DNA of 64,000 nt from Chlorobiota bacterium (GTDB taxonomy: Bacteria; Bacteroidota; Bacteroidia; Bacteroidales; VadinHA17): positions 121,455 to 185,454 of the forward strand of contig JAADHC010000072.1 of assembly GCA_013152085.1 (NCBI GenBank). The letters run 5' to 3'. The translations under genes were made by a program, and so were the position numbers. Shown one piece after another: positions 1 to 64,000 of the stretch; the stretch's first letter is position 1, and every line of letters starts with the position of its first letter. Below the pieces are notes generated by a model, which saw only the letters and a program-made list of their open reading frames with translations, was not told the DNA's origin and ran no database searches.

Positions 1-276
1 TACTGCGCCTACCTGTTTGTCAACCATTTCACCGTTTTTAAAGAAAAGTACCGTGGGGATATTGCGGATACCATATTTGGCGGGAATCCTCGGGCTGCTG
101 TCCACATCAATTTTGGCGGCAACCACCTTCCCCTCAAGTTCCTGGCCAATTTCTTCAATGATCGGGCCGATGAGCCTGCAGGGACCACACCATTCAGCCC
201 AGAAATCAACAATAACAGGAACTTTTGACTTCAAAACAACATCTTCGAAATTCGATTCGAAAACAACTACAGCCAT
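1..276 (-). CDS. trxA: Thioredoxin, C-terminus cut by window edge
   Basis: The first 92 codons of a cytoplasmic thioredoxin, a general protein-disulfide reductant. The redox motif WCGPC is intact (Cys30 and Cys33), inside the context DFWAEWCGPCRLIGP, and the cis-proline strand NIPTVLFF is present; the usual total is about 100-105 residues, so little is missing. ATG at 276 is the only start that gives the normal thioredoxin N-terminus, and no signal peptide is seen. It lies 47 bases downstream of dnaE on the same strand, but a consensus -7 box between the two suggests its own promoter. Confidence 0.95.
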   Translation of the reverse strand, partial: MAVVVFESNFEDVVLKSKVPVIVDFWAEWCGPCRLIGPIIEEIGQELEGKVVAAKIDVDSSPRIPAKYGIRNIPTVLFFKNGEMVDKQVGAV

Positions 277-314
277 TATTAAATTATTTATGGTTATACA
301 GAAAAATAACGGGG

Positions 315-322
315 CAAAGATA
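315..322 (-). promoter_or_regulatory. Bacteroidota -7 box for trxA
   Basis: On the minus strand the sequence reads TATCTTTG, an exact match to TAnnTTTG, 39 bases before the trxA start. A weak ATTG lies 18 bases further upstream, inside the end of dnaE. Prediction from sequence only. Confidence 0.5.
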
Positions 323-323
323 G

Positions 324-3300
324 CTAATTGATGATAAATTCAATATTTTTTTCATCGGTGAGATAGCGGACCAGTTTATTTGTTATCTGCACTTTGGTAT
401 TTCGTGAAAACATTTCTATATAGAGATTTTCCCGCTGATCGTAAATAGAAAATTTCAGTTCGGTTTTACCCTTGCCGTTGTCATCGAAGAGATGTTTCAG
501 TTCGTTGACGAAATCTGCAGATATAATATCCAGGGGGACCCTGAGGGATATTGTTTTAATCATCTCTTCACGTACTTCGTTGAGTAAATGGATTGTTTTT
601 ATTTTGAATTCGGGTTCGTTATTTCTGTATTTGTTTTTCGATATTTTCCCTTTGACCATGATGAGGTATCCTGTCTGGAAATATTTTTTCATTTCCAGAA
701 ATTCGGAGTTAAACAGGATGAAACGGAAAGATCCGGTATAATCCTGTATGGTAAGTGTACCATAGGGTTTGTTGTTTTTTGAAATGCCTTCTTTGGTGAA
801 TGTAACAATACCGGCGACAGTAATCTCCTTGTTTAGCAATAAATACAGATCTTCGAGATCAGCCAGGGTAGCATTACAGAATTGTCCGATTTCAAGCTGG
901 TATTCATCCAACGGATGTGAAGAAAGATATATCCCGATAATTTCTTTTTCTCTGGATAGTGTTTCAACTTTTGACCAGGGTTCTCCCTCCGGAGGTTCGG
1001 GGGGTAAAATATGTAACTCATGGCTTTCCCCAAAGAGGGATTGCTGCGCAGAATTTTTTTCCTGCCGGATTTTGTTGCCATATCTGATCAGGGTATCAAT
1101 AAAGATGTTTCCATCCTTATCGGGAAGGAAAAACTGATGTCTTTCAATCTGTCCGAGCGTGTCAAATGCCCCCGCAATGGCCAGAGCTTCAATGTTTTTT
1201 TTGTTTACCGTAAAGAGATTTACCCGTGTAACCAGGTCGTAAATATCATGATACAGACCGTTTTTTTCTCTTTCCCGGATAATTTCGATAGCTGCCTGTT
1301 CTCCTACCCCTTTTATGGCATTGAGACCGAAACGGATATTGCCAGCTTTATTAACGGTAAAGATCACTTCACTTTCGTTGATGTCGGGACCAAGGATGCT
1401 GATTCCCATCCTCCGTGTTTCGTTGATCAGTTTCGTAATCTTTTTAATATCACTGATATTCCGGCTGAGTACGGCAGCCATGAATTCGGCAGGATAATAT
1501 GCTTTCAGATAAGCCGTCTGATAAGAGAGATATGCATAGCTTGTTGCGTGTGATTTGTTAAAGGCATATTTTGCAAAAGACTCCCAGTCGTGCCAGATTT
1601 TCAGGATCACTTTTTCATCATATCCTTTCTTCTTTGCTCCGGCAATAAATTTGCTGCGCATGTTATCCATCTCTTTCTGCTTTTTCTTCCCCATGGCTTT
1701 TCGCAGCAAATCAGCTTCTCCCCCCGTAAATCCGGCAAGTTCCTGAGACAGGAGCATTACCTGTTCCTGATAAACCGTAATGCCGTAAGTTTCTTTCAGA
1801 TATTTTTCCATTTCAGGAATATCGTAATGGATTTTTTCTTTACCGTGCTTACGGTTGATAAATTGAGGCAGGTAATCCATAGGCCCCGGGCGGAAAAGGG
1901 CATTCATTGCAATCAGGTCTTCGAAACGGTTGGGTTTAAGGTCCTTAAGGAATTTTTTCATACCTTCGGATTCGAACTGAAAAATTCCTATAGTTTCTCC
2001 TCTTGCATAAAGTTCGTAAGTTTTTTGATCATCCAGCGGAAGGTTTTCTATATCAATTTCCACACCCTTTGATTGTTTAATGATTTTAAGGGCATCCTGG
2101 ATAATGGAAAGATTTTTCAGACCCAGGAAGTCCATTTTCAACATTCCGACGGATTCGATATAGTCTCCGTCAAATTGAGTGACCAATAAGTCTGTATCTT
2201 TAGAAGTGCAAACCGGAATGTTATCGATAAGATGATCTTTTCCGATAATGATCCCGCAGGCATGTAATCCTGTGTGGCGGACAGATCCTTCGAGTTGTTC
2301 GGCAAACCGGAGTGTTTTGCGGATCAGAGGATGATCACTTTCACGGGCTTTTTGCAGGTCTTTGGATTCACGGTAAGCATCAGAAAGAGATTTGTTTCCG
2401 GGAACCAGTTTGGCAAGCCGGTCTGCATCATTCAATGGCAATCCTTCAACCCGTGCCACATCCCGTATGGCGCTTTTGGCTGCCATGGTTCCAAACGTGA
2501 TGATATGAGCCACATGGTCACGGCCGTATTTATCCACTACATATTTCAGGACTTTGTCACGACCGTCTTCATCAAAATCGATATCAATATCAGGCAGGGA
2601 AATACGTTCCGGATTGAGGAATCGTTCAAAAAGAAGGTTGTATTTTAAAGGGTCGATATCCGTAATGTGCGTACAATATGCAACCACAGATCCGGCTGCC
2701 GACCCCCGTCCCGGCCCAACGGAAACGCCCATTTTCCGGGCAGCATTGAGAAAATCCTGGACAATGAGAAAGTATCCGGGATACCCCATTTTTTTTATGA
2801 CGGATAATTCATAATCAAGGCGTTCTTTGATTGTATCCGTAATCTCTCCGTATCGTCTTTTTGCGCCTTCATATGCCAGATACTGCAGGTACGTATTGTC
2901 ATCATCAAAACTTTCGGGTAACGGAAAATCAGGCATCAACGGAGGCCGGTTCAACTCAAAATATTCAACCTTATCGACAATTTTCCGGGTATTTTCCAAT
3001 GCTTCGGGGATATCCGAGAAGAGGGTTTCCATTTCCTCACGGGTTTTAAACCACTCCTGCTGGGTATATCTCAATCTTGATTCGTCCTGTAAATCAGTAC
3101 CGGTATTAATACAAATCAGATGATCATGGGCCTCGGCATCTTCCTGGTTTACAAAATGGACATCGTTGGTAGCAATCAGTTTAATTTCCAACTTCCGGGC
3201 AATCCGGACCATGGATTCATTTACTTTTTTTTGCCGCTCGTAAACATCACGATCCAGGTCAGGGTTCCCGGTTGGATGCCGTTGCAGTTCGAGATAAAAA

Positions 3301-3806
3301 TCATCGCCAAAAACAGAATGATACCACCTTACTGTTTTTTCTGCATTTTCTTCAGAATGGTTAAGAATTGTCTGAGGGATCTCACCGCCAAGACAGGCCG
3401 AGGAAACAATGAGCCCCTCATGATATTTTTCAAGTAATTCTTTGTCAATACGTGGTTTGTAATAGAAACCTTCGATCCAGGCCAGGGAAACAAGTTTTAT
3501 GAGATTGTAATATCCCGTTTTATTTTTTGCCAGGACAATAAGGTGGTAACCACTCCGGTCGGATTTTTCTTTTTGTTCAAAACGGCTGCCTGAAGCAACA
3601 TACATTTCACACCCCAGTATTGGTTTTAACCCTTCGCGGGTGCATTGGTCATGAAAAGCTTTTACACCAAAAAGATTCCCATGATCCGTAATGGCAATGG
3701 CGGACATTCCATCCTGTTTAGCCTTGGCAATAAGGGTGGGAACCGGAGAAGCCCCGTCCAGAATGGAGTATTGGGTATGTACATGAAGGTGTGTAAAGTC
3801 AATCAT
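324..3806 (-). CDS. dnaE: DNA polymerase III alpha subunit
   Basis: The replicative polymerase catalytic subunit, 1160 residues, a normal DnaE1 length. The N-terminal PHP domain starts with HVHTQYSILDGA and continues with ITDHGNLFGV. The polymerase core shows GRGSAAGSVVAY and then PDIDIDF at about residues 403-409 (two catalytic aspartates); the third aspartate is in KMDFLGL near residue 556. A helix-hairpin-helix region follows, and an OB-fold lies around residues 990-1040 (context AGIVTFTKEGISKNNKPYG). It is not the PolC type: no 3'-5' exonuclease domain is inserted. The dnaE-trxA order is, as I recall, common in Bacteroidota. Confidence 0.98.
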   Translation of the reverse strand: MIDFTHLHVHTQYSILDGASPVPTLIAKAKQDGMSAIAITDHGNLFGVKAFHDQCTREGLKPILGCEMYVASGSRFEQKEKSDRSGYHLIVLAKNKTGYYNLIKLVSLAWIEGFYYKPRIDKELLEKYHEGLIVSSACLGGEIPQTILNHSEENAEKTVRWYHSVFGDDFYLELQRHPTGNPDLDRDVYERQKKVNESMVRIARKLEIKLIATNDVHFVNQEDAEAHDHLICINTGTDLQDESRLRYTQQEWFKTREEMETLFSDIPEALENTRKIVDKVEYFELNRPPLMPDFPLPESFDDDNTYLQYLAYEGAKRRYGEITDTIKERLDYELSVIKKMGYPGYFLIVQDFLNAARKMGVSVGPGRGSAAGSVVAYCTHITDIDPLKYNLLFERFLNPERISLPDIDIDFDEDGRDKVLKYVVDKYGRDHVAHIITFGTMAAKSAIRDVARVEGLPLNDADRLAKLVPGNKSLSDAYRESKDLQKARESDHPLIRKTLRFAEQLEGSVRHTGLHACGIIIGKDHLIDNIPVCTSKDTDLLVTQFDGDYIESVGMLKMDFLGLKNLSIIQDALKIIKQSKGVEIDIENLPLDDQKTYELYARGETIGIFQFESEGMKKFLKDLKPNRFEDLIAMNALFRPGPMDYLPQFINRKHGKEKIHYDIPEMEKYLKETYGITVYQEQVMLLSQELAGFTGGEADLLRKAMGKKKQKEMDNMRSKFIAGAKKKGYDEKVILKIWHDWESFAKYAFNKSHATSYAYLSYQTAYLKAYYPAEFMAAVLSRNISDIKKITKLINETRRMGISILGPDINESEVIFTVNKAGNIRFGLNAIKGVGEQAAIEIIREREKNGLYHDIYDLVTRVNLFTVNKKNIEALAIAGAFDTLGQIERHQFFLPDKDGNIFIDTLIRYGNKIRQEKNSAQQSLFGESHELHILPPEPPEGEPWSKVETLSREKEIIGIYLSSHPLDEYQLEIGQFCNATLADLEDLYLLLNKEITVAGIVTFTKEGISKNNKPYGTLTIQDYTGSFRFILFNSEFLEMKKYFQTGYLIMVKGKISKNKYRNNEPEFKIKTIHLLNEVREEMIKTISLRVPLDIISADFVNELKHLFDDNGKGKTELKFSIYDQRENLYIEMFSRNTKVQITNKLVRYLTDEKNIEFIIN

Positions 3807-4053
3807 TCTATATAACAGGTTATGAGACGATTAAATGTTTTGTCCGGATTCGTTAAACTGCGGATTAAAGTTACAAATTCATTTTATTCAGGCCGGGGAT
3901 GTGCATAACTTTCTGAAAAATCTCCCGGAAGTCATCATGAAAAACCGGTGGGAACCATTTGTTTGAGTAAAATGTTTTTGCCGGAATTTTTATTAATACC
4001 CTCAGAACATGCAGAATGTGGGGAGAAAATTTTTCTTTAAAACACTAAAAAAG
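3807..4053. other. Intergenic region between dnaE and rpsP
   Basis: This AT-rich divergent spacer holds no credible gene; only reading frames of about ten codons occur. It must carry the dnaE promoter, but I could not find a TAnnTTTG match on the minus strand. The rpsP promoter lies at its right end and is listed separately. Confidence 0.5.
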
Positions 4054-4084
4054 TTTGTATTCGTAATTTACAATTGTATCTTTG
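4054..4084 (+). promoter_or_regulatory. Promoter of rpsP-rimM
   Basis: TTTG at 4054-4057, a 19-base spacer, then TATCTTTG at 4077-4084. Both elements and the spacing fit the primary sigma factor consensus of Bacteroidota. The rpsP start is 43 bases downstream of the -7 box. Confidence 0.75.
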
Positions 4085-4127
4085 CACGCACAATTTTTGA
4101 GGGTAAATATTAAAAAGGAATCGAACA

Positions 4128-4901
4128 ATGCCAGTAAAAATCAGGTTAAAGCGTGAAGGACGCAAAAAAAGACCATTCTATCATATTGTGATAGCAGACA
4201 GCAGGGCGCCACGGGATGGCAGGTTTATTGAAAAGATCGGCTATTATAATCCAAATACAAATCCTGCTACCATTGAACTGGAGTTTGATAAAGCATTAGT
4301 TTGGTTGCAAAAAGGGGCCCAGCCTACCGACACCTGTCGTGCCATTCTTTCCTATAAAGGTGTTCTATATAAAAATCATCTTTTAAAAGGGGCTCAAAAA
4401 GGTGCTTTCAGTGAGGAGGAAGCAGAGAAACGTTTCCAGGCATGGATGGAAGACAAAGAATCCCGTATTGCCGCCAAAGCCGAGGGGATTAGAAAAGGTA
4501 TGGATGAAGATAAGAAAAAACGGCTTGCCGAAGAGGCCAAAATCAATCAGGCCCGTGTGGAAGAGCTTGCAAAGAAACAGTCAGAACTGGTTGCGGAAAT
4601 TGCCAAAGCGGCTGCAGCAGAAAGTGCTGCTGAGGATGTTGCTGAGGATGAAAGTGTTCAGGAAGCAGTGACTGAAGAAAAGGTTGTTTCAGAAGAAGCT
4701 GCTGTCGAAAAACAGGAAGCCACACCCGAAGAAAAGGGATCTGATGTATCTGTACCGAAAGATGAAAGTCCTGTGGCATCAGAAGGGGAAGCTGTTGAAA
4801 CAGAGACAAAAACACCGGAAACGGAAGCCAAAGTACCTGTTGAGGATACAGCAAAATCAGAAGAGAAAAAAGCTGATGAAGCTTCGACAAAAGAGGCTTA
4901 G
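4128..4901 (+). CDS. rpsP: 30S ribosomal protein S16 with long acidic C-terminal tail
   Basis: S16 is a small-subunit assembly protein. Residues 1 to about 85 are the ordinary S16 fold ([20 protein letters not shown], then the [18 protein letters not shown] region). After it comes a helical Lys/Glu/Ala-rich stretch to about residue 165, then a low-complexity tail of Glu, Val, Ala, Lys, Thr and Pro to residue 257. E. coli S16 has about 82 residues, and Bacteroidota versions are extended but usually shorter than this. The tail is in frame, ends at a normal stop and is followed 24 bases later by rimM, so it is not an obvious frameshift product. The start follows the predicted promoter at the expected distance. 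Confidence 0.95.
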
Positions 4902-4925
4902 ACATCGTTTAGAATCCCAAAACCT

Positions 4926-5432
4926 ATGACCCGTGAACAACTGATCCTGGCGGGTGAAATCCTGAAAACCCATGGTATCAGCGGGAAATTATTTATACGG
5001 TTTGATCTGCCGGTTGACGTAGAATCCCTTACATTTCTTTTTCCCGTGATTAACGGGTTACCTGTTCCTTTCAGGGTTCTCGAAACAGAACCTGCCGGAG
5101 ATAATACCCGGTATGTCACACTTGAAGGGATTGACAACCGGGAAAAAGCAATGCCGTTGACGGGAACACAGGTCTTTATGGATAAAAGTAATACCCGTCC
5201 TTCCTCTGATGATCTTAATCGGTTAGCGGGATATCTGTTCCGGGACGTCACCTCGGGAAAAGAAGGAAAAATCCTGAACTGGATCAATGTTCCCGGTAAT
5301 CCTCTGGTGGAAGTTATCAGTGAAAATCACCATTATTATCTTCCGGGACATACTGATTTTATTGTAAAAACAGATCATATACATCATCATGTTACCTTAC
5401 GGTTGCCTGAAGGTCTTTTTAGCAAATCGTGA
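4926..5432 (+). CDS. rimM: Ribosome maturation factor RimM
   Basis: A 168-residue 16S rRNA processing factor that binds S19 and helps mature the head of the 30S subunit. The N-terminal RimM beta-barrel covers about residues 5-85 (LILAGEILKTHGISGKLFI), and the PRC-barrel about 97-165 (NRLAGYLFRDVTSGKEGKIL). It follows rpsP by 24 bases and very probably shares its transcript. The trmD and rplS genes that often complete this operon in other phyla are not here. Confidence 0.93.
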   Translation: MTREQLILAGEILKTHGISGKLFIRFDLPVDVESLTFLFPVINGLPVPFRVLETEPAGDNTRYVTLEGIDNREKAMPLTGTQVFMDKSNTRPSSDDLNRLAGYLFRDVTSGKEGKILNWINVPGNPLVEVISENHHYYLPGHTDFIVKTDHIHHHVTLRLPEGLFSKS

Positions 5433-5457
5433 TTTGTACTGTAAATAAGGACCAGAT

Positions 5458-5500
5458 GAAGATTAATATGTCTCAACACAGAACGGTGTTATTAATCTTC
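5458..5500. terminator. Hairpin between convergent rimM and the sugar dehydratase gene
   Basis: The 11-base arms GAAGATTAATA (5458-5468) and TATTAATCTTC (5490-5500) are perfectly complementary, with a possible inner ACAC/GTGT pairing. The hairpin sits between convergent genes and runs into the stop codon of the minus-strand gene. No long T-run follows on either strand, so termination is likely but not certain. Confidence 0.45.
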
Positions 5501-7378
5501 TGTATTTACGCTGTTATCAGGGGAGTACTCCGGTACGAGGGATTTCATTATATTTTTTAATAAACCTGGCTCGGTCTTTACCGAATTATTGATCAGGTCT
5601 GAGATTTCAGGATTTATTTTATGATAATCAACCGGAGAGACTTTAGCAATCAATATTTTAGGATGATAAGTTGGCAGGGTGTTCTCATTATCATTCAATA
5701 GTTCTTCATAAAGTTTTTCTCCGGGGCGTAAACCGGTAAATTTTATCTGGATATCCTTATTGAGTTTCAGGCCGGAGAGGTTGATCATTTTCTTTGCAAG
5801 GTCAACGATTTTCACGGATTTACCCATATCGAAGATAAAGATCTCTCCACCCTTCCCCATCGCACCGGCTTCCAGTACGAGACTGACAGCCTCGGGGATG
5901 GTCATAAAGAAACGGGTTATTTCCGGGTGTGTAATGGTAACGGGACCGCCTGATTCGATTTGTTTTCGGAAACGTGGGACAACCGAGCCGTTGGATCCCA
6001 GGACATTCCCAAAACGAGTCGTAATAAAGCGGGTTGTTGAATGGTGATTAAGACTTTGTGCATACATCTCGGCAATTCGTTTGGATGCTCCCATAACATT
6101 GGTGGGATTCACAGCTTTGTCCGTAGAAATCATGATAAATTTTTGTACTCCCTCGGCAGATGCGAGATCAGCCAGGATTTTTGTTCCCTGAATATTTGTA
6201 CGAATGGCTTCGGAGGGGTTCATTTCCATTACAGGAACATGTTTGTAGGCAGCGGCATGAAAAATAATATCGGGTTTATGATGTTTTATCACACGCTCCA
6301 TTTTTTTCTCATTGGAAATATCGGCAAGAATCGGGATATGATCTGAAAATTTTAGATTTTCAGAAATTTCCAGTTCAAGATAATAGAGAGGGGATTCAGC
6401 CTGATCCACCAGGATAAGTTTTTCGGGAGATAATGCTGTAAGTTGACGGACAATTTCACTGCCAATTGAACCGGCAGCCCCGGTAATCAAAATTCTTTTA
6501 TTCAGGTATTGTTGTTTTCTGGAATCATGATTGATAAAGATAGGGTCCCTGCCCAGCAGATCCTCAATTTTATATTTTCTAAGCTGGTTAATACTCAGCT
6601 CCCCATTTATCCACTTGTCGGCCGGAGGAAGCGTAAGAACCTGGATATTATGAGATAAGCAAGTATCTACAATAGTATTCCGGGTTTCACTGTTTTGAGG
6701 AATACTGGAAAAAATAAATTTTACAACAGGATATTGTTCAAGAAGAGTATTAAGTTCAACCGGGGCATAAACCGGGATATTTTCTAAATAATTTCCGATG
6801 TTTTTCTCCCTGTCATCAATAAAGGCGATGACCTTGAACCCGGGTGCGGGTTCTTTGTCGATAGCCTGCTTGGTAATAACGGCTTCATTTCCTGCACCGA
6901 AAACAATCACATTTCTTTTCTGAAAGGATGGTGCTTTTATTTCAGCATATAATGTTTTAACCAATAAACGTGAAGCACTCAGGAAAAAAACCATGATAAA
7001 AAAGTCTATGGCGAGAATACCATAAGGGATAAAATTCCTGTCAAGAACAATATAATCCATCATCTGGTTTCCCAGGATAAAAAGTGTAGTACCAAACAGT
7101 ACCACAAGAATAATCCTTTCAAGGTCTTTAACGGTTGTGAAACGGATAATTCCGGCATAAGATTTAAAAAGGACAAAAGAAATCAGCCTGATTGCCAAGA
7201 CGTAGGGAATAACAATAGTAAGTGTAGGAAGATATTCTGCCGGAATTTTAAAGTTAAACCTTAACAAATAAGCCAGTGAAATCGAAAACAGACTAATTCC
7301 CAGGTCAAATAGCAGAATCAGCCATCTGGGGGCATGTTTCCCTTTAAGAATGATACTTACTATTTTTTCCAGGATCAT
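5492..7378 (-). CDS. Membrane nucleotide-sugar 4,6-dehydratase (CapD/WbpM/PglF type)
   Basis: A 628-residue inner-membrane enzyme of the polysaccharide-biosynthesis dehydratase family, which usually acts on UDP-GlcNAc to start synthesis of 6-deoxy amino sugars. About four hydrophobic helices occupy residues 15-145. A first Rossmann-like domain follows (NVIVFGAGNEA), then the catalytic SDR domain from about residue 293 (ILITGAAGSIGSEIVRQL). In place of the usual YxxxK it has MGASK, the Met-for-Tyr change that marks the long WbpM/FlaA1 group. The position fits surface-glycan synthesis, but the gene stands alone, 26 kb from the other sugar genes. The exact product cannot be told from sequence. 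Confidence 0.9.
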   Translation of the reverse strand: MILEKIVSIILKGKHAPRWLILLFDLGISLFSISLAYLLRFNFKIPAEYLPTLTIVIPYVLAIRLISFVLFKSYAGIIRFTTVKDLERIILVVLFGTTLFILGNQMMDYIVLDRNFIPYGILAIDFFIMVFFLSASRLLVKTLYAEIKAPSFQKRNVIVFGAGNEAVITKQAIDKEPAPGFKVIAFIDDREKNIGNYLENIPVYAPVELNTLLEQYPVVKFIFSSIPQNSETRNTIVDTCLSHNIQVLTLPPADKWINGELSINQLRKYKIEDLLGRDPIFINHDSRKQQYLNKRILITGAAGSIGSEIVRQLTALSPEKLILVDQAESPLYYLELEISENLKFSDHIPILADISNEKKMERVIKHHKPDIIFHAAAYKHVPVMEMNPSEAIRTNIQGTKILADLASAEGVQKFIMISTDKAVNPTNVMGASKRIAEMYAQSLNHHSTTRFITTRFGNVLGSNGSVVPRFRKQIESGGPVTITHPEITRFFMTIPEAVSLVLEAGAMGKGGEIFIFDMGKSVKIVDLAKKMINLSGLKLNKDIQIKFTGLRPGEKLYEELLNDNENTLPTYHPKILIAKVSPVDYHKINPEISDLINNSVKTEPGLLKNIMKSLVPEYSPDNSVNTED

Positions 7379-7412
7379 GAAACGAATCTTATTAAATGAA
7401 CATTGCTAATTG

Positions 7413-7420
7413 CAAAATTA
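7413..7420 (-). promoter_or_regulatory. -7 box for the sugar dehydratase gene
   Basis: The minus strand reads TAATTTTG, matching TAnnTTTG, 34 bases before the start at 7378. No TTTG is seen at the -33 position. Confidence 0.4.
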
Positions 7421-7496
7421 AAACTAAAAATTTTTCAGGCGGGTTGCAGCAGCAATTAAAAATCTCCGTCTTTTCAACAAATGTAAATAAAAAACC

Positions 7497-8201
7497 ATGA
7501 AAAAAATCTCTTACCTCTCAGTGATTGTTTTGTTTCTGCTGGAAAGCTGTGTCGGTACGCCGGGGTTTACGCAGAAAAAAGAAACACGAAATGTAACCTT
7601 TTTCACCCGGGTAGGGCTGGCAATTGCCGGCGATCTATATCTTACCCAGGGAGATAAAACCGAAGTTATCCTGGAAGGACCGGAAGGATTGCTTAAAGAA
7701 ATTAAAACGGATGTTGACGGGGATCTTCTCAGGATTAAGTATAAGTCCTGGGGCCCCCATCGTGGAAAAGTAAACATTTACATAACCATGCATGATATAG
7801 AAGGACTTTCTGTATCCGGATCCGGAAATATTAAGACCCAAACGCCCATAGAGGCTAAAAAACTTTCACTGGCTGTTAGTGGTAGCGGAAATATCCGGAT
7901 GGATGATTTGGATGCAAAGGATATTTCAGCAAAAATTTCCGGTTCAGGTAACATCAATTTATCCGGAAAGAATGAAGCCGGTTCCCTTGATGTGGCCATC
8001 AGTGGTTCGGGTGACATAAATTGTGCAGGACTTCCTGCCGGGGACGTTAACGTCAGGATTTCCGGTTCAGGTGATGTCAGGGTTTATGCAACAAAACATT
8101 TGAAAGCAGCTGTTGCCGGAAGTGGTGGTATACAGTATAAAGGAACACCGGTAGTTGATGCCAAGGTTTCCGGTTCGGGGAAAGTACGGCCTGTTAATTA
8201 A
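7497..8201 (+). CDS. GIN-domain (DUF2807) lipoprotein
   Basis: A 234-residue exported lipoprotein: signal peptide followed by LLESC with the lipidated Cys at residue 18. The mature part is a right-handed beta-helix-like repeat with about seven SGSG/AGSG units (VSGSGNI, ISGSGNI, ISGSGDI, VSGSGKV), the hallmark of the DUF2807 or putative auto-transporter adhesin head GIN domain. The biochemical role of the family is unsettled. The gene stands alone, divergent from the dehydratase and ended by a strong hairpin at 8246-8298. Confidence 0.88.
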   Translation: MKKISYLSVIVLFLLESCVGTPGFTQKKETRNVTFFTRVGLAIAGDLYLTQGDKTEVILEGPEGLLKEIKTDVDGDLLRIKYKSWGPHRGKVNIYITMHDIEGLSVSGSGNIKTQTPIEAKKLSLAVSGSGNIRMDDLDAKDISAKISGSGNINLSGKNEAGSLDVAISGSGDINCAGLPAGDVNVRISGSGDVRVYATKHLKAAVAGSGGIQYKGTPVVDAKVSGSGKVRPVN

Positions 8202-8245
8202 TTGTTATTGATTGTTTCTCCGGTAAGGAGAAATATAAAAGGGAC

Positions 8246-8298
8246 ACCCCCTGTTCTCTTTTTCCTGCGTTTGCAGGAATCGGAGCGCAGGGGGTTTT
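8246..8298. terminator. Nested hairpin terminator between convergent genes
   Basis: An outer perfect stem ACCCCCTG (8246-8253) / CAGGGGGT (8288-8295) encloses a second perfect hairpin, TTCCTGC (8262-8268) / GCAGGAA (8273-8279), with loop GTTT. A short T-run follows on the plus strand. It separates the GIN lipoprotein gene from the end of the threonylcarbamoyl-AMP synthase gene. Confidence 0.7.
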
Positions 8299-8307
8299 GT
8301 TGCCTTA

Positions 8308-8871
8308 TTATTTCCTGATGATGTTTATTTTATTTTCCTCTGTAACTTTAATTACACGTGATGGATGTGCGTTCAGCATTTCATGGCGACGCCAGGAAAC
8401 GGCATAATCTACCTTTGCGATCAACCCGGGGTTAATCCGGCTGAAATCTGCCGGAAAGGGGCTTCCCGAGTAGTTTGCCGAAGTTGAAACCAACGGTTTT
8501 CCAAAGCGGTGAATCAGGTGGCAGCAAAATTTATCAAAAGTCAGGCGAATACCTACAGAACCATCCTGATGAAAGAGCGTTGGTGCCAGCCCTCTGCCTT
8601 TCGGGTAGATAACCGTTGTCGGTTTTTCCTGTTCTGAAAGAAAAGGAATTACGTAATCCGGGATTTCCGGGATATAATTCAACAACATCTCTTTTGAATC
8701 CACAAGGATAATCAATCCTTTATCGGCGGGCCGTTTTTTTATTTCCAGAATTTTTTGCACGGCCCTCTCAAGGGTAGCATCGCAACCGATACCCCAGATC
8801 GTATCCGTCGGATAAAGAATTATCCCTCCGGACCTAAGTATTTTCAAGGCTTGTTCAAGATCATGCTCCAT
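8308..8871 (-). CDS. L-threonylcarbamoyladenylate synthase (YrdC/Sua5 type)
   Basis: Makes threonylcarbamoyl-AMP from threonine, bicarbonate and ATP for the t6A modification at position 37 of ANN-reading tRNAs. The YrdC fold is clear: GGIILYPTDTIWGIGCDA, the KKRPADKGLIILV block, KPTTVIYPKG, SVGIR and PLVSTSANYSG. There is no C-terminal Sua5 domain, so it is the short form. I chose ATG at 8871 because family members begin about eight residues before the conserved block; ATG at 8886 and 8937 are possible but overlap the upstream glycosyltransferase by 26 and 77 bases instead of 11. It is the last gene of the dapD-glycosyltransferase group. Confidence 0.9.
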   Translation of the reverse strand: MEHDLEQALKILRSGGIILYPTDTIWGIGCDATLERAVQKILEIKKRPADKGLIILVDSKEMLLNYIPEIPDYVIPFLSEQEKPTTVIYPKGRGLAPTLFHQDGSVGIRLTFDKFCCHLIHRFGKPLVSTSANYSGSPFPADFSRINPGLIAKVDYAVSWRRHEMLNAHPSRVIKVTEENKINIIRK

Positions 8872-9985
8872 GGACGGTTTTTTCATAGATATCAATGATA
8901 GAAGATGCTGCTGCATGTGGTGAAAAACGGGAGACATATTGTCTGCCTTCCTGTATCATTTTATTCCTGAGCGCATGGTCAGATATTATTTCCTTTATGG
9001 CTTCTGCAATACTTTCAGGGGAATGCGGATCGACATAACGGGATCCCGGCCCACCCGCCTCGGCAAAACATCCGTCGCGGCTGGTGATTACAGGTACTCC
9101 GGAAACCAGTGCTTCAATAATCGGTATGCCAAAACCCTCAAAAAAAGAAGGATATACAAAAAGTGAAGCCATTTGGTAAAGTGCAGGCAGATCCCTAAAA
9201 TCAACGCTTTCTATAAATATGACTTCACCGGTCCGGTGTGTTTGAATATATTTTTTTACTTCACGGGCATATTTGCGGGGTTTCCCGGCAACCACCAGGG
9301 AGATGCCGGGTTTGGCCATTTCAATGGCTTTAACCAGACCAAGCAGGTTTTTTCGCTCTTCGATGGTTCCCACATACAGGATGTAGGTTGAGGGAAGGTT
9401 ATATTTTTCCGTGACGGTTAACCGCGTATCATTATCTGTTATCCTGAAGAACTGTTCGTGACAACTTTGATAAGCTATATCGATTTTTTCCGTGTCGATA
9501 TTCAGAAAATGGGTAATGTCGTCTTTTGTCTGTTCGCTTATGGCAATGATCCGTGTAGCATTTTTACAGGCAGTATTTGCTTTTTTTTGGTAAATTTTTC
9601 TGTCGACATACGGATAAAGCCCCGGATAACGTAAAAAGATCAGATCATGGATGGTAACTATTGATGGAATTCCGGTTTTGATTATTCCCCCGGGTAATTC
9701 GGCACTCAGCCCGTGAAAAAGATCAATATTATCCCTTTTTACCTGTTTGGAAAGCGTCAGGCTGCGCCAAAGTGCCGGGATTTTTTTTTCAGACCATTTT
9801 TCCGGAAATCTAATTTCAGCAGGTTTTTCCGGCTGAAAAATCCCCGGTTGATATCCGGGAGGGGTATAAAGTAAATATTTGTGTCCTGGGAAATAGCGAA
9901 CCAGGGCATCTATCAGGTTACGGCTGTAATTTCCCAGTCCGCTGTAGTTAAAAAAAACCCTTTTTGCCTCAAAGCCTATCGTCAC
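8861..9985 (-). CDS. Glycosyltransferase, GT4 family (GT-B fold)
   Basis: A 374-residue cytoplasmic or membrane-associated glycosyltransferase. The N-terminal half has GLGNYSRNLIDAL and IDLFHGLS. The C-terminal half has the retaining GT-B nucleotide-sugar site: ILYVGTIEERKNLLGLVKAI and the EX7E motif in FEGFGIPIIEALVSGVPV. Donor and acceptor are unknown; the family often works on lipopolysaccharide or exopolysaccharide. It starts 15 bases after dapD and overlaps the next gene by 11 bases, so the three are probably one transcript, although their functions are unrelated. Confidence 0.88.
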   Translation of the reverse strand: MTIGFEAKRVFFNYSGLGNYSRNLIDALVRYFPGHKYLLYTPPGYQPGIFQPEKPAEIRFPEKWSEKKIPALWRSLTLSKQVKRDNIDLFHGLSAELPGGIIKTGIPSIVTIHDLIFLRYPGLYPYVDRKIYQKKANTACKNATRIIAISEQTKDDITHFLNIDTEKIDIAYQSCHEQFFRITDNDTRLTVTEKYNLPSTYILYVGTIEERKNLLGLVKAIEMAKPGISLVVAGKPRKYAREVKKYIQTHRTGEVIFIESVDFRDLPALYQMASLFVYPSFFEGFGIPIIEALVSGVPVITSRDGCFAEAGGPGSRYVDPHSPESIAEAIKEIISDHALRNKMIQEGRQYVSRFSPHAAASSIIDIYEKTVHGA

Positions 9986-10000
9986 GATCTGAAAATTTGA

Positions 10001-10816
10001 TTACACGGAAACATGAAATTCCCTCAGTGCATCGTTCAATGATGTTTTGCGGTCTGTGGATGCTTTCCTCTTTCCGATGATCAGAGCGCAGGCAACCTGG
10101 TATTTGCCTGCGGGGAAAGATTTCGTATAACTTCCCGGGATGACCACGGAACGTTCGGGAACCAAACCCCGGTATTCTTTCGGTTCTTTTTCACTTACAT
10201 CGATAATCCGTGTTGACTGAGTCAAAACCACATTTGCCCCGAGGACCGCTTCATGTTCTACCCTGACTCCTTCGACAACAATACTCCGGGAACCGATAAA
10301 ACAATCATCTTCAATAATTACAGGGGCAGCCTGCACCGGTTCAAGCACGCCCCCGATACCGACCCCGCCACTCAGGTGGACACGTTTACCGACCTGTGCA
10401 CAGGAACCGACGGTTGCCCAGGTATCCACCATGCTTCCTTCATCTACATAAGCTCCGATATTTACATACGAAGGCATCATGATTACTCCGGGAGCCAGGT
10501 AAGAACCATACCGGGCAATAGCATGGGGCACGATCCGGACGCCTTTTTGCTGATATCCTGTTTTCAAAGGTATTTTATCGTGGAATTCAAAAGGCGGAAG
10601 TACAGTAGTTTCCATTTTCCGTATGGGAAAATAGAGGATTACCGCTTTTTTTATCCAGGTATTCACTTTCCAGTACCGGGTTACGGGTTCTGCAACACGG
10701 ATTTCACCGCGATCCAGCAGGGCTATGGTCTGTTCAATAGCATCCTGAACTTCTTTTTCCTTTAACAGGGATTTATTTTCCCATGCTTTATCTATGATTT
10801 GAATGATTTCTTTCAT
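10001..10816 (-). CDS. dapD: 2,3,4,5-tetrahydropyridine-2,6-dicarboxylate N-succinyltransferase
   Basis: A lysine/diaminopimelate pathway enzyme that succinylates tetrahydrodipicolinate using succinyl-CoA. At 271 residues it has the usual DapD length: a helical N-terminal domain, then a left-handed parallel beta-helix with hexapeptide repeats (GAYVDEGSMVDTWATVGS, QVGKRVHLSGGVGIGG, IIEDDCFIGSRSIVVEGV) and a C-terminal cap. Its presence implies the succinylase branch of DAP synthesis. It is the first gene of a three-gene minus-strand group. Confidence 0.96.
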   Translation of the reverse strand: MKEIIQIIDKAWENKSLLKEKEVQDAIEQTIALLDRGEIRVAEPVTRYWKVNTWIKKAVILYFPIRKMETTVLPPFEFHDKIPLKTGYQQKGVRIVPHAIARYGSYLAPGVIMMPSYVNIGAYVDEGSMVDTWATVGSCAQVGKRVHLSGGVGIGGVLEPVQAAPVIIEDDCFIGSRSIVVEGVRVEHEAVLGANVVLTQSTRIIDVSEKEPKEYRGLVPERSVVIPGSYTKSFPAGKYQVACALIIGKRKASTDRKTSLNDALREFHVSV

Positions 10817-10915
10817 CTTTTACTGTTTCTGTATCGATGTGGTAAAATTCGGATTTTTTTATTAATTATGAAATCTTAAATATTTAACAATTTATTCATT
10901 TAAAATCTCCCGAAA

Positions 10916-13333
10916 ATGTTACGATCTTTATTGTTAGGTTTTTTGTCCGTGATTCTGTTGACAGCAGGATTTTCACAGGACAATCTTACTTATCAGACAC
11001 CTTCAGCCGATCTTGCCCTGTTGGTAGATGCTCCGGCTACGCCTGCGGTAATCCAATCTCCCGACAATCAGTATCTGGCTATTCTTAACAGGAATAATTA
11101 TCTTACGATTGCCGATCTGGCCCGACCGGAGCTCCGGATTGCAGGTTTACGGATTGATCCGTCCAATAACGGACCGTCAAGGTTAAGATACCAGGTTGAC
11201 CTTGCCGTAATGAATATCCGGGATAAAAAAGTGCATAAGGTTTCCGGTTTGCCTGAACATGTTAAAATTATTAATTTTCAATGGGCCCCTGACGGTTCAC
11301 GTGCTGCGTTTCTGATTGTCGGAGATAAGAAAACAGAACTTTGGATGTTAAATATAGCTGATTTTAAGGTGGCCAGAGTTACGGAAAGGGCTATTAATAA
11401 TGTTTTTTACAGAGCTTTTTTCTGGTATCCTGACAGCAGAAGCATTTTATTTCTTTCTGTCCCTGATGACCGCGGGCCGGCACCTGAACAATCTGCCGTA
11501 CCTAAAGGCCCGGTAATCCGGGATAATACTTCAGGTAAAAAGGCTGCTGTCCGTACCTTTCAGGACATGTTGACCTCTCCTGAGGATGAAAGGTTATTCG
11601 CCTATTATGCTGTTTCTTCCATCTTTCGTTATACTCCGGGAAAAGGTGAACAAAAACTCGGACATGAAGGGATCTTTATCAATACAGGAATTTCTCCAGA
11701 CGGTAAATATCTTCTTGTTGAGGAAGTGATACGACCCTTCTCATACATTGTTCCTTATTACAGGTTTCCACTGCAGGTAATGATCTGGGATACACAGGGG
11801 GAAACCGTACGAAAATTAGCTACGATACCCCTGGCTGAGAACATTCCAAAAGGATTTGATGCCACCCGAACCGGGCCCCGTTCTTTCACCTGGCGATCGG
11901 ATAAACCGGCAACGCTTTATTGGGCTGAAGCTACAGATAACGGGGATCCGGCGGTAAAAACAGAAAAACGTGAACAGCTTTATTTCCTTTCAGCTCCTTT
12001 TAAAGGTGATCCTGTGAAAGATGTTTCCCTGGGTTTACGTTTTGGCGGAGTTACCTGGGGGAATGATGGTTTGGCTGTGGTATCTGAAAGATGGCGCAGA
12101 GACCGTCATGCCGTAATTAGTTTTTTTAAACCCGGAACAGGTGATCAGTCAAAGAGAAAAATCTTTGATTATTCTTATGAAGACCGGTATCATATACCCG
12201 GAAGTTTTGTGACGGCAGAAAACGAAAACGGGCACCGGGTTTTACTTACCGATACCAAAGGGGAAACATTATTTATGACTAATCCCGGATATTCCGCCGA
12301 AGGGAACCGTCCATGGATTGCAAAATATAATATCCGTACCGGAAAGACTGATCGTCTGTGGCAATCTGAGGCACCTTACTATGAACTTCCGGCAGGATTT
12401 ATTGATGTACACAAACTGGTTATCCTTACACGGCGCGAGAGTGTTCATGAATCACCCAATTATTTTTTACGTGATTTGAAAAAAGGAAAAACGGAACAAC
12501 TCACGCACTTTCCGCATCCTTATCCGCAATTTAAAGGGATCCGGAAACAAATGGTACATTATAAAAGGAAAGACGGTATTGACCTGACTTTTGAGTTATA
12601 CCTGCCGGCGGGCTATAAAAAGGAAGATGGCCCCCTGCCGACATTTCTATGGGCCTATCCAAGGGAATTCAAAAGTGCTTCAGCTGCCGGCCAGGTAAAC
12701 GGGTCACCGTATTCTTTTATTCGTATACGTCCTTTATCTGCTGTTGCAATGGTGCTGCAAGGATATGCTGTCCTGAACAACGCCAGTTTCCCGATCGTTG
12801 GAGAAGGGGATGAAGAACCAAACAACACTTTTATTGAGCAGCTTGTGGCCAATGCAGAGGCTGCCATACAAAAAGCTACAGACATGGGGGTTACCGACCC
12901 TGCCAGGGTTGCTGTCGGAGGACACTCTTATGGTGCTTTTATGACGGCAAACTTACTGGCACATTCCAGCCTGTTTGCTGCCGGTATTGCCCGGTCGGGT
13001 GCATATAACCGTACCCTTACCCCTTTTGGTTTTCAAAATGAGACCCGCACCTATTGGGATGCTCCGGAAATCTATTATAAGATGTCACCATTTATGCATG
13101 CCGATAAGGTAAAAACGCCTATACTGTTGATTCATGGGATGGCGGATAATAATTCCGGGACCTTTCCAATCCAGAGCGATCGTTTTTATAATGCGCTGAA
13201 GGGACACGGAGCTGTTGCCCGATTAGTAAAATTGCCCCTGGAAAGCCATGGGTACCAGGCACGGGAATCCGTATTGCATGTGTTGTGGGAAGAGTCACGG
13301 TGGCTGGATACTTATGTAAAAAACAAAAAATAA
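10916..13333 (+). CDS. Exported S9-family serine peptidase (prolyl oligopeptidase fold)
   Basis: An 805-residue peptidase with a signal peptide of about 20 residues (ending AGFSQ), so periplasmic or surface-exposed. Residues to about 560 form a beta-propeller-like region with WD/PD40-type strands. The C-terminal alpha/beta-hydrolase domain carries the catalytic triad: Ser671 in GGHSYGAF, Asp744 in GMADNNSG and His778 in ESHGY. Overall it resembles the S9 subgroup often annotated as glutamyl endopeptidase; the substrate preference is an inference. It is monocistronic, with a strong terminator just downstream. Confidence 0.9.
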   Translation: MLRSLLLGFLSVILLTAGFSQDNLTYQTPSADLALLVDAPATPAVIQSPDNQYLAILNRNNYLTIADLARPELRIAGLRIDPSNNGPSRLRYQVDLAVMNIRDKKVHKVSGLPEHVKIINFQWAPDGSRAAFLIVGDKKTELWMLNIADFKVARVTERAINNVFYRAFFWYPDSRSILFLSVPDDRGPAPEQSAVPKGPVIRDNTSGKKAAVRTFQDMLTSPEDERLFAYYAVSSIFRYTPGKGEQKLGHEGIFINTGISPDGKYLLVEEVIRPFSYIVPYYRFPLQVMIWDTQGETVRKLATIPLAENIPKGFDATRTGPRSFTWRSDKPATLYWAEATDNGDPAVKTEKREQLYFLSAPFKGDPVKDVSLGLRFGGVTWGNDGLAVVSERWRRDRHAVISFFKPGTGDQSKRKIFDYSYEDRYHIPGSFVTAENENGHRVLLTDTKGETLFMTNPGYSAEGNRPWIAKYNIRTGKTDRLWQSEAPYYELPAGFIDVHKLVILTRRESVHESPNYFLRDLKKGKTEQLTHFPHPYPQFKGIRKQMVHYKRKDGIDLTFELYLPAGYKKEDGPLPTFLWAYPREFKSASAAGQVNGSPYSFIRIRPLSAVAMVLQGYAVLNNASFPIVGEGDEEPNNTFIEQLVANAEAAIQKATDMGVTDPARVAVGGHSYGAFMTANLLAHSSLFAAGIARSGAYNRTLTPFGFQNETRTYWDAPEIYYKMSPFMHADKVKTPILLIHGMADNNSGTFPIQSDRFYNALKGHGAVARLVKLPLESHGYQARESVLHVLWEESRWLDTYVKNKK

Positions 13334-13356
13334 CTATTGGTTTGTTCCGCATTACG

Positions 13357-13383
13357 AACTCCGGAAACTCCGGAGTTTTTTTA
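13357..13383 (+). terminator. Intrinsic terminator of the S9 peptidase gene
   Basis: The stem AACTCCGG (13357-13364) / CCGGAGTT (13370-13377) with a five-base loop is followed by a run of T. A textbook rho-independent terminator 24 bases after the stop codon. Confidence 0.85.
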
Positions 13384-13525
13384 GTCTGTATTTTGCTGTT
13401 TGATAAACGTTAAATGAAGTTAAAACAATTTCCGGGTGGCCTTTTCTACCCGGAATTTAGAAGAATAGGTTTTGAATATTTCAAAAAAAGCCGGACATTT
13501 ACCGCCTGAAATTAAACGGACAATA

Positions 13526-14296
13526 ATGGCCGGTAAGAAGTATTTGTTTTTTTTCTTGTTTCTGTTTATTACCGTTTTCTCTTTTGGACAACAGCAACAG
13601 GCAGATTCTGTCGTCACTGTCCTGGGCCAGTTAAGGGATGAACAATCCGGCCAGCCAATACCTTATGCCCATGTGTTGAATCTGGCTTTTAAAAGAGCAA
13701 CGATTTCCGATACGCTTGGTTTTTTCCGGATTCCTATGCGTCGAAGTGACAGTATCGTTATAACCGCCGTGGGATATGAGGACACTTTTTTCTTCCTGCC
13801 GGGATTCTGGCCTTCAAATCATTATTCCGGTGTGATTTACGTGAAAGAAAAAGTCTATGAAATTGAAGGGATAAGAATACATGGGTTGGGCAGTTATGAA
13901 CAATTCAAACAAAAAGTTCTGGCACTGGATTTAAGTAAAGACAGGGCTCAAAAGATGAAAAATTATTATAACGAGATACTTACAGAGGAGGCCATCAAGT
14001 ACCAGCGTGTATCCACCGGGTTTAGCTTTTCTTTACGGACCCCTGAGGAAAGAAGCCTGCGTAAGCTGGGGAAAGTGGTTGCAGCTCAAAAAATTCAGGA
14101 TCAAATTGATGCTAAATTCAGTAAGGCCATTGTCAGCGAACTGACCGGACTGAAGGGAAAGGAATTACAGAAGTTTATGGATTTCTGCCAGCTTCCGCAG
14201 GATTTTATTCTCAAATCCTCAGAGTATGATATCCTTATAAAAGTGAAGAGTTTATATGAAAGATATCAGATTCTGATAAACCAGGATAAACATTAA
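13526..14296 (+). CDS. Exported protein with carboxypeptidase-regulatory-like domain
   Basis: A signal peptide (residues about 1-20, ending FSFGQ) is followed by a CarboxypepD_reg-like beta-sandwich at about residues 30-100 (GQLRDEQSGQPIPYAHVLN, DTLGFFRIPM, ITAVGYED). The C-terminal half is helical, of unknown fold and lacks an outer-membrane barrel. I chose the ATG at 13526 because it begins directly with the signal peptide; an in-frame ATG at 13472 would add 18 polar residues before it. The next gene starts 3 bases after the stop, so the two are probably co-transcribed. Function unknown. Confidence 0.8.
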   Translation: MAGKKYLFFFLFLFITVFSFGQQQQADSVVTVLGQLRDEQSGQPIPYAHVLNLAFKRATISDTLGFFRIPMRRSDSIVITAVGYEDTFFFLPGFWPSNHYSGVIYVKEKVYEIEGIRIHGLGSYEQFKQKVLALDLSKDRAQKMKNYYNEILTEEAIKYQRVSTGFSFSLRTPEERSLRKLGKVVAAQKIQDQIDAKFSKAIVSELTGLKGKELQKFMDFCQLPQDFILKSSEYDILIKVKSLYERYQILINQDKH

Positions 14297-14299
14297 AAC

Positions 14300-15256
14300 A
14301 TGGATATTCCGGCATTTGAAGATATCCGGAAAGCACATTTGAGGATCCGGGATTATATTCAGATCACATCTGTTGTAACGTCAGAAGGAATAAATCACAT
14401 AACCGGCAGCAATCTTTTTTTTAAGTGTGAGAATTTTCAGAAAGCAGGGGCATTTAAATACCGCGGGGCCACAAATGCAATACGAACTCTTTCCAACGGG
14501 GAAGCCCGCAGGGGTGTGGCCACACACAGTTCTGGAAATCATGCGGGAGCACTTGCCAAAGCCGCCGCAATACATGGCATCAGGGCTTATATCGTTATGC
14601 CCGAAACTTCTCCCCTGGTAAAACAAGCTGCGGTTAAAGGATATGGTGCAGAGATCACTTTTTGCAAATCCACCCTTGAAGCCCGTGAACAAACACTCGG
14701 TGAGGTTATTAGGCGAACAGGCGCAACTTTTATTCATCCTTATGATAATGAAAAAGTAATATGTGGTCAGGGAACGGCTGTACTGGAATTTCTTGACCAG
14801 ATGCCTGCCCCTGATGTGATGATCACGCCGGTTGGCGGTGGTGGCTTATTGTCCGGGACTTCGGTAACCTTGCGGAAACTTTCTCCCGGAACAAAAATTA
14901 TCGGAGCTGAACCCGAGTTGGCTGACGATGCCCGTCGCTCCTTTATTTCTGGAGTTATACAACCTGCACTTCCGCCCCGTACCATTGCCGACGGATTATT
15001 GACTTCCCTGAGTGACCTGACTTTTTCTATTATCCGGAAGAATGTGGATGATATTCTGACTACCTCCGAAACCTACATTATCAGGGCTATGCGACTACTG
15101 TGGGAACGGGCAAAGATCGTGGCAGAGCCTTCTGCTGCGGTTCCTCTGGCTGTTATTTTACAACATCCCGGATATTTCAAAGGGAAAACAACCGGAATTA
15201 TTCTTTCGGGGGGAAATGTTGATCTGGAGAACCTTCCTTTTGGGCAGGAGAAATGA
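14300..15256 (+). CDS. PLP-dependent threonine/serine dehydratase
   Basis: A 318-residue fold-type II PLP enzyme. Lys53 in the motif GAFKYRGATNA is the Schiff-base lysine, SSGNHAGALAKAA is the substrate loop, and PVGGGGLLSG binds the cofactor phosphate. No C-terminal ACT domain is present, so it is the short catabolic threonine dehydratase or serine racemase type rather than the isoleucine-regulated IlvA. It deaminates Thr to 2-oxobutyrate or Ser to pyruvate; serine racemization cannot be excluded. Its 3' end overlaps the convergent hydrolase gene by 59 bases. Confidence 0.9.
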   Translation: MDIPAFEDIRKAHLRIRDYIQITSVVTSEGINHITGSNLFFKCENFQKAGAFKYRGATNAIRTLSNGEARRGVATHSSGNHAGALAKAAAIHGIRAYIVMPETSPLVKQAAVKGYGAEITFCKSTLEAREQTLGEVIRRTGATFIHPYDNEKVICGQGTAVLEFLDQMPAPDVMITPVGGGGLLSGTSVTLRKLSPGTKIIGAEPELADDARRSFISGVIQPALPPRTIADGLLTSLSDLTFSIIRKNVDDILTTSETYIIRAMRLLWERAKIVAEPSAAVPLAVILQHPGYFKGKTTGIILSGGNVDLENLPFGQEK

Positions 15257-16331
15257 GAATCCGGCAACTTACGGGAAAATGATCTGAGTAACGGTTGCGG
15301 TAACGGCGAAAATCCAGTGGTTGCAAGGTACGATCGATAATGATATAATCAATTCTAAAAGAAGGGAGTAGTCCTGCGTATGTTTTTCCAAGCCATTTCC
15401 CGTTGTATAGAAATGCATCTTTCAAGCCGGTAGTGATCTTGTGATAAGTATACGAAACAGGCGTGTCGTTAAAATCACCGCATACAATTACCCGGTAAGG
15501 AGATTCCGTAATTTTTTTGTGTAATATTTCGGCTTGTCCGGCACGTTTGATGAAAGCATCCTTAAGTCTTTCTGAAATATCCAGAATCTCTTTAAGGGAT
15601 TCACTCTGGTTTGATCCGGAAAATAAAAAGTAATTTGTTTTTTTCAGACGGGTAGACTGCAAATGGTTGTTGAAAATACGAAGTGTATCTTTCCCGGCCA
15701 GAACATCGCAAAACATGGTTGTATTGTAGGTATCCGGATATTTTATTGTGCCTGAACCGATAATGGGAAACCGGCTGAAAATGGCCATGCCATAATATAC
15801 GGGTTTATTGCCGGATATCAGGTAATTTATCCGGTTATAAGGCAGCCCGATTTTTTGAATCAGCATTTTTTCTGTCATCCGGGACGAACCGGTATAAATC
15901 TCCTGCAGGCAAATGATATCGGCATCTTCATTATGGATAAAACGGATAATATTATCCATGTTGTCGGATTTTTTTTCGTACAGATTGAATAACCTCACGT
16001 TATAACTCAGTACTTTTATTTGCCGTAAAGAATCAGTAGTTATTTTGCTTTGGCGTTCCGGTTTAACCGGGACCCTGAAAAACCGGTTCAGGTGGCCCCA
16101 GCCAAGAATGATAAAAACCAGCATAAATACGAACTCTTTTGTTTTCCGGTTAAGGAGCCAGAAGAACAAGAGGAAAACAGCTACCAGCAGGATATAAGGG
16201 TATGCAAGACCGAAAAAAGCCAGGATCCATATTTTTACGGGACTTATCCAAACCGCCAGATAGGCCAGGAGCAGTGCAACGGCAGTAATCACGGAAAGCA
16301 CACGAAAGGTTTTGTTGATCAGCTTGCTCAA
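15198..16331 (-). CDS. Membrane-linked endonuclease/exonuclease/phosphatase (EEP) family protein
   Basis: A 377-residue protein with two or three N-terminal hydrophobic helices (about residues 10-85) and then an EEP-fold domain. Visible motifs are LQEIYTG (metal-binding Glu), CGDFNDTPVSYTYH (Asp/Asn) and SDHFPVSC (catalytic His). Substrate unknown: the fold covers nucleases, sphingomyelinases and phosphatases, and the membrane anchor makes a DNA-repair role doubtful. It is the last gene of the mutL-rhomboid cluster, 23 bases after the second rhomboid. Its last 20 or so codons run into the end of the convergent dehydratase gene. Confidence 0.85.
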   Translation of the reverse strand: MSKLINKTFRVLSVITAVALLLAYLAVWISPVKIWILAFFGLAYPYILLVAVFLLFFWLLNRKTKEFVFMLVFIILGWGHLNRFFRVPVKPERQSKITTDSLRQIKVLSYNVRLFNLYEKKSDNMDNIIRFIHNEDADIICLQEIYTGSSRMTEKMLIQKIGLPYNRINYLISGNKPVYYGMAIFSRFPIIGSGTIKYPDTYNTTMFCDVLAGKDTLRIFNNHLQSTRLKKTNYFLFSGSNQSESLKEILDISERLKDAFIKRAGQAEILHKKITESPYRVIVCGDFNDTPVSYTYHKITTGLKDAFLYNGKWLGKTYAGLLPSFRIDYIIIDRTLQPLDFRRYRNRYSDHFPVSCRILISPAQKEGSPDQHFPPKE

Positions 16332-16354
16332 AATATTGTCAATTTATTCCGGGA

Positions 16355-17251
16355 TCAGTTTTTATTACTTGCCCTGAACAGGGTTTCTTTTTCTGCTTTG
16401 GAGAGGCTTTCATAACCACCTTTTGAAATCTTATCCAGAATCCTGTTGATTTCGGCCTGATTCTCCACCTTCTTTTTATTATACTCCAAATCGGTTAAAG
16501 GTCTTTTATAGGTTATTTTCATTTTTGTTTTCCGTGGTTTAAACCACGAAGCCATCGTATCAAGCAACCGGTTAAACGAACGGGACATATCCTTACCCTG
16601 ACGATAGCGCAGGACATACAGATAACCATACAAAGCACCGCCGATATGGGCAATTTTCCCTCCGGTATTTGAGGAAAAATCCAACAGCGAAGTCAGGATA
16701 AAGGCAGTCAGGGCAACATATTTGATCTTTACCGGTCCAATCAGCAAAAGATAAATCGTGTAATCCGGAACATATACGGAAATGGCTACTACCACGGCCA
16801 TGATGGCTGCAGAGGCCCCGATGGCCAGGGATTGTCTGAGCAGGGGTTGTAAGGCAGGGAAAAGGTTATACGAAAAGATATAAAGGGCTGCCCCGCTTAG
16901 TCCGCCAAGTATATATACGGCAATCAGTTTTTTCTGGTCGAAATATTCAAGGAAAATCTTACCAAACCAGTAAAGCCAAAGCAGGTTGAAAAGAATGTGA
17001 AAGAAACTTTGATGGGTAAACATGTAGGTGATCGGTGTCCATGGGTGCCTGATAAGTTCGGGCAGGTATGCAGGGACGGCAAGCCATGGCAACACCACGG
17101 ACGATCCGTGAGAAACAGAAAACAGGAAGAGAATAATATACAGGAGATTTATAACAAGAAACACTCCCGTGTTAATATAAATAAGTTGTATGAGGGATGA
17201 TCCTTCCCTGAAGGACTGTTTAATACTATTCCAGATACCGGACTGTTGCAT
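16355..17251 (-). CDS. Rhomboid-family intramembrane protease, GxSA variant
   Basis: A 298-residue polytopic membrane protein. Rhomboid landmarks are present: the HxxxN helix (HILFNLLWLYWFG), the nucleophile helix (GASAAIMAVV) and the histidine helix (IAHIGGALYGY). The glycine after the catalytic serine in the standard GxSG is alanine here, while Ser and His are kept, so it may still be active or may have altered specificity. A soluble C-terminal tail of about 90 residues is charged. Its start codon overlaps the stop of the preceding rhomboid by one base (TGATG), which implies translational coupling. Confidence 0.9.
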   Translation of the reverse strand: MQQSGIWNSIKQSFREGSSLIQLIYINTGVFLVINLLYIILFLFSVSHGSSVVLPWLAVPAYLPELIRHPWTPITYMFTHQSFFHILFNLLWLYWFGKIFLEYFDQKKLIAVYILGGLSGAALYIFSYNLFPALQPLLRQSLAIGASAAIMAVVVAISVYVPDYTIYLLLIGPVKIKYVALTAFILTSLLDFSSNTGGKIAHIGGALYGYLYVLRYRQGKDMSRSFNRLLDTMASWFKPRKTKMKITYKRPLTDLEYNKKKVENQAEINRILDKISKGGYESLSKAEKETLFRASNKN

Positions 17252-17997
17252 CAGTAAAAAAGGTCTTTTTTCCTATTCCAGTATTTGATCATGATATACC
17301 CAAAAAGCATGCCACCCAGATGTGCAACATGGGCAATACTGCTGCCCGGTTGTGAAAGTGCAAGAAATAATTCAAGCGCTCCGTATCCAAGGACAAAATA
17401 TTTTGCCCGTATGGGTATCGGGGGAAAAATCAACATCAGCTGCGTATTGGGGAAAAGCATACCAAAGCCCAGCAATACACCAAATATTGCACCTGAAGCA
17501 CCTACAACAGGCGTATTGATCAGGATGTTCATTTTACTCATCAGCGGGTCGACAAAATTGCGTTGGTTTTGAAGTGCCAAAGCTCCCTGCTCCATGACCA
17601 TGCGCATCTGTTCCGGTGACATTTGATTTTTTAATACGACGTATTCGATCCAATGCACAAGAGTATAAAAACCTGCTGCACCAAGCCCGGTAATGATATA
17701 GAAAATAAAAAAACGTTTTCCCCCCCATACATTCTCGAGCACGCGGCCAAACATCCAGAGCGCAAACATATTGAAAAAAAGATGTGTCAGTCCGCCATGC
17801 ATAAACATATGCGTAACAAACTGATAGGGGTGAAAATACTGTGATGTGGGGAAATAAAGGGCCAGATACCGGGTAAGATCGAACCCGAAACTATTGACCG
17901 TAACCCAGGCGATCAAAAGCATCAGCGTGTTAATGATGACCAGGTTTTTAACTACCGGAGGAAACGAACTCGTATTGGGTTGTTGATAATAGTTCAT
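17251..17997 (-). CDS. Rhomboid-family intramembrane serine protease
   Basis: A 248-residue polytopic protease with the complete rhomboid signature: HLFFNMFALWMFG, the nucleophile motif GASGAIFGVL and the general base in HVAHLGGMLFGY. About six membrane helices, with loops L1 and L3 of ordinary size. It cleaves membrane-protein helices in the plane of the inner membrane; substrates are unknown. It lies 94 bases downstream of mutL and is directly coupled to the GxSA paralogue. Confidence 0.93.
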   Translation of the reverse strand: MNYYQQPNTSSFPPVVKNLVIINTLMLLIAWVTVNSFGFDLTRYLALYFPTSQYFHPYQFVTHMFMHGGLTHLFFNMFALWMFGRVLENVWGGKRFFIFYIITGLGAAGFYTLVHWIEYVVLKNQMSPEQMRMVMEQGALALQNQRNFVDPLMSKMNILINTPVVGASGAIFGVLLGFGMLFPNTQLMLIFPPIPIRAKYFVLGYGALELFLALSQPGSSIAHVAHLGGMLFGYIMIKYWNRKKDLFY

Positions 17998-18091
17998 AAA
18001 ATATTGATTTAGCCCTGCTCCTCAATGATCACGCCAAAGGTAATAAAATGAGTAAACAATGCAGTGAAACGACAAAATGTCATTATCGGAT

Positions 18092-19906
18092 TTATTCAAA
18101 AAAATTTTCCAGCTCCGCAGAGGGAAGTATATAAAAAACAGTTCTGCCTGAAGCAGTAAAAGAAGGTGATTTACAAGCAAAAAGCCTGTCTATGAGATCC
18201 TGGATTTCCGCTATTGAAAGGTTTTTTCCGTAAGGGATTGCCGCTGCTACAGCCATGCTGTGAGCCAGTTGTTCACGCGGACTGATTGTCGGGTCGGACA
18301 AGGTATTTTTGTACGTTTCCAACAAGCTGTTGATCAGGATTTTCGGATCCGTTTGAGGAATCTGGGCCGGGATGCCGGAGATGGTGATACCAAACGGGTC
18401 TGTGAGTTCAAAGGAAAATCCGAAATGCTTCAATTCGTCTTCCATTTCTGATATTAGCGTGAAATCAGCAGGATTCAGGACAATGTGCTCCGGGTACAAC
18501 AGCTTTTGGGTAACGCCCTGTTGCCGGACATCCTGCATAAACGTCTCAAAAAGAACACGCTGGTGAGCACGTTTCTGATCTATGATCATCAATCCCGATT
18601 TTACGGAAAGGAGAATATATTTCTGTTTAAACTGAAAAAAAACGGCCGGAACGATCAGGTCTTCTTCATGGTAAGAAGAAAAGGATGTAATATGATCCTG
18701 CGGTGTCTTTTCCTGCTCAAAACCTTCATAAAGTTTTTCCCAGTTGTGTAACGGGGGTTCTTTTTTACGTTGAAATCCCAGACTTTTCTCCTCTTCCCTG
18801 AAAGGATTATAGTCGGGATTAACAGGGATAGAAGGCGGATGGACATTTCCCGCGGATTGGGCAACAGGAATGTCTATGGGTGTTCCCAACTCAAAATCAA
18901 TTGAAGGGACAATGTTGTGTTTCCCCAAAGCTTCCCTTACCGTTGCATGCAGTATCTGCCATACCGACCGCTCATCTTCAAATTTGATTTCTGTTTTTGT
19001 CGGATGAATATTGATATCGATCTTGTCAGGATCAATTTCAAAATAAATAAAATAGGTCGGAATAGCTTCCGGGGGCAGGATTTTCTGGTAAGCTTCGGTA
19101 ACCGCGCGATGGAAATAAGGGTGTTTCAAAAAGCGCTGGTTGGTAAAAAAGTACTGTTCGCCGAAGGTTTTTTTGGCAAATTCGGGTTTGCCGATAAATC
19201 CCTGGATATTTACAAGAGATGTCTCTACCCGGAGCGGGATCAGATGCTGATTCACGTTTTTGCCAAAAATGCCGGAAATTCGTTGTCTGAGATTTTCGAC
19301 ATGTGGAAGATCATAGATCAGGGTTTCCTGGTGTTTGAGGCTAAAATGAATCCGGGGCAGCGTCAGTACGATACGCTGAAAAGCCGTAATGATATGTTTC
19401 AGCTCGGTAGCATTGGTTTTAAGGAACCGGCGGCGTGCAGGGATATTGAAAAAAAGATTCCTGATCATGAAGTTGCTGCCGACTTTACATGAAACCGGTT
19501 TCTGTTCTTTTACTTCCGAGCCTTCAATAATGATGTGGGTACCCAGCTCATCTTCTTTACGCTTTGTTTTCAGTTCTACCTGTGCTACAGCGGCGATGGA
19601 GGCAAGCGCTTCGCCGCGGAAACCCATGGTACGGATAGAAAAAAGGTCTTCGGCGCTTGTGATCTTTGAAGTAGCATGACGCTCAAAAGCAAGCCGGGCA
19701 TCCGTTTCAGACATGCCGCAACCGTCATCAATAACCTGGATCATGTTCTTCCCTGCCTGGGATAATTGTATATGGATAGCCTGAGCTCCTGCATCCACGG
19801 CATTTTCCATCATTTCCTTGACAACGGATGCCGGACGCTGAATAACCTCTCCCGCTGCAATCTGATTGGCTACTGAATCGGGCAGCAACCGGATGATATC
19901 CGCCAT
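18092..19906 (-). CDS. mutL: DNA mismatch repair protein MutL
   Basis: A 604-residue GHKL ATPase that links MutS mismatch recognition to downstream steps. The N-terminal ATPase motifs are complete: IAAGEVIQRPASVVKEMMEN, DDGCGM and GFRGEALASI. The C-terminal dimerization domain covers roughly residues 420-604. There the metal-dependent endonuclease motif DQHA(X)2E(X)4E is replaced by DQKRAHQRVLFE near residue 440, and the conserved C-terminal Cys-His motif is not recognisable. By sequence this MutL lacks the usual nicking site. It sits 12 bases after the small tail-anchored protein gene. Confidence 0.96.
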   Translation of the reverse strand: MADIIRLLPDSVANQIAAGEVIQRPASVVKEMMENAVDAGAQAIHIQLSQAGKNMIQVIDDGCGMSETDARLAFERHATSKITSAEDLFSIRTMGFRGEALASIAAVAQVELKTKRKEDELGTHIIIEGSEVKEQKPVSCKVGSNFMIRNLFFNIPARRRFLKTNATELKHIITAFQRIVLTLPRIHFSLKHQETLIYDLPHVENLRQRISGIFGKNVNQHLIPLRVETSLVNIQGFIGKPEFAKKTFGEQYFFTNQRFLKHPYFHRAVTEAYQKILPPEAIPTYFIYFEIDPDKIDINIHPTKTEIKFEDERSVWQILHATVREALGKHNIVPSIDFELGTPIDIPVAQSAGNVHPPSIPVNPDYNPFREEEKSLGFQRKKEPPLHNWEKLYEGFEQEKTPQDHITSFSSYHEEDLIVPAVFFQFKQKYILLSVKSGLMIIDQKRAHQRVLFETFMQDVRQQGVTQKLLYPEHIVLNPADFTLISEMEDELKHFGFSFELTDPFGITISGIPAQIPQTDPKILINSLLETYKNTLSDPTISPREQLAHSMAVAAAIPYGKNLSIAEIQDLIDRLFACKSPSFTASGRTVFYILPSAELENFFE

Positions 19907-19918
19907 AGAATTAATAAT

Positions 19919-20203
19919 TTAACGGAAAAACAGCAAATAAACCACCAGCATCAGGAAGACGATCAAAATGATCAGGCGCAGGTTTGACGCCCGTTCGCGA
20001 TGCCTTGACTTACGATTAAAATAAGTAGTCATCTGACCTTTCCTGATACGGGGGACGTATGCTTCTCCTTCGTGCAGGCCCAGTTCCAGTTCAATCTGGC
20101 GTATCCTTTTCTCCCGCTCTTCTTTTTCAGGATCCCAATACCTTGGTATGTAATTAAATACATGCGGTTTGTTTGTGGCAAAAAAACTGGGAAGTTGTGA
20201 CAT
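19919..20203 (-). CDS. Small tail-anchored membrane protein of unknown function
   Basis: A 94-residue protein I do not recognise. Residues 1-75 are hydrophilic and highly charged (WDPEKEEREKRIRQIELELG; then basic, RKSRHRERASNL), and the last 18 or so residues are one strongly hydrophobic helix ending LLFFR, so it should be anchored with its N-terminus in the cytoplasm. No signal peptide. It is the first gene of the mutL-rhomboid cluster and has a good promoter 20 bases upstream, which supports it as a real gene. A role in repair is only guilt by association. Confidence 0.8.
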   Translation of the reverse strand: MSQLPSFFATNKPHVFNYIPRYWDPEKEEREKRIRQIELELGLHEGEAYVPRIRKGQMTTYFNRKSRHRERASNLRLIILIVFLMLVVYLLFFR

Positions 20204-20223
20204 ATATTTTATGTTTGAACCTG

Positions 20224-20231
20224 CAAATTTA
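20224..20231 (-). promoter_or_regulatory. -7 box for the mutL-rhomboid cluster
   Basis: The minus strand reads TAAATTTG, matching TAnnTTTG, 20 bases before the start at 20203. A degenerate CTTTAG lies about 20 bases further upstream. Confidence 0.5.
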
Positions 20232-20303
20232 CGGATAATTTTTTATAGTGCCTAAAGACTTACCCCCGGAAATCACACTGTTTTCTATGCTCTGTTTTAT
20301 TCC

Positions 20304-21113
20304 TTACGGATTCAATTTTGATCCGCAGTGTTTGCAATAGATGGCATCCGGTTCATGACCTTCGCACAGGCATACGGGACAGGTCTGGGTTGTAATGTCC
20401 TCATTACGGACGCGTGAATATTCAGCAGTGACAATACCTGTGGGGACAGCAATAATTCCATAGCCGAGAATCATTACAAGTGCTGCGACAAACTGACCCA
20501 GATTTGTGGACGGGGCAATATCACCATAACCCACTGTGGTCATGGTTACAACTGCCCAGTATATCCCGCGGGGGATACTGGTAAATCCGTTTTCTGTCCC
20601 TTCGATCATATACATCAGTGTCCCGATGATGATGACCAGGGTAAATACGGCGAAAAGAAAAACACTAATTTTATTGCGACTTGCTTTCAGTGCCCGAATC
20701 AGAACCGTCCCCTCTGACGTATAGCGGGTTAGTTTGAAGATACGGAAGATCCTTAAAAGGCGTAAAGCCCGGATGATGATCAACCCTTGTGCCCCGGCAA
20801 TAAAAACTGCAAGATATGTCGGCAGAACGGCCAGAAAATCAATGATGCCGTAAAAACTAAGCAGATATCCGGCCGGCCGTTGAACCACCAGAATACGAAG
20901 AATAAATTCAATCGTAAAAAGAATGGTTACTGTCCATTCCAGCCTGTTCAGCCAGGGATGATAGCGGGTTTCTATGGCAGGAACACTTTCTATGATTACC
21001 GCAATAACGCTTAACAGTATAAGAATAAGCAGGATTACATCAAAGGCTTTACCTGCCGGTGTGTCTGCCTCAAAAATTACTTCATACATTTTCTTTTTCA
21101 GTGAAGATGTCAT
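20304..21113 (-). CDS. Voltage-gated-type potassium channel with zinc-ribbon tail
   Basis: A 269-residue six-helix ion channel subunit. The S4-like segment RALRLLRIFRIFKLTRY has regularly spaced arginines, and the pore loop contains the K+ selectivity filter TVGYGD (MTTVGYGDIAPS). After S6 a short cytoplasmic tail ends in two Cys pairs, CPVC and CKHC, spaced like a small zinc ribbon. The channel part is a confident call; zinc binding is inferred from the Cys spacing. It is monocistronic and divergent from the ComM-like gene. Confidence 0.9.
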   Translation of the reverse strand: MTSSLKKKMYEVIFEADTPAGKAFDVILLILILLSVIAVIIESVPAIETRYHPWLNRLEWTVTILFTIEFILRILVVQRPAGYLLSFYGIIDFLAVLPTYLAVFIAGAQGLIIIRALRLLRIFRIFKLTRYTSEGTVLIRALKASRNKISVFLFAVFTLVIIIGTLMYMIEGTENGFTSIPRGIYWAVVTMTTVGYGDIAPSTNLGQFVAALVMILGYGIIAVPTGIVTAEYSRVRNEDITTQTCPVCLCEGHEPDAIYCKHCGSKLNP

Positions 21114-21270
21114 GGCCAGAAAGAATTGTGATTACGGGAGATGAAAATACAAAAGTTCTGCATAGGAAGGATTTAAACGGTAAGAATCTTTGATCTGATT
21201 GTCGGTTTTCAGGAATATTTCCTATTTTTAAAAAGAGATTATAAGATACAGAATCCGTACAGCTACTCAG

Positions 21271-22809
21271 ATGCTTGTAAAAACCTATGGCAGCGCCGTT
21301 CATGGTATCGAGGCCATGACCGTAACCGTGGAGGTGAATATTTCTGCGGGGATCAAGTTTTTTCTGGTGGGATTACCCGATAATGCCGTAAAAGAAAGCC
21401 AGCAGCGGATTGAGTCGGCATTTCGCAGCCGGGGATTGAAATGGCCGGGACAACAGATCGTGATCAATATGGCACCGGCGGATATTCGAAAAGAGGGTTC
21501 GGCCTACGATCTGACGCTGGCTATCGGTATTCTGGCGGCATCAAAACAGCTGAACGCCGATGCCCTGAGCCGTTATATGATCATGGGTGAATTATCCCTG
21601 GACGGGAGCCTCCAACCGATTAAAGGCGTATTGCCCATTGCCATCCGGGCCCGCGACTCCGGTTTTGAAGGATTTATCCTGCCGGCACAGAATGTTCAGG
21701 AAGCTGCCGTTGTCGAAGGTTTAAAGGTATATGGGGCCGGCCATCTCGGTGAAGTCGTTTCCTTTCTTGAAAACGGAAACACGCTGCAGGAAACTCATGT
21801 AGACGTCAACGAACTGTTCCGGTCACAGGTGAACAGGTATCCCTTTGATTTTTCGGATGTCCGTGGCCAGGAAACGGTAAAGAGGGCGCTTGAGATTGCT
21901 GCGGCAGGAAGTCATAATGTCGTGATGATCGGCTCGCCGGGATCAGGTAAAACCATGCTGGCGAAGCGCCTGCCGACAATCCTTCCCCCGCTTTCCCTCG
22001 ACGAAGCCCTGGAAACCACCAAGATCCATTCTGTTGCCGGTAAAATCGACGGGCAAACCTCGTTAATGACCCAGCGACCGTTTCGCTCTCCCCATCACAC
22101 GATTTCGGATGTTGCCCTGGTTGGCGGAGGTACTTTCCCGCAACCCGGCGAGATATCCCTGGCTCACAACGGTGTCCTTTTCCTGGACGAATTACCTGAA
22201 TTCAAACGCACCGTCCTGGAAGTGATGCGCCAGCCGCTTGAAGATCGTGTAATTACCATATCGCGCGCTAAATTTACGGTTCAGTATCCGGCCAGTTTTA
22301 TGCTGGTTTCAGCTATGAATCCTTGTCCCTGCGGTTATCATAACCATCCTGAGAGAATATGTGTTTGTACGCCCGGGATGATACAGAAGTACCTGAACCG
22401 GATTTCGGGGCCATTACTCGACCGGATTGACCTTCATATTGAAGTAGTTCCGGTATCCTTTGATAAGCTTACAGCCCCGCGGGCAGCAGAGCCGAGCCAT
22501 GTCGTAAGGGAGCGGGTTGTTAAAGCCCGGGAAAAACAGATAAAACGGTTTTCCGGAGAAAAGGGAATCTACAGCAATGCCCAGATGAGCAGGAAAATGC
22601 TGGAAAAATATTGTCAGATAGATGATGCCGGACAACAGCTACTCAAAAATGCCATGGAAAAAATAGGCCTTTCTGCCCGGGCTTATGATCGTATTCTCAA
22701 AGTCGCCCGCACCATTGCCGATCTTGATGACAGTGAAAACATCAGGAACAACCATCTCGCCGAAGCCATCCAGTACCGGAGCCTCGACCGTGAAGGATGG
22801 GCAGGATAG
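21271..22809 (+). CDS. YifB/ComM-family Mg-chelatase-like AAA+ ATPase
   Basis: A 512-residue protein: an N-terminal Lon-protease-like/ChlI domain (residues 1 to about 170), then an AAA+ domain with Walker A GSPGSGKTML (about 223-232) and Walker B GVLFLDELPEF, and a C-terminal Mg_chelatase_C helical domain. A Cys-rich insert (CPCGYHNHPERICVC) is typical. Family members such as ComM are hexameric helicases that extend branch migration during natural transformation. No other competence genes are nearby, so the role here is inferred only from the family. Confidence 0.93.
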   Translation: MLVKTYGSAVHGIEAMTVTVEVNISAGIKFFLVGLPDNAVKESQQRIESAFRSRGLKWPGQQIVINMAPADIRKEGSAYDLTLAIGILAASKQLNADALSRYMIMGELSLDGSLQPIKGVLPIAIRARDSGFEGFILPAQNVQEAAVVEGLKVYGAGHLGEVVSFLENGNTLQETHVDVNELFRSQVNRYPFDFSDVRGQETVKRALEIAAAGSHNVVMIGSPGSGKTMLAKRLPTILPPLSLDEALETTKIHSVAGKIDGQTSLMTQRPFRSPHHTISDVALVGGGTFPQPGEISLAHNGVLFLDELPEFKRTVLEVMRQPLEDRVITISRAKFTVQYPASFMLVSAMNPCPCGYHNHPERICVCTPGMIQKYLNRISGPLLDRIDLHIEVVPVSFDKLTAPRAAEPSHVVRERVVKAREKQIKRFSGEKGIYSNAQMSRKMLEKYCQIDDAGQQLLKNAMEKIGLSARAYDRILKVARTIADLDDSENIRNNHLAEAIQYRSLDREGWAG

Positions 22810-22822
22810 GATAACACATCTT

Positions 22823-23527
22823 CTATAGCCGGTTGTAATAATCAATAAGAGCGCTTAACTCATAAGGTTTCCTCATCGATATTCTGTGTCTTCTGATATA
22901 TTCGGCCACTTCCTGCTCATGGTCGGCAAGATATTCCTTAATGGCTTTTTTCCCTGTGATACGCTGCGGTGCCCGGATACCGGTTTGCAGAAAATAGACA
23001 TCGCTCATCCTTGTAAAATGCGGAGGACGTGGTTCGGCATAAGCCTGGCGGGTACGGCCGGGGATCAGTTCAACACGTTTACGGGCCAGCAAAAGGCATT
23101 TCCCGGAGCATAAAACCTCATAAAAAGCCCCCTGGACATCTTTCTTCTTATTTTGGGCAAGGAGGTAAATAAATGGCTGATCTCCTATGGTTATGGTATC
23201 GATATTTAAAAAATCCTTTACCTCGTATATAATCCCGTTAACACGGAATTCCATCGCCTGGTCATGAATATCATACCGGTATGATCCCGCATATCTTTGC
23301 CTGTTTTTAGTTACCAGGACACCTTTCTTAAAATCGTCATAAAGGTATGGGGAGCCGGTTACTTTATGATAGGCGGATTGTGCCGTTCCATAATCCGGAT
23401 TATGGAATTCAACATAGTTAGTCAGGTCGAGTAACTGCAAATCATTCTGTGCGAAGATATTAAGAAACATTCCTCCGTTCAGCAGCAGGATAACGAAAGA
23501 TGTTTTCAGGGCACTCACTTTGTACAT
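22823..23527 (-). CDS. Exported protein of unknown function
   Basis: A 234-residue protein I do not recognise. A signal peptide (hydrophobic to about residue 25, ending NIFAQ) is followed by a beta-rich region and a C-terminal charged helical region (KEYLADHEQEVAEYIRRHRI) that ends close to the C-terminus. There is one close Cys pair (CSGKC). The size, the exported nature and the helical end resemble hypothetical secreted proteins of Bacteroidota. It has its own -7 box and is convergent with the ComM-like gene with only 13 bases between them. Confidence 0.75.
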   Translation of the reverse strand: MYKVSALKTSFVILLLNGGMFLNIFAQNDLQLLDLTNYVEFHNPDYGTAQSAYHKVTGSPYLYDDFKKGVLVTKNRQRYAGSYRYDIHDQAMEFRVNGIIYEVKDFLNIDTITIGDQPFIYLLAQNKKKDVQGAFYEVLCSGKCLLLARKRVELIPGRTRQAYAEPRPPHFTRMSDVYFLQTGIRAPQRITGKKAIKEYLADHEQEVAEYIRRHRISMRKPYELSALIDYYNRL

Positions 23528-23562
23528 AGCATGGGAATAACGTTAAAATCTATACTATTTGA

Positions 23563-23570
23563 CAAAAGTA
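23563..23570 (-). promoter_or_regulatory. -7 box for the exported hypothetical
   Basis: The minus strand reads TACTTTTG, matching TAnnTTTG, 35 bases before the start at 23527. No clear -33 element. Confidence 0.35.
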
Positions 23571-23603
23571 AATGCGAAATTATTCCATCGGACAACCATA
23601 AAT

Positions 23604-24437
23604 TTACCTGCCAATATTATCCGGCAAACCTTTATAATAACGGAATCCTTCCATGGTTTTTCCATCGTGTAAAGTAAAATGCCTGGCAAGTTTTTCCTTA
23701 ACCTCTTTCTCTTCTTTTGGAGAGAGAGTCGGGCCGGTATATTTATACCATCCCGAACTCCATTGGCTTACATATTTAGCCATGGCATCGATTTTTTTGT
23801 CTTTATAGGCAGAGATATCCACCCAGGTATTTATGGCTGCGGGGTCGCAGTCATAAAGCATATATGCGGGAATCGTAAATGCCTTCAGTCCTTCATTGGT
23901 AATCTGTCCCTGGAACAGCAGTGGCCACATGGCAGCGCGTGCAGCATCAGCAGCCAGGTAAGATGCAGACCGGTGGTCTGCTTTGCGCCAGCGTTGTGAC
24001 CCTTTTCCGGGGTCAAATGCAAACAGTACATCGGGCCTGATTTTTCTGATTTGCCGGACCAGATTGGCTACAATATCCTTTTTATTCTGGTATTCAAGCA
24101 TTCCGTCGTCATAACCCAGGTTAATATAATGATCTCCCGGGATCCCCAGAACTTTCAATGCTGCCAGTTCTTCCTGTCGCCGGATATTCGCCAGATCGGT
24201 CATGGAAAGTGTAGTGTCCTGTGTTCCTACGTTTCCGGTGGTCAGTGTCACAATAAAAACCTCATTTCCATGCTCCTGAAGCATAGCCAAAGTGCCCTGG
24301 GAATACGTATCATCATCGGGATGAGCTCCAATCAGCATGATCGTTTTACCTGTCCATTGTTCAACAGGAATATCAGGTTGCGTAAAAGCTATTTGAGCCG
24401 TTAAGGCAAGAAAGAAGAAGATGGTGACCTTTTTCAT
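23604..24437 (-). CDS. Exported PIG-L family deacetylase
   Basis: A 277-residue LmbE/PIG-L-fold hydrolase with a signal peptide (residues 1-19, ending AFTQ). The zinc site motif GAHPDDDTYSQG is present near residue 37, with the second His in KADHRSASYLAADAARAA. The family removes acetyl groups from GlcNAc-type substrates. Being exported, it would act on extracellular or periplasmic sugars, but the substrate is unknown. It sits between two other exported-protein genes on the same strand. Confidence 0.9.
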   Translation of the reverse strand: MKKVTIFFFLALTAQIAFTQPDIPVEQWTGKTIMLIGAHPDDDTYSQGTLAMLQEHGNEVFIVTLTTGNVGTQDTTLSMTDLANIRRQEELAALKVLGIPGDHYINLGYDDGMLEYQNKKDIVANLVRQIRKIRPDVLFAFDPGKGSQRWRKADHRSASYLAADAARAAMWPLLFQGQITNEGLKAFTIPAYMLYDCDPAAINTWVDISAYKDKKIDAMAKYVSQWSSGWYKYTGPTLSPKEEKEVKEKLARHFTLHDGKTMEGFRYYKGLPDNIGR

Positions 24438-24488
24438 GATTCCTTTGTTTTGATTAAATAAAATGTTTAATGGATTTAATATTTATGA

Positions 24489-25796
24489 TTATTTCTGAAT
24501 ACGTTTCAATCGTTTGCTGATCTTGGCGATGGCTTCCTGGATGGACTCTTCCGGTTCGATGACATTTGCAGGCCCCCAGAATTCCGGATCCTCAAAGGCA
24601 CTGACTTTCTCGGAGAAGAAATCGTTCTTCTTAAAAGACTCTCTGAATTTGGGTTTTTCAATCTTTTCGGGATTTATATCCGTGATTGCCGTTTCAGAGG
24701 TCAGGTAATACTCAGATCTGAACAGTTTTTTCTTCCATTTGGTACTGAAATGATCTTCAAGCCTTACATAGTTGAGAAACCAGCGATCATTTACCATCCG
24801 GTAGTTTACCAGGTAATGGGCGCTAATTACATCAACAACAAGAGTTGCAGGTTTGCGCAGGATCAGGTAGTCCGCCGCCTTGTCCCGTTGTTTCGGACTG
24901 ATCTCAAAGTCTATGCTGACAATCCCTTTTGTTTCCTTGTCAATATAGATTTTCCCTTTATAAAGAGGAACCTGCACCGAATCTTTCTGGTCGAATTGTA
25001 TAACATAAGTTTTCCGTCCGTTAATGTCCACAGCGCCACTTAAACGGTAATCATAATAATCATATACTTTCGGTGATAAAATATCAGAAGGATTTTTAAC
25101 CAGATCGAGTAATGAAGCCGTTACCGGTCCTCCCATGAATTTTACCATAATGGTATCCGATCTTCTCAGGTTTTCGCTTTTTCTCCCTTTATAAATTCTC
25201 ACTCTGTCTCCGTCAAACGGATTTTTATAGGAACCTTTGTATATATCCAGAATGGCTTCTCCAACCGATTTATAGTTATTGCGGTTTTTCCTGATGGATT
25301 CCCTGTAAAAGCCGGTCATCATAACCGGGGCGTCTCCATAATTCCTGGGGATAAGTTGGACAGCATCCTTAAGCAGAAGGAGCGGGTCTATATTGCGAAT
25401 AACCACAGGTTCAATAGGTACAGAGGCCATTTGCAGCTCTATAGTACTGGTCTGTGATTTGGAAAGCTGAGACACGGCTATTGTTTTGGTTTCATATCCC
25501 AGGCTGCTGATTTTAATGGCCGGTTGTTCAACATTGTCAGGGATTTTAATTAGAAAACGTCCTTCGGAATTGGTAACGGTTCCGGATAGTGTTCCCCGAA
25601 TAACAACAGCAGCAAAAACCACCGGTGTCTTACTTTCTGCATCCAGGACAATGCCTTTATATGCAGTAAATTTTTTTGATTGTTGGGCGTTACCTGGTTG
25701 GGCCTGACCATTTCTTCCGGAAAATATCATCACCAAAGCAGCCAGATATATTATCATCCGGAAGGGGTTTTTTGATAAGAAATATGTCGTTTTCAT
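24489..25796 (-). CDS. Exported protein with carboxypeptidase-regulatory-like domain
   Basis: About 435 residues: a signal peptide ending near GQAQ, then a CarboxypepD_reg-like domain (YKGIVLDAESKTPVVFAAV, GTVTNSEGRFLIKIPD, ISSLGYETKTI), then a long beta-rich domain with the phrase MTGFYRESI and KIYIDKETKGIVSIDFEI that recurs in Bacteroidota envelope proteins. No barrel or plug is evident, so it is not a TonB-dependent receptor. ATG at 25796 puts the signal peptide close to the N-terminus; an in-frame start at 25826 would add ten residues. Function unknown. Confidence 0.8.
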   Translation of the reverse strand: MKTTYFLSKNPFRMIIYLAALVMIFSGRNGQAQPGNAQQSKKFTAYKGIVLDAESKTPVVFAAVVIRGTLSGTVTNSEGRFLIKIPDNVEQPAIKISSLGYETKTIAVSQLSKSQTSTIELQMASVPIEPVVIRNIDPLLLLKDAVQLIPRNYGDAPVMMTGFYRESIRKNRNNYKSVGEAILDIYKGSYKNPFDGDRVRIYKGRKSENLRRSDTIMVKFMGGPVTASLLDLVKNPSDILSPKVYDYYDYRLSGAVDINGRKTYVIQFDQKDSVQVPLYKGKIYIDKETKGIVSIDFEISPKQRDKAADYLILRKPATLVVDVISAHYLVNYRMVNDRWFLNYVRLEDHFSTKWKKKLFRSEYYLTSETAITDINPEKIEKPKFRESFKKNDFFSEKVSAFEDPEFWGPANVIEPEESIQEAIAKISKRLKRIQK

Positions 25797-25950
25797 AGCG
25801 AATATCTTTAAAAAACAAATCCTCAATATGATTCACAATTTACAACAATTTTACCTGAAAAAGAATGATATTTATCCATGTATTGTAAATAAAATACAAA
25901 CCCCCGTTTCAATCATTAAGATTCCATCGTCTCCTTTATGTTCAACAACT

Positions 25951-25976
25951 TTTAAGATATGTTTTTGTATCTTAAA
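25951..25976. promoter_or_regulatory. Inverted repeat in a divergent intergenic region
   Basis: TTTAAGATA (25951-25959) and TATCTTAAA (25968-25976) form a perfect 9-base inverted repeat with an 8-base spacer. It lies in the 281-base spacer between the minus-strand exported-protein gene and the plus-strand DUF819 gene, so it could be an operator for either. The rest of the spacer is AT-rich and shows no gene. Confidence 0.3.
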
Positions 25977-26077
25977 TATAAAATATGTTAATTAGCACAA
26001 ATTGATCTAAAGCAAACATACAACCAGTAGAAACGTTGATTTATTCCCGGATGTCAAACCTGTAATCCTGTTGCATA

Positions 26078-27250
26078 ATGAATATTCAACATGTCATTCT
26101 TATTTTCTTTTTTCTATTAACCCCGGTGGCTGTTTTGTATCTGGAAACAAAGTATTCCATTCTTAAAAAAATTGGTTCGGTACTGGTTTGTTACGGTGTC
26201 GGCCTGATTCTGGGGAATATCGGGATTCTGCCCGCAGGGGCTGAAAAATATCAGAACCTGCTTACAACCATTACCATTCCGTTGGCATTACCCCTGATCC
26301 TTTTTTCCATTGATGTTAAAAAATGGATGCGGATGGCCAGGTCGACCTTTATTTCTTTACTTATCGGGCTTTTTACCGTTGTCTTAATGATTTTTGTGGG
26401 ATACTGGATTTTCAGGAATGATATTCCCGAGATATGGAAAGTTTCGGGTATGCTGGTAGGCATTTATACCGGTGGCACACCGAACATGGCCGCCATGAAA
26501 ACGGCACTGAACGTCAACCAGGAGCTTTATATTATGACACACACATACGAGCTGGCATTGGGAGCTGTTTATTTGATCTTTATTCTTTCCGTCGGCCAGC
26601 GGGTGTTCCTTTTATTCTTACCTGCGTATAAAAAGCCTGAACCGGATCCGGATACGGCTGTTCCTGGTAACGATGTAAAGCAAATGGAGCTGGACGATGA
26701 ATTCGATTCTTACGATGGAATATTCAAAAAGAAAACCTTTCTGCCCGTTTTGCTTGCCTTTGGACTATCTGTGGTGATTCTGGGGATAAGTTTTGGCATC
26801 AGTAAATTGTTTCCTGCTGATTTTTCAACAGCTGCGATTATTCTTTTAATTACTACTTTCGGTATCGTCCTGTCATTTATCCCACGTATCAGGGCAATCA
26901 AAAAGACATTTCAGTCCGGCATGTTTTTAATATTAATTTTCAGTCTGGTTGTTGCCTCAATGGCAGATCTTTCCAAGTTGAAGGATATTTCCTTTTCGCT
27001 GTTTTATTATGTCGGCCTGGCCATGTTCGGATCTCATCTGCTCCATGCGCTGATTGCCAAAATATTTAACCTTGATGCTGATACGGTAATCATATCCGGC
27101 AGTGCACTGATCTGTTCTCCACCATTTGTGCCGGTTGTGGCAGGAGCCCTGAAAAACCGTGAGATCATTCTTACCGGACTGGCTGTGGGAATAGCCGGAT
27201 ATGCTATCGGAAACTATCTGGGGATTACTATTGCATATATTCTCAGATAA
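26078..27250 (+). CDS. DUF819 family integral membrane protein
   Basis: A 390-residue protein with about ten membrane helices arranged in two halves, separated by a hydrophilic loop near residues 185-215 (rich in Asp and Pro). Motifs include GVGLILGNIGILP, GTPNMAAMKTALN and, late in the second half, CSPPFVPVVAGAL. This pattern, with helix-breaking GGTPN and SPPF segments, fits the DUF819/YjcL family of putative transporters. No substrate is assigned. It is monocistronic. Confidence 0.85.
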   Translation: MNIQHVILIFFFLLTPVAVLYLETKYSILKKIGSVLVCYGVGLILGNIGILPAGAEKYQNLLTTITIPLALPLILFSIDVKKWMRMARSTFISLLIGLFTVVLMIFVGYWIFRNDIPEIWKVSGMLVGIYTGGTPNMAAMKTALNVNQELYIMTHTYELALGAVYLIFILSVGQRVFLLFLPAYKKPEPDPDTAVPGNDVKQMELDDEFDSYDGIFKKKTFLPVLLAFGLSVVILGISFGISKLFPADFSTAAIILLITTFGIVLSFIPRIRAIKKTFQSGMFLILIFSLVVASMADLSKLKDISFSLFYYVGLAMFGSHLLHALIAKIFNLDADTVIISGSALICSPPFVPVVAGALKNREIILTGLAVGIAGYAIGNYLGITIAYILR

Positions 27251-27349
27251 TGAATGATTCTTTGAAGAGGGTAACATGCTGGTGTTTTTTAACATGTATA
27301 AATCATGGATTTTTAAAGTGAGGAACAATGAAATTTATTCTCATAACGT

Positions 27350-27357
27350 ATATTTGC
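27350..27357 (+). promoter_or_regulatory. -7 box for the pyrophosphatase gene
   Basis: TATATTTG matches TAnnTTTG, 35 bases before the start at 27393. No TTTG at the -33 position. Confidence 0.5.
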
Positions 27358-27392
27358 ACAATCATTTTTGCACAAATTAAAAAAGATGCCTT

Positions 27393-29807
27393 ATGAAAAA
27401 GAAAAAAGTTTTTTCTTCTTTGTTGTTATTCTTGTTATTTCCGGTGCTGTCATTTGCCAGTGAGGCTGATTTGCCCATACCTGATCTGCATGAAAGTTTT
27501 TTCCCTTCGCTGGGAATGAGTGGCTGGCATATCCTTTTGTACGGGATGGCCCTGGTTCTGTTGGGTTTTGCTTTCGGAGTATACCAGTATTCCTCTATTC
27601 GCAAAATCCCTGCACACAAAAGTATGCTTGATGTTTCAAAGATCATTTATGAGACCTGTAAAACCTATCTGATACAACAGGGAAGGTTTTTACTGATTTT
27701 GTTTCTGATCATCGCCGTGGCTATTGTCTATTATTTCTATTTCCTGAGCCATATGTCGATTCCTAAAGTTTTACTGGTTACTTTATGGACTGTGATTGGT
27801 ATTCTGGGCTCTTATTCCGTAGCCTGGTTTGGGGTCAGAATCAATACATTAGCCAACAGCAGAACGTCATTTGTTTCTTTAACAGGGAAACCCTGGCAGG
27901 TTCTTTCCATTCCTTTACAGGCCGGTATGAGTGTAGGGTTATTGCTGGTATCTGTAGAGCTGATCCTGATGATCGTGATCCTTCTGTTTATTCCGCGGGA
28001 GAGTGCCGGAGCCTGTTTTATCGGTTTTGCTATCGGAGAGTCGCTTGGCGCCAGTGCACTTAGGGTTGCCGGAGGGATTTTTACCAAGATTGCAGATATC
28101 GGTGCCGACATGATGAAGATTATTTTTAATCTTCCCGAGGATGATCCGAGGAACCCGGGCGTGATTGCCGATTGTACCGGTGACAATGCCGGAGACAGTG
28201 TAGGTCCTACAGCCGATGGCTTTGAAACCTATGGGGTCACCGGAGTAGCTTTGATTGCCTTTATCGTTCTGGCTATCACTGGGATAGAATTCCAGGCCAC
28301 CCTTATTGTCTGGATCTTTGCCATGCGTATTATGATGATTATTACTTCACTGGTCTCTTACTGGATTAACCATGCAATTGGCAAAGCCAAATATAGTAAG
28401 GTTGATCATTTTAATTTTGAGGCACCTCTTACCAGTCTTGTGTGGCTTACTTCTCTGATATCTATTCTTTCCACTTTCGGATTATCCTACCTGCTTATAC
28501 ATAATGTGACCGCTCCCGATGGTACCGTAATTTATGATCTTTGGTGGAAGCTGGCCACGATCATTAGTTTCGGGACCCTGGCTGCCGCACTGATCCCTGA
28601 GCTGGTGAAAGGATTTACCTCTTCAAAGTCCAGACATGTGAACGAGATTGTTACCGCATCACGTGAAGGAGGTTCGTCACTTACCATTCTTTCCGGGATT
28701 GTTGCAGGGAACTTTTCGGCATTCTGGCTCGGCCTGGTCTTTGTCGGTCTGATGTTCGGTGCTTATTTTATAAGCACCCTGGGAATGAGTGAACTTATGA
28801 CTTATCCGAGTATTTTTGCTTTTGGTCTGGTGGCATTTGGTTTTCTGGGCATGGGGCCTGTAACTATTGCCGTTGACAGTTATGGTCCTGTAACCGATAA
28901 TGCCCAGTCGGTTTTTGAACTTTCCAGAATTGAGAGCCGTGAAGGTATTTCGGAAGAAATTGAAAAAGATTTCGGTTTCACTCCCGATTTTGAAAAGGGA
29001 AAGTTTTATCTCGAGTCGAATGACTCTGCCGGGAATACTTTTAAGGCAACAGCCAAACCTGTTTTGATTGGTACGGCAGTTATCGGAGCTACCACGATGA
29101 TTTTTTCCATTATTCTTCTGCTGAAGAATCAGGGACTCATGCAACTTGAGATGGTAGATGCTCCGGTAATCCTGGGGCTTATTACCGGTGGCGCTGTGAT
29201 CTACTGGTTTACCGGGGCCTCCATGCAGGCTGTAACTACGGGTGCATACCGTGCTGTAGCTTTTATACGTAACCATATTAAACTGGATATCAAAGAAGCA
29301 GATCTCGAAGATTCAAAATCTGTTGTGCGTATCTGTACCAAGTATGCCCAGGACGGAATGTGGAATATTTTTGCCGTGTTATTCTCATTGACGCTGGCAT
29401 TTGCCTTTTTCAATCCAAACTTCTTTGTTTCATACCTGATCTCTATTGCTATTTTCGGCTTGTTTCAGGCTATTTATATGGCCAATACCGGAGGGGCATG
29501 GGACAATGCAAAGAAAGTTGTTGAGGTTGACCTGAAGGAGAAGAATACGCCTCTTCATGAAGCAACAGTGGTTGGCGATACTGTTGGTGATCCTTTCAAG
29601 GACACTTCATCGGTTGCCATGAATCCCATCATTAAATTCAGTACCCTTTTCGGTTTGCTGGCGGTTGAGATTGCGGTGCATATGCATTTGAATGCCATTA
29701 AAAATGACAGATTCGATTTTACTCCCATTATAGGTGGAGTATTACTTATCTTCGGTTTAATATTTGTCTACCGTTCGTTTTTCGGTATGCGTATTAAAAA
29801 ACAATAG
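27393..29807 (+). CDS. hppA: Ion-translocating membrane pyrophosphatase (divergent type)
   Basis: An 804-residue protein with about 16 membrane helices that couples PPi hydrolysis to H+ or Na+ pumping across the inner membrane. Signature elements are the DDPRNPGVIAD stretch and GDNAGDSVGPTADGFETYG (about residues 249-281), and the late KDTSSVAMNPIIKF motif. It departs from the standard family: DNVGDNVGDCAGMAAD becomes DCTGDNAGDSVGPTAD, and GNTTAAIGKGFAIGSA becomes GNTFKATAKPVLIGTA (about 547-562). The Lys-Ala pair at that site usually marks potassium-independent enzymes. The N-terminus reads as a signal-like first helix. Its own promoter and a strong terminator make it monocistronic. Confidence 0.93.
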   Translation: MKKKKVFSSLLLFLLFPVLSFASEADLPIPDLHESFFPSLGMSGWHILLYGMALVLLGFAFGVYQYSSIRKIPAHKSMLDVSKIIYETCKTYLIQQGRFLLILFLIIAVAIVYYFYFLSHMSIPKVLLVTLWTVIGILGSYSVAWFGVRINTLANSRTSFVSLTGKPWQVLSIPLQAGMSVGLLLVSVELILMIVILLFIPRESAGACFIGFAIGESLGASALRVAGGIFTKIADIGADMMKIIFNLPEDDPRNPGVIADCTGDNAGDSVGPTADGFETYGVTGVALIAFIVLAITGIEFQATLIVWIFAMRIMMIITSLVSYWINHAIGKAKYSKVDHFNFEAPLTSLVWLTSLISILSTFGLSYLLIHNVTAPDGTVIYDLWWKLATIISFGTLAAALIPELVKGFTSSKSRHVNEIVTASREGGSSLTILSGIVAGNFSAFWLGLVFVGLMFGAYFISTLGMSELMTYPSIFAFGLVAFGFLGMGPVTIAVDSYGPVTDNAQSVFELSRIESREGISEEIEKDFGFTPDFEKGKFYLESNDSAGNTFKATAKPVLIGTAVIGATTMIFSIILLLKNQGLMQLEMVDAPVILGLITGGAVIYWFTGASMQAVTTGAYRAVAFIRNHIKLDIKEADLEDSKSVVRICTKYAQDGMWNIFAVLFSLTLAFAFFNPNFFVSYLISIAIFGLFQAIYMANTGGAWDNAKKVVEVDLKEKNTPLHEATVVGDTVGDPFKDTSSVAMNPIIKFSTLFGLLAVEIAVHMHLNAIKNDRFDFTPIIGGVLLIFGLIFVYRSFFGMRIKKQ

Positions 29808-29822
29808 TTTTAATCAGGCCTG

Positions 29823-29853
29823 AAAAATCCCGGTATCGCACCGGGATTTTTTT
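29823..29853. terminator. Bidirectional terminator between hppA and lpxH
   Basis: A perfect 12-base stem, AAAAATCCCGGT (29823-29834) / ACCGGGATTTTT (29840-29851), with loop ATCGC and a T-run on the plus strand. The A-rich left arm gives a T-run on the minus strand too. The lpxH stop codon is at its right edge. Confidence 0.9.
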
Positions 29854-30613
29854 AGGCTTTGGGATAATCAAATGTTTTTAAAGCGAGGGATTCCCCGTTA
29901 AAAACAGCATAGCTGAAATGGGATATCCAATCTCCCAGATAGATGAATCTCGAATTTTTATTCAGCGGATAATCAAGCGGAATATGCCTGTGCCCGAAAA
30001 TAAAATAGTCAAAGTGTTCTTTATGGTTTAATTCACGTGCATAACGGATCAACCATTCTTTTTCTTCTGATGAAAAAGGTTCTGCAAGCCGGTCGCGGCC
30101 GTAACGACTGGCATGTGACCATTTATGAGCCAGCCAGACGGTAAAGTTGGGATGCAAACGGGCGAAAAGCCACTGCAATACCGGGTTGGTAAAAATCTTT
30201 TTTAACATTTTGTATCTCCTGTCTCCCGGGCCTATCCCATCCCCGTGGCCAATATAAAACCGTTTACCATTAAAATCCCTGATAACAGGCTGGCGGTGCA
30301 GGGTTATGCCCAGCTCGGAAGGCAGATAATCGAATATCCAGATATCATGATTTCCTGTAAACAGATGAACGGGAATACCACTGTCAGTTATTTCAGCGAT
30401 TTTCCCCAAAAAACGGGTAAACCCCCGCGGAACTACTTCTCGATACTCGAACCAGTAATCAAAGATATCCCCTACCAGGTACAGTTCTTCTATGGAATCC
30501 CGGATTTCAGTAAGCCATCGTACAAAATGGCGTTCCCGGTCGGCAGTTGCAATTATTGCAGGCAGCCCGAGGTGAAGGTCGGAGGCGAAATAGATATTTT
30601 TGCCGGGTTCCAA
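29852..30613 (-). CDS. lpxH: UDP-2,3-diacylglucosamine diphosphatase
   Basis: A lipid A pathway enzyme that hydrolyses UDP-2,3-diacylglucosamine to lipid X at the inner face of the membrane. At 253 residues it shows the calcineurin-like metal motifs in order: ASDLHLG, GDIFDYWFEY, GNHDIW, GHGDG and GHRHIP. It lies 9 bases after the upstream TlpA-like gene, so it probably shares its transcript. The DIFDYWFE context separates LpxH from general phosphodiesterases. Confidence 0.92.
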   Translation of the reverse strand: MEPGKNIYFASDLHLGLPAIIATADRERHFVRWLTEIRDSIEELYLVGDIFDYWFEYREVVPRGFTRFLGKIAEITDSGIPVHLFTGNHDIWIFDYLPSELGITLHRQPVIRDFNGKRFYIGHGDGIGPGDRRYKMLKKIFTNPVLQWLFARLHPNFTVWLAHKWSHASRYGRDRLAEPFSSEEKEWLIRYARELNHKEHFDYFIFGHRHIPLDYPLNKNSRFIYLGDWISHFSYAVFNGESLALKTFDYPKA

Positions 30614-30622
30614 AACAGGGAT

Positions 30623-31816
30623 TTACGGTTCAAAAATCTGACTGAGTTTAATTTGCAGGGAACGTCCATGCAGGTCTCTGGCAATGAGATCTCCCTTTGG
30701 GTCCAGGAGGAAATTGCGTGGTGGCTGACGGACATTGTATAAATTCGCAGCAGGCGAGTTAGGATAGCTCAGATCGGAAACATTGATCCAGGGTAATTCA
30801 TCAAACCGGACAGCCCTTGTCCAGGCATCCCGTCGATTGTCCAGGGAAACCTGGTAAATATCAAATCCTTTACTGTGATATTTTTTATAAAGTGTCTTAA
30901 ATTCAAGGTTTTCCTGTATACACTGGTCGCACCAGCTTGCCCAGAAAGAGAGTAAAATATATTTGCCACGTAACGAGGACAGTTTTACAGTGTCGCCGTT
31001 AATGTCCGGAAGTTTAATATCCAGATAGCCAATGGTTCCGGATTTTTGTGCCATGGCATTGAGCTGCATTTGCTTATATTTTGACATTTCACGGTTAAAA
31101 TCCGTAACCAGTGCCCTGGTAATTCGAAGTTCCGGAAAATACTTTGTCAAAGTATCACTAAGGATCTTCAGGTACTGTATGTCACGGATACTATTCAGAA
31201 CAAACGCATTGTCATCAATCTTCTGGTAGATTGCTTTTATGCTTGCCAGGTCGTGCATATGATCAAGGATGAAGGCAATGGAGAATTTTCGTTGCCCGTC
31301 AATGATTTTTTGATATGCATCTTCAAGTTTCGTTTTAAGGGTATCAAAGCCGGCTTGATTCATGGCTGTTTTGTAAAGGGTAGTAATGGAGTCAGCTTTT
31401 TGAATGGTGCGTCGCAAATGATCATCCAGGGTTTTTACCAATTTTGATTCTTCAGATCCGTTTACCTGATAACCAGCGGGAAGGAAAGAGGTGTCTGCTG
31501 TGATACGAATATGTTCACCCGGGGAAGCAAGTATGGTAATGTAATTATACGGATCGAGCTTAAGCAAAAGGAAAGACGGTTCGGACAGTGGAACATGAAG
31601 ATGAAATTTTCCTTTGCGTAACCGGGCAGAATCCAAAGGAGTTGAAATGTTTACATCAAGCAGATCGACATAAATTCGCTGGTAGTCTGAAGGTGGAATT
31701 TTTCCTGAAATCCGCATGGTTTCCTTATTATGGCATCCGGAAAGGCCCAACGCCGTAACAAGAAGTAAGATGAAAAGTGAACGGAGCAAAACGGATTTAT
31801 CCCTGTAACCGGCCAT
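30623..31816 (-). CDS. TlpA-type thioredoxin lipoprotein (CDQC)
   Basis: A 397-residue lipoprotein: signal peptide with lipobox LSGC (Cys28). The N-terminal half (about 35-140) is a beta-rich DUF4369-like domain, then a helical linker, then an AhpC/TSA-thioredoxin domain from about residue 255. The redox motif is WCDQC (context SFWASWCDQCIQEN). Family members reduce disulfides in the periplasm. It is a paralogue of the next gene upstream; the two share architecture and the phrase QVSLDxxRxxW. It belongs to a three-gene group with lpxH. Confidence 0.88.
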   Translation of the reverse strand: MAGYRDKSVLLRSLFILLLVTALGLSGCHNKETMRISGKIPPSDYQRIYVDLLDVNISTPLDSARLRKGKFHLHVPLSEPSFLLLKLDPYNYITILASPGEHIRITADTSFLPAGYQVNGSEESKLVKTLDDHLRRTIQKADSITTLYKTAMNQAGFDTLKTKLEDAYQKIIDGQRKFSIAFILDHMHDLASIKAIYQKIDDNAFVLNSIRDIQYLKILSDTLTKYFPELRITRALVTDFNREMSKYKQMQLNAMAQKSGTIGYLDIKLPDINGDTVKLSSLRGKYILLSFWASWCDQCIQENLEFKTLYKKYHSKGFDIYQVSLDNRRDAWTRAVRFDELPWINVSDLSYPNSPAANLYNVRQPPRNFLLDPKGDLIARDLHGRSLQIKLSQIFEP

Positions 31817-31843
31817 GGTATTCAGTCTGTGAAGCGTAAGATA

Positions 31844-33007
31844 TTATTGAAAAAGCTCTTCAAGTTTATTGCTGAGGGCTGCACCGCGCAGGTTTTTACC
31901 AACGATTTTTCCATCCTTGTCGAGAAGAAAATTCATCGGAATCCCCTGAATATGGTATAGGGTAACCACCGAAGACTGCCAGTAGTTCAGATCGCTGACA
32001 TGGATCCATGATCCCAGATGATCTTCGGAGATGCCTTTTAACCAGTTTTCACGATCACGGTCCAGGGAAACCTGAAAGATTTCGAATCCCTTTTTGTGAT
32101 ATTTCCGGTATTCTTTAACTAGATTGGGATTCTCTTTACGGCAGGGGCTGCACCAGGATGCCCAGAAATCGAGCAGGACATAATTTCCCCGTGTAGAGGA
32201 AAGCCGTATCGTGTCACCTTCCGGAGAAGGCAATGCAATCTCGGGAGCAACCATCCCCAAACCTACGTTTTTTTCCTGTTCATTAATCTGTTTTTTTCTC
32301 TCACGGAGGTCATTCATTTGTGTATGAAAAGAAATTACCGGACCGGCCTTGGGATACGACGAGTTCAGGGCGGAATCGACTTTTTCAAAATAGCTAAAAT
32401 CTTCCATGGGGTCAAGAATGTACTGCCGCGGAGCAATCTGTTGGTACAAAACCAGCAGGCTGGCCAGTGAATTGAGATTATCATCTATAAATGTACGGGT
32501 GTAGGTTTTCTGATCTTCAAGAATAATCCGGGATTTTTTATCAAGATCATTTATGATATCATTAAGATTCGGAGAGTTGATGCTGTCCTTGTAGGTCTGG
32601 TTGAGTACCTGAAGTTTTGTAATGTTTTCCCTGAAATGGGTGAGAAATTTTTGAAATTTCTCAGTATCCTCAGAGCCTTCTATGGTGCAGGAAGTTTCCA
32701 TTTCGTTATATGGGCCGGTGATTTTTACGTGATCACCGGGTACCAGTATGAGTGTAATATATGCATCCTGCTGGGAACGTAGCACGGCAAAAGAAGGCTG
32801 TTCCAGATCACCTGAAATCATAAAATGTCCCTTTTCGTCAATAACAACAGAGTCAACAGGTTCGAGGGAGCTCATCCTGATAATATCAACATAAACCTTT
32901 TGACCGGCGCCGCCATCCAGCGTGCCTTCAACTTTGAAACCTTTCCTGGTTCCACAAGAGGCAAGAATAATAACCAGTAAAGCAATAAATCCGGACTTTT
33001 TCATCAT
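31844..33007 (-). CDS. TlpA-type thioredoxin lipoprotein (CSPC)
   Basis: A 387-residue lipoprotein with lipobox LASC (Cys18). The same layout as its downstream neighbour: DUF4369-like domain, helical linker and a C-terminal thioredoxin domain with WCSPC (FWASWCSPCRKEN) and the cis-Pro loop IPMNFLLD. It probably reduces periplasmic disulfides. A -7 box lies 52 bases upstream, and it is the promoter-proximal gene of the tlpA-tlpA-lpxH group. The 27-base gap and the similarity suggest an old tandem duplication. Confidence 0.9.
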   Translation of the reverse strand: MMKKSGFIALLVIILASCGTRKGFKVEGTLDGGAGQKVYVDIIRMSSLEPVDSVVIDEKGHFMISGDLEQPSFAVLRSQQDAYITLILVPGDHVKITGPYNEMETSCTIEGSEDTEKFQKFLTHFRENITKLQVLNQTYKDSINSPNLNDIINDLDKKSRIILEDQKTYTRTFIDDNLNSLASLLVLYQQIAPRQYILDPMEDFSYFEKVDSALNSSYPKAGPVISFHTQMNDLRERKKQINEQEKNVGLGMVAPEIALPSPEGDTIRLSSTRGNYVLLDFWASWCSPCRKENPNLVKEYRKYHKKGFEIFQVSLDRDRENWLKGISEDHLGSWIHVSDLNYWQSSVVTLYHIQGIPMNFLLDKDGKIVGKNLRGAALSNKLEELFQ

Positions 33008-33059
33008 AATGTTTTAAATGTGTGAATATTTTTTTCAGGTATCCTAAAAAATTATCGCG

Positions 33060-33067
33060 CAAAGTTA
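33060..33067 (-). promoter_or_regulatory. -7 box for the tlpA-tlpA-lpxH group
   Basis: The minus strand reads TAACTTTG, matching TAnnTTTG, 52 bases before the start at 33007. No convincing -33 element. Confidence 0.45.
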
Positions 33068-33473
33068 ATGATAATTATTGGATTTGACATTTTCTTCCAG
33101 GAAGTGGATCTGCCGGAGATATGAAAGATAAAATTAACCTTGGAATTTCATTTGTCTTATCCTCGGATCTGTTTTCCGATGTTTTCGGTCTCGGATGTGA
33201 ATATATATATATAAATATACAATAAAATACATAATTAAAAACCGCTTTGGATTGCAGTACCATTATTGCAAAACCGAAAGTTATTATACTTTTATTGGTT
33301 GCCGGGTTTTATAAGCAGAACCATAAAAAAGGTCCGGATGGTTACCGGAATGAAATTTTAAAAAGTACTGATTTAAAAAATTCTAATACAGGCAGAACAG
33401 AAGTTTTGTTGAGGTATCTGTTTTGAACATTGGTTGTTAGCTCTATTTTATAACATGATTTTTCAGAAAAATA
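33068..33473. other. AT-rich intergenic region, no gene seen
   Basis: Some 400 bases without a supported gene. It contains a short TA-dinucleotide run near 33203-33214 and several small imperfect stems. A 62-codon minus-strand reading frame here has no recognisable protein features. I found no match to a known structured RNA by eye. Confidence 0.45.
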
Positions 33474-33503
33474 TTTGGTGAAAAAAAAAATATTATACCT
33501 TTG
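33474..33503 (+). promoter_or_regulatory. Promoter of tRNA-Glu and rpsT
   Basis: TTTG at 33474-33477, an 18-base spacer, then TACCTTTG at 33496-33503, eleven bases before the tRNA 5' end. It matches the Bacteroidota -33/-7 consensus closely. Confidence 0.75.
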
Positions 33504-33514
33504 CACTCCAATTT

Positions 33515-33586
33515 GGTCCGTTCGTCTAGTGGTTAGGACGCCAGGTTTTCATCCTGGTAACAGGGGTTCGATTCCCCTACGGACTA
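33515..33586 (+). tRNA. tRNA-Glu (anticodon UUC)
   Basis: A 72-base cloverleaf: acceptor GGTCCGT pairs with ACGGACT (one G-U at the end), D-arm with TAGTGGTTAGGA, anticodon stem CCAGG/CCTGG around loop TTTTCAT giving anticodon TTC, and T-arm GGGGTTCGATTCCCC. The discriminator is A and the CCA end is not encoded. It is followed 21 bases later by rpsT with no terminator between. Confidence 0.97.
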
Positions 33587-33607
33587 CAAAACATTGAAAA
33601 AGAAGCT

Positions 33608-33859
33608 ATGGCACACCATTTATCAGCACTTAAAAGAATCCGTCAGAATGAAGAGCGGAGACAGCATAACAGGTATTATGCACGGACCACCCGTAATGCA
33701 GTAAAAAAATTAAAATCGGTTACGGAAAAGAAAGAAGCCGAAAAATTGTATCCGGAGGTTGCTTCGATGCTTGACAAACTTGCCAAGCGTAATATTATAC
33801 ATGCAAACAAGGCAGCCAATATCAAGTCGAAACTGGCAAAACACGTAAACAGTTTGTAA
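33608..33859 (+). CDS. rpsT: 30S ribosomal protein S20
   Basis: An 83-residue, very basic, all-helical primary rRNA-binding protein of the small subunit. It begins [19 protein letters not shown] and has [10 protein letters not shown]-like and [16 protein letters not shown] segments at the usual positions. Start and length are typical. It appears to be transcribed together with tRNA-Glu from the promoter at 33474-33503, and is ended by a strong hairpin. Confidence 0.96.
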
Positions 33860-33878
33860 AATATTCTGATGTTCGAAT

Positions 33879-33908
33879 AAACCCTTCTTCGCAAGAAGGG
33901 TTTTTGTT
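33879..33908 (+). terminator. Intrinsic terminator of rpsT
   Basis: An 11-base perfect stem, AAACCCTTCTT (33879-33889) / AAGAAGGGTTT (33893-33903), with a three-base loop CGC and a T-rich tail. It also separates rpsT from the convergent end of rmlB. Confidence 0.9.
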
Positions 33909-33950
33909 TTCCGATAAAAAAATCAGATGTGACAGTTCTTCGGAACTTTC

Positions 33951-35036
<1,086 letters not shown>

Positions 35037-35108
35037 AAATCTACAACCTTTTTTCAGAACAGGAATACCCTAAGAGTGTGCTTTGGTAGCAATATCAGCT
35101 AAACGGGA

Positions 35109-36146
35109 TCAGGGTTTCCGATAATTTTTCCGGTAATACTGTTCCCATTTCCAGGCCGATACCAATGCCTCAGCCAGCGAACTTTTGGCATACCAGCCCA
35201 ATTCCCTGTTGGCTTTGGTCGTATCTGCCCAGACCTTTTCCACATCGCCGGGACGACGATCCGTGATGACATATTTTACCTTAACGCCGGTCGCCTCTTC
35301 GAAAGTATGAATGATTTCAAGAACGGAATAACCTTTTCCGGTTCCCAGGTTAAAAACTTCGTAGTTGTCTTTCTGTTTTCCTTCCAGCATCCTGTTGATG
35401 GCTGCCACATGTGCTTTCGCCAGGTCAACAACGTGCAGATAATCCCGGATGGCCGAGCCATCAGGCGTATGATAATCAATGCCAAAAACCCTGAGGTGCG
35501 ACCGGAGCCCGATAGCGGTTTGGGTTACATAGGGGACAAGATTTTCCGGTTTTCCCATGGGATGTTCGCCGATCCATCCGGTCGGGTGTGCTCCGATAGG
35601 ATTAAAATAGCGGAGTGATATACAATGAAGGATTTCATCCGAAGAGAGGACATCCTGCAACATTTCTTCGGATATCTGCTTGGTATTGCCGTAAGGTGAT
35701 GCTGCCGGTTTTACAGGAGCGTTTTCCGATACGGGTAACGTATCCGGTTGTCCGTAAACCGTACATGACGAGGAAAAAACCATACGGGTGACATTATGCT
35801 GTTGCATCCCCTCAATAAGATTGATCAGAGACACAAGGTTGTTCCTGTAGTATTTTAAAGGTTTTTGTACCGATTCTCCGACTGATTTGGACGCGGCAAA
35901 ATGTATGATGGCCGTGATATTTTTTTCATCCTCGAAAAATTGCATGAGTCGCTCACGGTCGCACAGATCGAATTTTACAAAACCGGGTTTTATTCCGGTA
36001 ATCTTTTCAATCCCGTCCAGTACGGAAAGTTCCGAATTAGACAGATCATCCACGATAATAACCTCATATCCGCTATTGATCAGTTCCACCGTTGTATGAG
36101 AGCCGATATATCCGGTTCCGCCCGTGACCAGAATTTTCTTTTTCAT
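35109..36146 (-). CDS. galE: UDP-glucose 4-epimerase
   Basis: A 345-residue SDR enzyme that interconverts UDP-glucose and UDP-galactose (possibly also the N-acetyl forms). Motifs: LVTGGTGYIGSHT, the SSSCTVYG serine strand, the YGNTK Tyr/Lys pair, and the GalE-typical NPIGAHPTGWIGEHP and NLGTGKGYSVLE. It lies 18 bases after the UDP-sugar dehydrogenase gene in the glycan cluster, so it probably supplies galactose-type donors for the same polymer. Confidence 0.95.
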   Translation of the reverse strand: MKKKILVTGGTGYIGSHTTVELINSGYEVIIVDDLSNSELSVLDGIEKITGIKPGFVKFDLCDRERLMQFFEDEKNITAIIHFAASKSVGESVQKPLKYYRNNLVSLINLIEGMQQHNVTRMVFSSSCTVYGQPDTLPVSENAPVKPAASPYGNTKQISEEMLQDVLSSDEILHCISLRYFNPIGAHPTGWIGEHPMGKPENLVPYVTQTAIGLRSHLRVFGIDYHTPDGSAIRDYLHVVDLAKAHVAAINRMLEGKQKDNYEVFNLGTGKGYSVLEIIHTFEEATGVKVKYVITDRRPGDVEKVWADTTKANRELGWYAKSSLAEALVSAWKWEQYYRKNYRKP

Positions 36147-36164
36147 GGTTTATCTCCCGGCATT

Positions 36165-37454
36165 TTACAAACTCCAGTATTCGAGGGTTTTAATTTTTTT
36201 CCTGTATACTCCTTTGATATCAACAAATACAGCAAGTCCGTTCAGCAGATTTCTGAAATCAGTTTCTTCAAATTCGAGATAAGGTTTATGGGCTACGGCA
36301 ACCACTATGGCATCATAAAGGCCTTCGGGTTTTTCAGAAAGCTCTATGCCGTATTCTTCAAAGACCTCGTTTTTGTTTGCATAAGGATCAACGGTTTCAA
36401 CATTGACTCTATAGGATTCAAATTCACGGATCATATCAACCACTTTTGAGTTGCGGATGTCACTGACATTTTCTTTGAAGGTAATTCCCATGACCAGTAC
36501 GCGTGCATCACGGATATTTTTCCCTTTGGCAACAATTTTTTTCACCACCTGTTTGGCGATGTAACCACCCATCGAGTCGTTAATAAAGCGTCCCGAATTG
36601 ATGATCTGTGCGTGGTATCCCAGTTCTTTGGATTTATAGGTAAGGTAATAGGGGTCAACCCCGATGCAATGTCCGCCAACAAGTCCCGGGGAAAAGTTCA
36701 GAAAATTCCACTTTGTACCTGCGGCTTCCAGTACCTCATAGGTATTAATATTCATCCGGTTGAAGATAATCGACAACTCATTCATAAAGGCAATATTGAT
36801 GTCCCTCTGGGTATTTTCAATAATTTTGGCTGCTTCGGCTACTTTTATCGAACTAACCGGATGAATACCGGCCTTAATAATGGTTTTGTAGATCTCTGTA
36901 ATATTCTTCAATGCTTCTTCATCAGAACCGGCAACAACCTTAACCACGTTCGTCAGCGTGTGAACCGTGTCGCCGGGGTTAATCCGTTCGGGAGAATATC
37001 CAACTTTAAAGTCGTGATTTAACAGCAATCCGGATATCTTTTCCAGAAGCGGTATACATTCTTCTTCAGTACATCCGGGATATACCGTGGATTCGTACAC
37101 CACGTAATCTCCCTTTTTAAGATGCGGTGCGAGTGTTTCGGTGGCGGAAAGCAGCGGACCCAAATCGGGAAGGTTGTGCTCGTCAATCGGGGTAGGTACC
37201 GCGATAATATGAAACTGAGCTTCTGCAAGCTTCGCAGTATTATGGGTAAATTTAATGTTTTTATCTTTGAATGTACCGGGAGGCAATTCATTGCTGGGGT
37301 CTTTCCCCTGTTGCATCATCCGGATACGGTCTTCACGGATATCAAAACCAATCACCGGAAAATGGTTAGCCAACTCAAGCGCAATTGGTAACCCGACATA
37401 ACCGAGTCCCAGTACTGAAATTTTTCCTTTACCGTTTTGTAATTTATCGATCAT
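36165..37454 (-). CDS. UDP-N-acetyl-D-glucosamine/galactosamine 6-dehydrogenase
   Basis: A 429-residue NAD-dependent dehydrogenase that oxidises C6 of a UDP-HexNAc to the uronic acid in two steps. It has the Rossmann motif VLGLGYVGLPIALELA, the conserved YESTVYPG and the catalytic Cys in GGHCIGVDPYYLT, followed by the C-terminal UDP-binding domain (MGITFKENVSDIRNSK). The sequence belongs with WbpA/WbpO/TviB rather than UDP-glucose dehydrogenase (Ugd). Placed beside WbpB-, WbpD- and WbpE-like genes, a WbpA role on UDP-GlcNAc is the best inference. Confidence 0.92.
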   Translation of the reverse strand: MIDKLQNGKGKISVLGLGYVGLPIALELANHFPVIGFDIREDRIRMMQQGKDPSNELPPGTFKDKNIKFTHNTAKLAEAQFHIIAVPTPIDEHNLPDLGPLLSATETLAPHLKKGDYVVYESTVYPGCTEEECIPLLEKISGLLLNHDFKVGYSPERINPGDTVHTLTNVVKVVAGSDEEALKNITEIYKTIIKAGIHPVSSIKVAEAAKIIENTQRDINIAFMNELSIIFNRMNINTYEVLEAAGTKWNFLNFSPGLVGGHCIGVDPYYLTYKSKELGYHAQIINSGRFINDSMGGYIAKQVVKKIVAKGKNIRDARVLVMGITFKENVSDIRNSKVVDMIREFESYRVNVETVDPYANKNEVFEEYGIELSEKPEGLYDAIVVAVAHKPYLEFEETDFRNLLNGLAVFVDIKGVYRKKIKTLEYWSL

Positions 37455-37466
37455 AATTTTATCCGG

Positions 37467-38432
37467 TTAAATAATACTTTTAATAAATGGGTGGAGTTCG
37501 TTGGTTCCGGGTTTTACGGGGATGGCATTACGGATCTCATAGGTGGCTTCGATGGATGGTCTGACATCTTCAATACCAAATCCGTTCCCGCGAAGAATAT
37601 CCCGGTAGGTTTCGGTGTGAAGCTCCGTAAAACCGGAACTGAATTCTACCTCTTTACCATCAATCCTGATGGAACGGAAAGTACGCTGTCCGTTCTTTTT
37701 CATATCGTCTGGCAGGTCCTTGCTGTCAAGAGACAAAAACCAGCGCACCCGTGCATTCTCAAGTTCCATAAATCCTGTGGCTTTATCTTGTTCGCACAGG
37801 AAAACCTTGTTATCCTGAATTTTTCCGAAGATCCAGATCAACATGTCAAAGAAATGGATACCGATGTTGGTTGCAATGCCCCCTGATTTTTGTAAGTTCC
37901 CTTTCCATGAAAAGAAATACCAGTGACCTCTGGAGGTAATATACGTGAGGTCAATATCATGTTTTTTACCGCGGGAAACATCAGGAAATGTCTCTTTTAA
38001 TTTTTGGATGGTTTCATGAAGTCTTAACTGCAGAATATTGTATACCCGGTGTCCGGTTTCCTCTTCAAATACTTCAAGTGCATCAACATTCCACGGATTA
38101 AGTACCATGGGTTTTTCACAAATTGCATCGGCCTGCTGGCGCAGGGCAAAACGGATGTGCGTATCGTGAAGATAGTTTGGAGAGCAAATGGAAACATAAT
38201 CAACCGGGTTTCCGATCCTGCGCAATTTATCAATGTGTCTGTCGAATCGCTCAAATTCCACGAAAAAATCGGCTTCAGGGAAGTAATTGTCCATAATTCC
38301 CACGCTATCGTGTTTATCCAGCGCTGCCAGGAGGTTGTTCCCGGTTTCCTTGATTGCCTTCAGATGACGTACGGCAATATAACCGGCTGCGCCGATCAGG
38401 GCAAATTGTTTTTGAACTGGAACGGATGCCAT
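37467..38432 (-). CDS. UDP-GlcNAcA 3-dehydrogenase (Gfo/Idh/MocA, WbpB/WlbA type)
   Basis: A 321-residue NAD-dependent oxidoreductase predicted to oxidise C3 of UDP-N-acetylglucosaminuronic acid. It shows the N-terminal dinucleotide motif FALIGAAGYIAVRHLKAI, the family EKP motif (AICEKPMVLN) and the substrate strand GGIATNIGIHFFDML. The beginning IGAAGYIAxRHLKAI and the length match WlbA/WbpB. The four-gene context (6-dehydrogenase, aminotransferase, acetyltransferase) strongly supports the assignment. Confidence 0.9.
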   Translation of the reverse strand: MASVPVQKQFALIGAAGYIAVRHLKAIKETGNNLLAALDKHDSVGIMDNYFPEADFFVEFERFDRHIDKLRRIGNPVDYVSICSPNYLHDTHIRFALRQQADAICEKPMVLNPWNVDALEVFEEETGHRVYNILQLRLHETIQKLKETFPDVSRGKKHDIDLTYITSRGHWYFFSWKGNLQKSGGIATNIGIHFFDMLIWIFGKIQDNKVFLCEQDKATGFMELENARVRWFLSLDSKDLPDDMKKNGQRTFRSIRIDGKEVEFSSGFTELHTETYRDILRGNGFGIEDVRPSIEATYEIRNAIPVKPGTNELHPFIKSII

Positions 38433-38463
38433 ATCAGGATAATTTTGCGGGCCAAAGGTACAT

Positions 38464-39045
38464 TCATTCGTCGATTTTCACAACCAGACTTTCTTTTAAA
38501 CAGTATAAGGCTCCGCTTTCGGGACACCGGGCTTCCCCTTTTTCGTTAAAATGAAGGCGATGGCCAAACTCGCTCATCCAGCCGGCATGTCTTGCAGGAT
38601 TTCCGACAACCAGTGAATAAGGCCTGACATCTTTATTAACCACGGCTCCGGCACCGATAAATGCATATTCTCCGATGGTTACACCACAAATAATGGTTGC
38701 ATTGGCACCAATAGATGCCCCCTTTTTTACAAGCGTGGTTTGATACTGATCTTTCCGGATCACCGCACTGCGTGGATTGATAACATTGGTAAATACCATC
38801 GAAGGCCCGAGAAAAACATCATCTTCGCATATAACTCCGGTATAGATGGAAACATTGTTCTGTACTTTGACATTTGCTCCCAGGACAACATCCGGAGAGA
38901 CAACGACATTCTGTCCGAGATTGCAGTTTTCCCCGATGACCGCACCGGTCATTACATGCGAAAAGTGCCAGATTCTGGTACCTTTCCCTATGTGGCAATG
39001 ATCATCAATGACTGCTGTTTCATGTGCAAAATAATTTTTCTCCAT
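38464..39045 (-). CDS. UDP-2-acetamido-3-amino-glucuronate N-acetyltransferase (WbpD/WlbB type)
   Basis: A 193-residue left-handed beta-helix acyltransferase using acetyl-CoA. Hexapeptide repeats run through about residues 15-150 ([59 protein letters not shown]), with the insert [17 protein letters not shown] typical of WbpD/WlbB. It is predicted to acetylate the 3-amino group added by the aminotransferase. The gene lies 7 bases after the aminotransferase gene. Confidence 0.9.
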
Positions 39046-39052
39046 ACGATTT

Positions 39053-40183
39053 TCAGCGTTTTGGGTATTCGGAAATATGTTTGGTAATCCAATGAAGCTG
39101 GTCTTCCGTCAGCTCCGGGTGCATGGGCAAAGATAAAACACTTTTGCAAAGCATATCGGAAACAGGAAAATCCTGGCCGGCAAAAGAAAAATGAGCAAAA
39201 GCTTTTTGCCGGTGCATGGGTTGCGGATAATAGATCATTGCAGGGATGCCTTTGTCCTTAAGATATTTAATAAGTTCATCACGATTAATACCACGGGTAA
39301 TCAGGGTATATTGATGGAAAATGTGTGTAGACCAGGGGACCTGTTTGGGTATTTTCAGATAGGGTAATGACATAAAAGCATGGTTATAAAAATCTGCGGC
39401 CTGCTGACGGGCCAGGTTAAATTCATCCAGGTGTTGAAGTTTAACATCAAGAATGGCTGCCTGTAGCGTATCGAGGCGGGAGTTGATACCAACACGTTCG
39501 TGAAAATATTTTTTCCGGGTTCCGTGATTGACAATCGACCGTAATTTAACGGCCAGAACGGCATCATTTGTAAAGATGGCACCTCCATCCCCATATGCAC
39601 CCAGACTTTTGGACGGGAAAAAAGAGATACACCCGGTATGTCCCAGGGTTCCGGCTTTTTTGCGTGTGCCGTCACTGAAAAGGTAATCGCTGCCCAGTGC
39701 CTGGGCACTGTCTTCGATAACGAAAAGATTGTGTTTTTTCGCAATAGTCAAAATATCTTCCATGGGAGCACACTGACCATAAAGGTGTACGGGTATGATG
39801 GCCCGTGTACGTGATGTGACGGCTTTCTCTATTTCATCGGGGCGCATCATAAATGTATCCGGATCAACATCGGTTACTACCGGCGTAAGACCCATGAAGG
39901 CAACAACTTCGACGGTTGCAATAAACGTGAAGTCCGGAACGATCACTTCATCACCCGGTTTCAGGTCCAGCGCCATAAGTGAAACCTGTAATGCATCTGT
40001 CCCGTTACCACAGGGAACAACATGAGCAGTGCCTGCATAGTCAGCGAGGTTCTCTGCGAATTTTTTCACTGACGGTCCGTTAATGAATGCAGAGGACAGT
40101 ATAACCTCCTGCATGGCATCGTCAATTTCTTTTTTCAGTTTCAGGTACTGCGACTGAAGATCTACCATACGTATGGATTTCAT
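39053..40183 (-). CDS. PLP-dependent sugar aminotransferase (DegT/DnrJ/EryC1, WbpE/WlbC type)
   Basis: A 376-residue aminotransferase with the internal aldimine Lys in [17 protein letters not shown] and conserved [17 protein letters not shown] and ARTRAI-type strands. It is predicted to transfer an amino group from glutamate to the 3-keto UDP-sugar made by the upstream-pathway dehydrogenase. It is the first gene of the six-gene minus-strand operon; I could not find a clean TAnnTTTG box in front of it. Confidence 0.9.
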
Positions 40184-40309
40184 AGCTTATCATTTTTCCG
40201 GGCTAAAATACCAAAAAATGGGGGGAATAAGATCATAGATGTTCAGGGATAGAAATAAGTTTAATAAAATATTCATAGAGGCATTCCGTTTTTGCATCTT
40301 TATTTTTAT

Positions 40310-40317
40310 TATTTTTG
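40310..40317 (+). promoter_or_regulatory. -7 box for the HU/SPOR gene
   Basis: TATTTTTG matches TAnnTTTG, 20 bases before the ATG at 40338. A TTTG at 40291-40294 is too close for a standard -33 element. The box lies inside the N-terminal part of a longer in-frame reading frame, which argues for the later start. Confidence 0.45.
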
Positions 40318-40337
40318 TTTGGCAAAAACCACCCGAT

Positions 40338-41324
40338 ATGGAGCTCCAGCATTTTATCAAAGAACTGCTTTTCCGGCACGACTGTGTGATTGTTCCCGGA
40401 TTTGGCGGTTTTGTAGCCAACTACAGGCCTGCCGAAGTCAATTACCAGAATCATTCGTTTGCCCCCCCGTCAAAAGACATTGTATTTAACAGTGAGTTGA
40501 AAGATAATGACGGGCTGATTATCGGGCATATATCAAAATCCAGTGGTATGTCATATGTGGATGCCCGGAACTGGGTTGAGAAACAAGTGAAGGAGTTGTC
40601 CCGGAAGCTCGAAAAAGGGCGAAAGGTTTACCTTGAGGATATCGGCACTTTTCATCTGGGAAAAGATAAAAATATCCTTTTCGAACCGGCACATTCGGTG
40701 AATTATCTGACTGAATCTTATGGACTTCCGGATTTTCAGTTTTCACCGCTTGAAACTTTCAAAGGCGAGAAAAAACCGACTGTTTTGGTAACACAATCCC
40801 GGGTGCGTAAATCCTGGCGCTGGGTAGCCGTGGCTGTTCCTGTGGTTGTGGCCCTAACACTGATTCCGCTGAAAACAGGCTTGCTGGAAAATATCCATAT
40901 CGATCTTTCTTCTGTCAGTCCTTTTCATAAAAAAGCAAATAATAAAGCAACTTACATTCAACCATCTCCTGAACAAAAAGTTCAGCCAGCGGAGCATTTG
41001 AAAAGCGAGGAGCCGAAGGTATCTTCTGAAGAGATTACTCCTGCTGAATCAAAAGAAGCGGAAAAGACTTCACCTGTTGAAAAAACGCCTGTACCTGTTG
41101 TCAGGTATTATATTGTTGCAGGCAGTTTCCAGCACCGTTCCAATGCCGAATATATGAAACAACAACTTATCGGTGAAGGGAAAAATGCTGTAATCATGGA
41201 TGGTCCCAATGGTTTTTTAAGGGTGGCTTATGGCGGATTTGTTAACAAAACCGCTGCTGAAAATGAGCTTTCGGGCATTCGACGTTTAAAAAGTCATGAA
41301 AATTACTGGCTTCTCAGGAAGTAA
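40338..41324 (+). CDS. Single-pass membrane protein with HU-CCDC81-like N-terminus and SPOR domain
   Basis: A 328-residue protein. Residues 1 to about 130 form an HU/CCDC81-type domain (FIKELLFRHDCVIVPGFGGF, YVDARNWVEKQVKELSRKLE, GTFHLGKDKNILFEP). One transmembrane helix lies at about 158-177, followed by a Pro/Glu/Lys-rich periplasmic linker and a SPOR domain at about 255-325 (YYIVAGSFQHRSNAEYMKQQ) that should bind denuded peptidoglycan at division sites. It thus bridges cytoplasm and cell wall. ATG at 40338 was chosen over the upstream frame start at 40239 because homology begins there and the promoter lies between. Confidence 0.88.
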   Translation: MELQHFIKELLFRHDCVIVPGFGGFVANYRPAEVNYQNHSFAPPSKDIVFNSELKDNDGLIIGHISKSSGMSYVDARNWVEKQVKELSRKLEKGRKVYLEDIGTFHLGKDKNILFEPAHSVNYLTESYGLPDFQFSPLETFKGEKKPTVLVTQSRVRKSWRWVAVAVPVVVALTLIPLKTGLLENIHIDLSSVSPFHKKANNKATYIQPSPEQKVQPAEHLKSEEPKVSSEEITPAESKEAEKTSPVEKTPVPVVRYYIVAGSFQHRSNAEYMKQQLIGEGKNAVIMDGPNGFLRVAYGGFVNKTAAENELSGIRRLKSHENYWLLRK

Positions 41325-41442
41325 ATTCCGGATCCGGGCTTTTTTACCTCTCGTATTTATTCATTTCCAAAATCCGGAAGCCGGTCCCGTAGAATTTTAC
41401 ATGCATGACAAATATCAACAGGATTGGTAATTTTATTTCCTT

Positions 41443-41450
41443 TAAATTTG
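41443..41450 (+). promoter_or_regulatory. -7 box for the methylmalonyl-CoA mutase operon
   Basis: TAAATTTG matches TAnnTTTG, 22 bases before the start at 41473. Only a weak TTG is found near -33. Confidence 0.5.
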
Positions 41451-41472
41451 CGAAAATAATTTCAAATTACGG

Positions 41473-43347
41473 ATGAAACCTTTGTTTCAGGAATTTAAAG
41501 ACGTATCTCCTGCAGCGTGGGAAAACAAAATTTTGCAGGATCTGGGAATATCTTCCCTGAAAAATCTTTTCAGGGATACCCCGGAGGATATATCGATACA
41601 TCCTTTTTATACTAAGGAAGATTTGGAAAATCAAAAGTTTGCAGGTGGTCGTCCCGGAGAATTTCCTTTCCTGAGAGGTTCCCGCACACCGGGTTTTTCT
41701 TGGAAAATACAGGAAGAGATTCCGGTTTACAACTCCGGGGAAGCAGGCAGACAGGCTGCAACAGCGATAGCTTCCGGAGCTGATCGTGTTGCTTTTACTT
41801 TTCCTGTACGTCTTGACAAATGTCCTGATATCAGACATCTGTTTAATGAAATAAATCTTGCTGAAACAGCTATTGTTTTAATAGATCATTTAAATCCTTA
41901 TTTGCTGTGGTCTTTATTTCAGCAGTCAGTATACCGGGATTCACTGGATAAGCAAAATGTGAGAGGAGCTATCGCTTACGACCCCTTGGGTTTTCTAACA
42001 CAACATGGGGATTATCCTTCAACCGAAGCGGATGCCTTATCCTGGGAACGGGATATTCTGGCTGAAAGCATTCATGATCTACCGCATATAAGAACCCTGG
42101 AGGTAAATGCCGGGATTTTTAATGATGCCGGAGGATCGGTGGTTCAGGAGATTGCCTTTGCCCTTGCCATGGGGAAGGAATACCTGGATATCTATACCGG
42201 CTTGGATATTTCTGTTGATGATCTTCTTCCCCGTATGGGATTCAGCTTTGCCACCGGTCCCGATTACTTTATGGAGATCGCTAAACTCAGGGCTTTTCGA
42301 GTATTATGGTCATGGATTTCCAAAGAATACGAACCTTCTCAGGCGAATGATCTGAAGGCACAAATTCATGCAAGAACAACACTTTGGAATGCTACCCTGT
42401 ATGATTCTTATGTGAATATGTTAAGAGCAACTACCGAAGCCATGTCTGCCGTGTTAGGCGGAGCAGATGTTGTTACAACATATCCCTATGACTATGCATA
42501 CAGAAAACCCGGTAAATTTTCAGCGCGGATTGCACGGAATATACAATTGATTCTGAAACACGAATCAAACTTTGACAAAACCGTTGATCCCGCCGCCGGT
42601 TCTTATTATTTGGAGAAACTTACGCGTCAGGTGGCAGAAAAAGCATGGCATTTGTTTCTTAAAGTGGAAAAGGCCGGTGGTTACCGGAAAGCACTTTCAG
42701 GGAATTTTATTCAGGAGGAGATCAGGAAGGTTTTCCTGAAGCGTTCAAATAATTTGTCCACCGGAAAAGAGGCATTGATCGGAACAAACCGTTATCCTTT
42801 GCGCGGAGAAAAATATCCCGAACATGCAGAAAAGATAAATACCGGGAAACCGGATATTTTCTTTGAAAAACGAATTAAACCTGTTCCAATACGTCGTGCA
42901 TCGGAGGTTTTTGAAGTGCTAAGGCAAAGAACGGAAAATCATGAAAAAACACCCCGGGTTTTTCTTTTTGGACATGGGAACCCATCAATCCGTTCTGCCA
43001 GGGAAACCTTCGCCGCGAATTTTTTTACAGTTGCTGGTTTCAAAATTATAGATAACATCTCAATTTCAACCGTTGAGGAAGGGATTAGAAAGATAAGAAA
43101 GGTGATGCCGGAAGTAGTGGTATTGTGTGCGGGGAATGAGGATTATCCTGCACTTACGGATACATTGTGCGTAGAATTAAAAACATTGCCTTTGCTGGTG
43201 GTTACTGGCAACCCGGGAGAAAAACGAGGTGAACTGGAACAAAAGGGCATACGTTTTTTTATTCATCGTGAATCAAATATCCCTGAGGTTTTGAGTGAAA
43301 TTCAGTCTGATCTGGGTATCCATGGACAAACAGAGGTGATGGTATGA
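41473..43347 (+). CDS. mutA: Methylmalonyl-CoA mutase, small (beta) subunit
   Basis: The non-catalytic partner of the heterodimeric B12-dependent mutase that interconverts succinyl-CoA and methylmalonyl-CoA, used for propionate formation or use. At 624 residues it keeps the TIM-barrel half ([38 protein letters not shown]) and a C-terminal flavodoxin-like domain. The B12 ligand motif DxHxxG is absent: the equivalent stretch reads [13 protein letters not shown]. This loss is normal for the small subunit. Its stop overlaps the start of the large-subunit gene by 4 bases. Confidence 0.95.
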
Positions 43348-45497
43348 AGAAGGATTTTCTGAAATATTCTTTTGATAAGTTATGGGCAGCTGAAGAGAAG
43401 CATGCTGCCGCACCCGGCGATCAGGTTGAAAACCCATGGGAAACCCCCGAAGGGATTCCGGTTAATCCGGTATATTTTCAGAAAGATCTGGAGGGTCTCG
43501 ATCATCTTCATTTTGCTGCAGGTATTCCCCCCTTTTTGCGGGGGCCATACTCCAGTATGTATGTAACGCGTCCCTGGACTATACGGCAATATGCGGGATT
43601 TTCGACGGCTGAAGAATCCAACGCTTTTTACAGGCGGAATCTGGCTGCCGGTCAAAAAGGACTTTCGGTAGCATTCGATCTGGCTACACATCGCGGCTAT
43701 GATTCGGATCATGAACGTGTAGTAGGTGATGTAGGGAAAGCCGGAGTAGCTATAGATTCGGTAGAAGACATGAAGATCCTTTTTGACAGGATACCCCTTG
43801 ACAGGATGTCTGTTTCTATGACTATGAACGGTGCCGTATTACCCGTAATGGCATTTTTTATCGTTACCGGCCTGGAACAGGGAGTACCGCTGGAAAAACT
43901 TTCCGGTACCATACAGAATGATATCCTGAAGGAGTTTATGGTCAGGAACACCTACATTTATCCTCCGGACATGTCCATGCGCATCATCGGGGATATCTTT
44001 TCATATACGGCACAACATATGCCACGGTTTAACTCGATCAGCGTTTCGGGCTACCACATGCAGGAGGCCGGAGCAACAGCAGACATAGAAATGGCATATA
44101 CCCTGGCTGACGGACTGGAGTATTTGCGTACCGGGATAAAGGCAGGTCTTTCCATTGATGAATTTGCACCCAGAATATCTTTCTTTTGGGGTATTGGTAT
44201 GAATTATTTTATGGAAATTGCCAAATTGCGGGCTGCACGGATGTTATGGGCAAAGTTGGTGAAACAGTTCAACCCTGTAAACCCGGCATCAATGGCTCTG
44301 CGAACACATTGCCAGACATCAGGCTGGAGTCTCACAGAGCAGGATCCTTTCAATAATGTAATCCGTACGTGTGTTGAAGCGATGGCAGCAGCCCAGGGAC
44401 ATACCCAATCGTTGCATACCAATGCCCTGGATGAAGCCATAGCCCTGCCCACTGATTTTTCCGCACGCATTGCCCGCAACACACAACTCTATCTTCAGGA
44501 GGAAACAAAAATCCTAAGTCCGGTTGATCCATGGGGAGGTTCCTATTTTATGGAACATTTAACGGCCAGCCTGGCCCGCAGGGCATGGTCTGTCATTGAG
44601 GAAATAGAAGAAATAGGCGGTATGGCCAAAGCTATTGAAACAGGCATTCCGAAAATGCGCATCGAGGAAGCGGCTGCAAGAAAACAAGCCCGTATTGATT
44701 CCGGGAAAGATATTATTGTCGGAGTAAATCGCTGGGCCATTGACGAAGGATCATCCTTTGATATTCTGGAGGTCGATAACCGTGCTGTAAGAGAAAAACA
44801 GATTAAACGGTTAAAGGAATTAAAAGCTTTGCGCAATGAAAGAAAAGTTCAAAAAGCCCTTAATACATTAACTCGTGCAGCAGCAGATAAAAACGGGAAC
44901 CTTCTTGAACTGGCCGTAAATGCCGCGACAAAACGTGCAACCCTGGGGGAAATATCTGATGCCGTTGAGAAAGTCTGCGGACGTTTTAAAGCTTCCATCC
45001 AGACGGTTTCAGGTGTATATTCGTCCGAATTGAAGCGGAACCATTCTTTTTCGGAAGCAGGACATCTGGTACGTGAATTTGCATCTCTGGCCGGCAGACA
45101 ACCAAGAATAATGGTGGCTAAAATGGGGCAGGACGGACATGACCGTGGTGCAAAAGTGGTTTCCACCGCTTTTGCAGATATCGGTTTCGATGTGGATATA
45201 GGGCCACTTTTCCAAACCCCTGCCGAGGTAGCACGTCAGGCGGCAGAAAATGATGTTCATGTATTAGGTATTTCATCACTTGCAGGCGGACACAAAACCC
45301 TTATCCGGGAAGTAATCAATGAATTGAAAAAACTGGGACGTGAAGATATTATGGTTGTTGCCGGAGGGGTTATACCCAAACAGGATTTTGATTATTTGCA
45401 CAAATTGGGTGTAGTAGCGGTTTTTGGCCCCGGAAGCCCGCTGACCCAAACTGCAATGGAAATCCTCAGGATACTTATCGATAAGGAAAAAAACTGA
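43344..45497 (+). CDS. mutB: Methylmalonyl-CoA mutase, large (alpha) subunit
   Basis: The catalytic 717-residue subunit. The TIM-barrel domain contains the family stretch [16 protein letters not shown] and the [20 protein letters not shown] region. The C-terminal cobalamin-binding domain contains [13 protein letters not shown], giving DxHxxG with the cobalt-binding His, then [12 protein letters not shown]. It is translationally coupled to mutA. The epimerase, the MeaB chaperone and the carboxylase subunits usually needed for the pathway are not in the window. Confidence 0.97.
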
Positions 45498-45618
45498 TTC
45501 TGTTTTCCTTCTTTTCACTTTGCAGCATCCGCGTTAATTATACGTCCATGTTATACGGGGAATATCATGATCATTTGTTGAAATGTTTTGATTGTTATAT
45601 CTTTCGTAAAAAAAGATT

Positions 45619-46143
45619 ATGATGAAATATCTTTTACAACCGGTGTTGATTCTTTTTGCAACCGTTAATCTCACTTTTGCACAGAACAACCGTGTTTTTT
45701 CCGATCAGGCCGGACAGGTTATCCTGCTGGGCTATGGTGATCGCAGCGGTATGGAATCCACTCCTTTTGACGAATGGTTTTCCATGGAGTATGATGGATA
45801 CCAACCAGACCGGAAGATTATTGACGAATTACAGGGAATGGCTCATGATGTTGAAATAACCATAGTTATGGGAACGTGGTGTTCGGACAGCAGGCGGGAG
45901 GTTCCACGGTTTTTTAAAATTCTGGATGAAATAGGGGTTACGGAGGATCAGGTAACCATATATTATGTTGACCGGGATAAAACATGTCCGGATATCGATA
46001 CGCAAAAAATAAGGATTGAACGGGTACCCACCTTTATTTTTAATAAAAATGATACGGAACTGGGCAGAATTATTGAATCGCCTGTCAATAATCTTGAAAA
46101 AGACATAACAGAAATACTTAAAAATAATAACCATGGAAAATGA
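45619..46143 (+). CDS. Exported thioredoxin-fold protein with CxxS motif
   Basis: A 174-residue protein: a signal peptide (about residues 1-21, ending TFAQ), then a thioredoxin-like fold with GTWCSDSRREVPRF and the cis-Pro strand ERVPTFIF. The resolving cysteine of CxxC is serine, so any redox chemistry would be monothiol; a second Cys occurs in DKTCPD. Role unknown. It is the first gene of a tight three-gene group: the next gene overlaps its end by 11 bases. Confidence 0.83.
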   Translation: MMKYLLQPVLILFATVNLTFAQNNRVFSDQAGQVILLGYGDRSGMESTPFDEWFSMEYDGYQPDRKIIDELQGMAHDVEITIVMGTWCSDSRREVPRFFKILDEIGVTEDQVTIYYVDRDKTCPDIDTQKIRIERVPTFIFNKNDTELGRIIESPVNNLEKDITEILKNNNHGK

Positions 46144-46672
46144 ACCGAAAAACACGGCAGGACAGGGCTTTGGCATTGCTGCTCTTGTCCTGGGGATTAT
46201 TGCCCTTTTGATTGCTTTTATTCCCTGTATTGGCATGCTTGCACTGATTCCCGGAGTAATCGGCATTGTATTTGCCATTGTCGGCCTTAACCAGGCAGCA
46301 CAGGCCAATGCTGCCAAGGGATTGGTGGTTGCCGCGCTGGTTATTTCCATTCTCGGAACAACGATTGCCGTGGTTTGGGTTTTTGCCCTTTCCTCTTCCT
46401 CATTTATGATAAAAAATAATCTGGAAAAAATTACCCGGGAGTTTAACAAGGAGTTTTCAAAAGAATACGGAAAACCCTTTGATGAAGCCATACAGGAAAC
46501 CTCAAAGAATCTGGAAAAAGAACTGGAACAGCTTGAACTGGCACCAGACTCGCTGGTAAATGAACTTGAGCAGATTGAAAAACCCGGGTCTCCCGGTGAA
46601 GCGGGGCAGGCTGCCGGAAAAGCCCTGAAAGAAATTAATAAAGAACTTACGGATACAACCAGGCGGCGATGA
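46133..46672 (+). CDS. DUF4190-like membrane protein
   Basis: A 179-residue protein with a short Asn/Lys N-terminus and two close hydrophobic segments (FGIAALVLGIIALLIAF and GLVVAALVISILGTTIAVV), separated by a glycine- and alanine-rich turn, as in DUF4190 proteins. The C-terminal 90 residues are charged and probably coiled-coil (KEFSKEYGKPFDEAIQETSK). Function unknown. Its end overlaps the next gene by 4 bases, and translation is probably coupled on both sides. Confidence 0.78.
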   Translation: MENEPKNTAGQGFGIAALVLGIIALLIAFIPCIGMLALIPGVIGIVFAIVGLNQAAQANAAKGLVVAALVISILGTTIAVVWVFALSSSSFMIKNNLEKITREFNKEFSKEYGKPFDEAIQETSKNLEKELEQLELAPDSLVNELEQIEKPGSPGEAGQAAGKALKEINKELTDTTRRR

Positions 46673-47097
46673 GTCCTTTACAGGGCAAGTTTTGTCCTGA
46701 CATCAGGCATCCCTATCAGGTGCTCAATCTTGTTATGGCCATCCTTCTGGGATTGGTTTTTATCTATGCAGCTATCTTTTCCGTTACAAAGGATAATCAT
46801 CCTGTACCCTCTGTATACAATAAGATGATGCTCCGGCCATCACCGACAACAGGTCTTTCGCGCAGTTTCTCCGCTATGGTCCGTGGAGATTTTGCAATGG
46901 CCGGGAAATGGAATCCCTACGGCCCCAGAATATTTATGTTTTTTTTCCTGGAGATGATTATGAGGGGGGTGGCTTTTGCCATATTATGCAAACGGATCGT
47001 TCCTGTAAAAACAATGATGACGATTGATGTTATACTTACGGTGGTTCTGTTTGTTACTGCCTATGGGAAGCTGCTTTTTTTCTGGAATTATTTTTAA
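46669..47097 (+). CDS. DUF2752-like membrane protein lacking the Cys motif
   Basis: A 142-residue protein with about three membrane helices. The middle contains PSPTTGLSRSFS followed by GDFAMAGKWNPYG, which aligns by eye with the DUF2752 signature CPxCGxTR...GD...A...NP, but both cysteines are replaced (Ser and Thr). The fold assignment is an inference from this pattern. It is last in the group starting at 45619. No function is known. Confidence 0.68.
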   Translation: MSPLQGKFCPDIRHPYQVLNLVMAILLGLVFIYAAIFSVTKDNHPVPSVYNKMMLRPSPTTGLSRSFSAMVRGDFAMAGKWNPYGPRIFMFFFLEMIMRGVAFAILCKRIVPVKTMMTIDVILTVVLFVTAYGKLLFFWNYF

Positions 47098-47117
47098 CCG
47101 GTGAATTATCCTGAAGA

Positions 47118-47978
47118 TTAATATTTCTGCTGTAATCCTGTAATTTCTTCCAGAGTGAGGAATGTTCCGGCACGTATCCCTTTTGGTGTATCGGTGAGCA
47201 GGCAGCACTCATGAAAAATGTCGTGTTCAAAAAAGAGAATGTATTGATGCTCTAGTGCTTCTTTTAAAAAGGTTTCCTTTTCAGCAATTGTTACCAGGGG
47301 TTCCACATCATAACTCATGTTGTAAACCAGGGGAATATGGGCGTATGAAGGAATCAGATCGGCAGTAAAGACAATGGTTTTATCCTCGTAATGGATAAAC
47401 GGAATGATCTGCCCGCAGGTATGTCCATTGAATATGCGAACCTCAAAACCGGGAGCCAGATGTGTATCTTCTTCAACAAACTGTATTTGCCCGCTGTCCA
47501 TTATGGGGATCAGGTTTTCCTCGAGGAAGGCATCCTTTTCCCGCAGATTGGGATTTATAGCCCATTCCCAATGGCTGCGGGAAATCCAGTAGGTGGCGTT
47601 GGGAAATACGGTTTCAAAACCAGACCGGTTTGCATTATAGCGAATGCCTCCGCCACAATGATCTGCATGAAGATGTGTCAGTACCATATCGGTAATATCT
47701 TCAGGCCGGTACCCTGCTTTTGCCAGACCGCCATCCAGTCCGTCACCACCATTCAGGTAGACATAACTAAAATATTTTTCATCCTGTTTGTTCCCATATC
47801 CGTTATCTACCAGAATCCTTCGTTCACCGGTATCGACAAGGATGGATCTCAGTGCCCAGTTACATAGATTGTTTTCATCTGCAGGATATACCTTCTGCCA
47901 AAGCATTTTGGGAACAACGCCAAACATAGCGCCACCATCAATCTTGAAATTGGAAATATGTACAGAAAATACTTTCAT
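47118..47978 (-). CDS. MBL-fold metallo-hydrolase
   Basis: A 286-residue metallo-beta-lactamase-fold enzyme. The zinc motif HLHADHCGG is intact, with later ligands in FNGHTCGQII and FTADLIPSY, and EHDIFHE near the end. The layout resembles the lactonase-like or methyl-parathion-hydrolase-like branch; the substrate is unknown. No signal peptide, so cytoplasmic. It is monocistronic with its own -7 box, convergent with the DUF2752-like gene. Confidence 0.88.
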   Translation of the reverse strand: MKVFSVHISNFKIDGGAMFGVVPKMLWQKVYPADENNLCNWALRSILVDTGERRILVDNGYGNKQDEKYFSYVYLNGGDGLDGGLAKAGYRPEDITDMVLTHLHADHCGGGIRYNANRSGFETVFPNATYWISRSHWEWAINPNLREKDAFLEENLIPIMDSGQIQFVEEDTHLAPGFEVRIFNGHTCGQIIPFIHYEDKTIVFTADLIPSYAHIPLVYNMSYDVEPLVTIAEKETFLKEALEHQYILFFEHDIFHECCLLTDTPKGIRAGTFLTLEEITGLQQKY

Positions 47979-47998
47979 AACATGAACGGTTTATTTCG

Positions 47999-48006
47999 CA
48001 AAGATA
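47999..48006 (-). promoter_or_regulatory. -7 box for the MBL hydrolase gene
   Basis: The minus strand reads TATCTTTG, matching TAnnTTTG, 20 bases before the start at 47978. No clear -33 element. Confidence 0.5.
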
Positions 48007-48063
48007 TAATTTCCCGGATGGTTTGGTACCATAACGGAGGAAATGCGGGAAGTGAAAAATATG

Positions 48064-48071
48064 TACTTTTG
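48064..48071 (+). promoter_or_regulatory. -7 box for the ZIP transporter gene
   Basis: TACTTTTG matches TAnnTTTG, 10 bases before the ATG at 48082 and 19 before the in-frame ATG at 48091. If it is used, the leader is extremely short, which favours the second ATG. Confidence 0.35.
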
Positions 48072-48081
48072 AGCTTTAATA

Positions 48082-48906
48082 ATGTACTGTATGGATGTTG
48101 ATCTGCATACTATTTTGGTGGCTTTCGGTCTGACACTGTTTGCCGGGTTATCTACAGGGATTGGAAGTGCCATTGCTTTTTTTGCCAAGCGTACGAATAC
48201 CAAGTTCCTGTCTGTCTCACTGGGCTTTTCTGCCGGTGTGATGATTTATGTTTCGTTTGTTGAAATTATCCGGAAAGCCAATGATGAGTTGGTGAACATA
48301 TTAGGCTTGCGCGGAGGATGGTGGGTAACCGTTGCTGCATTTTTCGGGGGGATTCTTTTGATTGCCCTGATCGATAAACTGATTCCGGAGATTGAAAACC
48401 CGCATGAAATGCACCGTGTTGAGGAAATGGGAAATAACAAGCAAACCACGAACAATCCACTGATGCGCATGGGATTGTTTACGGCGTTGGCTATTGGCAT
48501 ACATAATTTTCCGGAGGGTCTGGCTACTTTTACGGCAGCCCTTACCAATCCCTCTTTGGGGATTGCTATTGCTGTGGCCATTGCTATCCATAATGTCCCT
48601 GAGGGTATTGCCGTTTCCGTTCCTGTCTATTATGCTACAGGGAACAAGAAAAAAGCTTTTTGGCTTTCTTTTTTATCCGGACTATCTGAACCGGTCGGGG
48701 CGTTGGTGGGTTTTCTCATCCTTATGCCCATCATGAATGAAGTAGTCTTCGGCATTTTATTTGCTGCGGTAGCCGGAATTATGATTTATATTTCCCTGGA
48801 CGAATTGCTTCCGGCTGCCCGTGAGTATGGCGAGCATCACTTAGCAATCTACGGTTTGATTAGCGGTATGGCGGTGATGGCAATCAGTCTTTTGCTGTTT
48901 TTATAA
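48082..48906 (+). CDS. zupT: ZIP-family zinc transporter (ZupT type)
   Basis: A 274-residue, eight-helix inner-membrane transporter importing Zn2+ and perhaps other divalent metals. The metal-site motifs of helices 4 and 5 are complete: [10 protein letters not shown] and [14 protein letters not shown] hydrophilic loop after helix 3 carries His and Glu residues ([10 protein letters not shown]). Either ATG 48082 or 48091 could start it. It is monocistronic. No zinc-uptake repressor site was recognised. Confidence 0.92.
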
Positions 48907-48916
48907 AACCCGTAAT

Positions 48917-50068
48917 TCATTTCCATTGATTCTTCTCCTCAGATTTGCTTTGTGTGTTAAGCAAGCCGGCTATACCCGTAAAAACTGATATGAGAACATA
49001 CCAGGGATAAATGATCTGGGCAGGAATGAAATACTTTAGCAGATCCTTCCTGTTAAAAAAAATAGCAACCCTCTTTAGTAAAATCAGATCCGGCCAGGAT
49101 TTCATGAGATACATGATCAGCGTGATTGCTAACCAGAAGATATTGAAAAAAGAAAGCAGGGTTAATCCTGCAATAGCAACATTCATCAGAAAAATCCTTA
49201 TGGCCTGGGTGTAGGTTGACAAGTCCCTGAAATAGACCGATTTGCCTGCCCAGCGTCCCCGTTGACGGAAAAATGAACGGAGGTTGTTCGTAGGAAATAT
49301 GAGTACTGCGACAGCTTTATTTTTGATAAATTTTATCGCTTCCGGTTTTAATGTTTTCAAATGATGAAGTAAAAATACATCATCACCACTGGTTACGGAT
49401 TTTAAAAACGGATCGGACAAACCTGTGATCAGTGATTTGCGATAGGCCATATTTGCTCCGCTGCAAAAGACAGGATTTCCGGTACCGAAAGCCCCGATAC
49501 CAACTGCTGTTAAACTGAGATGTTCGAGGGCCTGCAGGTGATCAAGAAAACGGGTTCCCGGATGCATGATTACCGGTCCTGCGATCATCCCGGCTTTTGT
49601 TTCTCCGGAAAATGATACCATAATCCTTATCCACTGATTGCCGGGGATGGTGTCAGCATCGGTCTGCAGAATTAACTTTCCTGACGAAAGGCGGATGCCT
49701 GTTAACAATGCATCCTTTTTTCCGCTTCCGTCATTGTGAATAAGGCGGAACCTCGGATCTTCACCGGTTGCATTAAGAATGATACTTTCAGAAGCATCGG
49801 TTGAATGATCATTAACCAGGAGGAACTCGATAAACCCGGGTGGATATTGTTGTGCCGATAGTGCTGCGATCAGTTTTGGAAGATTTGAAGCTTCATTCCG
49901 GAAAGGAATGATCACAGATACCGGCTCGTTTTCTTCGGAATTTCCGGTATCAAAGGGATCAACCTTATCCCATCCGGAGATATATTTACCGATCAGGAAA
50001 AGATATGAAATCCCGGTAAGGAGGAGGACGAGAAAAACGGGAATGATTATGGGGTTTACATAACTCAT
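48917..50068 (-). CDS. Membrane-bound GT2-family glycosyltransferase
   Basis: A 383-residue inverting GT-A enzyme, anchored by one N-terminal and two or three C-terminal hydrophobic helices. Visible motifs: VSVIIPFRNEASNLPKL, LLVNDHSTDAS, the metal-binding LQTDADTIPG and the acceptor motif RQRGRW of processive-type GT2 enzymes. It probably adds sugar to a lipid or polysaccharide at the cytoplasmic face. Substrate unknown. It is not clearly in an operon: the GNAT gene upstream ends 51 bases away. Confidence 0.88.
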   Translation of the reverse strand: MSYVNPIIIPVFLVLLLTGISYLFLIGKYISGWDKVDPFDTGNSEENEPVSVIIPFRNEASNLPKLIAALSAQQYPPGFIEFLLVNDHSTDASESIILNATGEDPRFRLIHNDGSGKKDALLTGIRLSSGKLILQTDADTIPGNQWIRIMVSFSGETKAGMIAGPVIMHPGTRFLDHLQALEHLSLTAVGIGAFGTGNPVFCSGANMAYRKSLITGLSDPFLKSVTSGDDVFLLHHLKTLKPEAIKFIKNKAVAVLIFPTNNLRSFFRQRGRWAGKSVYFRDLSTYTQAIRIFLMNVAIAGLTLLSFFNIFWLAITLIMYLMKSWPDLILLKRVAIFFNRKDLLKYFIPAQIIYPWYVLISVFTGIAGLLNTQSKSEEKNQWK

Positions 50069-50119
50069 TTCCTACGTTAAAATTTTATTCACTTTGCTTA
50101 TGAGATCGCTTCGCTAAGT

Positions 50120-50575
50120 CTATGTTCGTTTCATCCATTCAAACAATGCATAATGATCACCATCCATTCCCAGATGTTTATACACCTGTTGTGCCTGTAT
50201 ATTGGATTTGTCGACATACAGACGGATTCCCATCAGGGATTCATCTTCTGCAACCATGTTTTGGATGTGTTCATACATTCGACGAAACACGCCTTTTTGA
50301 CGATATGCAGGGAGTACGTAAACCGATTGCAGCCAGCAGACAGTGCCATTGCGCCAATCGCTCCATTCATAGGTTACGAGTGAAGAGGCAATGACTTCCC
50401 CTTCACTTTCAGCTACAAAATACCGGCCCATATCCGGTTTTGCAAATAGCTGTTTTACCCCATGAGTAACCGTTTTGGTATTGAGGACAATTCCTTCTGT
50501 TTCTTTGGCCATAAGGATTTGGAAGTTTACAATGGCCTTATAATCCAGGGGGCCGGCATCACGAACACGGATCAT
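50120..50575 (-). CDS. GNAT-family N-acetyltransferase
   Basis: A 151-residue single GNAT domain. The acetyl-CoA loop appears as VLPAYRQKGVFRRMYEHI, and the C-terminal strand as IRLYVDKSNIQAQQVYKHLGM. The substrate cannot be read from the sequence. It follows carB by 8 bases and is probably co-transcribed with it. GNAT genes often sit in arginine clusters of this phylum, so an arginine link is possible, but the sequence does not identify it as an N-acetylglutamate synthase. Confidence 0.85.
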   Translation of the reverse strand: MIRVRDAGPLDYKAIVNFQILMAKETEGIVLNTKTVTHGVKQLFAKPDMGRYFVAESEGEVIASSLVTYEWSDWRNGTVCWLQSVYVLPAYRQKGVFRRMYEHIQNMVAEDESLMGIRLYVDKSNIQAQQVYKHLGMDGDHYALFEWMKRT

Positions 50576-50583
50576 TTTTTGTA

Positions 50584-53500
50584 TTATTTATATTCATCCC
50601 AGGCCTTTACCTGGATGTCATTCCTTTTGATCTGGCAAAAGGCCAGTATAAAAGCACTTGCCAGACGGGCATTTGTGATTAGCGGGATATTAAAATCCAC
50701 TGCATTTCGACGGATCATATAATCGTTATCCAATTCGTTTTTTGTAAGGTTCTTGGGGATATTAACGACCAGGTCAACAGTCCCGTTTTTAACCAGATCC
50801 AGGGTATTGGGGCGTTTTTTTTCATCAGGCCAGTAGGCAAGGGTGGTCGGAATATTATGATGGTCATAGAATTTCTTTGTTCCGCGCGTAGCATAAAGCC
50901 TGTATCCTTTATCAAGCAGGGCCCGGGCACTATTGATCAGTTCAACTTTAGAACGGACAGGCCCGGTGGACAGGAGAATGGCTTTTTCCGGAATGTGATA
51001 ACCTACCGATAACATGGATTTCAGGATGCCTTCGTAAAAATCGTCACCGATACAACCTACCTCCCCCGTTGAAGACATATCAACACCCAGAATCGGATCG
51101 GTCTGCTGGAGCCTGGAAAAAGAAAACTGCGGAGCTTTAACCCCAACATAATCGAGATCAAAGATCGATTTATTTAATGGTTCCACATTTTCGCCCAGCA
51201 GGATGCGTGTAGCCAGATGAATCAGGTTGACCTTAAGAACCTTCGATACAAAAGGCATACTCCGGGAGGCCCTCAGATTGCATTCAATGACCTTAACATT
51301 ATTGTCCTTGGCAAGAAACTGGATATTAAAAGGCCCCGAGATATTGAGTTCGGCAGCTATTTGCCGGGCAATACGTTTGATGCGGCGAATGGTTTCAAAA
51401 TAAATTTTCTGAGGGGGAAAAACCATAGTGGCATCACCGGAATGAACACCGGCAAATTCCACATGTTCTGAAATGGCATAAGCAACCATTTCCCCTTTCC
51501 CGGCCACGGCATCGATCTCAATTTCTTTGGCTTCCTGTATAAATTCAGATACAACTACCGGATATTGTTTGGAAACTTCAGCTGCCAGTTTGAGAAAATG
51601 ACCAAGTTCTTCCCGGTTCGATACCACATTCATGGCAGCGCCTGAAAGCACATACGAAGGCCTGATCAATACGGGAAATCCTATGTCGTCAACGAACTCA
51701 TGAATGTCTTCAATGTTTGTCAGTTCCCGCCAGCGGGGCTGATCAATTCCCAGCCGGTCAAGCATGGAAGAAAATTTGTGCCGGTTTTCAGCATGATCAA
51801 TTGAATCAGGGGATGTTCCCATGATATCGGCGCCGTTTTCCCTGAGCCTGACAGCAAGATTGTTTGGAATTTGACCGCCCATCGAAACAATGACCCCTTC
51901 CGGATTTTCAAGCTCATAAATATCCAATACCCTTTCCAGGGACAATTCGTCAAAATAGAGACGGTCCGATATGTCATAATCAGTGCTTACCGTCTCAGGA
52001 TTATAATTGATCATTATCGTTTGGAAGCCTTTGTTTTTTACGGTTTGAAGCGCATTGACACTACACCAGTCAAATTCGACGCTGCTTCCGATACGGTATG
52101 CTCCGGACCCAAGAATAATTACGGAATTGCGTTTTTTGTTAAAAGAGATATCATGTTCTGTAGCGCTGTAGGTCAGATAAAGATAATTGGTTTGTGCCGG
52201 ATATTCAGCAGCCAGCGTGTCAATTTGCTTAACAAAGGGGACAATTCCTTTCTTTTTGCGGTGATTCCTGATGCGGATCAGATCATCAGCAATACGGTTA
52301 ACAGGAGATTTAAGTACAAAACGGGCAATCTGAAAATCAGAAAAACCAAGGATCTTTGCTTCAAGCAGTGTCTGATCAGATAGCCCGGAGAGGCTGCCAA
52401 AAGAACTGAGAGTGTTTTTCAAAGCTACGATGTTCCGGAGTTTATACAAAAACCACTTGTCTATTCTTGTCAGGTTATGGATTTCATCTACCGGGAATCC
52501 TTTTTCAAGAGCATCAGCGATAACAAAAATACGCATGTCGGTAGGTTCTGCCAGTTCTTTTTCAACCGGTTCGAAGGTGAGTCCCCTGTTGCCGACAAAA
52601 CCATGCATGCCCTGACCGATCATTCTCAATCCTTTCTGAATGGCTTCTTCAAAAGTTCGTCCGATGGACATAACTTCACCCACACTTTTCATACTGCTGC
52701 CGATCAAATGGGAGACGCCTTCAAATTTATTCAGGTCCCAGCGCGGAATTTTACAGACAATGTAATCCAGTGCCGGTTCAAAAAACGCCGAAGTAGTTTT
52801 CGTAACGGCATTTTTCAGCTCGGGAAGGCCATACCCGAGGGCAAGTTTGGCAGCTATAAAAGCCAATGGATAGCCGGTGGCTTTTGAAGCCAGTGCACTG
52901 GAGCGGGATAGCCGTGCATTTACTTCAATTACCCGGTAATCCTCCGATTCAGGATCAAGAGCATACTGAATATTACATTCTCCGACAATGCCGATGTGGC
53001 GGATCACACGGATAGAAAGCTCGCGAAGTTTGTGGTATTCACTGTTTGTAAGTGTCTGTGAAGGTGCAACAACAATACTTTCACCGGTATGTATACCCAG
53101 GGGATCAAAATTTTCCATATTACATACCGTAATACAGTTATCAAATGCATCCCTGACCACTTCATATTCCACCTCCTTCCAACCTTTGAGTGACTCTTCC
53201 ACAAGGATCTGGTCAGTATAGGAAAAGGCTTTTGATGCCTGAATTTCAAGTTCTTCCTGTTCTGAACAAAAAGCACTACCCTGTCCCCCAAGCGTATAAG
53301 CAGAACGTATAATAACAGGGTATCCCAATGTTGCGGCAGCTTTCAGGGCATCACTAACATTGGTGACGGCCACACTCCGGGGGGTTTTTATTTCGATCTC
53401 ATTAAGCTTTTCTATAAACAATTCCCGGTCTTCGGTATCCATAATGGCCTGTACAGGAGTTCCCAATACACGGACATGATATTTTTCGAGAATACCATCT

Positions 53501-53805
53501 CGATGGATTTCAATACCGCAGTTTAATGCCGTCTGACCGCCGAATGACAACAAAATTCCATCCGGTTTCTCCCGCGCAATAACCTGCTCAACAAACCATG
53601 GCATAATCGGTACAAAATAGATTCTGTCCGCAATCTCTTCCGATGTTTGTACCGTTGCAATGTTCGGGTTAATCAGTATGGTGCGGATCCCTTCTTCACG
53701 CAGCGCTTTTAGAGCCTGAGAACCGGAATAATCAAATTCTCCGGCTTCACCGATTTTCAATGCTCCCGAACCTAACAGAACCACTTTTTTAATCGATTTA
53801 TCCAT
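50584..53805 (-). CDS. carB: Carbamoyl-phosphate synthase large subunit
   Basis: About 1073 residues. It makes carbamoyl phosphate from bicarbonate, two ATP and ammonia delivered by CarA, feeding arginine and pyrimidine synthesis. Two homologous halves are clear: the first begins VVLLGSGALKIGEAGEFDYS and the second VIILGSGAYRIGSSVEFDWC, each with an ATP-grasp core. The C-terminal MGS-like allosteric domain (VRSKVELINSARALLDKGY) is complete. ATG at 53805 matches the usual family N-terminus; the frame extends to 53844. It is transcribed away from argR across a shared palindromic operator, and is followed by the GNAT gene. Confidence 0.96.
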   Translation of the reverse strand: MDKSIKKVVLLGSGALKIGEAGEFDYSGSQALKALREEGIRTILINPNIATVQTSEEIADRIYFVPIMPWFVEQVIAREKPDGILLSFGGQTALNCGIEIHRDGILEKYHVRVLGTPVQAIMDTEDRELFIEKLNEIEIKTPRSVAVTNVSDALKAAATLGYPVIIRSAYTLGGQGSAFCSEQEELEIQASKAFSYTDQILVEESLKGWKEVEYEVVRDAFDNCITVCNMENFDPLGIHTGESIVVAPSQTLTNSEYHKLRELSIRVIRHIGIVGECNIQYALDPESEDYRVIEVNARLSRSSALASKATGYPLAFIAAKLALGYGLPELKNAVTKTTSAFFEPALDYIVCKIPRWDLNKFEGVSHLIGSSMKSVGEVMSIGRTFEEAIQKGLRMIGQGMHGFVGNRGLTFEPVEKELAEPTDMRIFVIADALEKGFPVDEIHNLTRIDKWFLYKLRNIVALKNTLSSFGSLSGLSDQTLLEAKILGFSDFQIARFVLKSPVNRIADDLIRIRNHRKKKGIVPFVKQIDTLAAEYPAQTNYLYLTYSATEHDISFNKKRNSVIILGSGAYRIGSSVEFDWCSVNALQTVKNKGFQTIMINYNPETVSTDYDISDRLYFDELSLERVLDIYELENPEGVIVSMGGQIPNNLAVRLRENGADIMGTSPDSIDHAENRHKFSSMLDRLGIDQPRWRELTNIEDIHEFVDDIGFPVLIRPSYVLSGAAMNVVSNREELGHFLKLAAEVSKQYPVVVSEFIQEAKEIEIDAVAGKGEMVAYAISEHVEFAGVHSGDATMVFPPQKIYFETIRRIKRIARQIAAELNISGPFNIQFLAKDNNVKVIECNLRASRSMPFVSKVLKVNLIHLATRILLGENVEPLNKSIFDLDYVGVKAPQFSFSRLQQTDPILGVDMSSTGEVGCIGDDFYEGILKSMLSVGYHIPEKAILLSTGPVRSKVELINSARALLDKGYRLYATRGTKKFYDHHNIPTTLAYWPDEKKRPNTLDLVKNGTVDLVVNIPKNLTKNELDNDYMIRRNAVDFNIPLITNARLASAFILAFCQIKRNDIQVKAWDEYK

Positions 53806-53875
53806 AGATATTTTGTATGGCTTAATGATATAAAATTTGCTCAAAGATAATCACACCTGTAAAAAAAGACAGTGA

Positions 53876-53908
53876 TTTGTTTTTTTTAATCAATAATGTA
53901 TATATTTG
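53876..53908 (+). promoter_or_regulatory. Promoter of the argR operon
   Basis: TTTG at 53876-53879 and TATATTTG at 53901-53908, with a 21-base spacer. The -7 box lies wholly inside the left arm of the palindrome at 53897-53931, so a repressor bound there would block the promoter. Confidence 0.55.
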
Positions 53909-53931
53909 CAACCATAATGCAAATATATACA
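53897..53931. promoter_or_regulatory. Candidate ArgR operator shared by argR and carB
   Basis: A perfect inverted repeat: TGTATATATTTGCA (53897-53910), spacer ACCATAA, then TGCAAATATATACA (53918-53931). AT-rich arms with TGxAT and TGCA elements resemble known ARG boxes. It overlaps the -7 box of argR, starts 4 bases before the argR ATG on that side, and its mirror half gives a TATATTTG box facing carB. Binding by the adjacent ArgR is inferred. Confidence 0.7.
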
Positions 53932-53935
53932 AATT

Positions 53936-54424
53936 ATGAAAAACAAATCACTTCGGCTAACCAGAATCAGGGAAATGATACACGGGCAGGTGATTACCAG
54001 CCAGGAGCAGTTGTTGGGATTGTTATATAGAGAGGGTTATGACATCACCCAGGCAACGCTTTCCCGTGATTTGAAGTATTTGGGTGCCGGCCGCATTCCT
54101 GACGGAAGGGGGTCTTACCGGTATGTTTTATCGGCAACATCAAGGTCTGCTCCCGAAGAGACAACCGGTCCATTCAGCGCAGGTAGCGGTTTCCTGTCGA
54201 TGGAATTTGCCAGGCAGTTGTTATTGATCCATACACTGCCCGGTTATGCCAGCACCCTGGCCATTGCCATAGACCAGGCAGGCAGGCCACAAATTGCAGG
54301 TACCATTGCAGGTGATGATACTATTCTGTTGATTCCAAGGGATGGAATTACCGACCAGACCCTGAAAAAAGTGCTTATGGAAATTTTCCCGGAGTCAGCA
54401 GAAAAAATCAGCAGGAACCAATAA
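53936..54424 (+). CDS. argR: Arginine repressor
   Basis: A 162-residue hexameric regulator that binds ARG boxes when arginine is present. The N-terminal winged helix (about residues 5-72) contains GYDITQATLSRDLKYLG. The C-terminal oligomerization and arginine-binding domain contains IHTLPGYASTLAIAID and IAGTIAGDDTILLIPRD, where the Asp pair contacts arginine in known structures. It heads the arginine/proline operon, and its own promoter lies in the candidate operator, which implies autoregulation. A second ATP-grasp gene, carB, diverges from it. Confidence 0.95.
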   Translation: MKNKSLRLTRIREMIHGQVITSQEQLLGLLYREGYDITQATLSRDLKYLGAGRIPDGRGSYRYVLSATSRSAPEETTGPFSAGSGFLSMEFARQLLLIHTLPGYASTLAIAIDQAGRPQIAGTIAGDDTILLIPRDGITDQTLKKVLMEIFPESAEKISRNQ

Positions 54425-54454
54425 TGTAACTATATGCAATAAATTGTGAGAAAG

Positions 54455-55705
54455 ATGAAAAACGGAAAAATTATTTTAGCTTACAGTGGCGGGCTTGACA
54501 CATCGATCATACTGAAATGGCTGATCGATCGCGGGAATGAAGTTATTGCCTATGTGGCAAATGTCGGACAGGAAGATGATTTTGAGGCGTGCAGGGAAAA
54601 GGCATTGAATATCGGTGCCAGCGACGTTGTTATTGATGATGTACGGGAACCGTTGGTAAGGGAGTTTATCTTTCCGGCTATACAGGCCAATGCTATCTAT
54701 GAGAGCAGATATCTCCTGGGGACAGCTCTTGCCCGTCCGTTAATTGCCAAACGAATGATTGAAACGGCGAAGAAATTTAATGCCGGAGTCGTCTCTCATG
54801 GCGCTACGGGTAAGGGGAATGACCAGGTACGCTTTGAACTTTCATTTTATGCCTTAAATCCGGAGATCAAAATATATGCACCCTGGAAAGACAATATTTT
54901 TCTGCAGGAATTCAAGGGTCGTTCTGATCTGATCAGGTATGCTGAGAATTCGGGAATTCCCGTTAAAGCTACGATTGATAAACCTTATAGTGAGGATGAC
55001 AACCTTATGCATATCAGTCATGAAGCCGGTATTCTTGAGGATCCTGCGCTCAAACCTGATATTTCTGTTTATTCGAAAATTACGCATCCTTTTAAAGCCC
55101 CGGATAAACCCGATCCCATCGAAATTTCTTTTAAAGATGGTATCCCCATAGAATTGTATCACCCGGAAAGCGGACGGACAGAAACAGAACCGCTGAAGTT
55201 GTTTCTGATGCTCAATGAACTTGGTTGTAAAAACGGTATCGGAATTCTGGATATGGTTGAAAACAGGTATGTCGGTATAAAATCAAGAGGGATTTATGAA
55301 ACACCCGGAGGAGAGATTCTTTATCATGCCCACCGGGATATTGAGGGAATCGCCATGGACCGTGAAGTAATGCGACTCAGGAATATGCTGACACCTAAGT
55401 TTGCAGAACTTGTTTATTACGGTTTCTGGTTCAGTCCTGAAATGGATTTTCTGATGGCGGCTATCCGGAAAAGTCAGGAATTGATTGACGGGAAAGTTTA
55501 TCTGACGCTGTATAAGGGCAATGTCCTGATTGACGGACGCGAATCCCCCAGCTCACTTTATGATCAGGATTTGTCAAGTATGGATATCGAAGGTGGTTTT
55601 GATCAGACTGACAGCAAAGGATTTATTAAAATCAATGCGGTGAGGCTGATGGCTCACCATGCGATTGTAAGCAAACATAAAAAGAATCATATATACAGTC
55701 TGTAA
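54455..55705 (+). CDS. argG: Argininosuccinate synthase
   Basis: A 416-residue enzyme that condenses citrulline and aspartate with ATP to argininosuccinate. The PP-loop [16 protein letters not shown] lies at the N-terminus, followed by [17 protein letters not shown] and the citrulline/aspartate site near [18 protein letters not shown] at 54455 is preferred over the in-frame GTG at 54446. It lies 30 bases after argR and 13 before proC, so the operon is compact. Confidence 0.96.
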
Positions 55706-55718
55706 TAAAATAGATAAG

Positions 55719-56525
55719 ATGATACAGCAAAAGATTGCCATTCTTGGCGGAGGAAACATTGGTTCGGCAATAGCTGCAGGACTGGTAAGATCAGGAGATG
55801 TAAAACCGGACCACATTACCGTAACGAGAAGGAAATTGCATCTGCTTTACTCACTGAAAGAGAAGGGAGTTAAGGTTACGGATAATAATAAACAGGCTTT
55901 AGACCAGTCGGAAATGGTTATCCTCGCTGTCAGGCCGAGACAAATGGAGGGTTTGCTACAGGAAATATCATCTTACTTAAACGCGGAAAAACATATATTG
56001 GTTTCAGTTGTTACGGCATTTCCGATTGCCCGGATTGTAAAAATATCCGGAGATCATATCCCGGTTTTCAGGGCAATGCCCAATACAGCAGCTTCGGTAT
56101 GTGAATCTGTTACCGGATTGTCGGCCGGAAATCATGATCCTGAAAAAATAAAGATGGTACAGGCAGTTTTTGAACGGGTGGGTCGTACATATTTAATTGA
56201 AGAGCAGTTACTGGAATCGGCAACCATTATGGATGCCTGTGCTATTGCTTATTTCCTTCGGGTGATACGGGCTTTCATGCAGGGGGGGATTCAAATTGGT
56301 TTTCATGCTTCCGATGCACAGATGATCGCTGCACAGGTGGCTAAAGGTGCTGCTTCTTTATTACTGGAAACAGGCATACATCCTGAAGAAGAGATTGATA
56401 AAGTAACTACCCCGAGAGGTGTGACAATTGCCGGGCTTAATGAAATGGAACATCATGGGATGAGTTCGGCCCTGATTAAAGGGATCACTGCTTCGTTTCA
56501 TGAAATAGAAAAGCTGCGTGAATGA
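55719..56525 (+). CDS. proC: Pyrroline-5-carboxylate reductase
   Basis: A 268-residue NAD(P)H-dependent enzyme for the last step of proline synthesis. Rossmann motif IAILGGGNIGSAIAAGLVRSG, later VVTAFPIARIVKISG and FRAMPNTAASVCESVTGL, and the C-terminal signature EIDKVTTPRGVTIAGLNEME. Its stop overlaps the argH start by 4 bases, so a proline gene is translationally coupled to an arginine gene. Confidence 0.95.
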   Translation: MIQQKIAILGGGNIGSAIAAGLVRSGDVKPDHITVTRRKLHLLYSLKEKGVKVTDNNKQALDQSEMVILAVRPRQMEGLLQEISSYLNAEKHILVSVVTAFPIARIVKISGDHIPVFRAMPNTAASVCESVTGLSAGNHDPEKIKMVQAVFERVGRTYLIEEQLLESATIMDACAIAYFLRVIRAFMQGGIQIGFHASDAQMIAAQVAKGAASLLLETGIHPEEEIDKVTTPRGVTIAGLNEMEHHGMSSALIKGITASFHEIEKLRE

Positions 56526-57859
56526 AAAAATTGTGGGATAAAAACAGCAGTATCAACGAATTTGTTGAAGCATTTACTGCAGGGAATGATCCGGTTCTCG
56601 ATCTGGAACTGGCTCCATGGGATATCATCGGCTCAATAGCACATGTTGCCATGCTGGCTGAAACAAACCTGATAAGCGTGGAGGAGAAAGATAAACTCAT
56701 CAAAGAGTTAAAAAGCCTGTACCGGTTAGCTGCCGACGGGAAATTGATTATTGATCCCGCTGTAGAGGATATTCATTCGCAGGTGGAAAATGAGTTGACC
56801 AAAATGCTTGGGGATACCGGGAAAAAGATCCATACGGCACGTTCAAGAAATGACCAGATCATTCTGGATATACGACTTTATGCCAGAGAAAAGTTAACCA
56901 TCATCCGGGAAGAAGTACTGCAGTTGTTTAATTTGCTGATACAACTCAGTGAGAAATATCATAACATATTAATGCCGGGATATACCCATTTTCAGGTGGC
57001 TATGCCTTCGTCGTTCGGCCTGTGGTTTTCCTCTTTTGCCGAAAGCCTGGCAGATGATATGATTTTACTGAACAGTGCTTACCGGGTGGTAAATCAGAAC
57101 CCGTTGGGTACGGCGGCTGGTTACGGTTCTTCCCTGCCGGTAAACAGGGAAATGACCACTCATCTCCTGGGGTTTGACGATATGGTATATAATTCAATTT
57201 ATGCCCAGGTTGGTCGTGGAAAAACCGAAAAAATGATTTCCGTTGCCATGGCATCCGTTGCTTCGACACTTTCGTTGCTGGCGATGGATGCAGTTCTTTT
57301 TATGGGGCAGAATTTTGGTTTTCTTTCCCTGCCGGATGCTTTTACTACCGGTTCGAGCATCATGCCCCACAAAAAAAACCCGGATGCTTTTGAGTTGATC
57401 CGTGCCTACGGAAACAAAATACAGGCTCTTCCCAATGAGATACAGATGATCGGCACAAACCTGCCCTCCGGGTATCACAGGGATAAACAGATTCTGAAAG
57501 AATCCCTGTTCCCTGCCTTTAATTCGCTGCAAAAGTGTCTCCGGATGACTATGCTTCTTCTAGGAAATATAAAAGTGAACCCAAACATTTTAGATGATGA
57601 ACGTTACCGTTATATTTTCAGTGTTGAAGAGGTTAACGAACTGGTAAAAAAAGGGATTCCGTTCAGGGAGGCATATCGCAGGGTTGCCGGCGATATTGAA
57701 AAGGGAAAATATGTCCCGGAACGGAAAGCAACCTATACGCACGAAGGCAGTATCGGGAATCCCGGGAATCCGGGTATCCGGAGAAAAATGGAGCAAATTG
57801 CTGCTGAAATCAATCCGCAAATTGCAACTGAAGCAATGAACAGGCTGCTGACAGCCTGA
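56522..57859 (+). CDS. argH: Argininosuccinate lyase
   Basis: A 445-residue fumarase-superfamily enzyme that cleaves argininosuccinate to arginine and fumarate. The superfamily signature GSSIMPHKKNPDAFELIR is intact, including the catalytic serine loop; DIHSQVENEL and the HTARSRNDQI region bind substrate, and GYTHFQVAMPSSFG carries the catalytic His. It is coupled to proC upstream and is followed 35 bases later by the degenerate kinase gene. Confidence 0.97.
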   Translation: MKKLWDKNSSINEFVEAFTAGNDPVLDLELAPWDIIGSIAHVAMLAETNLISVEEKDKLIKELKSLYRLAADGKLIIDPAVEDIHSQVENELTKMLGDTGKKIHTARSRNDQIILDIRLYAREKLTIIREEVLQLFNLLIQLSEKYHNILMPGYTHFQVAMPSSFGLWFSSFAESLADDMILLNSAYRVVNQNPLGTAAGYGSSLPVNREMTTHLLGFDDMVYNSIYAQVGRGKTEKMISVAMASVASTLSLLAMDAVLFMGQNFGFLSLPDAFTTGSSIMPHKKNPDAFELIRAYGNKIQALPNEIQMIGTNLPSGYHRDKQILKESLFPAFNSLQKCLRMTMLLLGNIKVNPNILDDERYRYIFSVEEVNELVKKGIPFREAYRRVAGDIEKGKYVPERKATYTHEGSIGNPGNPGIRRKMEQIAAEINPQIATEAMNRLLTA

Positions 57860-57894
57860 TTTCAATCAAACCATACCGGTATTTGAGAAAAGAT

Positions 57895-58578
57895 ATGGAA
57901 AACATATGTTTAAAAATTGTTGTGAAAGTTGAAATCAGCACTTTGCTTGATCAACATGGCGAACTGGATGCCGCCGGGATGGAACGTATGTCTATGGTGC
58001 TGGCCAATCTGAGTAACAGCGGTTCGCAAATATTTATCGTTTCTTCGGGATCGATCTTTTTGGGCTCAAAAAAACTTGGAGTTCCGGATCAACCGGATTC
58101 GCTGGTGGACAAACAGGCTTTGTCGGCTATCGGCCAGGCTGAGTTGATGAAACGGTACCGCAGATATTTTGAGAGTTATAACCTGATGGTTGCCCAGGTT
58201 TTACTTACCGGAGATGTTTTCAATGATCCCGAGCGAAGAAATAATGCACGCAATACGCTGACACACCTGGCCAGGTTGCATGTCATCCCGGTGATCAATG
58301 AAAATGATGCCGTTTCGACCGAAGATATCGAACTGAATGATAATTATTATCTGGTCCGTGCCGTTGCAGAACTGATCAGAGCAAATGCCATACTGATAAA
58401 AGAAATGAAACCGGGTTTATATTCTTTATTATCCCGTCAGGCAAAAGAACCTGTCGGAATGTTACACGAAGACGATTTGATTGGTCATTTGACAACGATG
58501 GCCCCTGAGATGAATGCCGGGGAATATATCTCAAAGCATTTTCCTGATCATATCCAATCTTTAAACGGAGAGGGTTAA
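57895..58578 (+). CDS. Degenerate glutamate-5-kinase paralogue (amino-acid-kinase fold)
   Basis: A 227-residue protein clearly related to the next gene, proB: shared blocks are KQALSAIGQAELMKRY, VAQVLLTGD, NARNTLTHLARLHVIPVINE and NDAVST. The catalytic sites are eroded: VKVGSST is VKVEIST, SSGAVAVG is SSGSIFLG, the aspartate after the substrate Asn (GNNDILAA in ProB) is Tyr (NDNYYLVR), and the LSDIDGFF and FGTGGM segments that hold ATP are missing. It is not a frameshift: the reading frame is open, begins at ATG 57895 and ends 4 bases before proB. A pseudokinase or regulatory subunit is likely; function unproven. Confidence 0.82.
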   Translation: MENICLKIVVKVEISTLLDQHGELDAAGMERMSMVLANLSNSGSQIFIVSSGSIFLGSKKLGVPDQPDSLVDKQALSAIGQAELMKRYRRYFESYNLMVAQVLLTGDVFNDPERRNNARNTLTHLARLHVIPVINENDAVSTEDIELNDNYYLVRAVAELIRANAILIKEMKPGLYSLLSRQAKEPVGMLHEDDLIGHLTTMAPEMNAGEYISKHFPDHIQSLNGEG

Positions 58579-58582
58579 TATA

Positions 58583-59383
58583 ATGGATCAAAGAGATTTT
58601 TCGGGGAAACAATTGATTATTGTTAAAGTGGGGAGTTCAACCCTTTCTTTTTCCAATGGGAGATTAAACCTGCAGCGGTTGGAACGACTCGTTAAGGTAA
58701 CGGTCTCCCTGAAAAAACAGGGGAAGCAGATTGTGCTGGTATCTTCCGGAGCTGTGGCGGTAGGAGGAGGATTGCTTGGAATGAAACATAAACCGGATAA
58801 ACTGGAAGAAAAACAGGCTCTGGCTGCCGTCGGACAAGCAGAACTCATGAAGATTTACCAGAAATTCTTTGAGCCGGGAGACCAGATTATTGCCCAGGTT
58901 TTGTTAACCAAAGATGGTTTGCAGGAGGCGGTGAAACGGAAAAATGCTGCGAACACTTTAACAAAGTTATTGAACATGGATATTATTCCGGTTATTAACG
59001 AGAATGATACCGTTTCCACTTACGGTATAGAGTTCGGGAACAATGATATACTGGCGGCCCGTGTAGCTGAACTTTTGCATGCCGGTTTGCTGATTATCCT
59101 TTCGGACATTGACGGATTTTTTACTGCCGATCCGAAAAGCAACAGGGATGCTGCTCTGATTCATACCGTGCACTGCATTACAGATGATATTCGAAGGAAT
59201 GCTTCCGGAAGTGGTAATTCATTCGGGACCGGAGGGATGGCCGAAAAACTTGAGGCGGCAAATATCTGTCTTAAAAACAATATTGATGTGGTCATTGCCA
59301 ATGGTGAAAGACCGGATGTTGTCCTTGATATTCTGAAAGGGAAACCTGTGGGAACATTATTTTCCGTGAAGACAACGGATTAA
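58583..59383 (+). CDS. proB: Glutamate 5-kinase
   Basis: A 266-residue amino-acid kinase, the first committed step to proline (and glutamate semialdehyde). Motifs complete: VKVGSSTL, VSSGAVAVGGGLLG, VINENDTVS, FGNNDILAA, LSDIDGFFTADP and FGTGGMAEKLEAA. There is no C-terminal PUA domain, so it is the short catalytic form. It is preceded at 4 bases by the degenerate paralogue and followed at 22 bases by proA. In other bacteria ProB is feedback-inhibited by proline. Confidence 0.96.
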   Translation: MDQRDFSGKQLIIVKVGSSTLSFSNGRLNLQRLERLVKVTVSLKKQGKQIVLVSSGAVAVGGGLLGMKHKPDKLEEKQALAAVGQAELMKIYQKFFEPGDQIIAQVLLTKDGLQEAVKRKNAANTLTKLLNMDIIPVINENDTVSTYGIEFGNNDILAARVAELLHAGLLIILSDIDGFFTADPKSNRDAALIHTVHCITDDIRRNASGSGNSFGTGGMAEKLEAANICLKNNIDVVIANGERPDVVLDILKGKPVGTLFSVKTTD

Positions 59384-59405
59384 GTTAAAATCTAAAATCA
59401 AAGAT

Positions 59406-60656
59406 ATGTTAGAGGAATTAATTGAAAAAGGGAAAAAAGCGCGGGGAGCAGCCGCTTTTTTACGTACCGTATCCAGCGCAGAAAAGAATAAGGTATTGAC
59501 GGGGGCTGCCGGCCGTCTGGAGATTAATCTGGACCGCCTGCTGGAGGCTAATCATCTGGATATCGTTGCTGCTGAAAAAAATGACATTAAAGGAGCATTT
59601 TTAGACAGGCTGAAATTGAATACCGGTCGTGTAAAAAGTATGGCCGACGGATTACGGGAACTGGCTGCTTTGCCCGATCCTGTCGGAGAGGTGGTCTCTA
59701 TGGTAAAGCGTCCCAATGGGTTGATGATCGGAAAACAAAGGGTCCCGATAGGGGTGATCGGTATTATTTATGAATCCCGGCCTAATGTTACTGCCGATGC
59801 TTTCGGACTTTGTCTGAAAACCGGAAATGCCACTGTTTTACGAGGGGGTAAAGAAGCGATCCACAGCAATCTGGCAATTCTGGATGTGTTGCAGGAAGCT
59901 CTTGTTGACAGGGGCTTCCCCGGAGATGCGGTTCAGGTGGTTGAGAACACATCCCGCGAAAGTGCCCGGGACATGATGCGCATGAATGGGTATCTTGATC
60001 TGCTTATCCCCCGTGGCGGGCAGGGTCTGATCAAAACAGTGGTCGAAAACAGTTCGGTCCCGGTTATCGAAACCGGTGTGGGAAATTGTCACGTGTTTGT
60101 TGATAACCAGGCAGATCAGGAGAAAGCCATTGCCATTGCCGTAAATGCGAAAACCCACCGGCCGGGGGTTTGTAATGCTGCCGAAACCTTACTTATACAT
60201 ACCGGTATTGCCGCACCATTTATTCCGGCCGTTTGTAAAGCCATGGCAGAAAAAGGTGTAGAGATCAGAGGAGATGAAACGGTATGCCGGTACTGGCCTG
60301 AAGCTGTTCCTGCCACAAAGGATGATTGGGCAAAAGAATACCTGGATCTGATCCTTGCCGTCAGGGTGGTTGGTTCCCTGGATGAGGCTGTTCAGCATAT
60401 TTCCCGATATGGAACAGGACATTCCGAAGCCATTGTTACGGAAAATTATTCAAAAGCTCAGGCGTTTCTGGCAAAGGTTGATGCTGCCGCCGTTTATGTG
60501 AACGCTTCCACCCGTTTTACAGATGGTTATGAGTTTGGTTTTGGTGCTGAAATCGGAATCAGCACCCAAAAATTACATGCCCGTGGCCCGCTGGGATTGA
60601 AGGAACTTACCAGTACCAAATACATTATCTACGGCAACGGACAGATCAGGGAATAA
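59406..60656 (+). CDS. proA: Gamma-glutamyl phosphate reductase
   Basis: A 416-residue aldehyde-dehydrogenase-fold enzyme that reduces glutamyl phosphate to glutamate 5-semialdehyde. Visible: GVIGIIYESRPNVTADAFGL, NATVLRGGKEAIHSN, the catalytic Cys in KTHRPGVCNAAETLL and the ENYSKAQAFLAKVDAAAVYV segment. It probably channels product from ProB. It is the last gene of the argR operon; only 15 bases separate its end from the convergent carA. Confidence 0.97.
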   Translation: MLEELIEKGKKARGAAAFLRTVSSAEKNKVLTGAAGRLEINLDRLLEANHLDIVAAEKNDIKGAFLDRLKLNTGRVKSMADGLRELAALPDPVGEVVSMVKRPNGLMIGKQRVPIGVIGIIYESRPNVTADAFGLCLKTGNATVLRGGKEAIHSNLAILDVLQEALVDRGFPGDAVQVVENTSRESARDMMRMNGYLDLLIPRGGQGLIKTVVENSSVPVIETGVGNCHVFVDNQADQEKAIAIAVNAKTHRPGVCNAAETLLIHTGIAAPFIPAVCKAMAEKGVEIRGDETVCRYWPEAVPATKDDWAKEYLDLILAVRVVGSLDEAVQHISRYGTGHSEAIVTENYSKAQAFLAKVDAAAVYVNASTRFTDGYEFGFGAEIGISTQKLHARGPLGLKELTSTKYIIYGNGQIRE

Positions 60657-60671
60657 ATGAAACCCGGAATA

Positions 60672-61772
60672 TTATTCCCCTTTATGGATTTTTATTTTCC
60701 CGATAAATTCGTCGAAAAGAAAGGCTGTATCCGTCGGACCTCCTGAAGCTTCTGGATGAAACTGGGTTGAAAAAAACGGACGTGAAGTATGGATCATCCC
60801 TTCGTTTGTCCCGTCATTAATATTGATAAACAACGGCTTCCACTCGGCTGATAATGTTTTGTTGTCTACCGCATAACCATGATTCTGTGAAGTGATGTAT
60901 GCCTTGTTTGTGTCTGCCTGTAAAACGGGTTGGTTATGACTGCGGTGTCCGTATTTCAATTTGTAGGTATCTGCGCCGGAAGCCAGGGCCATAAGCTGAT
61001 TACCGAGACAGATACCAAAAACAGGACGATCGTCATCAGACATCTGGTTCTTTAGATTTTCAATGGTAAGGTTGCAAAGTTTCGGATCTCCCGGCCCGTT
61101 TGAAATAAACAACCCGTCATAATCTGTATCTTTCAGCGAATAATCCCATGGAACACGAATAACCGTGGTATCTCTCTGCAACAGGTAACGGATGATATTA
61201 TACTTGACGCCACAATCAACCAGGAGGATCCTGTACTTGCCATTACCGTAAGTTTGTACTTCCCGTGTGCTTACCTGGGCTACCAGATTTTCTTTTGACG
61301 GATCATAAAAGGGGATATCATCCTGCCCGAAAATGATTTTGCCAAGCATGGTCCCCTTTTCACGAAGCTTTTTTGTCAGTGCACGGGTATCAACACCGTA
61401 TATGCCGGGAATTTTATTTTCTTTCAACCATTGACCAAGGCTGTCCTTTGCATTCCAGTGGCTGTAATGAAATGAGTAATCGGAAACTACCAGCGCGGTG
61501 ATATGTATCTTGTTGGATTCCTGAAACCGCAACAACTCATTTTCCATCTCCTCCTTGGGGGCCCCGTAATTTCCAACCAGCGGATAGGTCAGGACAAGAA
61601 TCTGTCCTTTATATGAGGGATCGGTCAGGCTTTCGGGATATCCGGTCATGGCCGTGTTAAAAACCACCTCGCCGGAAACCGGAGATTCATAGCCAAAAGA
61701 TTTCCCTGTGACCCGGGTACCGTCCTCGAGGATCAGGGTTACTTCAGCAACAGATTGATCAGCTATTTTCAT
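60672..61772 (-). CDS. carA: Carbamoyl-phosphate synthase small subunit
   Basis: A 366-residue glutaminase partner of CarB. The N-terminal CarA domain (residues 1 to about 150) is followed by a class I glutamine amidotransferase with the catalytic Cys in FGICLGNQLMAL, the NHGYAVD segment and the His-x-Glu of QFHPEASGG. It is not adjacent to carB (about 7 kb away, across the operon) but follows the PatB-type gene with a 4-base gap, so it is probably transcribed from that gene's promoter. Confidence 0.96.
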   Translation of the reverse strand: MKIADQSVAEVTLILEDGTRVTGKSFGYESPVSGEVVFNTAMTGYPESLTDPSYKGQILVLTYPLVGNYGAPKEEMENELLRFQESNKIHITALVVSDYSFHYSHWNAKDSLGQWLKENKIPGIYGVDTRALTKKLREKGTMLGKIIFGQDDIPFYDPSKENLVAQVSTREVQTYGNGKYRILLVDCGVKYNIIRYLLQRDTTVIRVPWDYSLKDTDYDGLFISNGPGDPKLCNLTIENLKNQMSDDDRPVFGICLGNQLMALASGADTYKLKYGHRSHNQPVLQADTNKAYITSQNHGYAVDNKTLSAEWKPLFININDGTNEGMIHTSRPFFSTQFHPEASGGPTDTAFLFDEFIGKIKIHKGE

Positions 61773-61776
61773 GGTG

Positions 61777-62943
61777 TTATTGTATTGCTTTTTTCAGGTT
61801 TTCCATAGCCTGTTCAACGATACTTTTGGGACAGGCAACATTCATACGCTGGAAACCAACTCCCCCCTGACCGAATATTGTTCCATCATTCAGACCGAGT
61901 TTAGCTTTACGGGTTAACATCGAATTCAGTTCTCCGGTTGTCATGTTCAGTTCTCTGAAATCCAACCAGAGGAGGTAGGTGGCTTCAACAGGAGAAATTC
62001 TTACCCGGGGAATCTCATTTTCCAGGAATTCCGTGACAAAACATATGTTTTCCTGCAAATACCTGAGTAATGCATCCAGCCAGGGTTCTCCTTCACCGTA
62101 TGCCGCAGTGGAAGCGATCATCCCAAACAGGTTGCCCATGTTCAGATGGAGACGCTCTATAAAAGCCTTGAATCGTTTCTTTTTATGTTCGTTTTTAATA
62201 ATAACCGACGAAGTACTCAGCCCGGCCAGGTTGAATGTTTTACTCGGGGCAATGCAGGTAACAGTGGCTTCAGCCAGTTCGGGGGACATGGCGGCCAGTG
62301 GTATATGTTTATATCCCGGCATGGTCAGATCGGCATGGATCTCATCCGAAACGATGAGGACATTGTTTTCAAGGCATATTTCACCGAGTTTCAGAAGTTC
62401 TTCCCGGGTCCATGATCTCCCGACCGGATTATGAGGATGACTGAGTAACAGGATTTTTGCTTCTTTTGCCTTGCGGGAAAGATCGTCAAAATCAATCGTG
62501 TATTTATTATTCTTTTCAACCAAACGGTTATTCAGCAACCGGCGGTTATTGTTTCGAATAGCATGAAAAAACGGATGGTAAACAGGTGACTGCAGGATAA
62601 CGCCGTCACCGGGCTGGCTGAATTCCTGTATCAGGATATTGAGTGCCGGCACAACGCCCGGACTATAATGGATCCAGTCGGTTTCAATTTCCCAGCCATG
62701 ACGTTTTTTCAGCCAGGCCACAATGGTTTCAAAATAAACCGGCGGACGCATAGTGTACCCATAAACAGGATGTTCACTTCTTTTTCTGATGGCTTCGCTT
62801 ACCGGTGGGGGTACGGAGAAATCCATGTCTGCTACCCACATGGGTAAAATATTCTCCGCTCCGAAAAGTTCTTTACGGCGGTCATACTTAATAGTGTGTG
62901 TTCCGGAACGATCAATAATGCGGTCAAAGTCAAAAGTATGCAT
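61777..62943 (-). CDS. PatB/MalY-type C-S lyase (PLP-dependent aminotransferase fold)
   Basis: A 388-residue class I/II aminotransferase-fold enzyme. The PLP lysine is in APSKTFNLAGLSTSS, preceded by VSDEIHADL; the N-terminus reads FDRIIDRSGTHTIKYDRR, as in cystathionine beta-lyase PatB and MalY. It probably cleaves the C-S bond of cystathionine or cysteine. Four bases from carA: an odd pairing of sulfur and carbamoyl metabolism. Aminotransferase activity on another substrate remains possible. Confidence 0.9.
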   Translation of the reverse strand: MHTFDFDRIIDRSGTHTIKYDRRKELFGAENILPMWVADMDFSVPPPVSEAIRKRSEHPVYGYTMRPPVYFETIVAWLKKRHGWEIETDWIHYSPGVVPALNILIQEFSQPGDGVILQSPVYHPFFHAIRNNNRRLLNNRLVEKNNKYTIDFDDLSRKAKEAKILLLSHPHNPVGRSWTREELLKLGEICLENNVLIVSDEIHADLTMPGYKHIPLAAMSPELAEATVTCIAPSKTFNLAGLSTSSVIIKNEHKKKRFKAFIERLHLNMGNLFGMIASTAAYGEGEPWLDALLRYLQENICFVTEFLENEIPRVRISPVEATYLLWLDFRELNMTTGELNSMLTRKAKLGLNDGTIFGQGGVGFQRMNVACPKSIVEQAMENLKKAIQ

Positions 62944-62959
62944 GAAGAAATTTTACCGG

Positions 62960-62967
62960 CAAAGATA
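62960..62967 (-). promoter_or_regulatory. -7 box for the PatB-carA pair
   Basis: The minus strand reads TATCTTTG, matching TAnnTTTG, 16 bases before the start at 62943. No ARG-box-like palindrome was seen nearby. Confidence 0.5.
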
Positions 62968-63062
62968 GGTAAGATTATGAATTTATACAGCCCGGTTTTT
63001 ACCTTCGGAGACAAAAGTGACCTTATTTTTACGATCTTTGGGATATAAACCGTTAAGCATTC

Positions 63063-63824
63063 ATGGAGCCTAAAAAATCTCTTAGCCAGAATTATCTTAC
63101 CGATCCGAATATTGCGCGCAAAATTACCGCATCGTTAACCTGTATTGATGCAGCTCGTGTTGTGGAAATAGGATCCGGACATGGCATGTTGACGAAATTT
63201 CTTGCAGAACATTATTTCGAAAGATTGTATCTGGTAGAGATCGATAACGGGTCGGTTCAAAAGTTAAATGAGCAGTTTCCCCGGCTTAAGAAACGAATAA
63301 TTCATGCGGATATTCTTACTTTTCCGATGGAAAAAATTCTGATTCCTCATACCTTACTTACAGGCAACCTGCCTTATCACATCACGAGTCCGATCTTTTT
63401 CCGGCTACTGGATTTTAAGGATCAGATTGACCAGGCCGTTTTTATGATTCAGAAGGAAGTGGCAGAACGGATTTGCAGCCCTCATGGGAAAAAGTCGTAT
63501 GGTTTGCTTAGTGTGTTGCTTCAGACTTATTACCGGACTGAATACCTCTTTACGGTTAGTGAGCATGTTTTTTATCCACGGCCTAAGGTGAAATCGGCGG
63601 TTATCCGCCTTACCCGCAATGACCGGGAAGAACTTCCCTGCGACGAAATCCTGTATCATCAGATCATTAAAAAGGTTTTCGGACAGCGGAGGAAAATGTT
63701 AAGGAATTCCATGGGAATTATGGCCCGGCAGGTGCAAATGCATCCGGAATTTCTCCGGCGAAGGCCTGAACAAATGTCAGTAGCGGATTTTATTGCGTTG
63801 TGTTCGGAACTCGGGAAAGATTAA
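63063..63824 (+). CDS. rsmA: 16S rRNA (adenine(1518)/(1519)-N6)-dimethyltransferase
   Basis: A 253-residue KsgA-type enzyme that dimethylates the two adjacent adenines of the 3'-terminal hairpin of 16S rRNA, a late 30S check step. The N-terminal KKSLSQNYLTDPNIARKI, SAM loop VEIGSGHGMLT and catalytic TGNLPYHITSPI are all present, followed by a helical C-terminal domain. The stop overlaps that of the convergent permease gene by a few bases. Confidence 0.95.
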   Translation: MEPKKSLSQNYLTDPNIARKITASLTCIDAARVVEIGSGHGMLTKFLAEHYFERLYLVEIDNGSVQKLNEQFPRLKKRIIHADILTFPMEKILIPHTLLTGNLPYHITSPIFFRLLDFKDQIDQAVFMIQKEVAERICSPHGKKSYGLLSVLLQTYYRTEYLFTVSEHVFYPRPKVKSAVIRLTRNDREELPCDEILYHQIIKKVFGQRRKMLRNSMGIMARQVQMHPEFLRRRPEQMSVADFIALCSELGKD

Positions 63825-64000
63825 AAAGTTGTACCGATGGCTTCGACGGGATTTAACCGTGAAGCTGAAAATGCCGGAGCATAACCTGAAACAACACCAA
63901 TGATAGCCGAAATGGTAAGTCCCAGCATGATATTTCCCAGGGTCAGGCTGATATTCATATCTGCTATCCTGTTGATAACCAGGGTGCCGGAAAAAACAAG
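63821..64000 (-). CDS. FtsX/MacB-type ABC transporter permease, C-terminal end only
   Basis: The last 59 codons of a gene cut by the window edge. Translated on the minus strand it gives a hydrophobic helix (NIMLGLTISAIIGVVSGYAP) followed by AFSASRLNPVEAIGTTF. The PAFxASRLNPVEAIR-like ending is the typical C-terminus of FtsX/MacB/LolC-like permeases, which export peptides, macrolides or lipoproteins. The exact subfamily cannot be told. It overlaps the end of rsmA by 4 bases. Confidence 0.85.
   Translation of the reverse strand, partial: LVFSGTLVINRIADMNISLTLGNIMLGLTISAIIGVVSGYAPAFSASRLNPVEAIGTTF

Follow-up and report, generated by a model that had tools for sequence, protein, structure and literature searches.

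Directly ahead of an intact proB gene, the 64,000-nucleotide stretch of DNA analysed here (the window) carries an open reading frame for a second, shorter protein of the glutamate 5-kinase type, raising the question of what function is left to a kinase paralogue that has been deprived of its catalytic residues and is kept beside a complete enzyme. We use the label psi for this 227-residue paralogue.

Sequence and structural features of psi

The psi gene (57895..58578, + strand) is followed after a gap of 4 bp by proB (58583..59383, + strand), the coordinates of the two adjacent frames bearing out the 227 codons and the 4-base spacing given in the original prediction. ProB, which opens the proline pathway, is an intact glutamate 5-kinase of 266 residues without a PUA domain, retaining all catalytic residues and scoring 296.7 bits with the TIGR01027 (proB) profile, above the curated cut-off of 186. 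With the same profile, psi reached 172.6 bits, under the cut-off, and was aligned only to profile positions 2–175 of 363; its identity with the neighbouring ProB is 46% across psi residues 8–178, far beyond chance, and psi gave no match to TIGR00761 (ArgB, N-acetylglutamate kinase). The structure model of psi (mean pLDDT, 89.6; 23 sequences) consists of the amino-acid-binding half and a small tail replacing the ATP-binding domain, and the solved structures nearest to it are those of glutamate 5-kinases. Of the two halves of the glutamate-kinase fold, the one that binds the amino acid is retained in psi and the one that binds ATP is lost.

All of the losses originally claimed for psi are real in the alignment: VKVGSST in the phosphate loop of ProB has become VKVEIST, Tyr stands in place of the Asp following the substrate Asn, and neither LSDIDGFF nor FGTGGM has a counterpart. 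In a survey of 28 psi sequences (E. coli glutamate 5-kinase numbering), Gly12 of the P-loop is replaced by Glu in 26 and Asp150 by Tyr in all, GTGGM is deleted throughout, and Lys217 is absent save for one isolated aligned Lys. As judged from these residues, psi lacks those for phosphoryl transfer in every member, and its identification as an active glutamate 5-kinase was rejected on these losses and on the missed TIGR01027 cut-off. That psi still works as some other type of kinase is very improbable: Lys10 is kept in 11 of the 28, including the psi of the window, whereas Arg, Asn, Asp, or Ala occupies this position in the other 17, and the substitutions at Gly12 and Asp150 and the deletion of GTGGM and the ATP-binding half speak against any such activity. 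Asn134, Asp137, and Asn149 of the glutamate/proline pocket are invariant, as are Glu135, Asn136, Gly51, Gly79, and Gln80 (28/28 each). Asp143 is also invariant (28/28), where most ProBs have Glu; Asp148 is kept in 23 sequences and Ser50 in 21, the latter being replaced by Ala in families f5 and f11. The tail carries a near-invariant Phe–Pro motif.

Conservation, selection, and descent

Psi was found in 29 genomes of 17 genera and 7 families, all belonging to one order (12 in the window's own family and 17 elsewhere in the order), which rules out an oddity of a single genome. A sample of 395 genomes from the class revealed no psi beyond the order, and a scan of named genomes gave only ordinary ProBs among the matches listed. 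The frame contains no internal stop in any of the 29 genomes, the copy in one of them (G010) being cut by a contig end, and dN/dS of the psi core between close pairs is 0.013–0.103 (mostly 0.01–0.10), similar to that of ProB, with faster evolution in the tail (about 50 residues). This faster tail and the disappearance of half of the kinase would fit a pseudogene in slow decay, a reading that we reject as having a negligible chance against open frames in all 17 genera and the low dN/dS of the core. The checks suggested with the original prediction, namely a search for psi in relatives with mapping of its neighbour and an estimate of dN/dS over the clade, have thus revealed a gene that is widespread in the order, mostly adjoins proB, and stays far under a dN/dS of 1. 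Its description as a degenerate paralogue holds for the lost residues and segments and fails in the sense of decay; the claim of a pseudokinase that has been kept is upheld by the loss of the phosphoryl-transfer residues and segment together with purifying selection and the constant presence of ProB.

ProB is present in 29/29 psi genomes. Psi directly precedes proB in 22 of these genomes; a contig end interrupts the pair in two more, and the two genes are unlinked in the remaining five (family f5). The gap is 3–27 bp where measured, and 133–138 bp in family f11. Psi is always accompanied by a short ProB, in lineages almost all of which are without ArgB and ArgC. In the phylogenetic tree, psi forms one monophyletic clade (support, 100/100), the branching of which largely mirrors that of ProB. 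Such congruence was discarded as proof of a contact between the two proteins, being unspecific: the tree correlation is 0.83 for psi–ProB and 0.84 for psi–ArgH in the same genomes. In genus g10 of the window's own family (G870 and G872), the psi, ProB, and ProA sequences each cluster with those of family f118, as though these genes had travelled as a unit. This apparent joint transfer and the lack of any psi genome without ProB argue against a role of psi that is independent of ProB, be it sensing amino acids on its own or serving a different partner (ArgR or ProA, for example); such a role, with which the folded pocket and the separate location of psi in f5 would agree, is improbable.

Operon and pathway setting

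The operon reads argR (53936..54424; TIGR01529, 122.9 bits; cut-off, 130.45), argG (54446..55705; start codon tentative; TIGR00032, 466.7 bits), proC (55719..56525; TIGR00112, 214.9 bits), argH (56522..57859; TIGR00838, 333.1 bits), psi, proB, and proA (59406..60656; TIGR00407, 516.9 bits), encoding the arginine repressor, argininosuccinate synthase, pyrroline-5-carboxylate reductase, argininosuccinate lyase, psi, ProB, and glutamate-5-semialdehyde dehydrogenase, respectively, all on the + strand. It is flanked by a divergent carB (50584..53844, − strand) and a convergent carA (60672..61772, − strand), both named from sequence and kept in position in relatives. A PatB-like aminotransferase gene (61777–62943, − strand) lies between carA and ksgA, an order shared with genome G008. 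Just before argR, a consensus scan with background found two ARG-box-like palindromes (53895–53912 and 53916–53933) with scores of 13 and 12 of 16 and a distance of 21 bp, equal to that separating ARG boxes in E. coli. Because 3 of 90 background windows also scored 13, the evidence from this stretch alone is weak, and the case for ArgR rests on the relatives, several of which repeat the tandem spacing and two of which score 16/16; we regard control of the operon by ArgR as probable.

In the clade and neighbouring groups (40 genomes), ArgC and ArgB exceed the cut-offs in only two (G734 and G554) and ornithine aminotransferase in 39; ornithine transcarbamylase (OTC) is present in 37/41 and ArgH in 41/41 genomes. 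In the window's own genome, the best match to the ArgB model TIGR00761 has 35.9 bits (cut-off, 151.3) and falls in an 830-residue frame. The sole evident source of ornithine is therefore the route from glutamate through ProB, ProA, glutamate semialdehyde, and ornithine aminotransferase, which would make ProB common to the two pathways; from the gene content, ProB probably supplies both proline and arginine. An operon serving both pathways, as had been proposed for this locus, is supported by this set of present and absent genes and by the tandem ARG-box-like sites.

At L297:6821-8814 (contig G000:C34), the only OTC gene of the window's genome is directly preceded by a carbamate kinase gene, arcC, an arrangement typical of citrulline breakdown and hence a caveat to the reading as arginine synthesis. 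Weak matches to the ArgB model beside OTC in many relatives suggest an arcC–OTC pair there too. In S. aureus, the OTC ArcB1 serves arginine synthesis from proline (PMC3510247). One contig of the psi-bearing genome G734 (C219; L237, L239, and L261) contains argC, an ornithine-type aminotransferase gene, and argB, representing a recent gain, a retained ancestral cluster, or contamination.

The relation between ProB type and arginine genes was surveyed in 140 ProB-bearing genomes of the order, 107 with a PUA-type and 33 with a short ProB. argB is present in 95 of the former and in one of the latter, or, counted by family, in 29/33 versus 1/10. Psi occurs in 7 of the 10 short-ProB families and is absent from 14/33 short-ProB genomes; it is therefore dispensable for a dual-use ProB, and its being a requirement of such an enzyme is ruled out. 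In the same operon slot, psi-lacking relatives (L229:9259-13885, L230:1469-7880, L231, L232, and L235) have argR, a GNAT-like gene, a divergent argG (product about 27% identical to ArgG of the window), proC, a gene for an M20 ArgE-like deacylase, argH, proB, and proA, with argB and argC absent. Such an arrangement could encode late steps that lead from ornithine to citrulline via N-acylated intermediates.

ProB positions 143 and 148

ProB of the window has Gly143 and Asn148, a combination found in 7 of 155 surveyed ProBs, all seven psi-bearing and from the window's lineage; Gln143 occurs in two other ProBs, which are psi-bearing too. These changes amount to about two evolutionary events. In E. 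coli glutamate 5-kinase, E143A or D107N abolishes proline control, and D148/N149 have been reported for proline binding (PMC5418603). The contrast of Gly143/Asn148 in ProB with Asp at both positions in psi suggests, at the level of residues, a division of labour. We tentatively raise the specific scheme, rather unlikely as a whole, that ProB of this lineage gave up its own end-product site and that psi, in a mixed oligomer, would sense both proline and an arginine-branch product, so that in the absence of the ArgB route the two pathways would jointly control one kinase. In genome G808, the ProB adjacent to psi (L222:6989-7792) has Tyr at the catalytic Asp150, and a second ProB without psi (L223:2905-3756) is encoded on another contig, possibly as a result of a mixed assembly.

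Proposed role of psi

Based on its conservation, catalytic loss, kept pocket residues, linkage to proB, and the pathway gene content, we are somewhat inclined to regard psi as a dedicated non-catalytic subunit of ProB giving end-product control, both the contact and the ligand being ones that we infer. As in the original prediction of a mixed oligomer that carries feedback, psi would join the ProB tetramer, bind an end product (most likely proline, possibly ornithine or arginine) in its retained pocket, and relay the bound state to the catalytic subunits. Catalysis and feedback would then be split over two polypeptides, as a means of controlling a kinase on which proline and arginine synthesis would both draw. 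Counted against this reading are the psi–ProB tree correlation, no higher than that with ArgH, the 14 short-ProB genomes without psi, the unlinked genes in f5, the replacement of Ser50 by Ala in f5 and f11, and the small number of changes at ProB positions 143 and 148. Alternatively, psi might be an assembly or activating subunit that switches on a poorly active or unstable ProB, or links ProB to ProA, without sensing an end product. The constant pairing with ProB, the Phe–Pro motif as a potential docking element, and the activation of trypanosomatid AdoMetDC and deoxyhypusine synthase by dead paralogues (PMC5201418, PMC3663545) lend this alternative a limited chance; counting against it, the pocket residues of psi are more strictly conserved than a mere scaffold would require, ProB has its full catalytic set, and relatives use a short ProB without psi.

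Comparison with known systems

The best structural and sequence matches of psi are the glutamate 5-kinases ProB (E. coli, 2J5T, 2W21, and 8ZPJ; Burkholderia thailandensis, 4Q1T), which it resembles in the fold of its amino-acid-binding half and in having the NEND motif and Asn149, and from which it differs in lacking the ATP-binding half, GTGGM, and the PUA domain and in having Tyr for Asp150 and Glu for Gly12. Psi is a warning for annotation, in which it may be counted as a second glutamate 5-kinase. The Leishmania donovani enzyme, without a PUA domain and short like ProB here, is a proline-regulated tetramer with proline cooperativity residing within the kinase domain; unlike for ProB with psi, a paralogous partner is not described in the part of that report available (PMC6099280). 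Animal and plant P5CS supports both proline and ornithine synthesis with a single glutamate kinase activity, as we infer here; unlike psi and ProB, it is a fused GK–GPR protein that forms filaments, and it has no separate dead subunit (PMC8963878). Within the amino acid kinase superfamily, the putative paired aspartate kinase subunits of Pyrococcus (TIGR02078) offer a lead only, as paired paralogues of the aspartate kinase branch: the match of ProB to this profile is weak (35.6 bits; cut-off, 242.4), and psi has none.

The open-licence papers searched held nothing relevant on a glutamate-kinase pseudokinase or an amino-acid-kinase pseudoenzyme, in agreement with the original statement that no system of this type was known. 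Dead paralogues as regulatory subunits are already known, and none was found described for glutamate 5-kinase. Like the AdoMetDC prozyme and the dead deoxyhypusine synthase paralogue of trypanosomatids (PMC5201418, PMC3663545), in which dead paralogues regulating live biosynthetic enzymes are best described, psi is catalytically dead and conserved, has a live paralogue in its own genome, and is proposed to regulate that enzyme; the trypanosomatid proteins have unrelated folds, eukaryotic hosts, and a proven complex, whereas that of psi and ProB is putative. If the regulatory role is true, psi would be a bacterial case among the amino acid kinases, linked to a remodelled arginine pathway, that helps to explain arginine synthesis without ArgB and ArgC in these bacteria and shows how feedback is rebuilt when an enzyme takes on two pathways.
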